Assembly (NCBI GenBank): GCA_000708525.1
Contig: JMRP01000002.1
Span: 1-64,000 of the forward strand
DNA length: 64,000 bases
Reading direction: 5' to 3'
Source of the DNA: Cyanobium sp. CACIAM 14
Lineage (GTDB): Bacteria > Cyanobacteriota > Cyanobacteriia > PCC-6307 > Cyanobiaceae
Translations under genes and position numbers: made by a program
Part shown: positions 1 to 64,000 of the stretch, piece after piece
Layout of the letters: each line of letters begins with the position of its first letter
How positions within the stretch are numbered: position 1 is the stretch's first letter
Notes under the pieces: generated by a model
The model's database searches: none
What the model was told of the DNA's origin: nothing
What the model saw: the letters and a program-made list of their open reading frames with translations, nothing else

Positions 1-364
1 GAGAGGGCTGGGGGCGTCCCGCCGGCGGGGCGGCCGGGCTGGGCGGGGAGGAAGGCCCCGGGGGTGCCGCCACCGGTGGAGAGGCGGCACGTGGAGCGTT
101 GACCGGCACGGGGGAGGCCTTCTTCACGGCCAGGATGGCCTTGGCCGGAGGGGTGGGCGGCTGAGCCTCCGGCTGGGACGGGGCATGGGCACGGACCTTC
201 ACCCCGATCAGCGTCCGGATGCGGGAGGCCTCGTCATCGCTGATGGAGCTGCTGTGGCTCTTGGCTGCGATGGAGAGCTTCTCGGCGGCGTCGAGCACGT
301 CCTTGTTGTCCAGGCCCATTTCCTTGGACAGCTCGTAGATTCTCACTTTGCCGCTGCTGGTCAT
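1..364 (-). CDS. infB: Translation initiation factor IF-2, N-terminal part (cut by window edge)
   Basis: Only the first ~121 codons are present; the gene runs off the left edge. The start reads [20 protein letters not shown], the IF2_N domain typical of bacterial IF-2, followed by a proline/alanine-rich linker that is long in cyanobacteria. IF-2 is the GTPase that places initiator tRNA on the 30S subunit; the GTPase domain lies outside the window. The start codon overlaps the stop of the upstream ylxR gene as ATGA, so translation is probably coupled. Identity rests on the N-terminal domain plus the rimP-nusA-ylxR-infB order, which is widely conserved. Confidence 0.93.
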
Positions 365-717
365 TCAGGAAGGTCTCCGTACGGTGGGGCCGAAAGGGTC
401 CCGGGGCCGTGCGCTGAGGACGGCCATGGTTCATCTTGCCTCAGAGGTCGCTGGCCCGAGCACGCGAGACGCGCCTCGAGGCTGCTGAGGAGGGTGTCAC
501 TCACGGCGCAGCGCAGGCCGCGCTGCAGACGCTTCCGGCGGCGGGCCTCCTGGAGGCAGGCCGGTTCGGGGCAGAGGTAGGCCGAACGGCCCATGCCCAC
601 ATCGAGGCGCACCGTTCCATCCCCCTGACGCACGACGCGCCAGAGCTCGCTCCGGTCGCGAAGGCGCCGACAGGAGACGCAGCGACGCAGCACGGGCCGC
701 TTCGCCGCGGCTGTCAC
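361..717 (-). CDS. ylxR: YlxR-family (DUF448) RNA-binding protein
   Basis: A 118-residue basic protein. The first half carries the YlxR signature: [15 protein letters not shown] near residue 11, then [14 protein letters not shown] with a conserved GRSAYLCP segment. The family is a small nucleic-acid-binding protein found between nusA and infB; its exact role is poorly defined, with proposed links to RNase P and to transcription-translation coupling. It overlaps nusA upstream and infB downstream by ATGA junctions, so it sits in one tightly coupled unit. The C-terminal third is low-complexity and less diagnostic. Confidence 0.92.
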
Positions 718-2078
718 CGCCCATCCTCCGTATCCGGCGTCTCCTCGCCGGTCTCCTCCTCCATGCCAACCTCGTAAGGGGGTTCATCCTCGGGGAGGGG
801 GTAGAGCTCCCGCAGCCGCGCATCCTCCTCGGCCCGGGCGGCCTGTTCGGCCTGGAGCCGCGCCTCGGCCTCGGCCTGGAGGGCTTCCTCCTCCTGGCGC
901 TGGGCGATCAGGGCCGCCACGGTCCGGTCCTCCGCCTCCTGGTCGTACTCGTGGGCGTTCTTGATGTCGATCTTCCAGCCCGTGAGTCGGGCCGCCAGCC
1001 GCACGTTCTGGCCTTCCCGGCCGATGGCCAGGCTGAGCTGGTCAGGGGGCACCAGCACGTGGGCGTGATGCCCCTCAGGATCCACCAGACGCACGGTCTC
1101 GACGCGGGCGGGGCTGAGGGAATTGGCCAGGTACTGGGCCGGGTCGGGGGACCAGCGGATCACATCGATCTTCTCGCCCCGCAGTTCGTTCACCACCTGC
1201 TGGATCCGGGAGCCGCGAGCGCCGATGCAGGCGCCCACCGGATCCACCTCCCGCTCCACGCTGTCGACGGCGACCTTGGTGCGGGGCCCCACGGCGCGGG
1301 AGGGGGGATTCGCCTCGCGGGCCACCGCGACGATCCGCACCGAGCCCTCCTGGATCTCGGGAACCTCGTTCTCGAACAGGTAGACCACCAGACCCGCATT
1401 CGCCCTCGACACGAACAGCTGGGGGCCGCGGCGGGGCACCTCGCTCACCTCCTTGAGAAACACCTTGAAGGTGGCGTTGGCACGGTAGTTGTCGTTGGGG
1501 AGCTGGTCGCGGCGGGGCAGTTCCGCCTCCACCTCCGGACGGCCCAGGCCGGAACTGACGGCCATGATCACGGACTGGCGTTCGAACCGGATCACCCGGG
1601 CGGTCAGGACGGGATCCTCGAGGTCGGCGAACTCCTCCTGGATCATGCGGCGCTGCTGGTCCCGCAGCTTCTGGGCCAGCACCTGCTTGGTGGTGGCGGC
1701 GGCCATGCGGCCGAAATCCTCCTTGTCGGGCGTCACGTCCAGAACCACGGTGTCGCCGATCTGGGCGTCCTCGGCCACCTGGCGCACCTCGTCGATCGCG
1801 ATCTGGTGGTCGTCGCTCTCCACCTCCTCGACGATGATCTTGCTGGCCAGCACCCGGTAGCCCTCCTCCTCGAGATCGAGGGCCACGTCGAAGTTGCTGA
1901 AATAGTCCTCCTCGAACGGGTCCTCGCTGATGCCGAGGTAGAGGGTGCGGCGGTAACGCTCGTAGCCCTTCAGCAGAGCCTCCCGCAGGGCGGCCTCGAC
2001 CACCTGGGGGGCCAGCTTCTTCTCTTCGCTGATGTCCTCGATCAGGTTGTTGAGACCGGGGAGCAGAACCAGGGCCAT
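714..2078 (-). CDS. nusA: Transcription termination/antitermination factor NusA
   Basis: A 454-residue protein. The N-terminal RNA-polymerase-binding domain begins [20 protein letters not shown]. An S1-like domain follows near residues 130-200, then tandem KH domains containing [20 protein letters not shown] and the second KH motif [21 protein letters not shown] glutamate/alanine-rich tail replaces the acidic repeats of E. coli NusA, as usual in cyanobacteria. NusA binds elongating RNA polymerase and controls pausing, termination and antitermination. It lies between rimP (49-nt gap) and ylxR (ATGA overlap). Confidence 0.97.
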
Positions 2079-2127
2079 GGACTCGGAGGCGGGTGGGGAG
2101 GGAAAGGACGGTGGAACCGGGAGCGGC

Positions 2128-2601
2128 TCAGGAATCGGGTGGAGCTGCGGTGAGCCGCACCTGGAGCACCTCCTCGCGGGGGATGCGCAGGATCCGGCCG
2201 CGCGCGTTCAGCTGCACCACCTGCTCATCCCGGCCGAGCAGGTGGCCCCGGCGCCGCAGCTCAGCCCCTTCGACGGTCCGGGAGCGCACCTCGACGGGGA
2301 AGCCGCGGAAACTGGTGAAGTCCCGATCGGTGAGCAGATCCTCCCCGATGCCGGGGCTGCTCACCTCGAGGACGTAGGCCATGGGCAGCAGCCCGGCGGC
2401 TTCGAAGGCCTCCCCGAGCGGGGCGCTCACCGCGGCGCACTCGTCGAGGTTCACGTCCGTGCCGTCGGCACGCTGCACCCTGACGACGATCGTGAGGGGA
2501 ATGTGATGGGTCAGCACCTCCACGGCGCGCACCTCGAGATGCGCTGCCTGGGCCACCGGTCGAGCCAGTCGCTCCAGGTCTTCGGGGAGGGGATGGGGCA
2601 A
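2128..2601 (-). CDS. rimP: Ribosome maturation factor RimP
   Basis: A 157-residue protein with the RimP fold signature: an N-terminal alpha/beta domain, then YVLEVSSPGIGEDLLTDRDF around residues 80-100 and a C-terminal SH3-like domain. RimP helps mature the 30S subunit. It is the first gene of the rimP-nusA-ylxR-infB series on the minus strand, so a promoter is expected just upstream, between 2602 and 2743. The start ATG gives MPHPLPEDLERLARPVAQAA, matching the family's usual N-terminus. Confidence 0.96.
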   Translation of the reverse strand: MPHPLPEDLERLARPVAQAAHLEVRAVEVLTHHIPLTIVVRVQRADGTDVNLDECAAVSAPLGEAFEAAGLLPMAYVLEVSSPGIGEDLLTDRDFTSFRGFPVEVRSRTVEGAELRRRGHLLGRDEQVVQLNARGRILRIPREEVLQVRLTAAPPDS

Positions 2602-2743
2602 GGGAATGGAGCGTGGGGAGGGGACCCCGCGGGCGGGATGGTCCGCCGTGCGCTGCAGTGATCCACTGCCCCCGCCTCAGTGCAGTCTTCCGGTCAGGGG
2701 AAACGGCGCTGGGGAACAAGGGTGATGCCCGGCGGGCATGACT

Positions 2744-3034
2744 TCACCCTAGAGGATCGGATTCCGGCGCCCGGGGCACGGGCATCTCCAGCACCGGCGC
2801 CTCCGCGTAGTAGTCGCTGTCGCAGACGTCCCCCCGCAGGGTCAGATCCTGGTTGAGGCACTGGCCCAGCTGCTCCGGCGTGCGCAGGTACTGGCAGACC
2901 CTGGCCCAGAGCTTGGCCCGGCTGCCCGGCGCTCCCTGGCTGAAGAGGACCAGATCGTTGCCACCGGCCACCCCCTGGATCTCCACCCTGCAGAGGGTGC
3001 AGCGCTGCCGTGTGCCTGGAGGGATGCTGGCCAT
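2744..3034 (-). CDS. Conserved-looking protein with Cys pairs, function unknown
   Basis: A 96-residue protein starting MASIPPGTRQRCTLCRVEIQ. It has a CxxC pair near residue 12 and further cysteines near residues 53, 66 and 77. Segments such as GAPGSRAKLWARVCQYLR look constrained rather than random. The cysteines suggest metal binding or a redox-sensitive fold, which is inference only. An upstream in-frame TTG at 3058 could extend it by eight residues; the ATG at 3034 looks better. It stands alone between rimP and a divergent phosphoesterase gene. Confidence 0.7.
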   Translation of the reverse strand: MASIPPGTRQRCTLCRVEIQGVAGGNDLVLFSQGAPGSRAKLWARVCQYLRTPEQLGQCLNQDLTLRGDVCDSDYYAEAPVLEMPVPRAPESDPLG

Positions 3035-3114
3035 GGCCTCGGGGTGGACTGCGGGCAAAGTTAAGCCGATTCAACTGGTGCGGCCCCGGCAGGGCCTGGA
3101 CGGGTGGCCCTCCG

Positions 3115-5102
<1,988 letters not shown>

Positions 5103-5147
5103 GGAACTCCCCCTTGCTACGGTCGCCGCCACCGTTGACAGGCACCG

Positions 5148-5861
5148 ATGTCCGACCTTCAGGACCGCATGAAGGAGGCCGTGGCCGCGGCGGCCGTGGA
5201 ACAGATCCGTGACGGGATGGTGGTGGGCCTGGGCTCCGGCTCCACCGCCGCCCTGATGATCCGCTCCCTCGGCGAGAAGCTCAAGCGGGGAGAGCTGTCC
5301 GACATCGTCGGGGTCACCACCTCCTTCCAGGGCGAAGTGCTGGCGGACGAACTGGGCATCCCGCTGAAGAGCCTCAACGCCGTGCGGCGCATCGACCTGG
5401 CCATCGATGGCGCCGACGAGGTGGATCCCTCCTTCCAGCTGATCAAGGGGGGCGGGGCCTGCCACGTGCAGGAGAAGCTGGTGGCGCGTCGGGCGGACCG
5501 CTTCGTGGTGGTGGTGGATGCCACCAAGCTGGTGGAGCGTCTGAATCTCGGCTTCCTGCTGCCGGTGGAGGTGATTCCCGGTGCCTGGCGACAGGTGCGC
5601 GACGAACTGATCGCAATGGGCAGCCGTGTCGAGCTGCGCATGGCCGTGCGCAAGGCCGGCCCGGTGGTCACCGACCAGGGGAATCTGGTGCTGGATGCGG
5701 CCTTCGACGGCGGCATCGGCGACCCCGCCGCCCTCGAGACGGCGATCAACAACATCCCCGGGGTGCTCGAGAATGGGCTGTTCGTGAACCTCGCCGATCA
5801 GGTGCTGGTGGGGGAGATCGAGGCGGAACAGCCCCGGGTGCGGGATCTGATCCGCCGCTAG
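5148..5861 (+). CDS. rpiA: Ribose-5-phosphate isomerase A
   Basis: A 237-residue enzyme interconverting ribose 5-phosphate and ribulose 5-phosphate in the Calvin cycle and pentose phosphate pathway. Signature segments in order: [17 protein letters not shown] (phosphate loop), [38 protein letters not shown] (catalytic region) and the late [21 protein letters not shown]. Length and motif order match RpiA. It may be co-transcribed with the upstream protease (45-nt gap). Its stop codon lies in a palindrome shared with convergent hisD. Confidence 0.97.
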
Positions 5862-5871
5862 CCGGCGCCGG

Positions 5872-5874
<3 letters not shown>
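5859..5874. repeat. Perfect 16-bp palindrome spanning both convergent stop codons
   Basis: TAGCCGGCGCCGGCTA reads the same on both strands. Its first three bases are the rpiA stop and its last three, read on the minus strand, are the hisD stop. It could form a short GC-rich hairpin in either transcript, but there is no following T run, so it is not a classical terminator. Confidence 0.75.
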
Positions 5875-7662
<1,788 letters not shown>

Positions 7663-7729
7663 GCCTCCGTCGGCGGGTCGCCTCTGCCACGATGCCATTT
7701 CCGTCCGACGGGCTCCCGATCACCTCCCC

Positions 7730-8545
7730 ATGAGCGCCACCCCCTGCGAGGCCGCTCCCGCCCTGGTGGACAGCCATTGCCACATCGTGTTCCGCAACTT
7801 TGATGCGGATCTCGACGAAGTCTCCCGGCGCTGGCGGGAGGCGGGGGTCAGGGCCCTGATCCACGCCTGCGTCGAACCGGCGGAGATCCCGGCGATCCGG
7901 TCTCTCGCCGACCGTTTCCCTGAACTGCGCTACGCCGTCGGTGTCCACCCGCTCGACTGCGGGCACTGGCAACCCGACACCGCCGCGGTCCTGGAAGCGG
8001 CCGCCCGCGCTGATGCGCGCGTGGTGGCGATCGGCGAGCTGGGGCTCGATCTCTTCCGGGCCACCAACCTCGAGGAGCAGCTGGCGGTGCTTCGGCCCCA
8101 GCTGGATCTGGCGGTCAGGCTCGATCTGCCAGTGATCATCCACTGTCGCGATGCGGCCGAACCGATGCTGGCCGAACTGCGCCGGCGTCAGGAGAACGGG
8201 GGCTGCCCCAGAGGGGTGATGCACTGTTGGGGTGGCACGCCGGAGGAGATGGCGGGGTTTCTCGACCTGGGCCTCTACATCAGCTTCAGCGGCACGGTCA
8301 CCTTCCCCAAGGCCGAACCCATCCATCGCTGTGCCCGTCAGGTGCCGGCCGACCGCTACCTCGTCGAGACCGACTGCCCTTTCCTGGCACCGGTTCCCCG
8401 TCGAGGCAAGCGCAACGAACCCGCCTACGTGGCGGCCGTAGCGGCCAGGGTCGCCGAACTGCGGGGGGAGACCCTCGAGCAGGTCGCGGCGGCGACGACC
8501 GCCAACGCAGCACGATTGTTCCGCCTGCCTGCCCAGGTTGTATGA
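7730..8545 (+). CDS. tatD: TatD-family metal-dependent DNase
   Basis: A 271-residue TIM-barrel hydrolase. Metal and active-site motifs are VDSHCHIVF at the N-terminus, [33 protein letters not shown], and [11 protein letters not shown] near residue 210. TatD proteins are Mg-dependent 3'-5' exonucleases linked to DNA repair and quality control; some act on D-aminoacyl-tRNA, so the substrate is not certain. It follows rpsT by 67 nt. Its TGA stop is part of a TATGAT sequence that could serve as a -10 box for the rpoB transcript. Confidence 0.94.
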
Positions 8546-8850
8546 TTCCTTATTGGCCTGGAAGCGGAAGCGCTCCTTTTGTCCACGACTTTGTCAACGG
8601 CTTTGTCCACGACGGCATCGATCGATTCGGCATCCCCTGAGTTGGCAGCCATCCAGCCAGCGAGCCCCCAAGGCGTCACCGCCTGATCGGCGGTCCGGTC
8701 TCCCGGATCCACCGGTCAGGCGGGAGCGCCTGTTGCCATGGCCCCCACCCGGGCCCATGTCCCAGGGGCGCCGTCAGCGGTGTTCCTCCGCCGCCGCCCC
8801 TTCCCCCGTCCAGGCCCGCCCTCCCACCACCGTTCCTGCAGGTCCACCGC
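8546..8850 (+). promoter_or_regulatory. rpoB upstream leader region
   Basis: A 305-nt gap between tatD and rpoB with no coding sequence that I can support on either strand. It holds a possible -10 box TATGAT at 8541-8546, only weakly supported because the candidate -35 TTGTTC is about 19 nt upstream. It also holds a triple 12-bp repeat (listed separately), then a C-rich stretch up to the start codon. Such a long leader before rpoB would leave room for autoregulation; that is inference. Confidence 0.4.
8578..8613 (+). repeat. Three tandem 12-bp direct repeats in the rpoB leader
   Basis: Units TTTGTCCACGAC (8578-8589), TTTGTCAACGGC (8590-8601) and TTTGTCCACGAC (8602-8613). The outer two are identical and the middle one differs at two positions. 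The spacing of 12 bp is slightly more than one helical turn. They lie about 240 bp before rpoB and just after the possible -10 box, a place suited to an operator or an RNA element. Confidence 0.85.
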
Positions 8851-12141
<3,291 letters not shown>

Positions 12142-12234
12142 TCGCTGACTCCCTCAGGCGCCGCCCCGATCCCGGTGGGGCGGGCGCCCCGGTCCTCCCC
12201 CTCCAGCCTCCTTCCCCACCGCGCGGCAGCCGCC

Positions 12235-18511
<6,277 letters not shown>

Positions 18512-18512
<1 letters not shown>

Positions 18513-19624
18513 TGGCGGCCGCCGCTCCCCAGGCGCCCGCTGCGGCCTCTCCGCCGGAGGGAGCGCTGGGGCAGGCGCGGCCCCTGCTGGGAAGGAGCCT
18601 GGCCGCGCTGGAAGACTGGGCTGGCCGCCGGGGCCAGCCCGCCTTCCGCGGCCGCCAGCTGCACGACTGGATCTATGTCCGGGGGGCCCGTGGTCTCGAG
18701 GAGATCACGGTGCTGCCGAAGGCCTGGCGGGAACAGCTCAGCGCCGCCGGCGTCAGCATCGGCCGCTCCACCCTGCGGCACCGCAGCGACGCCCGCGACG
18801 GCACCACCAAGCTGCTGCTGGGCACCGCCGATGGCCTCGGCATCGAGACCGTCGGCATCCCCAGCGCCGATCGGCTCACTGTCTGCGTCAGCAGCCAGGT
18901 GGGCTGTCCCATGGCCTGCCGTTTCTGCGCCACGGGCAAGGGGGGGCTGCAGCGCTCCCTGGCGGTCCACGAGATCGTCGATCAGGTCCTCAGCGTGCGG
19001 GAGGCGATGGACCGCCGCCCCACACACGTGGTGTTCATGGGCATGGGCGAACCCCTGCTCAACGTGGACGCCGTGCTCGAGGCGATCGCCTGCCTCTGTG
19101 ACGATCTGGGCATGGCCCAGCGCCAGATCACGGTCAGCACGGTGGGGGTGCCCCGCGCCCTGCCCACCCTGGCGGAGCGGGCCCTGGCTCGGCTGGGCCG
19201 GGCGCAGTTCACCCTGGCCGTGAGCCTGCATGCGCCGGATCAGCGGCTGCGGGAGCAGCTGATCCCCACCGCCCATGCCTACCCGTTGGAGGACCTGCTG
19301 GAGGACTGCCGCCGCTACGTGAGCCTCACCGGGCGGCGGGTGAGCTTCGAGTACATCCTGCTGGGGGGCGTGAACGACCATCCCCGCCAGGCCGACGCCC
19401 TGGCCCGGTTGCTGCGCGGCTTCCAGAGCCACGTCAACCTGATCGCCTACAACCCGATCGCCGAGGAGGAGTTCCGGCGCCCCAGCCCGGAAGCGGTGGA
19501 GGCCTTCCGCTCCCGGCTGGAGCGCCGCCACATCGCCGTGAGCGTGCGGGCCAGCCGCGGCCTCGACCAGGATGCCGCCTGCGGTCAGCTGCGCCGGCGG
19601 CTGATGGTGGAGCCGCCGGTCTGA
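18512..19624 (+). CDS. rlmN: Dual-specificity RNA methyltransferase RlmN
   Basis: A 370-residue radical-SAM enzyme that methylates C2 of A2503 in 23S rRNA and A37 in some tRNAs. The cluster-binding cysteines are Cys132, Cys136 and Cys139 ([14 protein letters not shown]). Further RlmN motifs are [20 protein letters not shown] near the N-terminus, [58 protein letters not shown] and [17 protein letters not shown], the last carrying the catalytic cysteine. The ATG at 18512 overlaps the hli stop. Confidence 0.97.
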
Positions 19625-19647
19625 TCGGCCTCCTCGCCGGCGGGCGG

Positions 19648-20424
19648 ATGGGTGCCGTCCTCGTTTTGGCCGGCCTGCTGCTGGGGGCGTTCTATCTGCT
19701 GGTCTGCGGCGCTCTCTTCCTGCTGCAGCGTTCCCTGCTCTACTTCCCCCAGCCCCGGGCTCCCGGAGCTGGGGGCGACCTGCTGGCTCTGCCGCTGACG
19801 GGCATCCAGGAGGAGGGCCGGGTCCTGGTCACGGTCCGCCGGCGTGCGGGGCCGAAGGCGCTGCTCTACTTCGGCGGCAACGCCGAGGACGTGGCCGCTC
19901 AGTTGCCTCTGCTGGAGGAGGCCTTTCCGCAGCACGCCCTCTACCTGCTCCACTACCGGGGCTACGGGGGCAGCGGCGGCCGACCCTCGGAGGCGGCCCT
20001 CTGCGCCGATGCCCTCGCCCTGTTCGACAGGGTGCGCGGTGAGCACCAGCGGATCGAAGTGCTGGGCCGCAGCCTGGGCAGCGCCGTGGCGGTGCATCTG
20101 GCGGCCCGGCGACCCGTGGACCGGCTGGTCCTGGTCACGCCCTTCGACAGCATCGAGACCCTGGCCAGGAGCCGCTTCCCCTTGTTGCCGGTGGGGTTGC
20201 TGCTCCAGGACCGCTACCGCACCTGGCGGGAGGCCCCCCAGGTGCGGGCCCCCACCCTGGTGATCGCGGCGGAACGGGATGAGGTCGTCCCCCGGGCCAG
20301 CACCGAGGCCCTGGTCTCCCGGTTCCGGCCCGGGCTGGTGTCCCTGGTGGTGCTGCCCGTCGACGGCCACAACGCCGTCGAGAACTCCCCCAAGTACCGG
20401 AGCCTGCTGCGGAGCCTCTCCTGA
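19648..20424 (+). CDS. Membrane-anchored alpha/beta hydrolase
   Basis: A 258-residue protein with an N-terminal membrane helix (LAGLLLGAFYLLVCGALFLL) followed by an alpha/beta hydrolase domain. The nucleophile is Ser in LGRSLGSAVAVHLA, the acid is probably Asp in AAERDEVVP, and the base is His in VDGHNAVENS. YLLHYRGYGGSGGRPSE is the usual oxyanion-side loop. The layout resembles the ABHD13/BEM46-like (YfhR) group, whose bacterial substrates are unknown. It follows rlmN by 23 nt. Confidence 0.88.
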   Translation: MGAVLVLAGLLLGAFYLLVCGALFLLQRSLLYFPQPRAPGAGGDLLALPLTGIQEEGRVLVTVRRRAGPKALLYFGGNAEDVAAQLPLLEEAFPQHALYLLHYRGYGGSGGRPSEAALCADALALFDRVRGEHQRIEVLGRSLGSAVAVHLAARRPVDRLVLVTPFDSIETLARSRFPLLPVGLLLQDRYRTWREAPQVRAPTLVIAAERDEVVPRASTEALVSRFRPGLVSLVVLPVDGHNAVENSPKYRSLLRSLS

Positions 20425-20441
20425 ACTCTCCGCTGCCGGCC

Positions 20442-21722
20442 TCAGTCGCCGTCGTGCTCCCCGACATAGGCGCCGCGGGCGCCCCGGCCGTTCCAGGGGG
20501 TGAGCCGCAGCATCAGCAGGAAGGCCGGCAGCGCCGCCGCGGTGGTGGCCAGGAAGAAACCCGGCCAGCCGATCCTTTCGGCCACCAGGCCGGCGGGGGC
20601 GGCCAGCAGGGAGCGGCTGAGGGCATAGACCCCCGAGAGCAGGGCGTACTGGGTGGCGGAGAAGCGGGGGTTGCAGAGGCTCATCAGCAGGGCCACGAAG
20701 GCGGCGCCCACCATGCCGCCGCCGACGTTCTCCAGCCCCACGGCCATCAGCAGGGCGGGCATGCCCCCGCCGAAGCGGGCCAGCCCCCAGTAGGCCAGGT
20801 TGCCGGCCGCTCCCACCAGGGCGAACAGCCAGAGGGAGCGGTTCATCCCGAGGCGGCCGAAGAGAAGGCCGCCCAGCACCGTGCCCACGATGGTGGCGCC
20901 GATGCCCCAGCCCGCCAGCACCGACCCCACCACCTCCGGACGGAAGCCCCGCTGGATCAGGAACGGCACCGCCATCAGGTTGAGCAGGCCGTCGGGCCAG
21001 CGGTAGAGCAGCACCAGGGCGAGCAGGGCCGCGGCCCTGCCGAAGCCGGTGCGCTGCAGGAACTCCCGCGCCGGCCCGAGCACGGCCTGCCGCAGGCTGC
21101 GCACGGGGAATTCCAGGGGCTCCAGGCGCGGCGCCGTGAGGGTGAACGGCACCACCGCCAGCATCAGCAGGGCCGAGAACACAAAGGCCAGGGGCCAGTC
21201 GAAGCGCCCCGCCAGGATGAAGCCGCCGGCCCCCACGGCGAGCATCGCCGTGCGGTAGCCCAGGTTGGTGGCGGCGGCCCCGGCACCGCGCTCCCGATCA
21301 GGCAGCAGGTCGGTGCGGTAGGCATCCACGGCGATGTCCTGGGTGGCGCTCACCAGCGCCAGCAGCACCGCCATCCCGCCGATGGCCGTGAGCATGGCCG
21401 GATCACCGGAGGGCCGCAGCAGGGCCATGGCGCCGATCACCCCCACCAGGGTGAACTGCAGCACCAGCAGCCAGCCCCGGCGGCGATCGGGCCAGGGGAG
21501 CGGCCAGCGGTCGAGGGCGGGAGCCCAGATCATCTTCAGGGTGTACGGCAGCTCCGCCAGCCCAAGCAGACCGATGAGGCTCAGGGGGACCTGGCTGGCG
21601 GTGAGCCATCCCTGCAGCAGCTTGGACCCCACCATGTAGGGAGTGCCGCTGGCCACTCCCTCGGCGGCCACCGCCAGGAGGCGGCGCCAGGGGCGGACGC
21701 TGCGGGAGGCGCGGGGGGCCAT
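20442..21722 (-). CDS. MFS transporter, AmpG (muropeptide permease)-like
   Basis: A 426-residue protein with about 12 hydrophobic segments. The N-terminal half shows AmpG-type motifs: AAEGVASGTPYMVGSKLLQG, LAELPYTLKMIWAPALDRW, VSATQDIAVDAYRTDLLPD and ERGAGAAATNLGYRTAML. AmpG family members import muropeptides for peptidoglycan recycling; that role is likely but not proven here. It is convergent with the hydrolase gene (17 nt between stops). The ATG at 21722 is used because the readable upstream sequence is low-complexity and overlaps another gene. Confidence 0.88.
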   Translation of the reverse strand: MAPRASRSVRPWRRLLAVAAEGVASGTPYMVGSKLLQGWLTASQVPLSLIGLLGLAELPYTLKMIWAPALDRWPLPWPDRRRGWLLVLQFTLVGVIGAMALLRPSGDPAMLTAIGGMAVLLALVSATQDIAVDAYRTDLLPDRERGAGAAATNLGYRTAMLAVGAGGFILAGRFDWPLAFVFSALLMLAVVPFTLTAPRLEPLEFPVRSLRQAVLGPAREFLQRTGFGRAAALLALVLLYRWPDGLLNLMAVPFLIQRGFRPEVVGSVLAGWGIGATIVGTVLGGLLFGRLGMNRSLWLFALVGAAGNLAYWGLARFGGGMPALLMAVGLENVGGGMVGAAFVALLMSLCNPRFSATQYALLSGVYALSRSLLAAPAGLVAERIGWPGFFLATTAAALPAFLLMLRLTPWNGRGARGAYVGEHDGD

Positions 21723-21845
21723 GGCGGCACGCGGGTGGCCGAACCCTAGGGGCGACGGCTCGCGCCGCCGCTGCGGCTGCCGGCCTGGGTCAGCAGCGGG
21801 ACCACAATGGAACCAGCCCCGCCGCCCTCCGCCACCGCCCCCACG

Positions 21846-21971
21846 ATGCCCTTCCTGCGCTCCACCCTGCTGCCCATCGCCATCGTGCTGCTCTTCGCCC
21901 TGGCCCTGTTCGCCGTGAGCGCCCGCATCTGGTTGCCCGGCGACATGGCCGCCCCGGCCCCCCTGGGCTGA
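21846..21971 (+). CDS. Small single-pass membrane protein, unknown
   Basis: A 41-residue open frame: a short N-terminus, a clear membrane helix (LLPIAIVLLFALALFAVSAR) and a short polar tail ending APAPLG. The start, length and hydrophobic profile look like a real small cyanobacterial membrane protein. I do not recognise the family. It sits alone between the MFS gene (divergent) and the HEAT-repeat gene, 46 nt ahead of the latter. Confidence 0.6.
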   Translation: MPFLRSTLLPIAIVLLFALALFAVSARIWLPGDMAAPAPLG

Positions 21972-22017
21972 TCGCCCGCGGTTCCGGCTTTTACGATGCC
22001 TCCACCTGGATGGCCCC

Positions 22018-22818
22018 ATGCCGGACGACGGCCTGCCCTTTCCCGAGACCACCCACGAGCTGGCCCTCGATCCCGAGGTGCTGGCCAGGGAGTTGGCGCA
22101 GGAGCTGCTCGGCGATCCCCTCGATGAAATCGACACCGTCACCCCTTCCAGCTCCGATGTGGCCGCCGAGTGCGACCTTGGCATCGCTCTTCTGAAAGGG
22201 GGACGTGAGGAGCGGCTGCAGGGGCTGCGCATCTTCTGCGAGCACCGGGATCCCCGCGCCATTCCCCTGCTGCTGCCGCTGCTGGGGAATGGCTGTCCTA
22301 TCGTGCGCATGAGCGCTGTGTACGCCCTCGGCCGCAATCCCTCCCCTCTGGCGGTGGAGCCCCTGCTCGGCCTGCTGGCCGCCGACGACAACGGCTACGT
22401 GCGCAAGGCGGTGGCCTGGAGCCTGGGCAACTATCCCGAGGCCCCCGTGCTCAACCCCCTGATGCGGGCGCTCGAGGTGGACATCGCCGCGGTGCGGCTG
22501 TGGGCGGCCAGCTCCCTGGCGGACGCCGGCGCCGCCGGCGTGGCCAAGGCCGACCCCGCTGCCGCCCAGCTGCTGCTCACGCTCCGCATCGACAGTGAGC
22601 CCGCCGTGCGCAGCAACAGCGCCTGGTCCCTGGGGCGGCTCTATGCCGACCTGGTGGAGCCGCGCCAGCGGGAGGTGGTGGAGGCCCTGCTCCACACCAT
22701 GCTGCATGACACCGACTCCACCGTGCGGGACGAGGCCCGCCTGGCCCTCGAGCAGCTGGAGCAGCCGGAGGTCCTCGAGCGGCTCCAGACCCTGGTGGAG
22801 GAGGGGCTGATCAGCTGA
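22018..22818 (+). CDS. HEAT-repeat protein (IaiH / CpcE-related)
   Basis: A 266-residue all-helical protein with repeated HEAT units, such as IPLLLPLLGNGCPIVRMSAV, NGYVRKAVAWSLGNYPEAP, VRLWAASSLADAGA and STVRDEARLALEQLEQ. Such repeats occur in phycobilin lyase subunits (CpcE, NblB) and in IaiH, a partner of the iron-sulfur scaffold IscA. No phycocyanin genes lie nearby, and an iron-sulfur protein gene lies 0.7 kb downstream, which slightly favours an IaiH-like role; this is inference. Confidence 0.85.
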   Translation: MPDDGLPFPETTHELALDPEVLARELAQELLGDPLDEIDTVTPSSSDVAAECDLGIALLKGGREERLQGLRIFCEHRDPRAIPLLLPLLGNGCPIVRMSAVYALGRNPSPLAVEPLLGLLAADDNGYVRKAVAWSLGNYPEAPVLNPLMRALEVDIAAVRLWAASSLADAGAAGVAKADPAAAQLLLTLRIDSEPAVRSNSAWSLGRLYADLVEPRQREVVEALLHTMLHDTDSTVRDEARLALEQLEQPEVLERLQTLVEEGLIS

Positions 22819-22901
22819 CCCCGCCGAGGCCGGTGCGGCCTGGGCACGACCTCCGGGAAACGCGGTTAGGATCCCGATCTCTCCTGCGCAGTCCCTCCGG
22901 G

Positions 22902-23117
22902 ATGGCCCAACGCACCATCCGTTTCCGCATCCGGCCCGACGGTCGGGTCGAGGAGCTCGTGGAAGGCGTGCAGGGCGAGGGTTGTTCCAGGCTCACGGAG
23001 CGGATCGAGGCCCGTCTGGGCAGCGTTCAGCAGCGGCGGAGCACGTCTGAGGCGTTCCAGGGCCAACCCCTCGATCTCCACGATCCCCAGGTGCTCCTGC
23101 AGCCGCAGGGATCCTGA
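22902..23117 (+). CDS. DUF2997 protein
   Basis: A 71-residue protein matching the DUF2997 pattern: TIRFRIRPDGRVEELVEGVQ, then GCSRLTERIEARLG. The family is small, of unknown function, and typically found beside ycf35, as here. The ATG at 22902 is preferred over an upstream in-frame start at 22833, because the conserved part begins at residue 4. Confidence 0.85.
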   Translation: MAQRTIRFRIRPDGRVEELVEGVQGEGCSRLTERIEARLGSVQQRRSTSEAFQGQPLDLHDPQVLLQPQGS

Positions 23118-23146
23118 GGCTTCGCTCCCCTTCCCCCATCCGTTCC

Positions 23147-23539
23147 ATGTCGCACTTCAGCACCGTCAAGACCGAGCTGCGGGATCGCCAGGCCCTGGTG
23201 GACGCTCTGCGCGATCTGGGCCATCCCCCGGCCGAGGGGACCTGCCAGGTGCGCGGCCACCGCGGCCAGACGGTGACCGCCGACCTGACCATTTCCCAGA
23301 CCGATGGTGTCGACATCGGTTTCCGCTTCAACCCCGAGAGCGGCAGCTACGAACTGGTCACCGACCTGGAGCTCTGGAAGCAACCGATCCCCGTGGAGCG
23401 GTTCCTGGCCCTCCTCACGCAGCGCTACGCCCTCCGCACCATTCTCGCCAGCACCGCCGAGGAGGGCTTCCAGGTCAGCGAGCAGACCAGCCATCACGAC
23501 GGCAGCATCGAACTGGTGGTCACCCGCTGGGACGCCTGA
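23147..23539 (+). CDS. ycf35: Ycf35 (DUF1257) protein
   Basis: A 130-residue protein beginning MSHFSTVKTELRDRQALVDA, the hallmark of Ycf35, a protein conserved in cyanobacteria and some algal plastids. Other conserved parts are DIGFRFNPESGSYELVTDL and FLALLTQRYALRTI. Its function is not established. It sits between DUF2997 (29-nt gap) and a 4Fe-4S ferredoxin (4-nt gap), suggesting one operon and perhaps a shared redox or cofactor task. Confidence 0.92.
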   Translation: MSHFSTVKTELRDRQALVDALRDLGHPPAEGTCQVRGHRGQTVTADLTISQTDGVDIGFRFNPESGSYELVTDLELWKQPIPVERFLALLTQRYALRTILASTAEEGFQVSEQTSHHDGSIELVVTRWDA

Positions 23540-23543
23540 GGCC

Positions 23544-23966
23544 GTGACCCCGACGACGGGCCCTGCCGCCGCCGTCGACCCGGCCCTGGCCTTCCTTGCC
23601 TCTCAGGAGCCGGACGCCACCCCGTCCGGCCACGAGCCGGTGCTCGGAGGCGCTCTCCGCCAGAAGGCCGTCTGGGTCGACGAGGCGGTCTGCATCGGTT
23701 GTCGCTATTGCGCCCACGTGGCCGGCAACACCTTCGTGGTGGAGCCCGACTGGGGCCGATCCAGGGCCGTCCGGCAGGACGGGGACAGCACCGAGCGCAT
23801 CCAGGAAGCGATCGACACCTGTCCGGTGGACTGCATCCACTGGGTGGCCTACGAGCAGCTGCCGGCCCTGCGGGCCCAGCTCGACCAGCAGGAGATCCAG
23901 CCCCTGGGGCTGCCCTCCCAGGGTCGCCGCCGCACCCTTCCCCGCGCCGCCGCACCGGCGTCGTGA
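23544..23966 (+). CDS. 4Fe-4S ferredoxin-like protein
   Basis: A 140-residue protein starting at GTG. An acidic/alanine-rich N-terminal 40 residues precede a single 4Fe-4S domain: VCIGCRYCAHVAGNTF supplies three cysteines and DTCPVDCIHWV the fourth, with an additional Cys. The sequence EPDWGRSRAVRQDGD between them is typical of a conserved cyanobacterial/plastid ferredoxin that follows Ycf35. It probably transfers electrons to an unknown partner. The end overlaps the aldo/keto reductase start as GTGA. Confidence 0.9.
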   Translation: MTPTTGPAAAVDPALAFLASQEPDATPSGHEPVLGGALRQKAVWVDEAVCIGCRYCAHVAGNTFVVEPDWGRSRAVRQDGDSTERIQEAIDTCPVDCIHWVAYEQLPALRAQLDQQEIQPLGLPSQGRRRTLPRAAAPAS

Positions 23967-25174
23967 CGGTCCCGACGCGACGTTTCGGCCGTACCGGTCT
24001 GGCGATGCCGGTGCTCTCCCTGGGGGGCATGCGCTTCCAGCAGAGCTGGAGCGACCTGCCGGCCGAGGCGGTGGAGGCCGCCAGCCAGGAGCGCCTGCGT
24101 GCCACCCTGGTGGCCGCCCGGGCGGCGGGCCTGCATCACATCGAGACCGCCCGTCACTACGGCACCTCGGAACGGCAGCTGGGCTGGCTTCTCCCCGAGG
24201 TGCCCGATCCCCGTCGCCTGCTGCAGACCAAGGTCCCCCCGTCCGCCGACCCGGCGTTCTTCGAGGCCGAACTGGAGACCAGCTTCGAGCGTCTGGGCCT
24301 GGCGGGAGCCGGGGGGCGGGTCGACCTGCTCGCCATCCACGGGCTCAACACGCCGGAACTGCTGGAGCAGACCCTGCGGCCCGGGGGCTGCCTGGAGGTG
24401 GCCCGCCGCTGGCAGGAGGAGGGCCGGATCGGCAGCGTGGGCTTCTCCACCCATGCCCCCCTCCCCCTGATCCTGGAGGCCATCGCCAGCGACCGGTTCG
24501 ACTACATCAACCTTCACTGGTACTTCATCCGTCAGGAGAATCGGCCGGCGATCGAGGCGGCCACCGCCCACGACATGGGGGTCTTCCTGATCAGCCCCAC
24601 CGACAAGGGGGGGCATCTGCACACCCCCTCCGAGCGGATGCAGGAACTGTGCGCTCCCCTGCATCCCATCGTCTTCAACGACCTCTTCTGCCTCTCCGCT
24701 CCCGGCGTCCACACCATCAGCGTGGGCGCCGCCGGCCCCGAGGATCTGGCCCTGCATCTGGAGGCGGTGGAACTGCTGCCGCGGGCCTCCGAGCTGCTGC
24801 CGCCGATCCTGGAGCGGCTGGAGGCGGCCCGCCGCCTGGCCCTCGGCGACGCCTGGCTGGCCAGCTGGCCGGAGGGTCTGCCGGCCTGGCAGGACACACC
24901 GGGGCAGATCAACCTGCCGGTGCTGCTCTGGCTTCACAATCTCCTCGAGGCCTGGGATCTGGAGGGCTACGGGCGGGCCCGCTACGGCCTGCTCGGCCAG
25001 GGCGGCCACTGGTTTCCCGGTGAGAACGCCGATGCCCTCGACGGGGCGGTGAGCGAGGCCGACCTGCTGGCGGTGCTGGGGGCCAGCCCCTGGGCGGCCG
25101 AGATCCCGGCCCTGCTGCGGCGGCTGCGTCAGCGCCTCGGGGGCGAGACGGTGCGCCGGCTGCAGGTGGCCTGA
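23963..25174 (+). CDS. Aldo/keto reductase
   Basis: A 403-residue protein from the GTG at 23963. The N-terminal ~280 residues form an aldo/keto reductase barrel: RRFGRTGLAMPVLSLGGMRF, HHIETARHYGTSERQLGWLL (Asp of the tetrad appears replaced by Glu; Tyr kept), DLLAIHGLN (His) and SVGFSTHAP. A longer C-terminal extension follows, with HWFPGENADALD. Some relatives are iron-sulfur AKRs with a C-terminal cysteine cluster, but I see no such cluster here. GTGA overlap with the ferredoxin gene suggests the two act together. Confidence 0.88.
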   Translation: MTVPTRRFGRTGLAMPVLSLGGMRFQQSWSDLPAEAVEAASQERLRATLVAARAAGLHHIETARHYGTSERQLGWLLPEVPDPRRLLQTKVPPSADPAFFEAELETSFERLGLAGAGGRVDLLAIHGLNTPELLEQTLRPGGCLEVARRWQEEGRIGSVGFSTHAPLPLILEAIASDRFDYINLHWYFIRQENRPAIEAATAHDMGVFLISPTDKGGHLHTPSERMQELCAPLHPIVFNDLFCLSAPGVHTISVGAAGPEDLALHLEAVELLPRASELLPPILERLEAARRLALGDAWLASWPEGLPAWQDTPGQINLPVLLWLHNLLEAWDLEGYGRARYGLLGQGGHWFPGENADALDGAVSEADLLAVLGASPWAAEIPALLRRLRQRLGGETVRRLQVA

Positions 25175-25234
25175 GGAGCCGGTCTGGGTTCGGGGGCCGC
25201 TCGAAGGGCCGATGCGGATGTGAGGGCTGGCGGC

Positions 25235-25274
25235 CTGGAGTCGGTTCCTGCGCACTGGAGTGGATTCCTGCCCA
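25235..25274 (+). repeat. Two tandem 20-bp imperfect direct repeats
   Basis: CTGGAGTCGGTTCCTGCGCA at 25235-25254 is followed directly by CTGGAGTGGATTCCTGCCCA at 25255-25274, with three mismatches. A short third echo (CCTGGAGG) follows. The repeats sit at the border where sequence turns AT-rich, about 100 bp before the LCP gene, and could be an operator or a junction scar. Confidence 0.7.
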
Positions 25275-25369
25275 ATCCTGGAGGGGCTCATCCTTATCTT
25301 CAGGTTGCAATACAGGGTATCCGTTGATGTTTGAAACGATGCTAAATTGGCACAGAATCAGGTCTGGTC

Positions 25370-26293
25370 ATGGGGCGACAACGTCGGGTCCGCAGAGGGA
25401 ATCGTGACGGCGATGTCGCTGGACAAGCCACCACCGTGAATCGAACGAGAAGGAGAAGGAACCGGCGAAGAGGCGGGCTCATTGTGATGGGGAATCTTGC
25501 TTTGTTCGCCAGTGGGCTTCTGTTGGGCGGTTACCTCGCCAATGGATACACATCCATCGACCATGCGCTCAAGAATGCGGCTTATGAGCTGGATCCATCG
25601 CTGTTCAACAGGAAACGGGTCCTGGTTCTCGGCACCGACCAGAGTTCAGGAAGTACGGATGTGATGTTCACGGTTGAATCCGACGGTGCCATGACGGAGA
25701 TTGAGCAGATCCCCAGAGATACCATGGTCCAGAGCGGCAGGTTTGGGGTTGTCAAGGCCAATGCTCTCTATGCCCTTGGAGGGGCTGAGGCGGCTGAGGA
25801 TGAAGTGTCAAGACTGATCCATGGGAAGATCGACCACTTTGCGCGTGTCAATCTGGAAGGCGTGAGAAGAGCGGGAGACGCTTTGGATGGAATTGAGGTC
25901 AATGTTCCCGTAAGGATGAAATACGATGACTACTCTCAAAATCTGCATATTGATCTCTACCCCGGCAGACAGGTGCTGAAGGGGGCTGGTCTGGAGGGTT
26001 TCATCAGATTCCGTCATGATGGTCTGGGCGACATCGGGAGAATGGAAAGGCAGCGAGTCGTCTTCAATGCCCTGTTCGAGAAGATCCTGAGCCCAGGCGC
26101 ACTGGTGCATCTGCCCGACTTGATCCGAATCACGCAAGAGGACGTGAAAACGGATCTTTCTCCCATGGAAATCGGAGCCCTGCTTGGCCTCATGAAGGGC
26201 AACCACCTCAAGATCACCCGACTCGAGGGAAGGCCGGTGTGGTACAAGAATCTCAGTTTCTGGTTGCCTTCGGAAGAGTCACTACCCCTATGA
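25370..26293 (+). CDS. LytR-CpsA-Psr (LCP) family protein
   Basis: A 307-residue protein with a very basic N-terminus (TRRRRNRRRG), one membrane anchor (GNLALFASGLLLGGYLANGY) and an extracytoplasmic LCP domain. LCP motifs are VLVLGTDQSSGSTDVMF, IEQIPRDTMVQ, VKANALYALGGAEAAE, DGIEVNVPVRMKYDD and GFIRFRHDGLGDIGRMERQ. LCP enzymes attach polyprenyl-linked glycopolymers to the cell wall. The DNA here is clearly more AT-rich than the flanking genes, with codons such as AAT, TTT and AGA common, which suggests transfer. It is convergent with the MntP-like gene (12 nt). Confidence 0.87.
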   Translation: MGRQRRVRRGNRDGDVAGQATTVNRTRRRRNRRRGGLIVMGNLALFASGLLLGGYLANGYTSIDHALKNAAYELDPSLFNRKRVLVLGTDQSSGSTDVMFTVESDGAMTEIEQIPRDTMVQSGRFGVVKANALYALGGAEAAEDEVSRLIHGKIDHFARVNLEGVRRAGDALDGIEVNVPVRMKYDDYSQNLHIDLYPGRQVLKGAGLEGFIRFRHDGLGDIGRMERQRVVFNALFEKILSPGALVHLPDLIRITQEDVKTDLSPMEIGALLGLMKGNHLKITRLEGRPVWYKNLSFWLPSEESLPL

Positions 26294-26305
26294 GCCAGGG
26301 GATGG

Positions 26306-26854
26306 TCACTGAGTGAAGCTCTTGATTCCGAGGATCACCAGGATCGATCCACCAATGAGTTCAAGGCTCTTCCCTGTCGATGATCGCATTCGTTTGGCAA
26401 GGGCAAGGCCAAGAAGCACGGCAAGAAGGGCGCCGAAACCGATGGCCATGGAATAGTCGAGGATGGGTTTGCCGGTCAGGCCCAGAGTGATGCCAACACC
26501 AAGGTTGTCAATGCTGGTTGCGATGGAAACGAGAAGAATCGTCAGGTAGCGATGCTTCCTCGGTTGCGCTGTCTGGGTTGTCTCTGAATCGGGGTGCGAA
26601 AGTCCATTCAGGCACATGCGAACTCCCAGAAGGGAGAGGAAAAGAAAGATGATCCAGTGCTCATAGATGCCGATGATGTTCCTTGAGGCCTGCCCCGCCA
26701 GGAAGCCAGCCGCTGTTGCGAGCGTTCCTGAAAGAGCTGCCGTGACCCCATAGGACGAGGCTCGCTTGAACGAGAAACGCCGGAAGCCCATGGCAAGGGC
26801 GGCACAGAACGAATCTATGTTCAGGATCGTCGTGAACAGCAGGAGTTCGATCAT
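26306..26854 (-). CDS. mntP: MntP-like manganese efflux pump
   Basis: A 182-residue protein with six hydrophobic segments in two related halves. The twin motifs of the MntP (DUF204) family are visible: TTILNIDSFCAALAMGFRR in the first half and IATSIDNLGVGITLGLTG in the second, each with an acidic Asp in the membrane. MntP exports Mn2+. Base composition is AT-richer than the surroundings, as in the neighbouring LCP gene. The stop lies 12 nt from the convergent LCP stop. I see no manganese riboswitch-like leader, though 26855-27011 was only inspected by eye. Confidence 0.85.
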   Translation of the reverse strand: MIELLLFTTILNIDSFCAALAMGFRRFSFKRASSYGVTAALSGTLATAAGFLAGQASRNIIGIYEHWIIFLFLSLLGVRMCLNGLSHPDSETTQTAQPRKHRYLTILLVSIATSIDNLGVGITLGLTGKPILDYSMAIGFGALLAVLLGLALAKRMRSSTGKSLELIGGSILVILGIKSFTQ

Positions 26855-27011
26855 TTCGTGGTCTGGAGACGATGATCCGACAAATCCAAGTGTGGGGCTT
26901 GATTTCCTTTCGGCAGGCCCGGGCGATTCCTCCAGGATGGAAACTCTGGAGGAGATCGTGACTCCCTCAGGTCGTCAGGTCCGCTCCGCAGCAACGGATG
27001 CCGGCGTGGGA

Positions 27012-27806
27012 TCAGCCCTGCCCTGCGATCGGCTGTTTCTGCGGCACCCCCACGGGGCGGGGGTAGGCGGCCGGGCAGGGGCCGGCGGGGCGCAGCCACA
27101 GCCCGTGACGCACCCCCCGGCCCCCCGGCAGGTCGCGGCGCTGGGCCGGTTCCACCCTGGCCTTCAGCATCCTGGCCGCCGCCTCCAGGGCCTGCTGGTC
27201 GGCCGGGCCCCATTGCCCGCGGTAGAGCAGCGCCTGGCCGTCCGGCCTGAGCAGGGGCATGAGGTACTCGGCCACCACGGGAGCCCCGGCCACGGCGCGG
27301 GCCATGGCCCGGTCGAAGCGGCCACGGCAGTCCGGGGAGCGGCCCGTGCGCTCGACCCGTTCACAGCGCAGCTCCAGTCGCCCCTCCAGCCCCAGGCTGG
27401 TGGCCATGGCCTGCACCGCCTCCAGCTTGCGCCCCACCGAATCCACCAGGGTGAGGCGCGCGGTCGGCAGGGCGATGGCCAGGGCCAGCCCGGGGAAGCC
27501 GCCGCCGGTACCCACGTCGATCACTTCCAGACCGTCGGACACTCCGCCGGGGGCCGTGAGCAGCGGTACCCAGGGCCAGAGGCTGTCGAAGACCTGGGCG
27601 ATCCAGAAATCGTCGCCCTCCACCAGCCGGGTCAGGTTGACGCGGCCGTTCCAGAGGCGCAGCTGGTCCTGCAGGGCCAGCAGCGCCGCCAGCTGGCCGC
27701 TGTCGGGGGTCCAGCCCAGCTCCTGCCAGAGAGCGGGATCCGGCTCCTCCCCGGGGCGGCTGCCGGGCTCTCCGGAGGGGGCGCTGGGCTGGAGGCGGGC
27801 GGCCAT
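27012..27806 (-). CDS. rsmG: 16S rRNA (guanine-527-N7)-methyltransferase RsmG
   Basis: A 264-residue SAM-dependent methyltransferase. The SAM loop is VIDVGTGGGFPGLALAIALP near residue 95, followed by LTLVDSVGRKLEAVQAMATS and RFDRAMARAVAGAPVVAEYL, the standard RsmG order. The N-terminal RLWNGRVNLTRL is also typical. It methylates G527 of 16S rRNA. The C-terminal ~30 residues are proline-rich. Normal high-GC composition resumes in this gene. Confidence 0.95.
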   Translation of the reverse strand: MAARLQPSAPSGEPGSRPGEEPDPALWQELGWTPDSGQLAALLALQDQLRLWNGRVNLTRLVEGDDFWIAQVFDSLWPWVPLLTAPGGVSDGLEVIDVGTGGGFPGLALAIALPTARLTLVDSVGRKLEAVQAMATSLGLEGRLELRCERVERTGRSPDCRGRFDRAMARAVAGAPVVAEYLMPLLRPDGQALLYRGQWGPADQQALEAAARMLKARVEPAQRRDLPGGRGVRHGLWLRPAGPCPAAYPRPVGVPQKQPIAGQG

Positions 27807-27876
27807 CCGCGAAGAAAGCGGTGCTTCTCCCTAGGATCCCTCACGCCGGGCAGGCTGCCAGCGCCGCCTCTGGACC

Positions 27877-28437
27877 ATGTCCTCCACAGCCAAGCCCTCA
27901 ACGCCCACTTACTATCAGGTGCTGGAATTGTCTCCCGGCGCCACGGATCAGGAGCTGCGCCAGGCGTTCCGGGGCCTCAGCAAGCGCTACCACCCCGACA
28001 CCACCACCCTGCCGGCGGGGGAGGCCGAAGCAGCGTTCCGGCGGCTCAGCCAGGCCTACGCCGTGCTCAGCGACCCGGACGCCCGCCGGATCTACGACGC
28101 GGGGCTGCTCCGCCCTGAGCCTCCCGCGCCGCTCCGGCGACCCCAGCCCGTGGTCGTGTCCCGCCCCGTGCAGGTCCGCCGAGCCCTCTCCGGCGGCGAG
28201 TGGTTCGCCCTGCTGCTGCTGGCCCTTGCCCTGGTGCTGAGCCTGGTGCTGGGCATCGGCGTGGCCTGGGCCCGGGGCGTCGAGATGATGGCCTGGCCCA
28301 GCTGGTGGGCCGACCTCGCCCAGGCTTCGGCCCCGGCACCGCCGACCTCCGCCGCCGGGGCTGAGCGGCAGGCCCCGGCGGCGGTGACCCCGGAGTTGCC
28401 GACGCTGCTGGAGCCGGCCGTCCAGCCGGCACTCTGA
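27877..28437 (+). CDS. Membrane-anchored J-domain (DnaJ-like) protein
   Basis: A 186-residue protein. Residues 10-75 form a J domain: YYQVLELSPGATDQELRQAF, the HPD tripeptide in SKRYHPDTTTLP and AAFRRLSQAYAVLSDPDARR. A membrane helix (WFALLLLALALVLSLVLGIG) follows at about 108-128, then a proline/alanine-rich tail. No zinc-finger or substrate-binding domain is present, so it probably recruits DnaK to a membrane site. It is divergent from rsmG and 30 nt ahead of the DUF3143 gene; J-domain and DUF3143 genes commonly adjoin in cyanobacteria. Confidence 0.9.
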   Translation: MSSTAKPSTPTYYQVLELSPGATDQELRQAFRGLSKRYHPDTTTLPAGEAEAAFRRLSQAYAVLSDPDARRIYDAGLLRPEPPAPLRRPQPVVVSRPVQVRRALSGGEWFALLLLALALVLSLVLGIGVAWARGVEMMAWPSWWADLAQASAPAPPTSAAGAERQAPAAVTPELPTLLEPAVQPAL

Positions 28438-28467
28438 CGCGACACTCCCGCTGTCCTTCGCGATCCG

Positions 28468-28734
28468 ATGGCGACCCTTCCCCCCGCGCCCACGCCCCTC
28501 TACAACCATCCCCTGCCGGCCCTGGAGGCCTGGCTGCGGGAGCTGGGGGCCAGCCAGTCGCGCACGAACGTCTCCCACTGGGACCTGCACCGACCCCAGT
28601 GGAGCGCCCGCATCGAGATGGACGTGGAGGAGCTGCGTGTGAGCTGGCACCAGGAGGGCCGCACCACGGCGCGCCAGTTCCCCTACGGCCTCTCGCGGGC
28701 CGATGTGGAGGCGGCGATCCTGGCGGGGCCCTGA
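28468..28734 (+). CDS. DUF3143 protein
   Basis: An 88-residue protein with the DUF3143 pattern: LYNHPLPALEAWLRELGASQ at the N-terminus, then WDLHRPQWSARIEMDVEELR and FPYGLSRADVEAAI. The family is found in cyanobacteria and has no known function. It directly follows the J-domain gene, suggesting co-expression. Confidence 0.87.
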   Translation: MATLPPAPTPLYNHPLPALEAWLRELGASQSRTNVSHWDLHRPQWSARIEMDVEELRVSWHQEGRTTARQFPYGLSRADVEAAILAGP

Positions 28735-28763
28735 GGGCCGCCGGGGCAAAGAGGACAGCGAGC

Positions 28764-30038
28764 TCAGAGGGTGTCGAGGGCTTCGGCGATCACGGCGAAG
28801 CAGCGGGCCAGCTGGGCGTCGTCGATGCAGAGGGGGGGCAGCAGGTAGACCACCTGGCCCAGGGGCCGCAGGAACACTCCCCGCTCCAGAGATTGCTTCT
28901 GCAGCCGCCGGCCGATGGGGTTGAGGTAGCCCGGATGGTCCGTGGGCAACTCGAAGGCGGCGATGCTGCCCAGCAGGCGTGGACGCCGCACCAGCGGATG
29001 ACGCGCCAGGCCCTCCAGATGGGGGCGATGGCGCGCCTCCATCGTCTGATGGCGGTGGGGCTGGCGTTCCAGCAGCGCCAGGCTGGCCAGGGCGGCGGCG
29101 CACCCCAGCGGGTTGGCCGTGTAGCTGTGACCGTGGTACAGGGTGAGGGCAGGGTCGGTGCCGACGAAGCCCTCGTAGAGCGCCTCCCGCGCCAGGGTGG
29201 CCCCCATCGGCAGGAAGCCGCCGGTGAGCCCCTTGGAGAGGGCCATCAGATCGGGCTGGAGGCCGGCGCGGCCGCAGGCGAAGAGGTGGCCGCTGCGGCC
29301 GAAGCCGGTCATCACCTCATCGGCGATCAGCAGGGCCCCGCTGGCGCGCACCAGAGCCTCCACCCGCTGCAGGAAGGTCTCGCGCACCAGGGCCATGCCC
29401 CCGGCCCCCTGCACCAGGGGCTCGAGGATCACCGCCGCCGTGGGGGTCTCCAGCAGCTGCTCCAGGCGCTCGAGCGCCGCCGCCTCCCGGGCCTCCACGC
29501 CGTCGTCGCCCCACCAGGTGGCGGGCCAGGGGGCCCGGGCCACGGCGAACAGCAGCGGCTCGAACGCGGCCGAGAAGACACAGCGCTCCCCCACCGCCAT
29601 CGCCCCGAAGGTGTCACCGTGGTAGGCCCCCTCGAAGGCGATCAGCTGCCGGCGGGGCTCGCCGCGGTTGTGCCACCACTGCCAGGCGATCTTCAGCGCC
29701 ACCTCCACCGCCGTGGAGCCGTTGTCGGAGAAGAACAGCCGCTCCAGGCCGCTGCAGGCGGCCAGGCGCTCGGAGAGGCCCTCGGCGGCGGGATGGCGGA
29801 AATCCGAGAAGCCCACCTGCTCCAGGGTGCGGGCCTGCCTGGCGATCGCCTCGGCGATGGCGGGCTCCCCATGGCCGTGCAGGGTCACCCACCAGCTGCT
29901 GATCCCGTCGATCAGCCGGCGGCCGTCGTCGAGCTCCAGCAGGGCTCCTTCCCCGCGCACCACCCGCAGGGGAGGATCCGCCGTGGCCACCTGGGTGAAG
30001 GGGTGCCAGAGGTGGGGATGCCAGCCGGGACGGTTCAC
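28764..30038 (-). CDS. bioA: Adenosylmethionine-8-amino-7-oxononanoate aminotransferase
   Basis: A 424-residue PLP enzyme from a GTG start. It converts KAPA to DAPA in biotin synthesis with SAM as amino donor. Motifs are HLWHPFTQVATADPPLRVVR (BioA N-terminus), ISSWWVTLHGHGEPAIAEAI, SDNGSTAVEVALKIAWQWWH, LIADEVMTGFGRSGHLFACG and LMALSKGLTGGFLPMGATL with the PLP lysine, plus LYHGHSYTANPLGCAAA. It is the last gene of the operon, 9 nt after a small membrane protein. Intact, unlike bioC and bioD. Confidence 0.97.
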   Translation of the reverse strand: MNRPGWHPHLWHPFTQVATADPPLRVVRGEGALLELDDGRRLIDGISSWWVTLHGHGEPAIAEAIARQARTLEQVGFSDFRHPAAEGLSERLAACSGLERLFFSDNGSTAVEVALKIAWQWWHNRGEPRRQLIAFEGAYHGDTFGAMAVGERCVFSAAFEPLLFAVARAPWPATWWGDDGVEAREAAALERLEQLLETPTAAVILEPLVQGAGGMALVRETFLQRVEALVRASGALLIADEVMTGFGRSGHLFACGRAGLQPDLMALSKGLTGGFLPMGATLAREALYEGFVGTDPALTLYHGHSYTANPLGCAAALASLALLERQPHRHQTMEARHRPHLEGLARHPLVRRPRLLGSIAAFELPTDHPGYLNPIGRRLQKQSLERGVFLRPLGQVVYLLPPLCIDDAQLARCFAVIAEALDTL

Positions 30039-30047
30039 GCCGGTGCC

Positions 30048-30203
30048 TCAGCGGCACACCTCGGAGCGCCGTTCGCCGCCGCTGGCGAGCGGACCGCAGT
30101 TGACCCAGCGGATGAAGCTGGTGTCGATGTGGGTGAAGAGCACCAGGATGCCCGTGCAGATCACCGCCACGGCGCCGGTCACCAGGAGATGCTTGCGGCT
30201 CAT
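30048..30203 (-). CDS. Small membrane protein in the biotin operon, unknown
   Basis: A 51-residue open frame: MSRKHLLVTGAVAVICTGIL begins a signal-anchor helix ending near residue 23, followed by a short domain with two cysteines (VNCGPL and SEVCR) on the probable outer side. Its ATG overlaps the bioD stop as ATGA and it ends 9 nt before the bioA start, so it is coupled like the other genes. I do not recognise the family. No biotin-related function can be read from the sequence. Confidence 0.65.
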   Translation of the reverse strand: MSRKHLLVTGAVAVICTGILVLFTHIDTSFIRWVNCGPLASGGERRSEVCR

Positions 30204-30860
30204 GGCTGCAGGCTACGGGCCAGCCGGCTGCGTTGCCATTGGCGTTGCAGGCCGTCGCGATCGAGGGGATCCAGGGGCATCAGTTCCGCCAGCACCGGCA
30301 CCCCGCCCAGCTCCTCCAGGGTCCGGGGGTTGTCGGGATGGGGTTCGCCGTTGAGCACCAGCCCCAGCACGGGGATGGAGCGCCGCGCCAGGGCCTCGAG
30401 CGAGAGCAGCGTGTGGTTGAGGGTGCCCAGGCCGCTGCGGGCCACCAGCAGCACCGGCAGACCCCAGACGGCGATCTGATCGATCTGGAGCCAGTCGCGC
30501 CGGAGGGGCACCAGCAGCCCGCCCGCCGTCTCCACCACCAGGGGGCCGTCCACGGCCGGCAGGGCCAGGCGGTCCCGGTCGATCGTGATCCCCTCCCGCT
30601 CGGCGGCCCAGTGAGGGGAGACCGGGGCCGCCAGCCGGTAGGCCTCCGGCCACAGCCGCTGCGGCGGCAGGTCAAGCAGGCGCCGCACCCGGCCGCTGTC
30701 GCCGCCTCCCTCCAGCCCGCTCTGCACCGGCTTCCAGTAGGTGGCCTCCAGGCCCCTGCACCACCAGGGCGCTGACCACCGTCTTGCCGACGTCGGTGTC
30801 GGTGCCGCAGACCACCAGCCGGCGCGGGGGAGGGGGCGTGGGGGCGGATCCGCGGGTCAT
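30200..30860 (-). pseudogene. bioD: Dethiobiotin synthetase, frame broken by one extra base
   Basis: Two frames together encode a complete BioD of about 219 residues. Frame one starts at 30860 with PRRLVVCGTDTDVGKTVVSA, which holds the P-loop. It fails after VVQG, and the homologous continuation, through YWKPVQSGLEGGGDSGRVRR, VETAGGLLVPLRRDWL and VLGLVLNGEPHPDNP, lies one base away. Removing one C from the four at 30753-30756 (a G in the gene) restores GLEATYWKPVQ. BioD makes dethiobiotin from DAPA, CO2 and ATP. ATGA overlaps bind it to bioC and to the small protein. The change may be a sequencing error. Confidence 0.88.
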
Positions 30861-31637
30861 GGGATTGAAGTCTCGGTCTCGCGCCGGCCCAGCAGCAGCA
30901 GCACCTCCCAGGTGAGCGCCTCCTGGCGGGGCCAGTGGGCCAGCAGCCGCCGCAGCTCCCCGGGTGCAAGAGGCGGCCGTGGGCTGGCGTCGGCCCCCAG
31001 GCGCCGCAGGTGCCGCAGGGCGGCCAGGCCCCCCTGGTGCGGCCGGGAGAAGCGCAGCAGCCGCTGGTGCCGGACCCGCAGACCGGCGGCGGTGACGGCG
31101 CCGATCAGGTGGTGGACGGCCGGCAGCTCCAGGGCCGTGCAGGGCACGCCGGCGGCGCCGGCGGCCCGGTGCCACTGGGGGAAGCTGCCGGCGGTGGGCA
31201 CCGCCAGCGCCAGCCAGCCCCCCCGGCGCCAGAGCGTCGCACCACGCGGCCAGCTGGCCGGCGGGATCGTCGAGCCACTGCAGGGCGAACCCGGAGACCA
31301 GCAGCGCTGCCCCCCGTAGCCGCGGCGGCAGGCCGGCGTTGAGATCCCACACCAGCGAGGGTTCCAGAGGATTGCGCGCCAGCAGCTCGGGGCAGAGGTC
31401 GACCTGCAGCAGCCCCGGCAGCTTGAGAGCCCGTGACAGCAGGCCGCTGCCGGCGCCCAGATCGGCGCGGGGGCCGACGGGCAGGGGCAGATCGCGGCAG
31501 AGGCGGGCCAGCCGGCTGGCCACGCCCTGCTGCAGCAGGGCGTGGCGCTCGTAATCGGGCGCCCGCCGGGCGAAGTTCCGGCGCACCCGATCGCTGAGGC
31601 CGGCGCGACCGTCGGTGGGGGGGAGGAGGGTGGTCAT
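30857..31637 (-). pseudogene. bioC: Malonyl-ACP O-methyltransferase, frame broken by one extra base
   Basis: The first ~140 residues in one frame show a BioC methyltransferase: LSDRVRRNFARRAPDYERHA, the SAM loop RADLGAGSGLLSRAL and LLVSGFALQWLDDPAGQLAA. After DALAPGG the frame becomes low-complexity, while the next frame carries VPTAGSFPQWHRAAGAAGVP, HHLIGAVTAAGLRVRHQRLL and LTWEVLLLLGRRE. Dropping one base from the run of seven C at 31218-31224 restores APGGWLALAVPTAG. BioC methylates malonyl-ACP to start pimelate synthesis. Start and stop overlap the neighbouring genes as ATGA. Confidence 0.88.
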
Positions 31638-32368
31638 CCCTCGGGCAGGCGCTGCAGCCAGTCGATCACAGGCGCCATCAGCGGGCCGCGCAGCAGGCAG
31701 TGGCCGGCCCCTTCCAGGCGCAGCACCTCGGCCTGGGGCAGCTCCTGCCGCAGCAGGGCCCGCACCGGGGGACTCACGATCCGGTCGGCCTCCGCCTCCA
31801 CGATCAGTACCGGAACCCCGGCGGGGAACCCCGGCGGCAGCCCCTCGCAGCGCTCCAGCAGGGCCAGGTCCCGCCGCAGCCGGGCCCGGCCCGCCGTCCC
31901 CACCGGCGCATCGGCGGGCCCGGGGGGCAGCAGCTCATAGGGATCGGGGCGGGCAGCCTCGGCCAGGAAGCGCCGCAGCAGCGCCTGGGCCCGCAGCGCC
32001 GCCTCTATTTCACTTGGGCCGTCGGCCAGCTCGGCGGCCATGCCGGCGAGGGCCGCCCGCAGCCTGCGGCCTGCGGGTCCCGGCGGCACGAAGCGCCCGA
32101 AGCCGGCCAGCAGCACCACGGCGTCGGCCGCGGCGAGAACCTCCGGATCCAGGAGGTGGGCTCCCATCGAATGGCCGATCACCACCCGCCGGCCCGCCCC
32201 GCTCCAGGCGGGGTCCACGGGAGACCTGGCGCCGTAGCCCCGCTCGCCGCAGCTCCACTGCCAGCCCAGGGGGGCGGTGGCCTCCAGCCAGGGGCCCCAG
32301 TTGGCGCCGTCGCCCGCCCAGCCGTGCATGCCGATCACCTGGACGCCGGAGGGATCGCGGGGGGCCAT
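31634..32368 (-). CDS. Alpha/beta hydrolase, probable pimeloyl-ACP methyl ester esterase
   Basis: A 244-residue hydrolase. MHGWAGDGANWGPWLEATAP is the oxyanion-side loop, VVIGHSMGAHLLDP holds the nucleophile Ser, VEAEADRIVSPP the Asp and EGAGHCLLRGP the His. Its place between bioF and bioC makes it the likely enzyme that cleaves the pimeloyl-ACP methyl ester (role filled by BioH, BioG, BioJ or BioK in other bacteria). Sequence alone does not tell me which of these groups it belongs to; picocyanobacterial members have been called BioK. Start overlaps the bioF stop (TGATG). Confidence 0.8.
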   Translation of the reverse strand: MAPRDPSGVQVIGMHGWAGDGANWGPWLEATAPLGWQWSCGERGYGARSPVDPAWSGAGRRVVIGHSMGAHLLDPEVLAAADAVVLLAGFGRFVPPGPAGRRLRAALAGMAAELADGPSEIEAALRAQALLRRFLAEAARPDPYELLPPGPADAPVGTAGRARLRRDLALLERCEGLPPGFPAGVPVLIVEAEADRIVSPPVRALLRQELPQAEVLRLEGAGHCLLRGPLMAPVIDWLQRLPEG

Positions 32369-33537
32369 CAGGGGTGGGCAGGGGCGGGGGCCGGACCGAG
32401 GGCCTCGATCAGGCGGGGGAGGGTTCCTCCCGGCAGATCCTGCCGCAGCACCAGGCGCAGCCGGGCTGTTCCGGCCGGCACCGTGGGAGGGCGAATCGCC
32501 ACTGCCAGCAGCCCGGACGCCTCCAGCCGCTCCTGCAGGGCCAGGGCGGCGCCGTCCTCTCCCACCAGCAGCGGCAGGACCGGTCCCGAGCCCAGGGGCC
32601 GGGGCCAGCCCGCCGCCTTGAGGGTGGCGCGCCAGCGCTCCGCCCGTGCCAGCAGCTCCGCGGCCTCGGCAGGCCTGGACCCGATCTGCTCCAGGGCCGC
32701 GAGGGCACCGGCCGCCAGGGGCGGCGCCAGGGCCGTGGTGTAGCGGAAGGCGCCGCTGGTCTGCAGCAGCCAGTCGCCCAGCAGGGCCTCGCCTGCGAGG
32801 AAAGCCCCGCCGCTGCCGAAGGCCTTGCCGAAGGTGCCGCTCACCAGAGCCACTCCCTCCACGCCGTGGGCCAGGCCCCGGCCGCCGGGGCCCAGCACCC
32901 CCAGGGCATGAGCCTCGTCGAGCAGCAGCGGGGCCCCGTGGCGGGCGCAGACCGCCGCCAGCGCCAGCACATCCGGGCTGGTGCCCTCCATGCTGAACAG
33001 GCTCTCGCTCAGCACCAGCAGGCGCTGCTCGGGTGCCCGGAGGCGGATGGCGGCCAGACGCCTCTCCAGATCGTCCAGATCGTTGTGGGCGAACCGCTGC
33101 AGCCGGGCTCCGCTGGCCCGAACTCCGGCCAGCAGCGAGTGGTGCACGAGGCGGTCGGCCAGCACGAGGCTGTGGCGATCGGCCAGGGCGGTGACAGCGG
33201 CGAGGTTGGCCTGGAAGCCGCTGGGGAAGAGCAGCACCCTCTCCCTTCCCAGCCAGTCGGCCAGCGCTCCCTCCAGCGCCTGGTGCACCGGGCGGGTGCC
33301 GGTGACCAGCCGGGATCCGCCCGCCCCCAGGCCGCTGGCCTCGAGTTCGGCGGCGGCTGCCGCCAGCACGGCGGGATGGCGGCTCAGGCCCAGGTAATCG
33401 TTGCTGGCCAGATCCAGCAGGGGCGTCGCCGCTCCCTCCTCGGTTCGAGCTGTCGCCGTGGCCAGGCGACAGCCCTCCGCGGCCTGAAATCCACGCAGCC
33501 GGCGACGCCGCTCCGGTGCCATCTCCTCCAGCGCCAT
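32368..33537 (-). CDS. bioF: 8-amino-7-oxononanoate synthase
   Basis: A PLP enzyme joining pimeloyl-ACP and alanine to make KAPA. From the ATG at 33537 it has 389 residues; the open frame continues upstream to a GTG at 33573 and a TTG at 33615. Motifs are LLDLASNDYLGLSRHPAVLA, GSRLVTGTRPVHQALEGALA, ERVLLFPSGFQANLAAVTAL, LLLDEAHALGVLGPGGRG and VSGTFGKAFGSGGAFLAGEA, with the PLP lysine in FGKAFG. It is the first gene of the operon, so the promoter is expected in 33538-33688. Confidence 0.96.
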   Translation of the reverse strand: MALEEMAPERRRRLRGFQAAEGCRLATATARTEEGAATPLLDLASNDYLGLSRHPAVLAAAAAELEASGLGAGGSRLVTGTRPVHQALEGALADWLGRERVLLFPSGFQANLAAVTALADRHSLVLADRLVHHSLLAGVRASGARLQRFAHNDLDDLERRLAAIRLRAPEQRLLVLSESLFSMEGTSPDVLALAAVCARHGAPLLLDEAHALGVLGPGGRGLAHGVEGVALVSGTFGKAFGSGGAFLAGEALLGDWLLQTSGAFRYTTALAPPLAAGALAALEQIGSRPAEAAELLARAERWRATLKAAGWPRPLGSGPVLPLLVGEDGAALALQERLEASGLLAVAIRPPTVPAGTARLRLVLRQDLPGGTLPRLIEALGPAPAPAHP

Positions 33538-33688
33538 GCGGAGCTCCCGCCGCCAGCCGCTCTCCCCGGGCACGGCGCCGGCGGAGGGATCGCTGCTGGC
33601 AGGGAAAGGGGACAACCGGAGGTGGGGATCGGGGGAGTCCGCGGGGCAGTCTGGGTCCCCCCGGACCGCTCGCCGTTGCCGGGGCTGG

Positions 33689-34369
33689 CTATCCGGCCGG
33701 TGGGCCGTCGGCGGTGATCCGGCCGTCCTGGATCCGCACGATCCGCCGGGTGCGCCGCGCCACCTGGGCGTCGTGGGTCACCAGCACGATCGTGAGGCCC
33801 TGCGCGTGGAGGCCGGTGATCAGATCCATCACCTCCCTGCCCGTGCGGGAGTCGAGGGCGCCGGTGGGCTCGTCGGCCAGCAGGAGTTCCGGCTGGTTCA
33901 CCAGGGCCCGGGCGATCGCCACCCGCTGCTGCTGGCCTCCGGAGAGCTGGCTGGGCAGGTTCGCCATCCGCTCGGCGAGTCCCACATCCGCCAGCATCTG
34001 CCGGGCGCGCTCGAGCCGTTCATGACGGGGATAGCCCGCGTAGACCATCGGCAGCATCACGTTGTCGAGGGCCGTGAGGCGGGGCAGCAGGTTGAACTGC
34101 TGGAAGATGAAGCCGATCTGGAAATTGCGAAGATCGGTGCGTTCGTTGTCGCTGAGCGTCGTCACATCCCTGGCATCGAAGTAGTAGCGACCTTCGCTCG
34201 GCTGCTCGAGGCAACCGAGGATGTTCATCAGGGTGGACTTCCCCGAGCCCGAGGCTCCCATGATGGCGATGTAGTCGCCCCGCAGCACGGTCAGATCGAT
34301 GCCGTGCAGGATCGGCACGTCCACCTCCCCCATCCGGTAGGTCTTGCGGATCTTCTCCAGCTGGAGCAT
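33689..34369 (-). CDS. ABC transporter ATPase, MacB/LolD/DevA type
   Basis: A 226-residue ATPase. Walker A is MGASGSGKSTLMNILGCLEQ, the Q-loop lies in IGFIFQQFNLLPRL, the signature is LSGGQQQRVAIARALVNQPE and Walker B is LLLADEPTGALDSRTG. The family drives efflux through FtsX-type permeases. It ends the adaptor-permease-ATPase trio and starts 3 nt after the permease stop, so the three act as one tripartite exporter. The substrate is unknown. Relatives export macrolides, lipoproteins, peptides or, in heterocyst formers, glycolipids. Confidence 0.95.
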   Translation of the reverse strand: MLQLEKIRKTYRMGEVDVPILHGIDLTVLRGDYIAIMGASGSGKSTLMNILGCLEQPSEGRYYFDARDVTTLSDNERTDLRNFQIGFIFQQFNLLPRLTALDNVMLPMVYAGYPRHERLERARQMLADVGLAERMANLPSQLSGGQQQRVAIARALVNQPELLLADEPTGALDSRTGREVMDLITGLHAQGLTIVLVTHDAQVARRTRRIVRIQDGRITADGPPAG

Positions 34370-34371
34370 GG

Positions 34372-35700
34372 TCAGTCGCTGCGCAGGGCCGTGATCGGAT
34401 CCAGCCGGGCCGCCTTGCGGGCCGGGTAGGCGCCGAAGAAGACGCCGATGCCCAGACAGAACAGAAGGGAGAGGATCACGGCATCGACGGCGATGCCCCC
34501 CTTCCAGCCGAACACCTGATTGAGGCTCTGGGAGGCGATGACCCCCAGGGCGATCCCCAGCAGGCCGCCACAGAGCGAGAGGACGACCGATTCGATCAGG
34601 AACTGCCAGAGGATGTCGCTGGAGCGGGCGCCGATGGCCCGGCGGATGCCGATCTCCCGGGTGCGCTCCGTGACGGAGACCAGCATGATGTTCATGATGC
34701 CGATCCCTCCCACGATCAGGGAAATGGCCGCCGAACCTCCCAGCAGGGCTGTGAAGATCCCCGCCACGGAGTTGGACGCGCTGACCAGATCGGCCTGATT
34801 GCGGATCAGGAAGTCGTCCTGCCGGGGGGGCACGATCCCGTGGCGCAGTCGCAGCAGGTTGGTGATCTGGTACTGGGCGGCATCCATCTGATCGGGCCTG
34901 GTGGCGGAGGCCGAGATGCTGTCCACCGCGATTCCGGCGATGGAGTTCACCCCCACGATCCGGGTGGCCATGGTGGTGAGGGGAATGAACACCTGATCGT
35001 CCATGTCCCGGAAGGAGTTGACGCCCTTGAATTCCATGGTGCCGATCACGCTGAAGGGCTCCCCCTGGATGCGGATGGTCTGCTTCAGGGCGCTGCTGGG
35101 CGTCAGTCCGAGAGCGTCCACCACCGTCTGGCCGAGCACCGCGACCCGGGCGGCCCGCTCCACTTCCGCCTGGTTGAAGAACCTTCCGGTCAGCGGCAGG
35201 AAGTCCCGCACCGGCACGTAGGACGGCGTGGTGCCCACCACCTGGGTGCTGGTGTTGCGCTCGGCGAACACCACCTGGACCCGGCGGTTGAGCACCGGCG
35301 CCACATCCGCCACCGCCGGGCTGGAGGCGGCGATCGCCCTGGCGTCCTCCCAGACCAGGGTTGAGGCCGAGCCGGCCCCCTGGGAGACGGGACTGCCGGT
35401 GGTGGCCACGCCGCTCTGCACGAAGAGCAGATTGGAGCCCAGGGATTTCAGCTGGCTCTCCGTCTGCGTCTGGGCGCCCCGGCCGATGGTCACCATCGTG
35501 ATCACCGCGCCGATGCCGATGATCACCCCGAGCATCGTCAGAACCGAGCGCAGCCGGTTGGAGAGAAGGGATTCCCAGGCGAGGGGGATCGTCTCGGCCA
35601 GGTCGGCCCGGCGCCGATCGGATCGGGCACGCCGCGGCTCCCCCGCTCCCGGCCGGGACAGGGGGGAGGGGGAAGGCGCGGGATACGGATGGACGGTCAT
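34372..35700 (-). CDS. ABC transporter permease, MacB-like (FtsX domain)
   Basis: A 442-residue permease. After a basic N-terminal 60 residues comes LRSVLTMLGVIIGIGAVITM, the first membrane helix with the MacB signature. A large periplasmic domain (about 110-320) contains TQVVGTTPSYVPVRDFLPLT. The C-terminal FtsX domain has three helices, including ISLIVGGIGIMNIMLVSVTE followed by RTREIGIRRAIGARSSDILW. It pairs with the ATPase and adaptor genes on either side. Confidence 0.94.
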   Translation of the reverse strand: MTVHPYPAPSPSPLSRPGAGEPRRARSDRRRADLAETIPLAWESLLSNRLRSVLTMLGVIIGIGAVITMVTIGRGAQTQTESQLKSLGSNLLFVQSGVATTGSPVSQGAGSASTLVWEDARAIAASSPAVADVAPVLNRRVQVVFAERNTSTQVVGTTPSYVPVRDFLPLTGRFFNQAEVERAARVAVLGQTVVDALGLTPSSALKQTIRIQGEPFSVIGTMEFKGVNSFRDMDDQVFIPLTTMATRIVGVNSIAGIAVDSISASATRPDQMDAAQYQITNLLRLRHGIVPPRQDDFLIRNQADLVSASNSVAGIFTALLGGSAAISLIVGGIGIMNIMLVSVTERTREIGIRRAIGARSSDILWQFLIESVVLSLCGGLLGIALGVIASQSLNQVFGWKGGIAVDAVILSLLFCLGIGVFFGAYPARKAARLDPITALRSD

Positions 35701-35726
35701 GGCAGGTCTGTTCGGAACGTCCCGTC

Positions 35727-37079
35727 TCAGCGGATCTGCCGTCCGCCGCCACCGGGCTGCTGGAAGGGGGAGGAGGGCCGCACCGGCCTGTCGTTCGGCC
35801 TGCGCTGCCCGGGGAAGGAGAGGAACACCCTCTCCCCCGCCCGCAGGCCGCTGACGACTTCCGTCATCGCGCCCACCGTGCTGCCCACCTTCACGCGGCG
35901 GAACACGGGTCGCCGCTCCGGTGAGAGGACGTAGACACCGGTTCCTCCTTCCTGGCTGACGATCGAGGGCGTGGGGATGAGCAGGGCGTTCGGATGCTTT
36001 CCCACCAGGAAGTTGGCCGTGAAGTTCATGCCGCTCATCAGCGGCGGCTGGCCCACATCCGGGGTGGGAGTGATCCGCACCTGGAAGCTGGTGACGTTCT
36101 GGAGGACGACCGATTCCGGCGCGATCAGGCGAACCTTGCCGTGGAAGATCCTGCCGGGATAGGCATCCACCTGGAGGTTCACGCTCTGACCGGGATAGAT
36201 CGAGCGGATGTCGGTCTCGGCGACGTTGGCCATCCCCTCGAGGGGGCCGGCCATCGCGAAGATCGAGGAGGAGGTGGCCGAACTGGTGGCGCTGGCCGAG
36301 GTGGTGGGGGTCACGAAGGCGCCGACGTCGGCATATTTCTGGGTGATCACGCCGGCGAAGGGAGCGCGGATCACGGTGTCGTCGATCTGGGTGCGGACCG
36401 TCTCCAGGGCGCCCTCGGCCTGGCGCAGCTGGCCCCGGGCCGCCTCGATGTCCTCCCGGCGGAATCCGGCCTGCACCAGATCCAGCTGGGCCTGGAGGGC
36501 CTTGATGTGATTCGCCAGGGCGAGGTACTGGGACCGGCTGCCATCGAAGGCGACCCGGCCGATGGCGCCGTACCGGTAGAGCGCCTGGTTGCTCTGGTAG
36601 GTGGAGCGAACGGCGATCATCTGGGCTTCGGCGTCCCTGAGGTTCTGGCGGGCCTGCCGGATCTCCTCGGGCCGACTGCCGTCCTCCATCTTCCGGAGAT
36701 TGGCCCGGGCGGCCTGGAGATTCCCCTGGGCCGTGAGCAGCTCGCCGCGCAGATTGCTGTCATCCATGCGGGCCAGCACCTGGCCCCGCTGCACCCGGTC
36801 TCCCTGATCCACATAGAGGCGGCTGATCCGGCCGGGCTGCTTGGGGCTGATGTTCACCGGGGTGATCGGCCGGATCACACCGGTGGCCGAGACCCGGATC
36901 ACCACGTCCTGACGGACCACCGCCGCGGTCTGGGATTCCAGCCTCCTGTCGCGCTCGCTCCTGCGGGCCTGCTGCCACAGGAGGCCACCGGCGACGGCCG
37001 CGGCGAGCAGGCCGAGGAGGATCCCCCAACCACCCGGTCCCAGTCGGGCACCAAGCCTGCGGAAATCGGGTAGCAGCAT
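35727..37079 (-). CDS. Periplasmic adaptor (HlyD/MacA-type) of an ABC exporter
   Basis: A 450-residue membrane-fusion protein. The N-terminal helix is WGILLGLLAAAVAGGLLWQQ, followed by barrel and lipoyl halves (VNISPKQPGRISRLYVDQGD and VIRAPFAGVITQKYADVGAF) around a coiled-coil hairpin rich in Q, A and R (about 130-230). A serine/alanine/threonine-rich insert (SASATSSATSSS) sits in the second lipoyl half. Adaptors of this kind connect the inner-membrane pump to an outer-membrane channel; no TolC gene is present here. First gene of the trio. Confidence 0.93.
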   Translation of the reverse strand: MLLPDFRRLGARLGPGGWGILLGLLAAAVAGGLLWQQARRSERDRRLESQTAAVVRQDVVIRVSATGVIRPITPVNISPKQPGRISRLYVDQGDRVQRGQVLARMDDSNLRGELLTAQGNLQAARANLRKMEDGSRPEEIRQARQNLRDAEAQMIAVRSTYQSNQALYRYGAIGRVAFDGSRSQYLALANHIKALQAQLDLVQAGFRREDIEAARGQLRQAEGALETVRTQIDDTVIRAPFAGVITQKYADVGAFVTPTTSASATSSATSSSIFAMAGPLEGMANVAETDIRSIYPGQSVNLQVDAYPGRIFHGKVRLIAPESVVLQNVTSFQVRITPTPDVGQPPLMSGMNFTANFLVGKHPNALLIPTPSIVSQEGGTGVYVLSPERRPVFRRVKVGSTVGAMTEVVSGLRAGERVFLSFPGQRRPNDRPVRPSSPFQQPGGGGRQIR

Positions 37080-37177
37080 GCCTGGGCAAGCCGGCGAGCG
37101 GCCCTCAGACCCTCACGCTAAGGGGGGACAGCACCCCACCGGGCCCCGGAGTCCAGGCCGCCCCATAGGATTTCCCC

Positions 37178-40033
37178 ATGCCCGATCGCCGCACCGCAGG
37201 CCGCGCCGCCGAAACCGTCACGGCCGCCGCCGACCCGGCCGGTGCGGAGCTGGTCCGTGACGGCGGGGGCAGCGGCAATGGGGTGCCGCCGCTGGAGCAG
37301 CTGTTCCCCTTCCCCCTCGACGGCTTCCAGCTCGAGGCGATCGACGCCCTCAACCAGGGCCACTCGGTGGTGGTGAGCGCCCCCACCGGCTCCGGCAAGA
37401 CGCTGGTGGGCGAGTACGCCATCCACCGCGCCCTGGCCCATGGCCAGAAGGTCTTCTACACCACGCCGCTGAAGGCGCTCTCCAACCAGAAGCTGCGGGA
37501 TTTCCGCGAGCAGTTCGGCCACGAGCGGGTGGGCCTGCTCACCGGCGACCTCAGCCTCAACCGGGAGGCCCAGGTGGTGGTGATGACCACCGAGATCTTC
37601 CGCAACATGCTCTACGCGGAGATCGACCACCCCGACGACGATCCGCTGGCCGACGTGGAGGCGGTGGTGCTCGACGAGTGCCACTACATGAACGACACCC
37701 AGCGCGGCACGGTCTGGGAGGAATCGATCATCCACTGTCCCTCGCGGGTCCAGCTGGTGGCCCTCTCGGCCACGGTGGCCAACGCGGGGCAGCTCACCGA
37801 CTGGATCGAACGGGTGCATGGCCCCACCCGCCTGATCCACAGCGACTTCCGGCCGGTGCCGCTGGCCTTCAGCTTCTGCAGCGCCAAGGGGCTGCACCCG
37901 CTGCTCAACGATGAAGGCACCGGCCTGCATCCCAACTGCAAGGTGTGGCGGCCGCCGAAGTCGACGCGTCGCAAGGGTCCGAAGGAACCGCGGCCGCCCC
38001 AGCCGGAGGCGCCGCCGATCGGCTTCGTGGTGGCCCAGATGGCGGAGCGGCAGATGCTGCCGGCCATCTACTTCATCTTCAGCCGCCGCGGCTGCGACCG
38101 GGCCGTGCGCGATCTGGCCACTGCCTGCCTGGTGGATGCCGAGGAGCAGACGCGCCTCCGCCACCGGCTCGACGCCTTCATCGCCGCCACCCCCGAGGCG
38201 GTGCGCGAGGGGGGCCATGCCGATGCCCTGCTGCGGGGCATCGCCGCCCACCACGCCGGCGTGCTGCCGGCCTGGAAGGAGCTGATCGAGGAGCTGTTCC
38301 AGCAGGGGCTGATCAAGGTGGTGTTCGCCACCGAGACGCTGGCCGCCGGCATCAACATGCCGGCCCGCACCACCGTGATCTCCGCCCTCTCCAAGCGCAC
38401 CGAGCGGGGCCACCGGCCGCTGATGGGCAGCGAGTTCCTGCAGATGGCCGGAAGGGCCGGTCGCCGCGGGCTCGACACCCAGGGCTACGTGGTGACGGTG
38501 CAGAGCCGCTTCGAGGGAGTGCGGGAGGCTGGGCAGCTGGCCACGAGCCCGGCCGATCCGCTGGTGAGCCAGTTCACTCCCAGCTACGGCATGGTGCTCA
38601 ACCTGCTGCAGCGCTACGACCTGGCCAAGGCGCGGGAGCTTGTGGAGCGCAGCTTCGGCCGCTACCTGGCCGGGCTGGACCTGGCCGAGGACGAGGCCCG
38701 CATCGCCGAGCTCACCGCCCAGTTGGCCTCCCTGGAGTCGAGCGGCGGCGAGGTGCCCTGGGATGACTTCGAGGACTACGAGAAGCTGCGTGGCCGGCTG
38801 CGGGAGGAGCGCCGCCTGCACCGGATCCTGCAGCAGCAGGCGGAGGAGACCCTGGCCCACGAGCTCACCCTGGCGCTGCAGTTCGCCAGCGAGGGCACCC
38901 TGGTGAGCGTCAAGGCGCCCGCGCTGCGCAGCCGGGTCACGCCGGCGGTGATCGTGGCCAAGGTGCCGGGGCCCGGGCAGTTCCCGCTGCTGCTCTGCCT
39001 CACCGAAGAGAACGTCTGGATCCTGCTGCCCTGCCATGCGGTGGTGAGCCTGCACGCCGAGCTCAGCTGTCTGCAGGTGAGCCAGCTGACGCCGCCCGAG
39101 CTCCACCACCCCGGTGAGCTGCGCCACGGCGACAACGCCAGCGGCGGCCTGGCTCTGGCGGTGGCGTCGATGGCCCGCCGCCACGACATGCACACCCCCC
39201 GCTACGACCTGGCCGGCGAGGTGCAGCAGCAGGGTCAGCTGGTGCGGCAGTTGGAGCAGGAGTTGGAGGTCCACCCCGCCCACCGCTGGGGCGACCGCAA
39301 GCACCTCAAGAAGCACCGGCGGCGCATGGAGGAGCTGGAGGCGGAGATTGCCGAGCGGCAGCGGCTGCTGCACCACCGGGCCAACCGCCACTGGGAGACG
39401 TTCCTGTCGCTGATCGAGATCCTGCGCTTCTTCGGGGCGCTGGGGGGCGAGGAGGGGCTGGAGCCCACCGAGGTGGGCCGCACCGTGGCAGCCCTGCGGG
39501 GCGACAACGAACTCTGGCTGGGGCTGGCGCTGATGAGCGGTCACCTCGACGCCGTCGATCCCGCCGAGCTGGCGGCGGTGCTGGAGGCCATCTCCACGGA
39601 GGTGAACCGGCCCGACCTCTGGTGCGGCTACCCGCCGCCGCCGCTGGCCGAGGAGGCTCTGCACGACCTGCGCGGTCTGCGGCGGGAACTGCACCGCCAG
39701 CAGGAGCGGCGGGCGGTGGTGGTGCCGGTGTGGTGGGAGCCGGAGCTGACGGGCCTGGTGCACGCCTGGGCGAAGGGGGCCAGCTGGAGCGACGTGATCG
39801 CCAACACCTCGCTGGATGAGGGCGATGTGGTGCGGATCCTGCGCCGCACGGTGGATCTGCTGGCCCAGGTGCCTTACGCCGAGGCGATCAGCGAACAGCT
39901 GCGCAGCAACGCCCGCCGGGCGCTGCGGGCGATCAACCGCTTCCCGGTCTGCGAGATCGAGGACCTGCTGGCCGGCGCCCCTGTGCAGGCGCCGGTGCCG
40001 GAGGCCTCGCCCGATCCTGCGCCGGGGCGGTGA
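37178..40033 (+). CDS. Ski2-like DEAD/DEAH-box RNA helicase
   Basis: A 951-residue helicase. Walker A is VVSAPTGSGKTLVGEYAIHR with Lys74; YTTPLKALSNQKLRDF is motif Ia, VVLDECHYMNDTQRGTVWEE the Walker B (DECH) and LVALSATVANAGQL motif III. VVFATETLAAGINMPARTTV and QMAGRAGRRGLDTQGYV give motifs V and VI. The C-terminal half has a coiled stretch and a DSHCT-like end (LVHAWAKGASWSDVIANTSL). The layout resembles Mtr4/Ski2 and plastid ISE2, pointing to RNA processing or turnover. It is divergent from the exporter trio. Confidence 0.93.
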   Translation: MPDRRTAGRAAETVTAAADPAGAELVRDGGGSGNGVPPLEQLFPFPLDGFQLEAIDALNQGHSVVVSAPTGSGKTLVGEYAIHRALAHGQKVFYTTPLKALSNQKLRDFREQFGHERVGLLTGDLSLNREAQVVVMTTEIFRNMLYAEIDHPDDDPLADVEAVVLDECHYMNDTQRGTVWEESIIHCPSRVQLVALSATVANAGQLTDWIERVHGPTRLIHSDFRPVPLAFSFCSAKGLHPLLNDEGTGLHPNCKVWRPPKSTRRKGPKEPRPPQPEAPPIGFVVAQMAERQMLPAIYFIFSRRGCDRAVRDLATACLVDAEEQTRLRHRLDAFIAATPEAVREGGHADALLRGIAAHHAGVLPAWKELIEELFQQGLIKVVFATETLAAGINMPARTTVISALSKRTERGHRPLMGSEFLQMAGRAGRRGLDTQGYVVTVQSRFEGVREAGQLATSPADPLVSQFTPSYGMVLNLLQRYDLAKARELVERSFGRYLAGLDLAEDEARIAELTAQLASLESSGGEVPWDDFEDYEKLRGRLREERRLHRILQQQAEETLAHELTLALQFASEGTLVSVKAPALRSRVTPAVIVAKVPGPGQFPLLLCLTEENVWILLPCHAVVSLHAELSCLQVSQLTPPELHHPGELRHGDNASGGLALAVASMARRHDMHTPRYDLAGEVQQQGQLVRQLEQELEVHPAHRWGDRKHLKKHRRRMEELEAEIAERQRLLHHRANRHWETFLSLIEILRFFGALGGEEGLEPTEVGRTVAALRGDNELWLGLALMSGHLDAVDPAELAAVLEAISTEVNRPDLWCGYPPPPLAEEALHDLRGLRRELHRQQERRAVVVPVWWEPELTGLVHAWAKGASWSDVIANTSLDEGDVVRILRRTVDLLAQVPYAEAISEQLRSNARRALRAINRFPVCEIEDLLAGAPVQAPVPEASPDPAPGR

Positions 40034-40625
40034 GCCGCCGGCTGGGGGATAGACGGAGCGGGATAGGGGCGGCAAGAACCGACTGATGAAGCCACCTCAG
40101 AGCTCGATGGCTGAGGTACAGCGGCATCGGTGTGAGTGCCGGCAAGGATGGAATCCCCGGGATGCAGGACTTGCGGGGCCATTGGGATGTGATCACCCCC
40201 ATGATCTGCACCGATGTGCTCGACTGAGGCCCCCAAGAGAGTGGCCTGCACTGCCGACCGTCCGTAGCGCATCGAACATGCCCTTACAGGACCCTGTAAT
40301 CATGCCCGCCAACTCACATGGAGCATTGGCCATGACTGCCCGCCAGCTGTTCTCGGTAATGGTGAGCGCACTTTCCGATGTGGTTACAGGGCAAACGGTT
40401 GGAAACCCCGGCACTTACGGGATCCGCCCATTTAGCGTTAGCTAGAAAGCCATGACGTTATCGGACTCTTTCGGATTCCTTGAACATCCACTTACTCTTG
40501 AAATGAATGAAGGCCGAAGTAGCCTTTACCTCTAACACAGATGATCCTTACATTCCACTTAGAGTATTTCAGAGCGTGAACGCGGCCGCCAAAGCAGGCC
40601 CAGGCTGTTAAATTAATATTATGCG
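40034..40625. other. Intergenic stretch without a supported gene; start of AT-rich segment
   Basis: A 592-nt gap. The first ~400 bases are of normal composition and hold short open stretches, such as one ending HWDVITPMICTDVLD near 40225, that resemble coding remnants but have no clear start. From about 40440 the sequence is AT-rich up to the next gene; the last bases before it (TTAAATTAATATTAT) would suit a promoter. No tRNA, terminator or repeat was found by eye. Confidence 0.5.
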
Positions 40626-41723
40626 ATGTATTCCATGGCTCCAGACTTTATTCCTACATTTTCCGCGGCAGCCGGGAGTTTGGCTGGATATGCTTTCCGC
40701 GAGTATAGAAATCGCATAACCCCTTTTCTTCAGATAATCAACGTTACTGGAGATAACTTCAGGAATTATGACTCTTGCAACGTTGACGTAAACGTCATCA
40801 ATAAGCTGAAGGCGGCAGATTTGGCTGAGCCGCTTTCAGAGAGATCGACTCTCAGGGAAGTCTATGGAGCGTGGGATAGCATGTCTGATATTTCTACAAA
40901 ATGGCCAGCATACAAAGATAAGGTTCAAGCATTTCTTGCTAATAATACAATAGATGAATCTCGCTTGCTGCTTTGGCAGCTATTCAAATATCAGCATTTT
41001 GATGACACTCTGACAAAACTTTTGACTGCTGGGAAGCTGAGCGTTCCTTCCGCTGATTCAACACTCCAACCCATACTTGACTCATTTTATGACGCCGATG
41101 GCGCTTGGATAGTCTTTCCAAATGGAAATGCGAGCTTAGGGACAAGCTTCAAGACCGATTCTCAGATTGTTCAAAAGAGGCTATCTCCATTTCTCGACCT
41201 CGTCATTCGACTTGAAATTCCGAAGATCAAGTCTGTCCTTGCAAGCTATGAGAAGATTCTTAGCGATAATTACTACATTGCAAACGAGGTTGGAGCCCCA
41301 CTGAAAGCAATTTTAGATTTAAGCTCAAGGTGGATGCTTGACTGCTATGTTGCCAATGTAGATTCCACGCCGTTAATAATAGAGCCAAATGCTTCTATTC
41401 TTGTTCGAGATCGAAGAACAATAAGTTATGTCCTTCGTGGAAGTCTGCTCACTGCTTCTTATGACGAGAGTGGTGATAGCTTACGGTATCACTCAACTTC
41501 GACTCCACTCATCATTAGATCTGGAGAGGATGCTAAATTTGCGATTGTGACCAACGAAACCCAAGGGGAGTTGGTTGATGGTTCAGCTGTACGCGAGTGC
41601 TTCAGTCGGGGACTTGCATTATGTCGGGTTAAAGTGTGTCTTCGGAAGGTTGGTCTTCTTCGTCGACAGGCATATCTTTCTCCATCTATCCCCTTTGCAG
41701 AGCCCAAATCCTCTCCGCAGTAG
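40626..41723 (+). CDS. Orphan protein with N-terminal membrane-like segment, unknown
   Basis: A 365-residue protein whose DNA is strikingly AT-rich compared with the flanking helicase and purB genes, with codons (AAT, TTT, TCT, AGA) unlike the neighbours. The N-terminus (FIPTFSAAAGSLAGYAFREY) is a weak membrane or signal-like helix followed by basic residues, a layout seen in membrane-tethered soluble proteins. The rest is mixed helix and strand with no motif I recognise; no nuclease, kinase or P-loop signature is visible. The final ~50 residues become cysteine- and arginine-rich, so the true end could be altered by a frameshift. Likely horizontally acquired. Confidence 0.7.
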   Translation: MYSMAPDFIPTFSAAAGSLAGYAFREYRNRITPFLQIINVTGDNFRNYDSCNVDVNVINKLKAADLAEPLSERSTLREVYGAWDSMSDISTKWPAYKDKVQAFLANNTIDESRLLLWQLFKYQHFDDTLTKLLTAGKLSVPSADSTLQPILDSFYDADGAWIVFPNGNASLGTSFKTDSQIVQKRLSPFLDLVIRLEIPKIKSVLASYEKILSDNYYIANEVGAPLKAILDLSSRWMLDCYVANVDSTPLIIEPNASILVRDRRTISYVLRGSLLTASYDESGDSLRYHSTSTPLIIRSGEDAKFAIVTNETQGELVDGSAVRECFSRGLALCRVKVCLRKVGLLRRQAYLSPSIPFAEPKSSPQ

Positions 41724-42913
41724 CAAACATGCGATTGTCATGACATTTAGATCGTGTTTAAGGGTTCTCCACTCAATCCATGAACGATGACGAATCTTTA
41801 ATCTGGTAAGCCTGTGATAGTGATAATCCAACATATTTAGATTGACCTTGCTCCCACATTGCGAATACTTGAAAGATGAACTGTGATGGCTTTGGAGTTA
41901 CTGGAAAATTTCTTAGTCCATTCCCCCTGCTACCACTGCATCCCTAAGCCAGCAGAGAAAATGAATGAGTCGCCTTTGTGGACAATACTGCCAATCCAGC
42001 GATTCGTGCACAACTATAAGGCACTTCTCCACCCCGTCAAGACCCCCTGTTCCAAGGAGTAGGTGGCCGATTCCGGGAATACCGGAACCAGCACCTGCGA
42101 CTGCTCTCCATGCCCTTCTCCACCGCCGATATCTCTATCCAGCTGCTGATGGAAGTGGCAAATGGCCTACAAGAGATCAAGAGCCCCGCATGACCGCCAT
42201 AGCCTTCGGTGCCGTCCACCCCCGAAGCGCGCTCCTGCAGCGTGCTGGGTACTGGGACAGATGCTGGAGGCTGTCGCGTGAGCGGGCTGGATTTTCCAGA
42301 GTCTCATAAGCACTTTGAAGCCCCGTATGACAACAATCAACCCAATTTAATCTATGAGTTGCGTAATGAGTAGTTTCGCGAAGCTTTATGGGATGGGGCA
42401 ACATCTGACCTTAATCCTAAGCCTGGCAATTCATTTCATATCGTAAATTAGCTTGATCGACTTAATTCAAGGCTCATTGTTGCCATCACAGGATATCGAA
42501 AAAGCTATACAAGATCTGGGTGGTGGTTTTTCGGGTGGGAGCCCTTTGGGAAATCTAGCTAACATCAAGATGCAGAAGACGGGAGCGAATAGTGCCGACT
42601 CCTCCAAAGTCATCACCCGCTTCTGATCTTGGCGTTGGCCGGTCCCAATCAGGGGTTTCCTGCACAGGGAAGGTTGGAACTGAGGCCACGTGTGATGAGT
42701 GCCTGCCCTGGCAAGGCGGTTCGATGTCGCTGTCGAAAAAGACCCAGAGGCTGTTTCGTTGCGAGTGTGCCAGCACCCTCTGGCGTTCATGCTCAGACGC
42801 GTCCTCTTGATGGGCCTGGATCAGCGGCCTGGCCAGGAGCGCCCGAAGCCGCAGCGTGACCGCCTCTGTCGGCGGATGCGCCCGACGCGGCTCATTGAGG
42901 GCCCTGCTCCGCC
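41724..42913. other. AT-rich, gene-poor accessory segment
   Basis: A 1190-nt stretch with no gene I can name. It contains a 58-codon open frame at 41886-42062 on the plus strand (MALELLENFLVHSPCYHCIP onward), a coding-like stretch directly after it in another frame (GRFREYRNQHLRLL to about 42192), and the stop-interrupted stretch listed at 42278-42562. Composition returns to normal near 42800, just downstream of purB. It looks like a decayed insertion. Confidence 0.5.
42278..42562 (+). pseudogene. Possible decayed gene with two in-frame stops
   Basis: Reading from a GTG at 42278, a protein-like sequence (GLDFPESHKHFEAPYDNNQP onward) meets TAG at 42371 and again at 42449, yet stays protein-like afterwards (REALWDGATSDLNPKPGNSF, then RLIVAITGYRKSYTRSGWWF) until TAA at 42560. 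Aromatic and charged residues are distributed as in real proteins. I do not recognise a family. It could be chance, since nothing independent confirms it. Confidence 0.3.
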
Positions 42914-44209
42914 TCAGATCCCCAGCCGCTCCCAGATCACTCCCAGGTTGGCCCGGTGCAGGTCGGTGGAGAAGCAGTCGGCCAGCTGCGCGGCGCTCAG
43001 GCGTGATGTCACCTCCGGATCGGCCGCCAGGTTGGCGCGGAAGTCGCCGCCGTCGCGGTTCCATGCCTCGTGGGCATGGCGCTGCACGATGCGGTAGGCC
43101 TCCTCGCGGCTCAGCCCCGATTCCACCAGGGCCAGCAGCACCCGCTGGCTGAACACCACGCCGCCGTAGACATTCATATTGCGGGCCATGTTCTCGGGGT
43201 ACACGCCCAGCCCCTTCACCACCTCGGTCATCTCCCGCAGCATGAAGTGCAGGGTCACCGAGCAGTCGGGCAGCATCATCCGCTCCACCGAACTGTGGCT
43301 GATGTCCCGTTCGTGCCAGAGGGCGCAGTTCTCCAGGGCGGCCACGGTATAGCTCCGCAGCACCCGGGCCAGACCGCTGATGCGCTCGCTGCGGATCGGG
43401 TTGCGCTTGTGGGGCATGGCGGAACTGCCCTTCTGGCCCTTGGCGAAGTTCTCCTCCACCTCCAGCACGTCGGTGCGCTGCAGGTTGCGGATCTCGGTGG
43501 AGAACCGCTCCAGGGAGGCGCCGATCAGCGCAAGAGTCTGCACGTATTCGGCATGCCGGTCGCGGGAGATCACCTGGGTGCTGGCGGTGTCGACCGCCAG
43601 GCCCAGCAGCCGGCAGGTGATCGCCTCCACCTCGGGGTCGGTGTTGGCGTAGGTGCCCATGGCGCCGCTCACCTGCCCCACGGCCACCACCTCGGCGAGA
43701 CGCTCCAGCCGCTGGCGGTTGCGCTCCGTTTCGGCCAGCCAGCCGGCCACCTTGAAGCCGAAGGTGATCGGTTCGCCGTGGATGGCGTGGGAGCGGCCGA
43801 TCATCACCGTGTCGCGGTGGCTGCGGGCCAACTCCCGCAGGGCGCCGGCGAGGGCATCGACTTCCTTCCGCAGCACCTCCACCGAAGCCTTCAGCTGCAG
43901 GGCCAGTCCCGTGTCGAGCACGTCGGAGCTGGTCATGCCCACGTGGATGTAGCGCCCCGCATCGCCCACGTGCTCGTTCACATTGGTGAGGAAGGCGATC
44001 ACGTCGTGTCGCACCTCCGCCTCGATCTCCAGGATCCGGCTCACCTCGAAGGCGGCCTTCTCGCGGATGGTGGCCATGGCCTCGGCCGGCACCCGGCCCA
44101 GTTCGGCGTTGGCCTGGCAGGCGGCGATCTCCACCTCCAGCCAGCTGCGGAACTTGGCTTCCTCGCTCCAGAGGTCGCCCATCTCCGGGAGGGTGTAACG
44201 CTCGATCAA
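42914..44209 (-). CDS. purB: Adenylosuccinate lyase
   Basis: A 431-residue enzyme acting twice in purine synthesis: it splits SAICAR to AICAR and adenylosuccinate to AMP, releasing fumarate. The start is a TTG giving the family's usual IERYTLPEMGDLWSEEAKF; no ATG or GTG fits. Motifs are HVGMTSSDVLDTGLALQLK, IGRSHAIHGEPITFGFKVAG and the superfamily signature KGSSAMPHKRNPIRSERISG. It borders the AT-rich accessory segment but is itself of normal composition. Confidence 0.97.
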   Translation of the reverse strand: MIERYTLPEMGDLWSEEAKFRSWLEVEIAACQANAELGRVPAEAMATIREKAAFEVSRILEIEAEVRHDVIAFLTNVNEHVGDAGRYIHVGMTSSDVLDTGLALQLKASVEVLRKEVDALAGALRELARSHRDTVMIGRSHAIHGEPITFGFKVAGWLAETERNRQRLERLAEVVAVGQVSGAMGTYANTDPEVEAITCRLLGLAVDTASTQVISRDRHAEYVQTLALIGASLERFSTEIRNLQRTDVLEVEENFAKGQKGSSAMPHKRNPIRSERISGLARVLRSYTVAALENCALWHERDISHSSVERMMLPDCSVTLHFMLREMTEVVKGLGVYPENMARNMNVYGGVVFSQRVLLALVESGLSREEAYRIVQRHAHEAWNRDGGDFRANLAADPEVTSRLSAAQLADCFSTDLHRANLGVIWERLGI

Positions 44210-44271
44210 GGCCGGGCCGGTGCCAGAGGACGTCCCAACCTATCGGCCGATCCTGCCCCGCCTGACGGGGC

Positions 44272-44466
44272 TCAGGCCGCGGCGGTGAGGCGGCGGTGGG
44301 GAAGCTCGAGCTGGACCATGGTTCCCCAGGCCTGCTGGCGCACCCAGCAGCGGCCACCGTGGCAGCGGATCAGCTGGAACGGCGGCAGATCCTCCGGATG
44401 GTCGCGCAGCCTCACGAAGCTTCCCGGGTGGAGCATCTCCACCACGTTGGATCCGGGGCCAGCCAT
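44272..44466 (-). CDS. Small conserved-looking protein, unknown
   Basis: A 64-residue protein: MAGPGSNVVEMLHPGSFVRL at the start, then DLPPFQLIRCHGGRCWVRQQ and a short tail. The pattern (VxPGSxVRLxD and a CxxxxC pair) looks like a compact beta fold, as in small cyanobacterial proteins often annotated hypothetical. It lies 62 nt upstream of purB on the same strand and could be co-transcribed with it. No function can be assigned. Confidence 0.65.
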   Translation of the reverse strand: MAGPGSNVVEMLHPGSFVRLRDHPEDLPPFQLIRCHGGRCWVRQQAWGTMVQLELPHRRLTAAA

Positions 44467-44617
44467 GGGAGGAGACGCGGGGCGGGAGGAGCATCCTCAG
44501 ACGGCCGGCCCGGGAAGCGACCGCTCGTCGTTTTTTGTTCCGCAGTGGGTCTTGATTCGATGACAGCATGCCGTGGTACGGGTGGTCCCATGACCGCGAC
44601 CATGACCGCGAGGACGG

Positions 44618-45447
44618 ATGGCCCCTAAGCAGCGCCTCGACCGGCGACTGGTGGACCTGGGCCTGGTCGCCAGCCGCCAGCAGGCCCAGCAGCTGATCCG
44701 GGCCGGCCGGGTGCGCGGCGGCGGCGAGGTTCTCGACAAGCCCGGCACCGAAGTGGCCGAGAGCCTGCCACTGGAGGTGGAGCAACCGCCCCGGTTCGTG
44801 TCCCGGGGGGGGAGAAGCTGGTGGCCGCCCTGGAGCAGCTGCCGATCCGTGTCGCGGGCCGGGTGTGCCTCGACGGCGGCATCTCCACAGGTGGTTTCAC
44901 CGATTGCCTGCTGCAGCACGGTGCCGCCCGCGTCTATGGCATCGACGTGGGGTACGGCCAGACCGCCTGGAGCCTGCGCACCGATGAACGGGTGGTGCTC
45001 AGGGAGCGCACCAACCTGCGCCACCTCACCCCCGAGGCGCTCTACGGCCCAGGAGATCCCTGGCCCGACCTGGCCGTCGCCGATGTCTCCTTCATCTCCC
45101 TCACCCAGGTGCTGCCGCCCCTGAAGGCCCTGCTCACGGAAGCGGCGGAAGCGGTGCTGCTGGTGAAGCCCCAGTTCGAGGTGGGGCGCCAACGGGTGGG
45201 CAAGGGGGGGGTGGTGCGCGACCCTGCCGCCCACGCCGATGCCATCGCCCACGTGATGGAAGCCGCCTGGGCCATCGGCTGGTCTCCTGCGGGCCTGCTG
45301 GCCTCACCCCTCACCGGACCGGCGGGCAACCATGAATATCTGCTCTGGCTGGCGCCCCCGGCCAAGCCTGCCGCTGCCGTGGTGCCGGCGGGCGACTGGC
45401 CGGGCCGCATCGCGGCGCTGGTGGCCGCCACCCTGGCCCGGAGCTGA
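44618..45447 (+). pseudogene. tlyA: TlyA-family rRNA methyltransferase, frame broken by one missing base
   Basis: The first ~68 codons hold an S4 RNA-binding domain (RLDRRLVDLGLVASRQQAQQ, then LIRAGRVRGGGEVLDKPGTE) ending RFVSRGG. The frame then shifts; the next frame continues with LVAALEQLPIRVAGRVCLDG, GGISTGGFTDCLLQHGA, YGIDVGYGQTAW and VADVSFISLTQVLPPL, the FtsJ-like methyltransferase part. Adding one G to the run of eight at 44815-44822 restores SRGGEKLVAALE and a protein of 276 residues. TlyA methylates ribose 2'-O in 16S and 23S rRNA. Sequencing error is quite possible. Confidence 0.88.
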
Positions 45448-45485
45448 GGGCGGCCAGCTGGGAGGCGGGGGGCGGACCGGGCAGC

Positions 45486-45893
<408 letters not shown>

Positions 45894-45920
45894 TTAGCGC
45901 CGAGCTCTGCCGGGGTCGTC

Positions 45921-45934
45921 GTAACGGTTGCTAC
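45921..45934 (-). promoter_or_regulatory. Probable NtcA-binding site upstream of glnB
   Basis: GTAACGGTTGCTAC is a perfect match to the NtcA consensus GTAN8TAC. Read towards glnB (minus strand), a TAATGG sequence follows the box by about 24 nt, near the usual distance of NtcA boxes from a -10 element in NtcA-activated promoters. glnB is a known NtcA target in cyanobacteria. The site is between divergent glnB and queF, so a role for queF is formally possible but less likely. Confidence 0.65.
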
Positions 45935-46013
45935 GCCGGCCTTGGGCTCCTGACCGGCGCTCGGCCTGACGCCTCCTGTACGGTCGGACTTCGCTTCGCT
46001 TCACCCACCGACC

Positions 46014-46424
46014 ATGGCCTCCGGTGTCGCCGACCAGACCGTCACCCCCCTCTACGGCCAGCGGGCCATCGCCGAGGCCCAGCTGATCTGCTTCACCAAC
46101 CCGCGGCAGGGACGGGCCTACGAGGTCTCGATCGAACTGCCGGAGTTCACCTGCACCTGCCCCTTCTCCGGCTATCCCGATTTCGCGGTGCTGCGGCTGC
46201 TCTATCAGCCCGGCCCCCGGGTGCTGGAACTCAAGGCCCTCAAGCTCTACGTCAACGGCTACCGGGACCGGGCCATCTCCCACGAGGAGGCGGCCAACCG
46301 GATCCTCGATGACCTGGTGAGCGCCTGCGATCCGGTGTGGATGCAGTTGGAGGCCGATTTCAACCCCCGCGGCAACGTGCACACGGTGGTGCGGGTGAGC
46401 CACGGCAGCCGCCAGCCCTGCTGA
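46014..46424 (+). CDS. queF: NADPH-dependent 7-cyano-7-deazaguanine reductase QueF
   Basis: A 136-residue enzyme of the short (YkvM-like) QueF type that reduces preQ0 to preQ1 for queuosine. The catalytic Cys49 and Asp56 lie in FTCTCPFSGYPDFA; LELKALKLYVNGYRDRAISH is the QueF substrate/NADPH region. HEEAANRILDDLV completes the T-fold. No other queuosine gene is nearby. I see no preQ1 riboswitch pattern in the 189-nt gap shared with glnB. Confidence 0.95.
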   Translation: MASGVADQTVTPLYGQRAIAEAQLICFTNPRQGRAYEVSIELPEFTCTCPFSGYPDFAVLRLLYQPGPRVLELKALKLYVNGYRDRAISHEEAANRILDDLVSACDPVWMQLEADFNPRGNVHTVVRVSHGSRQPC

Positions 46425-46428
46425 GCCC

Positions 46429-47760
46429 TCAGGCCTCCAGCCGCTGCAGCAGGGCCGGCAGTTCGCCGGCGAAGGCGGTGAGGTTGCGGTTGCACAGCCC
46501 CGCCACATGCAGGCGCCCGGCAGGGCCATCGGCGATGGCCCAGAGCTGGCGGGTGGCCACCAGGCTGAGCCCTCCGCCGAGCAGGGCGACGGCGAAGCCG
46601 GCGTAGACCAGAGGCACCCCGGGGTCGCGCTTCAGCAGGATGCCGCTGGCGGGCAGCACACTCTCCACCCGGATCGGCAACCCCTTCACCTCCCGTGCCT
46701 CGCCGCCCGGCACCAGCTGGGCCAGCGCCACCCCGTCGGGGCCGAACACCTGCACAGGCCCCTGCTCGCTGCTGAGGCTCAGCAGCACGGGATCGGAGCC
46801 GTCCGGACGGGTGGGCAGCACCAGGCCCCAGATCTGATCGCCCAGCTGGGGGAAGCTCTGCAGCGGCAGCTCCAACACCGGACTGCGGCCCAGCTGCAGG
46901 CGGATCGCCGCCAGGGACCAGTCGGCCTGGTAAAGCGTCATGCCCCGGTAGCGGAGGGGATGGTTGACGCTGATGGCCGCGCGGGGGGCGTCCGCTGCCG
47001 GAGGCCCCCCGCCGTCGGCGGGGGGATGGATCAGCCGCAGGCTGGAGGAGAACTGCTCGGGACGGCCGGCCGGGTCCCTCTGGATGTGGAAGTCATCGAG
47101 GGCCAGGGTGAGCTGGGTACGGCCGCGGCTGTCCAGCAGCTCCAGCTCCCGTCCGGGGGCCAGGAAGCGCTCGACGCGCTGTCCACCCAGGGCGCCCCAG
47201 GCCGCCCCCACCATCAGCACGACCAGGCCGGCGTGCACCAGCAGCGGACCTACCCGACCGGGCAGCCCCCGCCGGGCCGCCAGCCGGCCGTCCTTGCGCC
47301 GGATCTGCCAGCCCCTGCCCCGCAGTTCGGCCTCCAGCCGCTCCAGGCCGGCGTCGGGGCGGTCGGTGATCAGGGTCTCCGCCACGCTCAGCTTGCTGAG
47401 CTGGCGCGGGGTGCGGTAGTCGATCCAGCGCAGGGAGGCCTGCAGGGCGGGCCACTGGCGCCGCCAGCTGCACAGGATCAGGGACAGGCCCAGCCAGGCG
47501 AGCAGCCCGAGGAACCAGCCGCTGGAATAGATGTGGTCGAGTTGCAGCCGCAGCACCCCTTCCGCCTGCAGCAGCCCCAGCCAGGGCTGGGGGTCGTAGA
47601 GCTTGTGATAGAAGTCGGCGTCCTCCTTCTGAGGGACGGCCGTGCCGATGGCGCTCGCGACGGCGATCAGCAGCAGCAGGCCAATGGCCAGGCGCAGGTC
47701 CGAGATCCAGCCGGCCAGGCGTTGCAGGGGGCGCCAGGCCCCGGCACCGGCGGCGCTCAT
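46429..47760 (-). CDS. ccs1: Cytochrome c biogenesis protein Ccs1/ResB
   Basis: A 443-residue membrane protein. [20 protein letters not shown] is the first helix with the ResB pattern; [19 protein letters not shown] and [19 protein letters not shown] follow. A large lumenal domain lies at about 200-370 ([20 protein letters not shown]), and a last helix sits near residue 395. Ccs1 with CcsA delivers and attaches haem to c-type cytochromes in the thylakoid lumen. Its start overlaps the ccdA stop as ATGA, forming a maturation pair. ccsA is not in the window. Confidence 0.93.
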
Positions 47761-48485
47761 GGCAGCACCGACAGCAGCGTCAGTCCGCCGCTGGCGAGCA
47801 GCACCACCCCGCTGATGGGCGGCACCCAGCGGCCCAGCTGGCGCAGCTGCAGCAGCCGGGGCAGGGAAGCGGCCACCGTGCCGGCCAGCAGCAACGGCAT
47901 CACCTGCCCGGCCCCGAAGCTGGTGAGCAGCACCATGCCCACCAGTGGCTGGCCGCTCTGGGCCATCCAGGCCAGCAGCACGGCGAGCACGGGGGTGGTG
48001 CAGGGGGTGGCGGCCAGGCCGAAGGCCAGTCCCGCCGCCAGCGGGGCCAGCGGAGCGGGCACCCGCTGCCGCCAGCGCTCCGGGTCCGGGCCCGCCGGCA
48101 ACGGCACCCGCAGGAGCCCCAGCAGGTTGAGGCCCATCACCACCGCCACCACCGCCACCACCAGCGGCAGTTGGTTGGGCAGGCGGCCGTAGAGACGCCC
48201 CATCAGGCCACTGGCCAGGCCGAGCAGCACCAGGGCCGCCACGATCCCGCCGGCAAAGCTGACGCTGCGCTGCCAGGGCGGGCGTCCCTGCCCCTCAGCA
48301 CCGAAGCCGGCCAGATAGGCCAGGGTGACGGGCAGCAGGGAGAGGGAGCAGGGGCCGAGGCTGGTGAGCAGCCCGCCGCCGAACACCACCGCCAACGTCA
48401 CGGGGCCGGGGTGGGACAGGGAGCCCTGGAGCAGCTGCTCGCTGCTGCGGGCCCACTCGGCGAACGGCAGCCCGGGACTGAGCAT
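47757..48485 (-). CDS. ccdA: Thiol-disulfide transporter CcdA
   Basis: A 242-residue protein with six membrane helices. The two conserved cysteines sit in [19 protein letters not shown] and [19 protein letters not shown], the CcdA/DsbD hallmark. CcdA carries reducing power across the membrane to keep apocytochrome cysteines reduced before haem attachment. It is followed by ccs1 with a 4-base overlap, which supports a joint role in cytochrome c (f, c6, c550) maturation. Confidence 0.94.
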
Positions 48486-48510
48486 GACCGGTGGAGAATG
48501 CCGGGAGGGC

Positions 48511-49788
48511 TCAGCCTATCGGGGCGGGCCGGGCGGGCCGCCGGCGCGGCCGACCCGACTCCAGGCCCGTGGACTCCAGCGAGCAGCGCAGCAGCAGCCC
48601 CACCACGAACAGGCTGCTCAGCAGGGAGTTGCCCCCGTAGCTGATCAGGGGGAGGGGCAGGCCGGTGGTGGGCATGGAGCCGCTCGCCACGGCGATGTTG
48701 AGGATCGACTGTCCCACCAGCAGGGTGGTGCAGCCGATGGCCACCAGCCGGTGCTGGTTGCTCCGGCACCCCAGGGCCGCCCGCAGGCCGACGAAACCGA
48801 AGATCGCCAGGAACAGGAGAAGCATGAGCGAGCCGACGAAGCCGAACTCCTCGGCGAAGACCGCGAAGATGAAGTCGGTGGTCTGGATGGGCAGGTACTG
48901 CAGCTTCTGGGTGGAGAGCCCGAAGCCGGCCCCGAGCGGGCCACCCGAACCGATGGCCAGCAGGCTCTGCACCAGCTGGTAGCCGTCTCCCTGGGCGACC
49001 CGCCAGGGATCCAGGAACGAAGTGACCCGGTCGAGCTGGTAGGGGTTGATCAGGATGCTGGCCGTGCCCAGCAGGCCGCCGCTGATCGCTGCACCGACCA
49101 GCAGCATCAGGGGCACTCCGCCCGCCAGGGCCATCAGCCAGAGCAGCAGGCCCATGAGCGCCGCCGTGCTGAGGTTGGGCTGCTTGAGGATCAGCAGGAT
49201 CACCACCGCGAAGATGGCCAGCCAGAGCAGCTTCTGGTCGAGGGCGATGCGTCGCCAGTGGGAGAAGATCACCGCGCCCTGCAGCACCAGGAACGGCTTC
49301 ACCAGTTCCGATGGCTGCAGCTGGATGGGGCCGAGCACCAGCCAGCGGCTGGCCCCGTTCACGGTGCTGCCCACCACCAGCGTGGCGGCCACCAGCAGGG
49401 CGCCCACCAGCAGCGACGGTCCGGCCAGGTGGAGCCAGCGCCGCATGCTGGTGCGCAGGGCCAGCCAGAGCAGGCCCCAGCTGGCCACCAGCCAGATGGC
49501 CTGGCGTTTGAGGTAATAGGCCCCGTCCCCCATCTCCCGCTCCGCCACCCACCAGCTGGCGGAGGTGAGCACCAGCAGACCCACCAGGCTCCAGAGGGCC
49601 GCCAGACCCAGCAGCAGGCGGGCTTCGGCGGGCCACTGCTGCCACGCCAGCGGGATCAGGCCGGCCGACGGACGACCTTTGGAGGGGCGGGACGGTGTGG
49701 AAGGCAAGGCCGCGCGGGCAGGGGGCGGGAGGAGCCCATTCAGCCGTGACCGGGGTGGGTTTGTCGAGTCGCGGCGGAGAATCGCCAC
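48511..49788 (-). CDS. ftsW: Cell division protein FtsW (SEDS family)
   Basis: A 425-residue polytopic protein with about ten helices. FtsW/RodA motifs are present: QAIWLVASWGLLWLALRTSM, GASRWLVLGPIQLQPSELVK, DFIFAVFAEEFGFVGSLMLL and GLPLPLISYGGNSLLSSLFV. SEDS proteins polymerise lipid II into peptidoglycan; FtsW works at the septum and RodA in the side wall. Annotating FtsW over RodA rests on general similarity and is not certain. Its N-terminus has ~40 basic residues before the first helix. Confidence 0.9.
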   Translation of the reverse strand: MAILRRDSTNPPRSRLNGLLPPPARAALPSTPSRPSKGRPSAGLIPLAWQQWPAEARLLLGLAALWSLVGLLVLTSASWWVAEREMGDGAYYLKRQAIWLVASWGLLWLALRTSMRRWLHLAGPSLLVGALLVAATLVVGSTVNGASRWLVLGPIQLQPSELVKPFLVLQGAVIFSHWRRIALDQKLLWLAIFAVVILLILKQPNLSTAALMGLLLWLMALAGGVPLMLLVGAAISGGLLGTASILINPYQLDRVTSFLDPWRVAQGDGYQLVQSLLAIGSGGPLGAGFGLSTQKLQYLPIQTTDFIFAVFAEEFGFVGSLMLLLFLAIFGFVGLRAALGCRSNQHRLVAIGCTTLLVGQSILNIAVASGSMPTTGLPLPLISYGGNSLLSSLFVVGLLLRCSLESTGLESGRPRRRPARPAPIG

Positions 49789-49828
49789 CCGATCGATGTC
49801 GATGCCGCCGGAACGGGCGAGGAACCAT

Positions 49829-49856
49829 GAAAAAGCCCGACCTGGGGCCGGGCTTC
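49829..49856 (-). terminator. Intrinsic terminator after apcC
   Basis: On the minus strand, AAGCCCG and CGGGCTT form a stem around an 8-9 nt loop, followed by a run of T. It lies 26 bases beyond the apcC stop and probably ends the apcA-apcB-apcC transcript. Confidence 0.8.
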
Positions 49857-49881
49857 AGAGACCGCCTTGAATGGCGCTGCG

Positions 49882-50082
49882 TCAGTTGCCGCAGTTCTGC
49901 TGGCGACGACCTGTGGCCAGTTCCACCTTCAGGATCCTGCCGCCCTGCTTCATGATCCGCTGCTGCTCGGCGAACCAGCTGTGGTAAGGCACCCACTTGG
50001 TGAAGTAGGTGTTCTGCAACTCCCTCTGGGTGCGCACCTTTTCGGGGCATGGGATGCAGGCAGTGATCTTGAACAGGCGCAT
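49882..50082 (-). CDS. apcC: Allophycocyanin-associated core linker LC7.8
   Basis: A 66-residue linker starting MRLFKITACIPCPEKVRTQR. It caps the allophycocyanin cylinder and tunes its energy transfer; TYFTKWVPYHSWFAEQQRI and the basic tail ATGRRQQNCGN are typical. Upstream in-frame sequence to 50187 is not part of the family. It follows apcB by 46 nt and is followed by a strong terminator. Confidence 0.97.
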   Translation of the reverse strand: MRLFKITACIPCPEKVRTQRELQNTYFTKWVPYHSWFAEQQRIMKQGGRILKVELATGRRQQNCGN

Positions 50083-50128
50083 GGAGTGATCCTCGGAAGA
50101 CGTGCCGTGGTGGGGGCGTTGCTGGGGA

Positions 50129-50617
50129 TCAGTTGCCCAGGCCGGAGCTGATGTAGTCGAAGTAGACTCCCATCTCGCGACCGGCATCCGGACCGACCAG
50201 GGCGGCCGTGGCTTCCTTCATGGCCTGGATCGACTGCACGGTGGCGCCGATGGGCACGCCCAGGGAGTTGTAGGTCTCCTTGAGACCGTTCAGAACGCGC
50301 TCGTCGAGAATCGACGTGTCACCGGCCAGCATGGCGTAGGTGGCGTAGCGCAGGTAATAGTCGAGGTCGCGGATGCAGGCTGCATAGCGACGGGTGGTGT
50401 ACATGTTGCCGCCCGGACGGGTGATGTCCGAGTAGAGCAGGGCCTTGGCGACGGCTTCCTTGATGATGGCCGAAGCATTGGCGCTGATGGTGGCGGCGGC
50501 ACGCACCCGCAGCTCACCGCTGGCGAAGTACTGCTCGAGGCGCCCGATGGAGCTGCCGTCGAGATAGAGCCCCTGAACGTCGGCCTGATTGATGACGTTG
50601 GTGATGGCGTCTTGCAT
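50129..50617 (-). CDS. apcB: Allophycocyanin beta subunit
   Basis: A 162-residue phycobiliprotein of the phycobilisome core. The bilin-binding Cys81 is in [19 protein letters not shown], and Asn71 in RPGGNMYTT is the usual methylated asparagine. The N-terminus [20 protein letters not shown] is family-standard. It sits 43 nt after apcA and 46 nt before apcC. Confidence 0.98.
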
Positions 50618-50660
50618 GGATCCTGGGTTTGGTGGCTATGGACGATGGGGAGGTGAAACC

Positions 50661-51146
50661 TCAGGAGAGGGCGCCGACGACGTAGTCGAAGTAGAAGCCG
50701 GCCTCTTCGGCATCGGAGCCGGTGAGGAGGCCCAGGGCCGCGGTCTTCATTTCGCGCACGGCTTCCGCCATGGCTTCGAGAGGGGTGCCCAGGGCGCGGT
50801 ACATCTCGCGGGCTCCGATGATGCCGATCTCTTCGATCGGGGTCACATCCCCGGCGACCACGCCGTAGGTGACCAGGCGGAGGTAGTAGTCCATGTCGCG
50901 CAGGCAGGACGCCGTCATCTCCTCGCCGTAGGCGTTGCCGCCGGGGGAGACGAGATCGGGGCGCTTCTGGAAAAGCTGGCCTCCGGCCTGCTTCACGATG
51001 CGCTCCCGGCTTTCGGCCAGGACCTGGGCGACGCGCAGACGGCGCTGACCCCCTGCCACGAACGACTTGATCTGGTCAAGTTCGCCAGGGCTGAGGTAGC
51101 GGGCTTCGGCGTCCGCGTTGATGATCGAGTTGGAGACGATGCTCAT
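50661..51146 (-). CDS. apcA: Allophycocyanin alpha subunit
   Basis: A 161-residue phycobiliprotein with bilin-binding Cys81 in [20 protein letters not shown]. The N-terminus [20 protein letters not shown] is highly conserved. It pairs with ApcB to form trimers of the core cylinders, which receive energy from phycocyanin rods and pass it to ApcE and the photosystems. It begins the apcABC unit, with a ~340-nt upstream region separating it from apcE. Confidence 0.98.
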
Positions 51147-51418
51147 GCAGTTCTGCCTCGAAACAAGCGGTCACCGTTAAGGAGACCGGTATCCGGTGGG
51201 TAAGGGTTGATCGGCTGGGCCGACCGCCTAATCATTCTGTGGCAAGGCCCCTCGCTTCCCTGGGGACCGGTAACAGTTCTTCACGGCGGATCCGTCGGCA
51301 AGATCCCTTGGCTCGCAACGGCTTTCGCCGGAATTCTTATCACCGACGGGTCGCAGCAATTGTTCATCTTTTCGTGCAGGCTGCGGCTTCCCCACGCGAC
51401 TCATGACAAGCCAATAGG

Positions 51419-51443
51419 CCCGCCTCGTTGTAGAGACGGGCCC
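51419..51443 (-). terminator. Second hairpin after apcE
   Basis: On the minus strand, GCCCGTCTC pairs with GAGGCGGGC (one T-G wobble) around a 6-nt loop. It follows the first hairpin by 10 nt. The T content after it is low, so it may be a stabilising or back-up element. Confidence 0.55.
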
Positions 51444-51452
51444 AAACAAACA

Positions 51453-51471
51453 CCCTGGGAGGATCCCAGGG
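51453..51471 (-). terminator. First hairpin after apcE, terminator-like
   Basis: On the minus strand, CCCTGGG pairs perfectly with CCCAGGG around a 5-nt loop, followed by TGTTTGTTT. It is 13 bases past the apcE stop. Probably ends or attenuates the apcE transcript. Confidence 0.7.
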
Positions 51472-51484
51472 AACGGGTGGTGGT

Positions 51485-52090
51485 TCAGATCGCGTCGCGC
51501 AGCGAGGGGGTGAGTCCCGCGTTGCCGCCATAGAGGGCGGCGGTGCGGTTCACGGTGGCCAGGGGCACACCGTCCTCGGTGGCCAGGCCTCGCAAGTAGG
51601 GGACCGTGTCCTGGCCGAAGGCTGTGGCGTATTCGCCGCCGTCGACCAGTTCGGCCACGGCCGCCTGCTGGCCGGCGGTGGCGCGGATGGCGAGGAAGCG
51701 ACTGACCTCCGCCGGCATGGCGGCGCGCCCCAGGAGAGCCAGGTAGGCCGCAGAGGCCGCGCGCAGGGGGGCCATCCGCTGCAGGCGCTTCTGGAAGAGC
51801 TCGCCTCCGGCGATCTGGGCCACGAACCCGGCCACCGAGAGCTGGCCGTCCCGCAACTGGGATTCCGCATCACTCAGGCGTTCAGCCGCGAAGGGCACCC
51901 GGTTGAGCAGTTGGCGGTAGACCGCCTGCAGCACTTCCTGAACCTGGCTTTCGCTGGGATCACGGGACAGCTGGACGGGCCGGGGCAGGCTCTGTCGGCG
52001 GCGGAAGCCCTGGGGGGTGCCCGGTCGCAGGGCCCTGGCCATGGCTCCGTCGGGGGCCACCGCCAGGGTGGTTAGCAGGGAAGTGCCCAC
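51485..52090 (-). CDS. apcE: C-terminal linker domain of core-membrane linker ApcE, in a separate frame
   Basis: A 201-codon open frame from a GTG, holding a full phycobilisome linker (PF00427-type) domain: QVQEVLQAVYRQLLNRVPFA, LRDGQLSVAGFVAQIAGGEL, then FGQDTVPYLRGLATEDGVPL and TVNRTAALYGGNAGLTPSLR. This matches the last linker repeat of picocyanobacterial ApcE, not an independent rod linker. It overlaps the end of the main apcE frame by 19 bases and most likely belongs to it, separated by a one-base deletion. The alternative is a separately translated linker; its first residues happen to be hydrophobic (ALVGTSLLTTLAVA). Confidence 0.75.
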   Translation of the reverse strand: MGTSLLTTLAVAPDGAMARALRPGTPQGFRRRQSLPRPVQLSRDPSESQVQEVLQAVYRQLLNRVPFAAERLSDAESQLRDGQLSVAGFVAQIAGGELFQKRLQRMAPLRAASAAYLALLGRAAMPAEVSRFLAIRATAGQQAAVAELVDGGEYATAFGQDTVPYLRGLATEDGVPLATVNRTAALYGGNAGLTPSLRDAI

Positions 52091-54510
52091 CAGAGCCCTC
52101 CAGGTGCCTGGGATTCCGATGGCGGCAGGAGTCGCGAAACCGTTGCCGGAGGGGCGGGGCTGACGCCGCTGCGCCAGACCGGGGCAGCGGCGCCGCCGGG
52201 CTGCCAGCGGGTCTGGCTCCAGCTGCGGGCGGGGGCAGGCGGTTGTCTCACGGTCTCAGGACCGGAGGGGATCGCGGCGGTGGCAGCTCCGCTCTCGCCG
52301 CCGGCCAGCTGGGCCTTCCAGAAGCCGCGCACCGGAGGTTTGGCGGGCAGGTTGCGGGGCACCAGATCGCCCACGGTCCGAAGCGTCTGGGCGACGGACA
52401 CGGTGGGTCGCTGGATGGGGGTGAGGTCGGGGATGGCCTCGAGGGCTCTCACCAGACCGGGCACCTTGCGGGCGTTGCGGTCGGCAGGGGTGAGGAAGCG
52501 TTCGTAGGGAACGGTGTCTTCCCCGAAGCAGTCGTTGTATTCGCGGCTCTCGATCATGGCGTCGACGACGCCGTAGAAGCCCTTGCGGGCGGCGGTGTCG
52601 AAGTAGGCGTTGATCTCCCAGCGGCCGAAGGAGGGCCGACCCAGGATCCGACGGTGCATCACCTCGATCGCCTTGGTGATGTAGAGGCCGCTCCAGTAGC
52701 GGCGGCGGAAGGCCTCGGAGCGCGCCACCTGGCGCACGAACTCCCTGAGGCTGATGTCGCCATTCTCGAGCTTGATCTCCTCAACCTTGTTGCGCTCGCC
52801 TTCGTACCCCGCCGTGCCCAGCACCTGCACGTAGACCGCATTGATCACGGCCTGGGTGCTGGATTCGGTGCCGCGGATGCTGGGCTGCCCGCCACGGCGG
52901 GGGGTGGAGCTGCCGCCGGTGGCGATCTGGCGCAGGCGCATCACCCTTGGCCCCACCCGGCGGGGTGTGGCCTTGCGGAACTGGGCGCTGTTCATGGGCC
53001 CAGGCTGGGCCATGCCGTTGCCGATCAGGATCCGGCGGGTGTCGTAGGTGAAGGGGGCCGGCCGGGTGGCCACCGACGCGGTGCCGGAGGGGAAGATCGC
53101 CCCATAGGTGAGGGCCAGGGGATCGTTGCCGCCGCCGTAGGGGTGCTGGTCGGCCAGGGGCTGCCGGTAGGAGGCGTAGAGGGTGATGTACTGGGGAGCC
53201 CCTTCGAACGGGGCGCTGAAGCGGAAGAGCTTGCGGTTCGAGCCCCAGCCGGCACTCTCCTGAGCCTCCTCACCGAGGTCGCGCAGGTACGGAACCGTTT
53301 CCTCGCCGAAGACCCGGGCGTACTCCATGCCGTTCACCAGGGCGTCCACCAGTCCGTTCAGTCCCTTGGCGCTGACGATGGCGAAGTACTGGCGGAATTC
53401 CTCGATCGAGCTGACACCGCGGCCGAGGAAGTGACGGAAGGCCAACTCCACCACCCGGCTGTTGGAGAAACGGCCGTAGAACTGGCGCCGGTAGACCTTG
53501 CTGCGGCCCAGGGCGCGGATGAACTCCCGCATGGAGAGCTGTCCCTGGCGCACCTGGGTGGCCTCCACGGGGCAGACCACCTGGGAATAGCCCTTGACGA
53601 TGTCCCGCTCGAAGACCTGGCGGTAGGCCGCGCGGATCACCTCGGCCTTCTCGCTGCCCGAGAGGCCCGGCTTCATCACGAAACGCTGGGCACCGTCGGC
53701 GGCGAGGGCATAGGTGGCGGGCAGCTGCAGCCCCTGGTTGACGGGGCTGCCGAGCCGGGCCCGGGTGGATGGGGTGGGGATCTCGAGCTCCTTGAGCAGC
53801 ACGTTGAAGCAGTCGATCACCAACTGGCGAGCCTCCGGCTCGCCCTTGAACAGACCGGCGGCGGCGGCGCGCATCTCCTGAAGCGCCACGTTGGTGGCCG
53901 CCAGGGAACAGGCCTTCTCGAGCACGTCGCGGAGGCCGCGGGTGTTCACGGCCAGGATGCTGGGGTCGCCGGCGATCACGGCGTAGCCCACATAGCGCAG
54001 GAACCAGGCGAGGTCCCGCAGCGACTTGCGCATGCGGGCGTTGCCATAGATCGGCACCGAGATCGGGCTGAAGCCGCTCGGGAGCACGACCCGCACGTCA
54101 GCATCGGCCTGTACGCCCTCCAGGATGCGGCCGAGCAGGCCGCTGCCTCCGGACCCCTGGGCGAAGGTGCGCACCGAGCGCTGGAAGGCGGCCTGGTCGG
54201 CGGCCAGCGGGGTGGCCTCGCCGGAGCCCACGGCCGGGGTGCTCAGAGGGGCGTCGAGATAGGAGAGCGGGGTGCCGCCGGTGAAGATGCGGTTGGCGGC
54301 CCGAGCCACGATCACATCGGCGTTGGCGGAGATCCGCCGTGCTGCCTCGACACGGATCTGGCCGCTGCGGAAGAAGGTCGTCAGGGCGTCCAGTTCGCCG
54401 CCGTCGGGGAAACGGTCCTGCTGCTCCGCCTGACGGACGCTGGAGAGCGGCAGGGTGTCGTAGCGCTGGGGGGCGACCCTGGTGCTGCCGCTGCTGGCGG
54501 TCACGGTCAT
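52072..54510 (-). CDS. apcE: Phycobilisome core-membrane linker ApcE (main part)
   Basis: An 812-codon frame. The N-terminal phycobiliprotein-like domain (about 20-230) includes SLRDLAWFLRYVGYAVIAGD and VLEKACSLAATNVALQEMRA with the bilin-binding cysteine. Two linker repeats follow: EVIRAAYRQVFERDIVKGYS to GEETVPYLRDLG, and AVINAVYVQVLGTAGYEGER to CFGEDTVPYERFL. ApcE scaffolds the core and passes energy to photosystem II. The frame ends abruptly after WQPGGAAAPVWRSGV with non-homologous residues, and a third linker repeat continues in another frame (51485-52090). Expected intact length is about 1000 residues. Confidence 0.95.
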   Translation of the reverse strand: MTVTASSGSTRVAPQRYDTLPLSSVRQAEQQDRFPDGGELDALTTFFRSGQIRVEAARRISANADVIVARAANRIFTGGTPLSYLDAPLSTPAVGSGEATPLAADQAAFQRSVRTFAQGSGGSGLLGRILEGVQADADVRVVLPSGFSPISVPIYGNARMRKSLRDLAWFLRYVGYAVIAGDPSILAVNTRGLRDVLEKACSLAATNVALQEMRAAAAGLFKGEPEARQLVIDCFNVLLKELEIPTPSTRARLGSPVNQGLQLPATYALAADGAQRFVMKPGLSGSEKAEVIRAAYRQVFERDIVKGYSQVVCPVEATQVRQGQLSMREFIRALGRSKVYRRQFYGRFSNSRVVELAFRHFLGRGVSSIEEFRQYFAIVSAKGLNGLVDALVNGMEYARVFGEETVPYLRDLGEEAQESAGWGSNRKLFRFSAPFEGAPQYITLYASYRQPLADQHPYGGGNDPLALTYGAIFPSGTASVATRPAPFTYDTRRILIGNGMAQPGPMNSAQFRKATPRRVGPRVMRLRQIATGGSSTPRRGGQPSIRGTESSTQAVINAVYVQVLGTAGYEGERNKVEEIKLENGDISLREFVRQVARSEAFRRRYWSGLYITKAIEVMHRRILGRPSFGRWEINAYFDTAARKGFYGVVDAMIESREYNDCFGEDTVPYERFLTPADRNARKVPGLVRALEAIPDLTPIQRPTVSVAQTLRTVGDLVPRNLPAKPPVRGFWKAQLAGGESGAATAAIPSGPETVRQPPAPARSWSQTRWQPGGAAAPVWRSGVSPAPPATVSRLLPPSESQAPGGLWWALPC

Positions 54511-54660
54511 GAACGAGAGCGAGCCGGGCTGGGCCACGTTACGGCTGGCCCCCGGGCCCTCCGCTGGGGGATGAACAAATGTTTGCAGCCGTTTCGGAGC
54601 CCCTGCTCGAACGGGAACCGGCGCCGTGGAATGCTGCCGGAGACCCGCACCGAGGCGCCC

Positions 54661-55875
54661 ATGGATGCCCCGCTGGATGCCGCCACACCGGTGGTGAGCG
54701 CCTTCTACGACCGCTTCCCCTACCCGGGGGATCCCCTCCAGGACGGCCCGCCGCCCGGATACAACTGGCGCTGGTGCGTGGATTGCGTGGTGGCCGCCGT
54801 GGAGGGGGTGCTGCCCCCGCGGCCGCGGCGCTGGCGCATCCTCGACGCCGGCTGCGGCACGGGCGTGAGCACCGACTATCTCTGCCACCTCAACCCCGGC
54901 GCCGACGTGCTGGCCGTGGACATCAGTGCGGGAGCGCTGGCGGTGGCCCGGGAGCGCACCAGCCGCTCCGGCGCCGCCGGACGGGTGGCCGCCCTGCGCA
55001 TCGAGCAGCGGAGCCTGCTGGATCTGGCGGGCGAGGGCCCCTTCGACTACATCAACTCGGTGGGCGTGCTGCATCACCTCGACCGGCCCGAGGCGGGTCT
55101 GCTTGCCCTGGCGCCGTTGCTGCGGCCGGGGGGACTGATGCATCTCTTCCTTTATGCGGATGGCGGACGCTGGGAGATCCATCGCACCCAGCGGGCCCTG
55201 GCCTTGCTGGAGGTGGGCACCGGGGCGGCCGGCCTCCGGCTTGGGAGGGAGCTGTTCACCACCCTGCCGGAAACCAACCGGCTGCGGCGGCACCACGAGC
55301 AGCGCTGGGCCCTGGACACCGCCGCCGATGCCAACTTCGCCGACATGTACCTCCACCCCCAGGAGACCAGCTACGACCTCGAGGGCCTGTTCCGCTTCAT
55401 CGACCAGCCCGGGCTGCGGTTCGCCGGGTTCTCCAATCCCGAGGTCTGGGATCCGGCCCGGCTGCTTCAGGGGGAACTGCTGGAGCGGGCCCTTGCCCTG
55501 CCGCTGCGGCAGCAGTGGGCGCTGGTGGAGGCTCTCGATCCCGACATCAGCCACTTCGAATTCTTCCTGCAGCGGCAGGACGAGGACGGTGAGGCTCCTT
55601 CTCCGGCGTCGGGTTGGAGCGACGCGGAGTTGCTGGCGGCCGCCGGCGAGCGCAATCGCTGCCTGTGGGGCTGGCCCTCCACCTCCCTGCTGGGTCCGGA
55701 TCTGCGGCCTCTCTGCATCGCCGCGGAGGATCTGGCGCTGATCCAGGCTCTGGAGGCGGCTCCCGCCGGCACGCCGATCGGAGCGCTGCCGCTGGAGCTG
55801 GGAGCGGCGGAGCGGGTGGCGGCGATCCGGCGCCTTCTGGCGGAGCGGGTGCTGCTGGCGGTCCGGGCCTCCTGA
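54661..55875 (+). CDS. Class I SAM-dependent methyltransferase, substrate unknown
   Basis: A 404-residue protein. VVSAFYDRFPYPGDPLQDGP opens a methyltransferase domain with the SAM loop RILDAGCGTGVSTDYLCHLN, motif II VLAVDISAGALAVARERTS and the post-I region FDYINSVGVLHHLDRPEAGL. A long C-terminal part (about 190-404) includes FADMYLHPQETSYDLEGLF. Similar proteins are widespread in cyanobacteria, with no settled substrate. An ATG at 54631 would add ten residues. It is divergent from apcE and 220 nt ahead of the atp operon. Confidence 0.88.
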   Translation: MDAPLDAATPVVSAFYDRFPYPGDPLQDGPPPGYNWRWCVDCVVAAVEGVLPPRPRRWRILDAGCGTGVSTDYLCHLNPGADVLAVDISAGALAVARERTSRSGAAGRVAALRIEQRSLLDLAGEGPFDYINSVGVLHHLDRPEAGLLALAPLLRPGGLMHLFLYADGGRWEIHRTQRALALLEVGTGAAGLRLGRELFTTLPETNRLRRHHEQRWALDTAADANFADMYLHPQETSYDLEGLFRFIDQPGLRFAGFSNPEVWDPARLLQGELLERALALPLRQQWALVEALDPDISHFEFFLQRQDEDGEAPSPASGWSDAELLAAAGERNRCLWGWPSTSLLGPDLRPLCIAAEDLALIQALEAAPAGTPIGALPLELGAAERVAAIRRLLAERVLLAVRAS

Positions 55876-56095
55876 GGCTGCCTGGCAGCGCCGATGGGCC
55901 CCGAGGGCCAGAAGGGCCAAGTGATAAAGTCCGCACGCCAAGTCGGAGTCTCGACGGTTGCGGGCTGCCCCGATCCCTTCCACGGACACCGTCTCCCCCG
56001 TGGAGACGACCACCGCGGAGGTCGGAGTCCCGGGTTCCGTCGACTCATCCGCCCACTCCGGAGACGCCGGCGCTTCGCCGCCGGTTGACAACGGG

Positions 56096-56431
56096 ATGGA
56101 CCACTACCTGCGGCTGCAGCGTCGGTTGCTTCTTTCCACGGTCTGTGCCACCGCCCTGGCGGTGCCCGTCACGGCCCTGTGGTTCGATTTCCCCGCCGCC
56201 TTCAGCCTGCTGGTGGGAGGACTGGCGGGACTCCTGTATCTGCGGCTGCTCTCCCGCAGCGTGTCGCGCTTCGGTGTCGACAGCAAGGCCGTGGGGAAGC
56301 TCCAGCTGCTGGTGCCGGTGGTGCTGGTGCTCGCCGCCGCCAGGCTCCCCGCCCTCCACATCCTGCCTGCCCTGGTGGGATTCCTGCTTTACAAGCCCGC
56401 CCTGATCGCTCAGGCCGTCCTCGACACCTGA
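56096..56431 (+). CDS. atpI: ATP synthase protein I (AtpI-like)
   Basis: A 111-residue protein with four hydrophobic segments (LLLSTVCATALAVPVTALWF, AAFSLLVGGLAGLLYLRLLS, LQLLVPVVLVLAAARL and a last one near LHILPALVGFLLYKPALI). It is the first gene of the operon and matches the Atp1/AtpI proteins that aid c-ring assembly or Mg handling. The frame is open back to a TTG at 55958, adding 46 low-complexity acidic residues; the ATG at 56096 is preferred. Confidence 0.85.
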   Translation: MDHYLRLQRRLLLSTVCATALAVPVTALWFDFPAAFSLLVGGLAGLLYLRLLSRSVSRFGVDSKAVGKLQLLVPVVLVLAAARLPALHILPALVGFLLYKPALIAQAVLDT

Positions 56432-56488
56432 ACCCATCCCTGAAAGGCCGCCCCGGCGGCCCAGACGTTCCGCCAGGCCCTATCCCCG

Positions 56489-57614
<1,126 letters not shown>

Positions 57615-57709
57615 TCGGGGGCAACGGGGAGGACGGGGCCGCCCACCGGTGCGGCCCATCCGCTCCATCCTTTTCTTTCCCGGCTCCATCACCGCCCCCT
57701 TAACGTCCC

Positions 57710-58192
57710 ATGACCAGCTGGCTTCTGCTTGCCGAGGCAGGTGCGACCGCAGGATCGCCCGAGGGAGGTCTGTTCGACCTCGATGCCACCCTGCCGCTCA
57801 TGGCCCTGCAAGTGGTGATCCTCACCTTCATCCTCAACCGCCTGTTCTTCCGCCCGGTCGGCAGGGCCGTCGAGGACCGTGAGGGTTACATCACCACCAG
57901 CCGCACCCAGGCCAAGGAGAAGCTCGCCCAGGCCGAGCGCCTCGAGGCCGACCTCAGGGAGCAGCTGAAGGAGGCCCGCCTCGAGGCCCAGAAGGTGATC
58001 CTCTCCGCCGAGCAGGATTCCGACCGGCTCTACCGAGAGGCGCTGGCCGTGGCTCAGGCGGAGGCCATCGCCAGCCGGGAGAGCGCCCGCCGAACGATCG
58101 ATGCCCAACGGGCCGACGCCCTGAGTCACCTCCAGGCCGATGCCGACAGGCTCGCCGACCTGATCGTCGACCGCCTCCTGCCTGCATCATGA
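57710..58192 (+). CDS. atpG: ATP synthase subunit b' (CF0 II)
   Basis: A 160-residue protein with an N-terminal helix ([20 protein letters not shown]) and a long charged coiled coil. Two unlike b subunits (b and b') mark photosynthetic ATP synthases. In cyanobacteria this gene is called atpG; the same symbol means gamma in E. coli. It overlaps the atpF start by 4 bases (ATGA). Confidence 0.95.
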
Positions 58193-58727
58193 CTTCCATC
58201 CTTCTTCCCCAGCCGATGGCTGCGCTCCTGGCCAGCCACGGCAGCTTCGGCCTCAATTTCGATCTCTTCGAAACCAACATCATCAATCTGGTGATCGTGA
58301 TCGCCGGTCTGGTGTGGTTCCTGCGCGGCTTTCTCGGAGGCATCCTCGAGCGTCGTCGCGAGCGGATCCTGACCGACCTCAAGGACGCCGAGGAGCGCCT
58401 GAGCGTCGCCACCGTCGCTCTCGCCGAGGCCCAGAAGAGCCTTGGTGAGGCCCGCGCCCGCGCCGAGAAGATCCGGGCCGACGGACAGGCCCGGGCCGAG
58501 GCCATCCGGCTCGAGAGCGAGAAGCGCACCGTCGAGGAGATGGCACGGCTCAAGCAGGACTCCCAGTCCGACCTCGACTCGGAGGTGTCCCGTGTCAGCA
58601 AGCAACTGCAGCGTCAGGCCGCCGAGATGGCCATCGCCAAGGCTCTCGCCAGCCTCCCCGGACAGCTTGATGCCACCACCCAGGCCCGCCTGATCGATCA
58701 ATCCATCCAGACCCTGGGGAACGCCTG

Positions 58728-58728
<1 letters not shown>
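58189..58728 (+). CDS. atpF: ATP synthase subunit b (CF0 I)
   Basis: A 179-residue subunit: [20 protein letters not shown] is the membrane anchor, and the rest is an alpha-helical coiled coil rich in A, E, R and K ([20 protein letters not shown]). It forms the peripheral stalk with b' and delta. It overlaps both neighbours, with TGATG at the delta start. Confidence 0.96.
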
Positions 58729-60852
<2,124 letters not shown>

Positions 60853-60865
60853 GGAGACCCCAGCC

Positions 60866-61816
60866 ATGGCCAACCTCAAGGCGATCCGTGACCGGATCAG
60901 TTCGATCAAGAACACGCGCAAGATCACCGAAGCCATGCGACTGGTGGCCGCCGCCAAGGTGCGCCGGGCCCAGGAGCAGGTGCTGCGCACCCGCCCCTTC
61001 GCCGATCGTCTGGCGCGGGTGCTCCAGAACCTCGAGTCCCGCATGGGCTTCGAAGGCTTCGATTCACCCCTGATCGGCGAGCGGGGGACGGTGAAACGGA
61101 TCACCCTGCTGGCGGTGACCGGTGACCGGGGCCTCTGCGGTGGCTACAACGCCAACGTGATCCGCAGGGCCGAACAGCGTTTCGCCGAGCTCAAGGGCCA
61201 GGGCTTCGACGTGGACATGGTGCTGATGGGCCGCAAGGCCATCACCTACTTCACCAACCGCTCCTATCCGATCCGGGCCACCTTCACCGGGCTCGAGCAG
61301 GTGCCCACCTCCCAGGAGGCCGGTCAGATCGCCAACGAGGTTCTGGCCGAGTATCTCTCGGGCAGTACCGATCGGATCGAGATCATCTTCACCCGGTTCA
61401 TCAACCTGGTGAGCTCCCAGCCGGTGGTGCAGACCCTGCTCCCCCTCGATCCCCAGGGCATCGCCACCCCGGACGACGAGATCTTCCGGCTGATAACGCG
61501 TGAAGGTCGTCTGGGTGTGGAAAAGGAGAAGCTGGAGAACGCGCAGCCGGCCCTCGAGTCCGACTTCGTCTTCGAGCAGAACCCTGAACAGCTGCTCAAC
61601 GCCCTGCTTCCTCTCTATCTGACCAACCAGTTGCTGCGCTCCCTGCAGGAGGCCGCCGCCAGCGAACTGGCCAGCCGGATGACGGCGATGAACAACGCCA
61701 GCGACAACGCCAAGGCACTCGCCAAGACCCTCACCCTCGATTACAACAAGGCCCGCCAGGCGGCCATCACCCAGGAGATCCTGGAAGTGGTGGGCGGTGC
61801 GGCGGCCATGGGCTGA
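60866..61816 (+). CDS. atpC: ATP synthase subunit gamma
   Basis: A 316-residue central stalk subunit (atpG in E. coli naming). [20 protein letters not shown] and [20 protein letters not shown] form the N-terminal half; [20 protein letters not shown] ends the C-terminal helix. The insert near residues 200-240 ([20 protein letters not shown]) is the cyanobacterial type, without the regulatory cysteine pair of chloroplast gamma. It is the last gene before the operon terminator. Confidence 0.98.
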
Positions 61817-61843
61817 CCAGAGCCGCTGAAGTCTTTTGCAGGG

Positions 61844-61872
61844 CCCCGGTGGCACGCCACCGGGGTCTTTTT
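61844..61872 (+). terminator. Strong intrinsic terminator of the atp operon
   Basis: CCCCGGTGG and CCACCGGGG pair perfectly around a 4-nt loop (CACG), followed directly by TCTTTTT. It begins 28 bases after the atpC stop. The stem would also end any transcript from the opposite strand, but the T run supports the plus strand. Confidence 0.92.
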
Positions 61873-61897
61873 GTGGTCGGACGGGCGGTCGTCCGAT

Positions 61898-62227
61898 TCA
61901 GTCCTGCTGCGGTCCTGTCGCGGCGGCGTGGGCCTGGAGCGCCATGGCGAGATGGGCCTGGAGCGCACCGAGCGCCATCATCTGCCGCTGGGAACGGCCT
62001 TCCCCCACCACCGCTCCCGCTCTGCCGAGTGCCGCCAGAAGCTGGTGGCCGCTGCGGCTCCATTCGGCCAGCAGGGTCTCGAAGGCCTGGCGCTCCAGCG
62101 ATGCCCCTTCTGAAGGGGAGGGGGCCGGCTCCGGTTCGCTGGGGGCCTGCTGCATCAGACCGGCGAGCTGGCGGTAGCTGATCGATTGGGGGATCAGGGA
62201 TTCGGGGATGGCGTTCCGTTCCTCCAT
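61898..62227 (-). CDS. Conserved-looking helical protein, unknown
   Basis: A 109-residue protein. After IPQSISYRQLAGLMQQAPSE and a proline/glutamate-rich hinge come two amphipathic helices (LERQAFETLLAEWSRSGHQL and MALGALQAHLAMALQAHAAA). No known domain is recognisable. It converges on the atp operon and shares its terminator region. Its upstream neighbour is on the same strand, 118 nt away. Confidence 0.65.
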   Translation of the reverse strand: MEERNAIPESLIPQSISYRQLAGLMQQAPSEPEPAPSPSEGASLERQAFETLLAEWSRSGHQLLAALGRAGAVVGEGRSQRQMMALGALQAHLAMALQAHAAATGPQQD

Positions 62228-62345
62228 GACACGAATGGTGACGATGAAATGACCCTATGGGGCTTCGCCGCCAGCGGAAAGGGAGTGGGATGGGCGGAAG
62301 TCCGTCCCTTTGCAGACTCCGGCGTGGCGGAGAAGGCGAACGCTC

Positions 62346-62882
62346 TCAGAGCGGTTGCCGCGAGAGATTCCCTTCGATGGAGCGGCAGAACGCCTCCACC
62401 TGATCCGGGGATCGGAGGTGATGCACCGATTTGCGGTTCCTGGCGGTGTGCACGTACTCCCGGTACCTCGGCGTGAGTTTTGTGTGGCAAAGCCAGACGG
62501 CGAGGTAACTGTTGATGGTGCCTCGCAGGAGCGGGCTGTTCTCCGGCCAGTTGGTGGGCGGCACCTGGAATCCCATCAGGAAGCGTTTCGTGGCCCACCA
62601 GACATGCAGGAGAACCGGCAGGTCGATGTAGATCAGCGTGTCGGCCATCTCCAGCCTTTCCCAGAGCGTGTCCATCGAGCCGAAGCCATCGATGATCCAA
62701 CGGTTCTCCCGCAGCAACCGGTCGTGAGCGGCTCTGTATTCGTCGTCGGGAACTTCACCGCCTCCGCGCCTGTACTTCAGCTGGTCGAGCGCGTAGACCG
62801 GCAATCCAGTGATGGCTCCCAGGCGGTTGCTGAGCGTGGACTTGCCGCCTCCAGCGTTGCCAAAGACAGCGACTCGCTTCAC
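62346..62882 (-). CDS. P-loop kinase-like protein (adenylate-kinase/FlaR-like)
   Basis: A 178-residue protein from a GTG: KRVAVFGNAGGGKSTLSNRL is a Walker A, LPVYALDQLKYRRGGGEVPD follows, and the lid-like WIIDGFGSMDTLWERLEMAD resembles the AAA_17/adenylate kinase-related (FlaR/topology modulation) group. Substrate unknown. The open frame extends upstream to 63011 but that part is basic, low-complexity sequence. Confidence 0.8.
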   Translation of the reverse strand: MKRVAVFGNAGGGKSTLSNRLGAITGLPVYALDQLKYRRGGGEVPDDEYRAAHDRLLRENRWIIDGFGSMDTLWERLEMADTLIYIDLPVLLHVWWATKRFLMGFQVPPTNWPENSPLLRGTINSYLAVWLCHTKLTPRYREYVHTARNRKSVHHLRSPDQVEAFCRSIEGNLSRQPL

Positions 62883-63167
62883 GGGGGATGGTTCACGGGT
62901 GCGCCCAGGCGATCTTCCGCTGGCGCCACCGGCGGGTGGGCGCCGCTGGGGCGAGGAGGTCACTGGCGCGAGGACGCAACTGGGGCGACTCTCGTGCTGC
63001 CTGGCCATCAAGGTCCCGGATCTTACCCTCCCTTCCTGGTGGAGGCTCCGGCTGCCTGCAGATCCTGCGTCGGCCGGCGCTCAAGTCCTGTGACGCCGCC
63101 CAGGGCACCGCTCCCTTGCGAAGAGAAGCTCACCGGCTGGGTTCCTGTGCGGTCCCCGTGCGCGTCC

Positions 63168-64000
63168 TCAGGCCGTGGGGGAGGGCTCGAGCGCGCGCTG
63201 GAGGGCGTGGATCGCCTTCTTGACGGTGGTGAAGCTGCCGGCACTTTCCTCGCCCGCGCCGATCCCGAAGCGCTGGATCTGGCCGACGATGGTTTTCGAT
63301 CCCGTCACCACCGCCGTACGGATGCCGCGGCGGCGCAACTGCCTGCTCAGCTCCTGCAGGGCCTTGCCGGCGGAATAGTCGATGTCGTCGATGCCGGAGG
63401 CATCGATCACCAGGGCGCGCACCGGTTCCCTCTGCTGGGAGACGATCCGCAGGACTTCCTCGCTGAAGCGGTTGGCATTGGCATAGAAGAGATTGGCCTC
63501 GAAGCGGTAGGCCAGGATCCCGGGGGCCGCGAAGATGCCCAGGTCCACGGGGACGGTGTGCCAGCCCTTGTCCTCGCTGTTCGGACACCACAGCCGGGTC
63601 CGCGGGCGGTAGGTGTGCCGGACCTGCTCGATCAGCGACAGCACCATCGCCAGCAGGGTCCCCTGCATCACGCCGATCTGGGCCACGGTGACCACGGTGG
63701 CGAGGGCGATCAGGAACTCCGCGGGCCGCAGCCGCCGCAGCTCGGCCATCCCGGCCAGGTCGATCAGCTTCAGGCCGATCAGGAACACGATCGCGGAGAG
63801 CACCACCGACGGCATCCGGGCGAGGGGGCCGGTGAAGAACAGCAGCACCACCAGCACCACCCCGGCGGTGGTGAGCTGGGCGATCTGGCTGCGGCCCCCG
63901 GCGCCATCCACCATCTCGGTCTTGGTGGGGCTGCCGTTCACCACGAAGGTGCCGCTCAGGCCCGCGACGACATTGGCGCAGGCCAGACCGATCAGGTCGA
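63168..64000 (-). CDS. SulP-family anion transporter with STAS domain, C-terminal part (start cut off)
   Basis: At least 277 codons; the gene begins beyond the right edge. The membrane part ends with helices such as LIGLACANVVAGLSGTFVVN, LTTAGVVLVVLLFFTGPLAR and AEFLIALATVVTVAQIGVMQ. After SNSEDKGW-like sequence comes a STAS domain: ILAYRFEANLFYANANRFSE, ALVIDASGIDDIDYSAGKAL and LRRRGIRTAVVTGSKTIV. SulP proteins carry sulfate or bicarbonate (BicA); which one cannot be told from this part. Confidence 0.93.
   Translation of the reverse strand, partial: DLIGLACANVVAGLSGTFVVNGSPTKTEMVDGAGGRSQIAQLTTAGVVLVVLLFFTGPLARMPSVVLSAIVFLIGLKLIDLAGMAELRRLRPAEFLIALATVVTVAQIGVMQGTLLAMVLSLIEQVRHTYRPRTRLWCPNSEDKGWHTVPVDLGIFAAPGILAYRFEANLFYANANRFSEEVLRIVSQQREPVRALVIDASGIDDIDYSAGKALQELSRQLRRRGIRTAVVTGSKTIVGQIQRFGIGAGEESAGSFTTVKKAIHALQRALEPSPTA

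Follow-up and report, generated by a model that had tools for sequence, protein, structure and literature searches.

A probable relict inverted integron carrying an orphan gene between the helicase and purB genes of Cyanobium sp. CACIAM 14

Introduction

What is an AT-rich segment with an orphan gene doing between two convergent genes of a high-GC cyanobacterium, and what might that gene do? The segment lies on contig 2 of the 3.2-Mb Cyanobium sp. CACIAM 14 genome, between genes for which we kept the names helicase and purB from the original prediction, and was studied within a window of 64,000 nucleotides (positions 1 to 64,000 of contig JMRP01000002.1). The genome encodes psbA, a family present in only one of 14 control genomes, that of Synechococcus elongatus, which marks the host as a cyanobacterium. 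The original prediction had proposed an acquired accessory segment encoding an orphan protein, perhaps of defence or surface function. We confirmed the acquired accessory segment and its orphan protein, and propose that it is very likely a relict inverted integron inserted at the helicase-purB junction, an assignment read from sequence features; this confidence applies to the integron and not to the function of the orphan gene.

Integrons are already on record in Cyanobacteria, according to the cited parts of five papers (PMC2426708, PMC3108266, PMC3607928, PMC8352920, PMC9668308). They include an intI of Synechococcus sp. (PMC3108266), and Cyanobacteria are one of the 11 taxa with an attC model of their own in PMC8352920. 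Inverted chromosomal integrons have been recorded in Treponema, and the intI tree of the same source places a Synechococcus sp. intI beside Treponema (PMC3607928, part cited). No title devoted to cyanobacterial integrons appeared among the matches listed from the open-licence literature, which is weak evidence of absence.

Results

Composition of the segment and variability of the junction

The AT-rich stretch begins just past the helicase stop (40033) and extends to about 42907, short of the end of purB. Its GC content is 0.43-0.49, compared with about 0.70 before the drop, and GC3 is 0.40 in the orphan ORF, 0.94 in the helicase and 0.93 in purB; the AT-rich insert and the sharp shift in codon use that had been predicted are thus both real. 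A second GC drop, to about 0.55 with positive GC skew, occurs in the window at 25001-27000. The window contains no tRNA genes, and a sub-threshold Rfam match to a CRISPR repeat, located within the helicase, was set aside.

Helicase and purB were found on one contig in 30 of the 42 genomes of the genus, this one included. In the other 29 junctions the gap, as read off the match edges, was at most about 160 bp in 12 cases, about 0.75-5 kb in 15 and above 25 kb in two. The cargo varies by species: nine ORFs were scanned with Pfam, of which three had no match, and the matches include AAA_16, Acyl_transf_3 with SGNH, PIN, fumarase C, an oxidoreductase and DFP. None of the 20 junctions fetched from relatives (L035-L054) contained an attC site, so that the junction appears variable but is no integron hotspot by the attC test. 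The original prediction would have fallen had homologues of normal composition occupied this place in most relatives; no relative among the genomes searched shares the ORF. The features recognised in the segment are listed in Table 1.

Table 1. Features of the segment between helicase and purB (positions in the window).
Feature	Position	Strand	Evidence
Decayed intI 3' end	40132..40266	+	Internal stop and loss of the catalytic Tyr codon (alignment, three-frame translation); remainder of the gene missing
attI region	40267..40443	+	Core GGATCCGCCCATTTAGCGTT at 40420-40439; crossover G/TT at 40437/40438
Single gene cassette, 2197 bp	40438..42634	+	Paired attI/attC heptamers; same rule in relatives
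Orphan cassette gene, 365 aa	40626..41723	+	Intact ORF, no convincing relative
3' part of the cassette, without long ORF	41724..42556	+	Short sequence known from relatives, present as a broken copy at 42108-42219
attC recombination site	42557..42640	+	85.3 bits with a model excluding this genome; DNA fold z -2.76 (bottom strand), -3.11 (top strand)
Interval from attC to purB end	42641..42907	not assigned	42706-42815 resembles sequence in two relatives (G033, G026)

An attC site at the 3' end of the segment

The site at the 3' end was first seen as a multi-copy element, positions 42559-42636 matching most of the 42 genomes in a DNA search of the genus. In the surroundings of such sites, an element of about 85 bp recurs in direct orientation, with single genes between its copies. 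Insertion-sequence ends were considered for 42559-42636 and rejected, the copies being direct repeats between single genes and having attC-type ends. Thirty-three distinct sites, the one in the window included, have RYYYAAC and GTTRRRY as their two ends and inner arms that are complementary to each other, which are the features of attC sites. The cassette described here thus ends as an integron cassette should, with both end motifs and an inner part that folds as DNA better than its shuffles on either strand.

Because our first covariance model (R1) contained the site of the window, we built a second one (R2) from 30 attC sites of relatives, leaving out this site and the whole genome. Both models recovered the attC of the window, which R2 scored at E 7e-23 on the + strand and at 25.7 bits on the - strand. 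With filters off, nothing else above 6.2 bits was found in 39500-43500, and the presence of a single attC was counted against the integron reading.

The intI remnant and attI

On the other side of the orphan gene, residues 288-320 of an IntI encoded on contig 12 of the same genome matched 40132-40233 in a tblastn search (50% identity, E 7.9e-5 on a 750-bp subject). At the DNA level, 40161-40433 matched contig 12 at 68%, over a region corresponding to the 3' end of the integron integrase gene and the sequence downstream. The remnant is too short to have been found in our whole-genome search for IntI proteins at E 1e-30, and we counted this miss against the integron reading. Only a dead 3' remnant of intI is therefore present here, and the locus lacks the intact intI of a functional integron. 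The full-length IntI of contig 12, for its part, scored 459.9 bits against TIGR02249 (cut-off 265); it contains the motifs bearing the Arg, Lys, His and Tyr residues that tyrosine recombinases conserve, together with the IntI-specific insertion.

The homology with the contig 12 integron ends at the attI crossover: identity is 71% over 270 bp on the left and 58% on the right, where shuffles average 60% with a maximum of 64%. The attI core has 19 of 19 aligned bases in common with the stretch downstream of another intI relic in the genome (L116), and close though less exact cores follow several intI genes of relatives. Of 34 regions searched with a simple pattern for the core, 16 had a match, among them the window and one region where the match sits at an odd position; the slightly different core of contig 12 escaped the pattern. 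This yield was also counted against the integron reading. The GTT of attI lies about 170 nt past the intI stop position here, and 175-178 nt past it in six relatives. We thus recovered an attI beside the intI remnant, with core and crossover common to other integrons.

Integrons elsewhere in the genome and the genus

IntI or fragments of it were detected in 34 of the 42 genomes of the genus, and attC sites in 39 of them (model R1, E <= 1e-4). The Cyanobium sp. CACIAM 14 genome has ten attC sites at E <= 0.1 with the same model, two of them weak. Among 30 intI loci, nine had an attC in the fetched flank, and in all nine this site shares the strand of intI and follows its 3' end; this layout is also that of our locus. 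The genome contains two further intI relics with stops, L116 (G000:C2:118000-127500), which carries the attI core, and L117 (G000:C18:43500-50000); each is followed on its own strand by an attC-like site, of which the one on C18 is weak (25.6 bits). In a relative assembled as a single contig (G022:C1), ten attC-like sites (E <= 1e-3) are spread over 1.52-3.26 Mb, only some of them paired, and intI is located at 2303916-2304860; the cassettes of this relative seem scattered and not collected into a single array.

Boundaries and 3' part of the cassette

The attI heptamer GTTAGCT (40437-40443) is the exact reverse complement (7/7) of the attC heptamer AGCTAAC (42557-42563), which occurs in two of the 32 aligned attC sites, the window's included. 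As a positive control, we compared the attI heptamer and the first attC in nine integrons of relatives and obtained 7/7 in six, 6/7 in two and no match in one. Of 19 neighbouring attC pairs, ten matched at 7/7, five at 6/7 and four at 3-5/7, the number of 7/7 matches in shuffled pairs being 2.8 on average and eight at most in 5000. Three of the seven heptamer positions hardly vary, so that this test rests on four free ones, a limit also counted against the integron reading.

The orphan ORF ends 833 bp before attC, which was counted against the integron reading; most of the cassette genes that we accepted in the genus end less than about 100 bp from attC, under a limit that we set ourselves. 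The longest ORF in these 833 bp on the + strand has 114 aa, and the sequence at 42108-42219 has counterparts in several relatives that read through in a longer frame, and is itself shortened. Similar sequences recur in L056, L059, L060, L061, L063, L069, L070, L080 and L083, in some of them with a frame of about 60 residues. The cassette could possibly be two cassettes fused after the loss of an attC. The original prediction that everything outside the long gene was decayed coding sequence thus held in part, having overlooked the attI and the intact-looking attC.

The orphan gene and its product

The predicted ORF exists and is intact: it lies in a frame free of stops for 368 codons, whereas in 300 first-order random sequences the longest frame averaged 114 codons and never exceeded 205. 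Nothing like a promoter was detected upstream on the + strand, and promoter-like sites were not more numerous than in shuffles, which was counted against the integron reading. In agreement with the claim that the protein belongs to no recognisable family, it had no match among Pfam, NCBIfam and PADLOC profiles; for PADLOC, our test for known anti-phage defence proteins, this held at E up to 10. The two PHROGs matches had E values of 0.064 and 0.34, and the three matches to PDB sequences (E 0.68-2.1) were all GCN4 coiled-coil constructs.

Plasmids, phages, genome_contigs and viral_contigs yielded no homologue; for the last two the scan relied on exact matches to short peptide patterns, able to reveal no more than close relatives, and for genome_contigs it used the entire protein and then its 51 N-terminal residues. 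The protein had no match in 59 other genomes, 36 of them of the same genus, and a DNA search of the 42 genus genomes returned no match inside the ORF among those listed (at most seven candidates scored per genome). In a sample of the phylum, one of 385 other genomes (G354) gave a 73-residue match with an internal stop (E 6.1e-4 per genome), about what chance would give over 386 genomes.

AlphaFold2, run on the single sequence, gave a mean pLDDT of 34.5. The membrane-tether-like N-terminus that had been suggested was not recovered: the strongly hydrophobic N-terminal helix of a membrane-anchored protein was not seen, none of the six top hydropathy stretches is N-terminal, and the best 19-residue Kyte-Doolittle mean, a value on the hydropathy scale only, is 1.01 at residues 189-207. 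This profile lends no support to a surface or membrane role either. The statement that no motif supports a specific function is right for the protein and wrong for the DNA, which contains attI, attC and the intI 3' remnant.

Genes of sister cassettes

From 50 attC sites of the genus and this genome, excluding that of the window, we collected 36 cassette ORFs ending at most 110 bp from attC, after removal of duplicates; the orphan is not among them and some are probably not genes. Among the 25 of 33 Pfam families listed, BrnA antitoxin was matched by three ORFs, Abi_alpha by two, and TIR_2, Mrr_cat, HepT-like, HicB-like antitoxin, HI1420-type antidote, ParE and HNH by one each. These families account for at most 12 of the 36 ORFs, a count in which the matching members are not told apart. 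PADLOC matches (25 of 97 listed) include PtuA/PtuB, a type IV restriction enzyme and several candidate (PDC) families. One 322-aa TIR-domain gene (L082:2002-3197; Pfam TIR_2 1.7e-29, PADLOC PDC-S66 5.3e-22) lies between two attC sites whose heptamers match at 7/7.

Discussion

The attI, the attC and the intI 3' remnant together identify the carrier of the orphan gene as an integron. On the + strand the sequence shows, in this order, a dead intI 3' remnant pointing toward attI, then attI, one cassette with the orphan ORF, and an intact-looking attC. Two other origins of the segment were weighed. That an integrase acting in trans put a solitary cassette into a secondary, attG-like chromosomal site, at a place that never had an integron platform, would suit the single attC of the locus and the scatter of ten attC sites over G022; we nevertheless consider it very unlikely, as the intI remnant and attI core are directly upstream, laid out as in the integrons of relatives. 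An insertion-sequence or phage remnant with an end resembling attC by chance would agree with the 85-bp element being multi-copy in the genus and adjoined by short multi-copy fragments, but the arrangement of the copies as direct repeats between single genes, their RYYYAAC/GTTRRRY ends, the paired heptamers and an orphan protein with no phage or plasmid match make this explanation very improbable.

Under the preferred relict-integron reading, a once-active IntI would have captured a circular AT-rich cassette of foreign origin by recombining its attC with attI, and the subsequent decay of intI would have left the cassette stranded. Excision of the cassette in trans may still be possible, given the full-length IntI, with its expected motifs, that is encoded elsewhere in the genome.

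The device is a known one, and what is new is the captured orphan gene. Compared with the inverted integrons of Treponema (PMC3607928, part cited), the platform is dead here, one cassette is left and the host is cyanobacterial. The surveys of integrons and attC sites in Cyanobacteria concern the same phylum and the same parts as here (PMC2426708, PMC8352920, PMC9668308); in their cited portions they record presence, and do not describe this locus, or the cassette genes and relict platforms of the genus. Pseudo-integrons and CALINs likewise combine a decayed intI with cassettes left behind (PMC2426708, PMC9668308, PMC12444791, in the parts cited), whereas our locus has one attC accompanied by attI and an intI remnant; it falls short of the at least two attC sites without intI that are the CALIN threshold in the cited part of PMC12444791.

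Among the close parallels are the chromosomal integrons of Vibrio, anti-phage reservoirs in which most cassettes are of unknown function, as here (PMC12409362, part cited). Anti-phage activity was tested there by expression, whereas we have family matches in sister cassettes and none for the orphan. In the cited excerpts, anti-phage activity was obtained with at least 16 of 179 Vibrio cholerae cassettes (PMC12409362), and 20% is quoted for cassettes without predicted function (PMC12444791). With these rates in mind, and because other cassettes of the genus carry toxin-antitoxin and anti-phage genes, our best guess, which stays tentative, is that the orphan encodes an accessory protein with an anti-phage or stress function. 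That the ORF is now a functionless passenger of a dead element has a sizeable, if minority, chance of being correct: intI is dead, the 3' half of the cassette is decayed, no promoter-like site precedes the ORF and the gene is common to no relative, in the 59 other genomes or the phylum sample; against this stands a 365-codon frame kept intact next to decayed sequence.

More speculatively, and rather improbably as a whole, the genus might run a dispersed integron system, with working and relict inverted integrons and single cassettes spread over the chromosome and holding a stock of small toxin-antitoxin and anti-phage genes, and the orphan, lodged in one of the relicts, would be the first example of a new family of defence proteins.

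What was an unexplained island has become a defined and testable element, and the 85-position attC model makes it possible to collect cassette genes from this cyanobacterial genus. The TIR, Mrr, Septu-like, abortive-infection and toxin-antitoxin genes found beside attC sites make cassette genes like the orphan reasonable candidates for new proteins of phage defence, and such candidates matter in an ecologically important group of bacteria.
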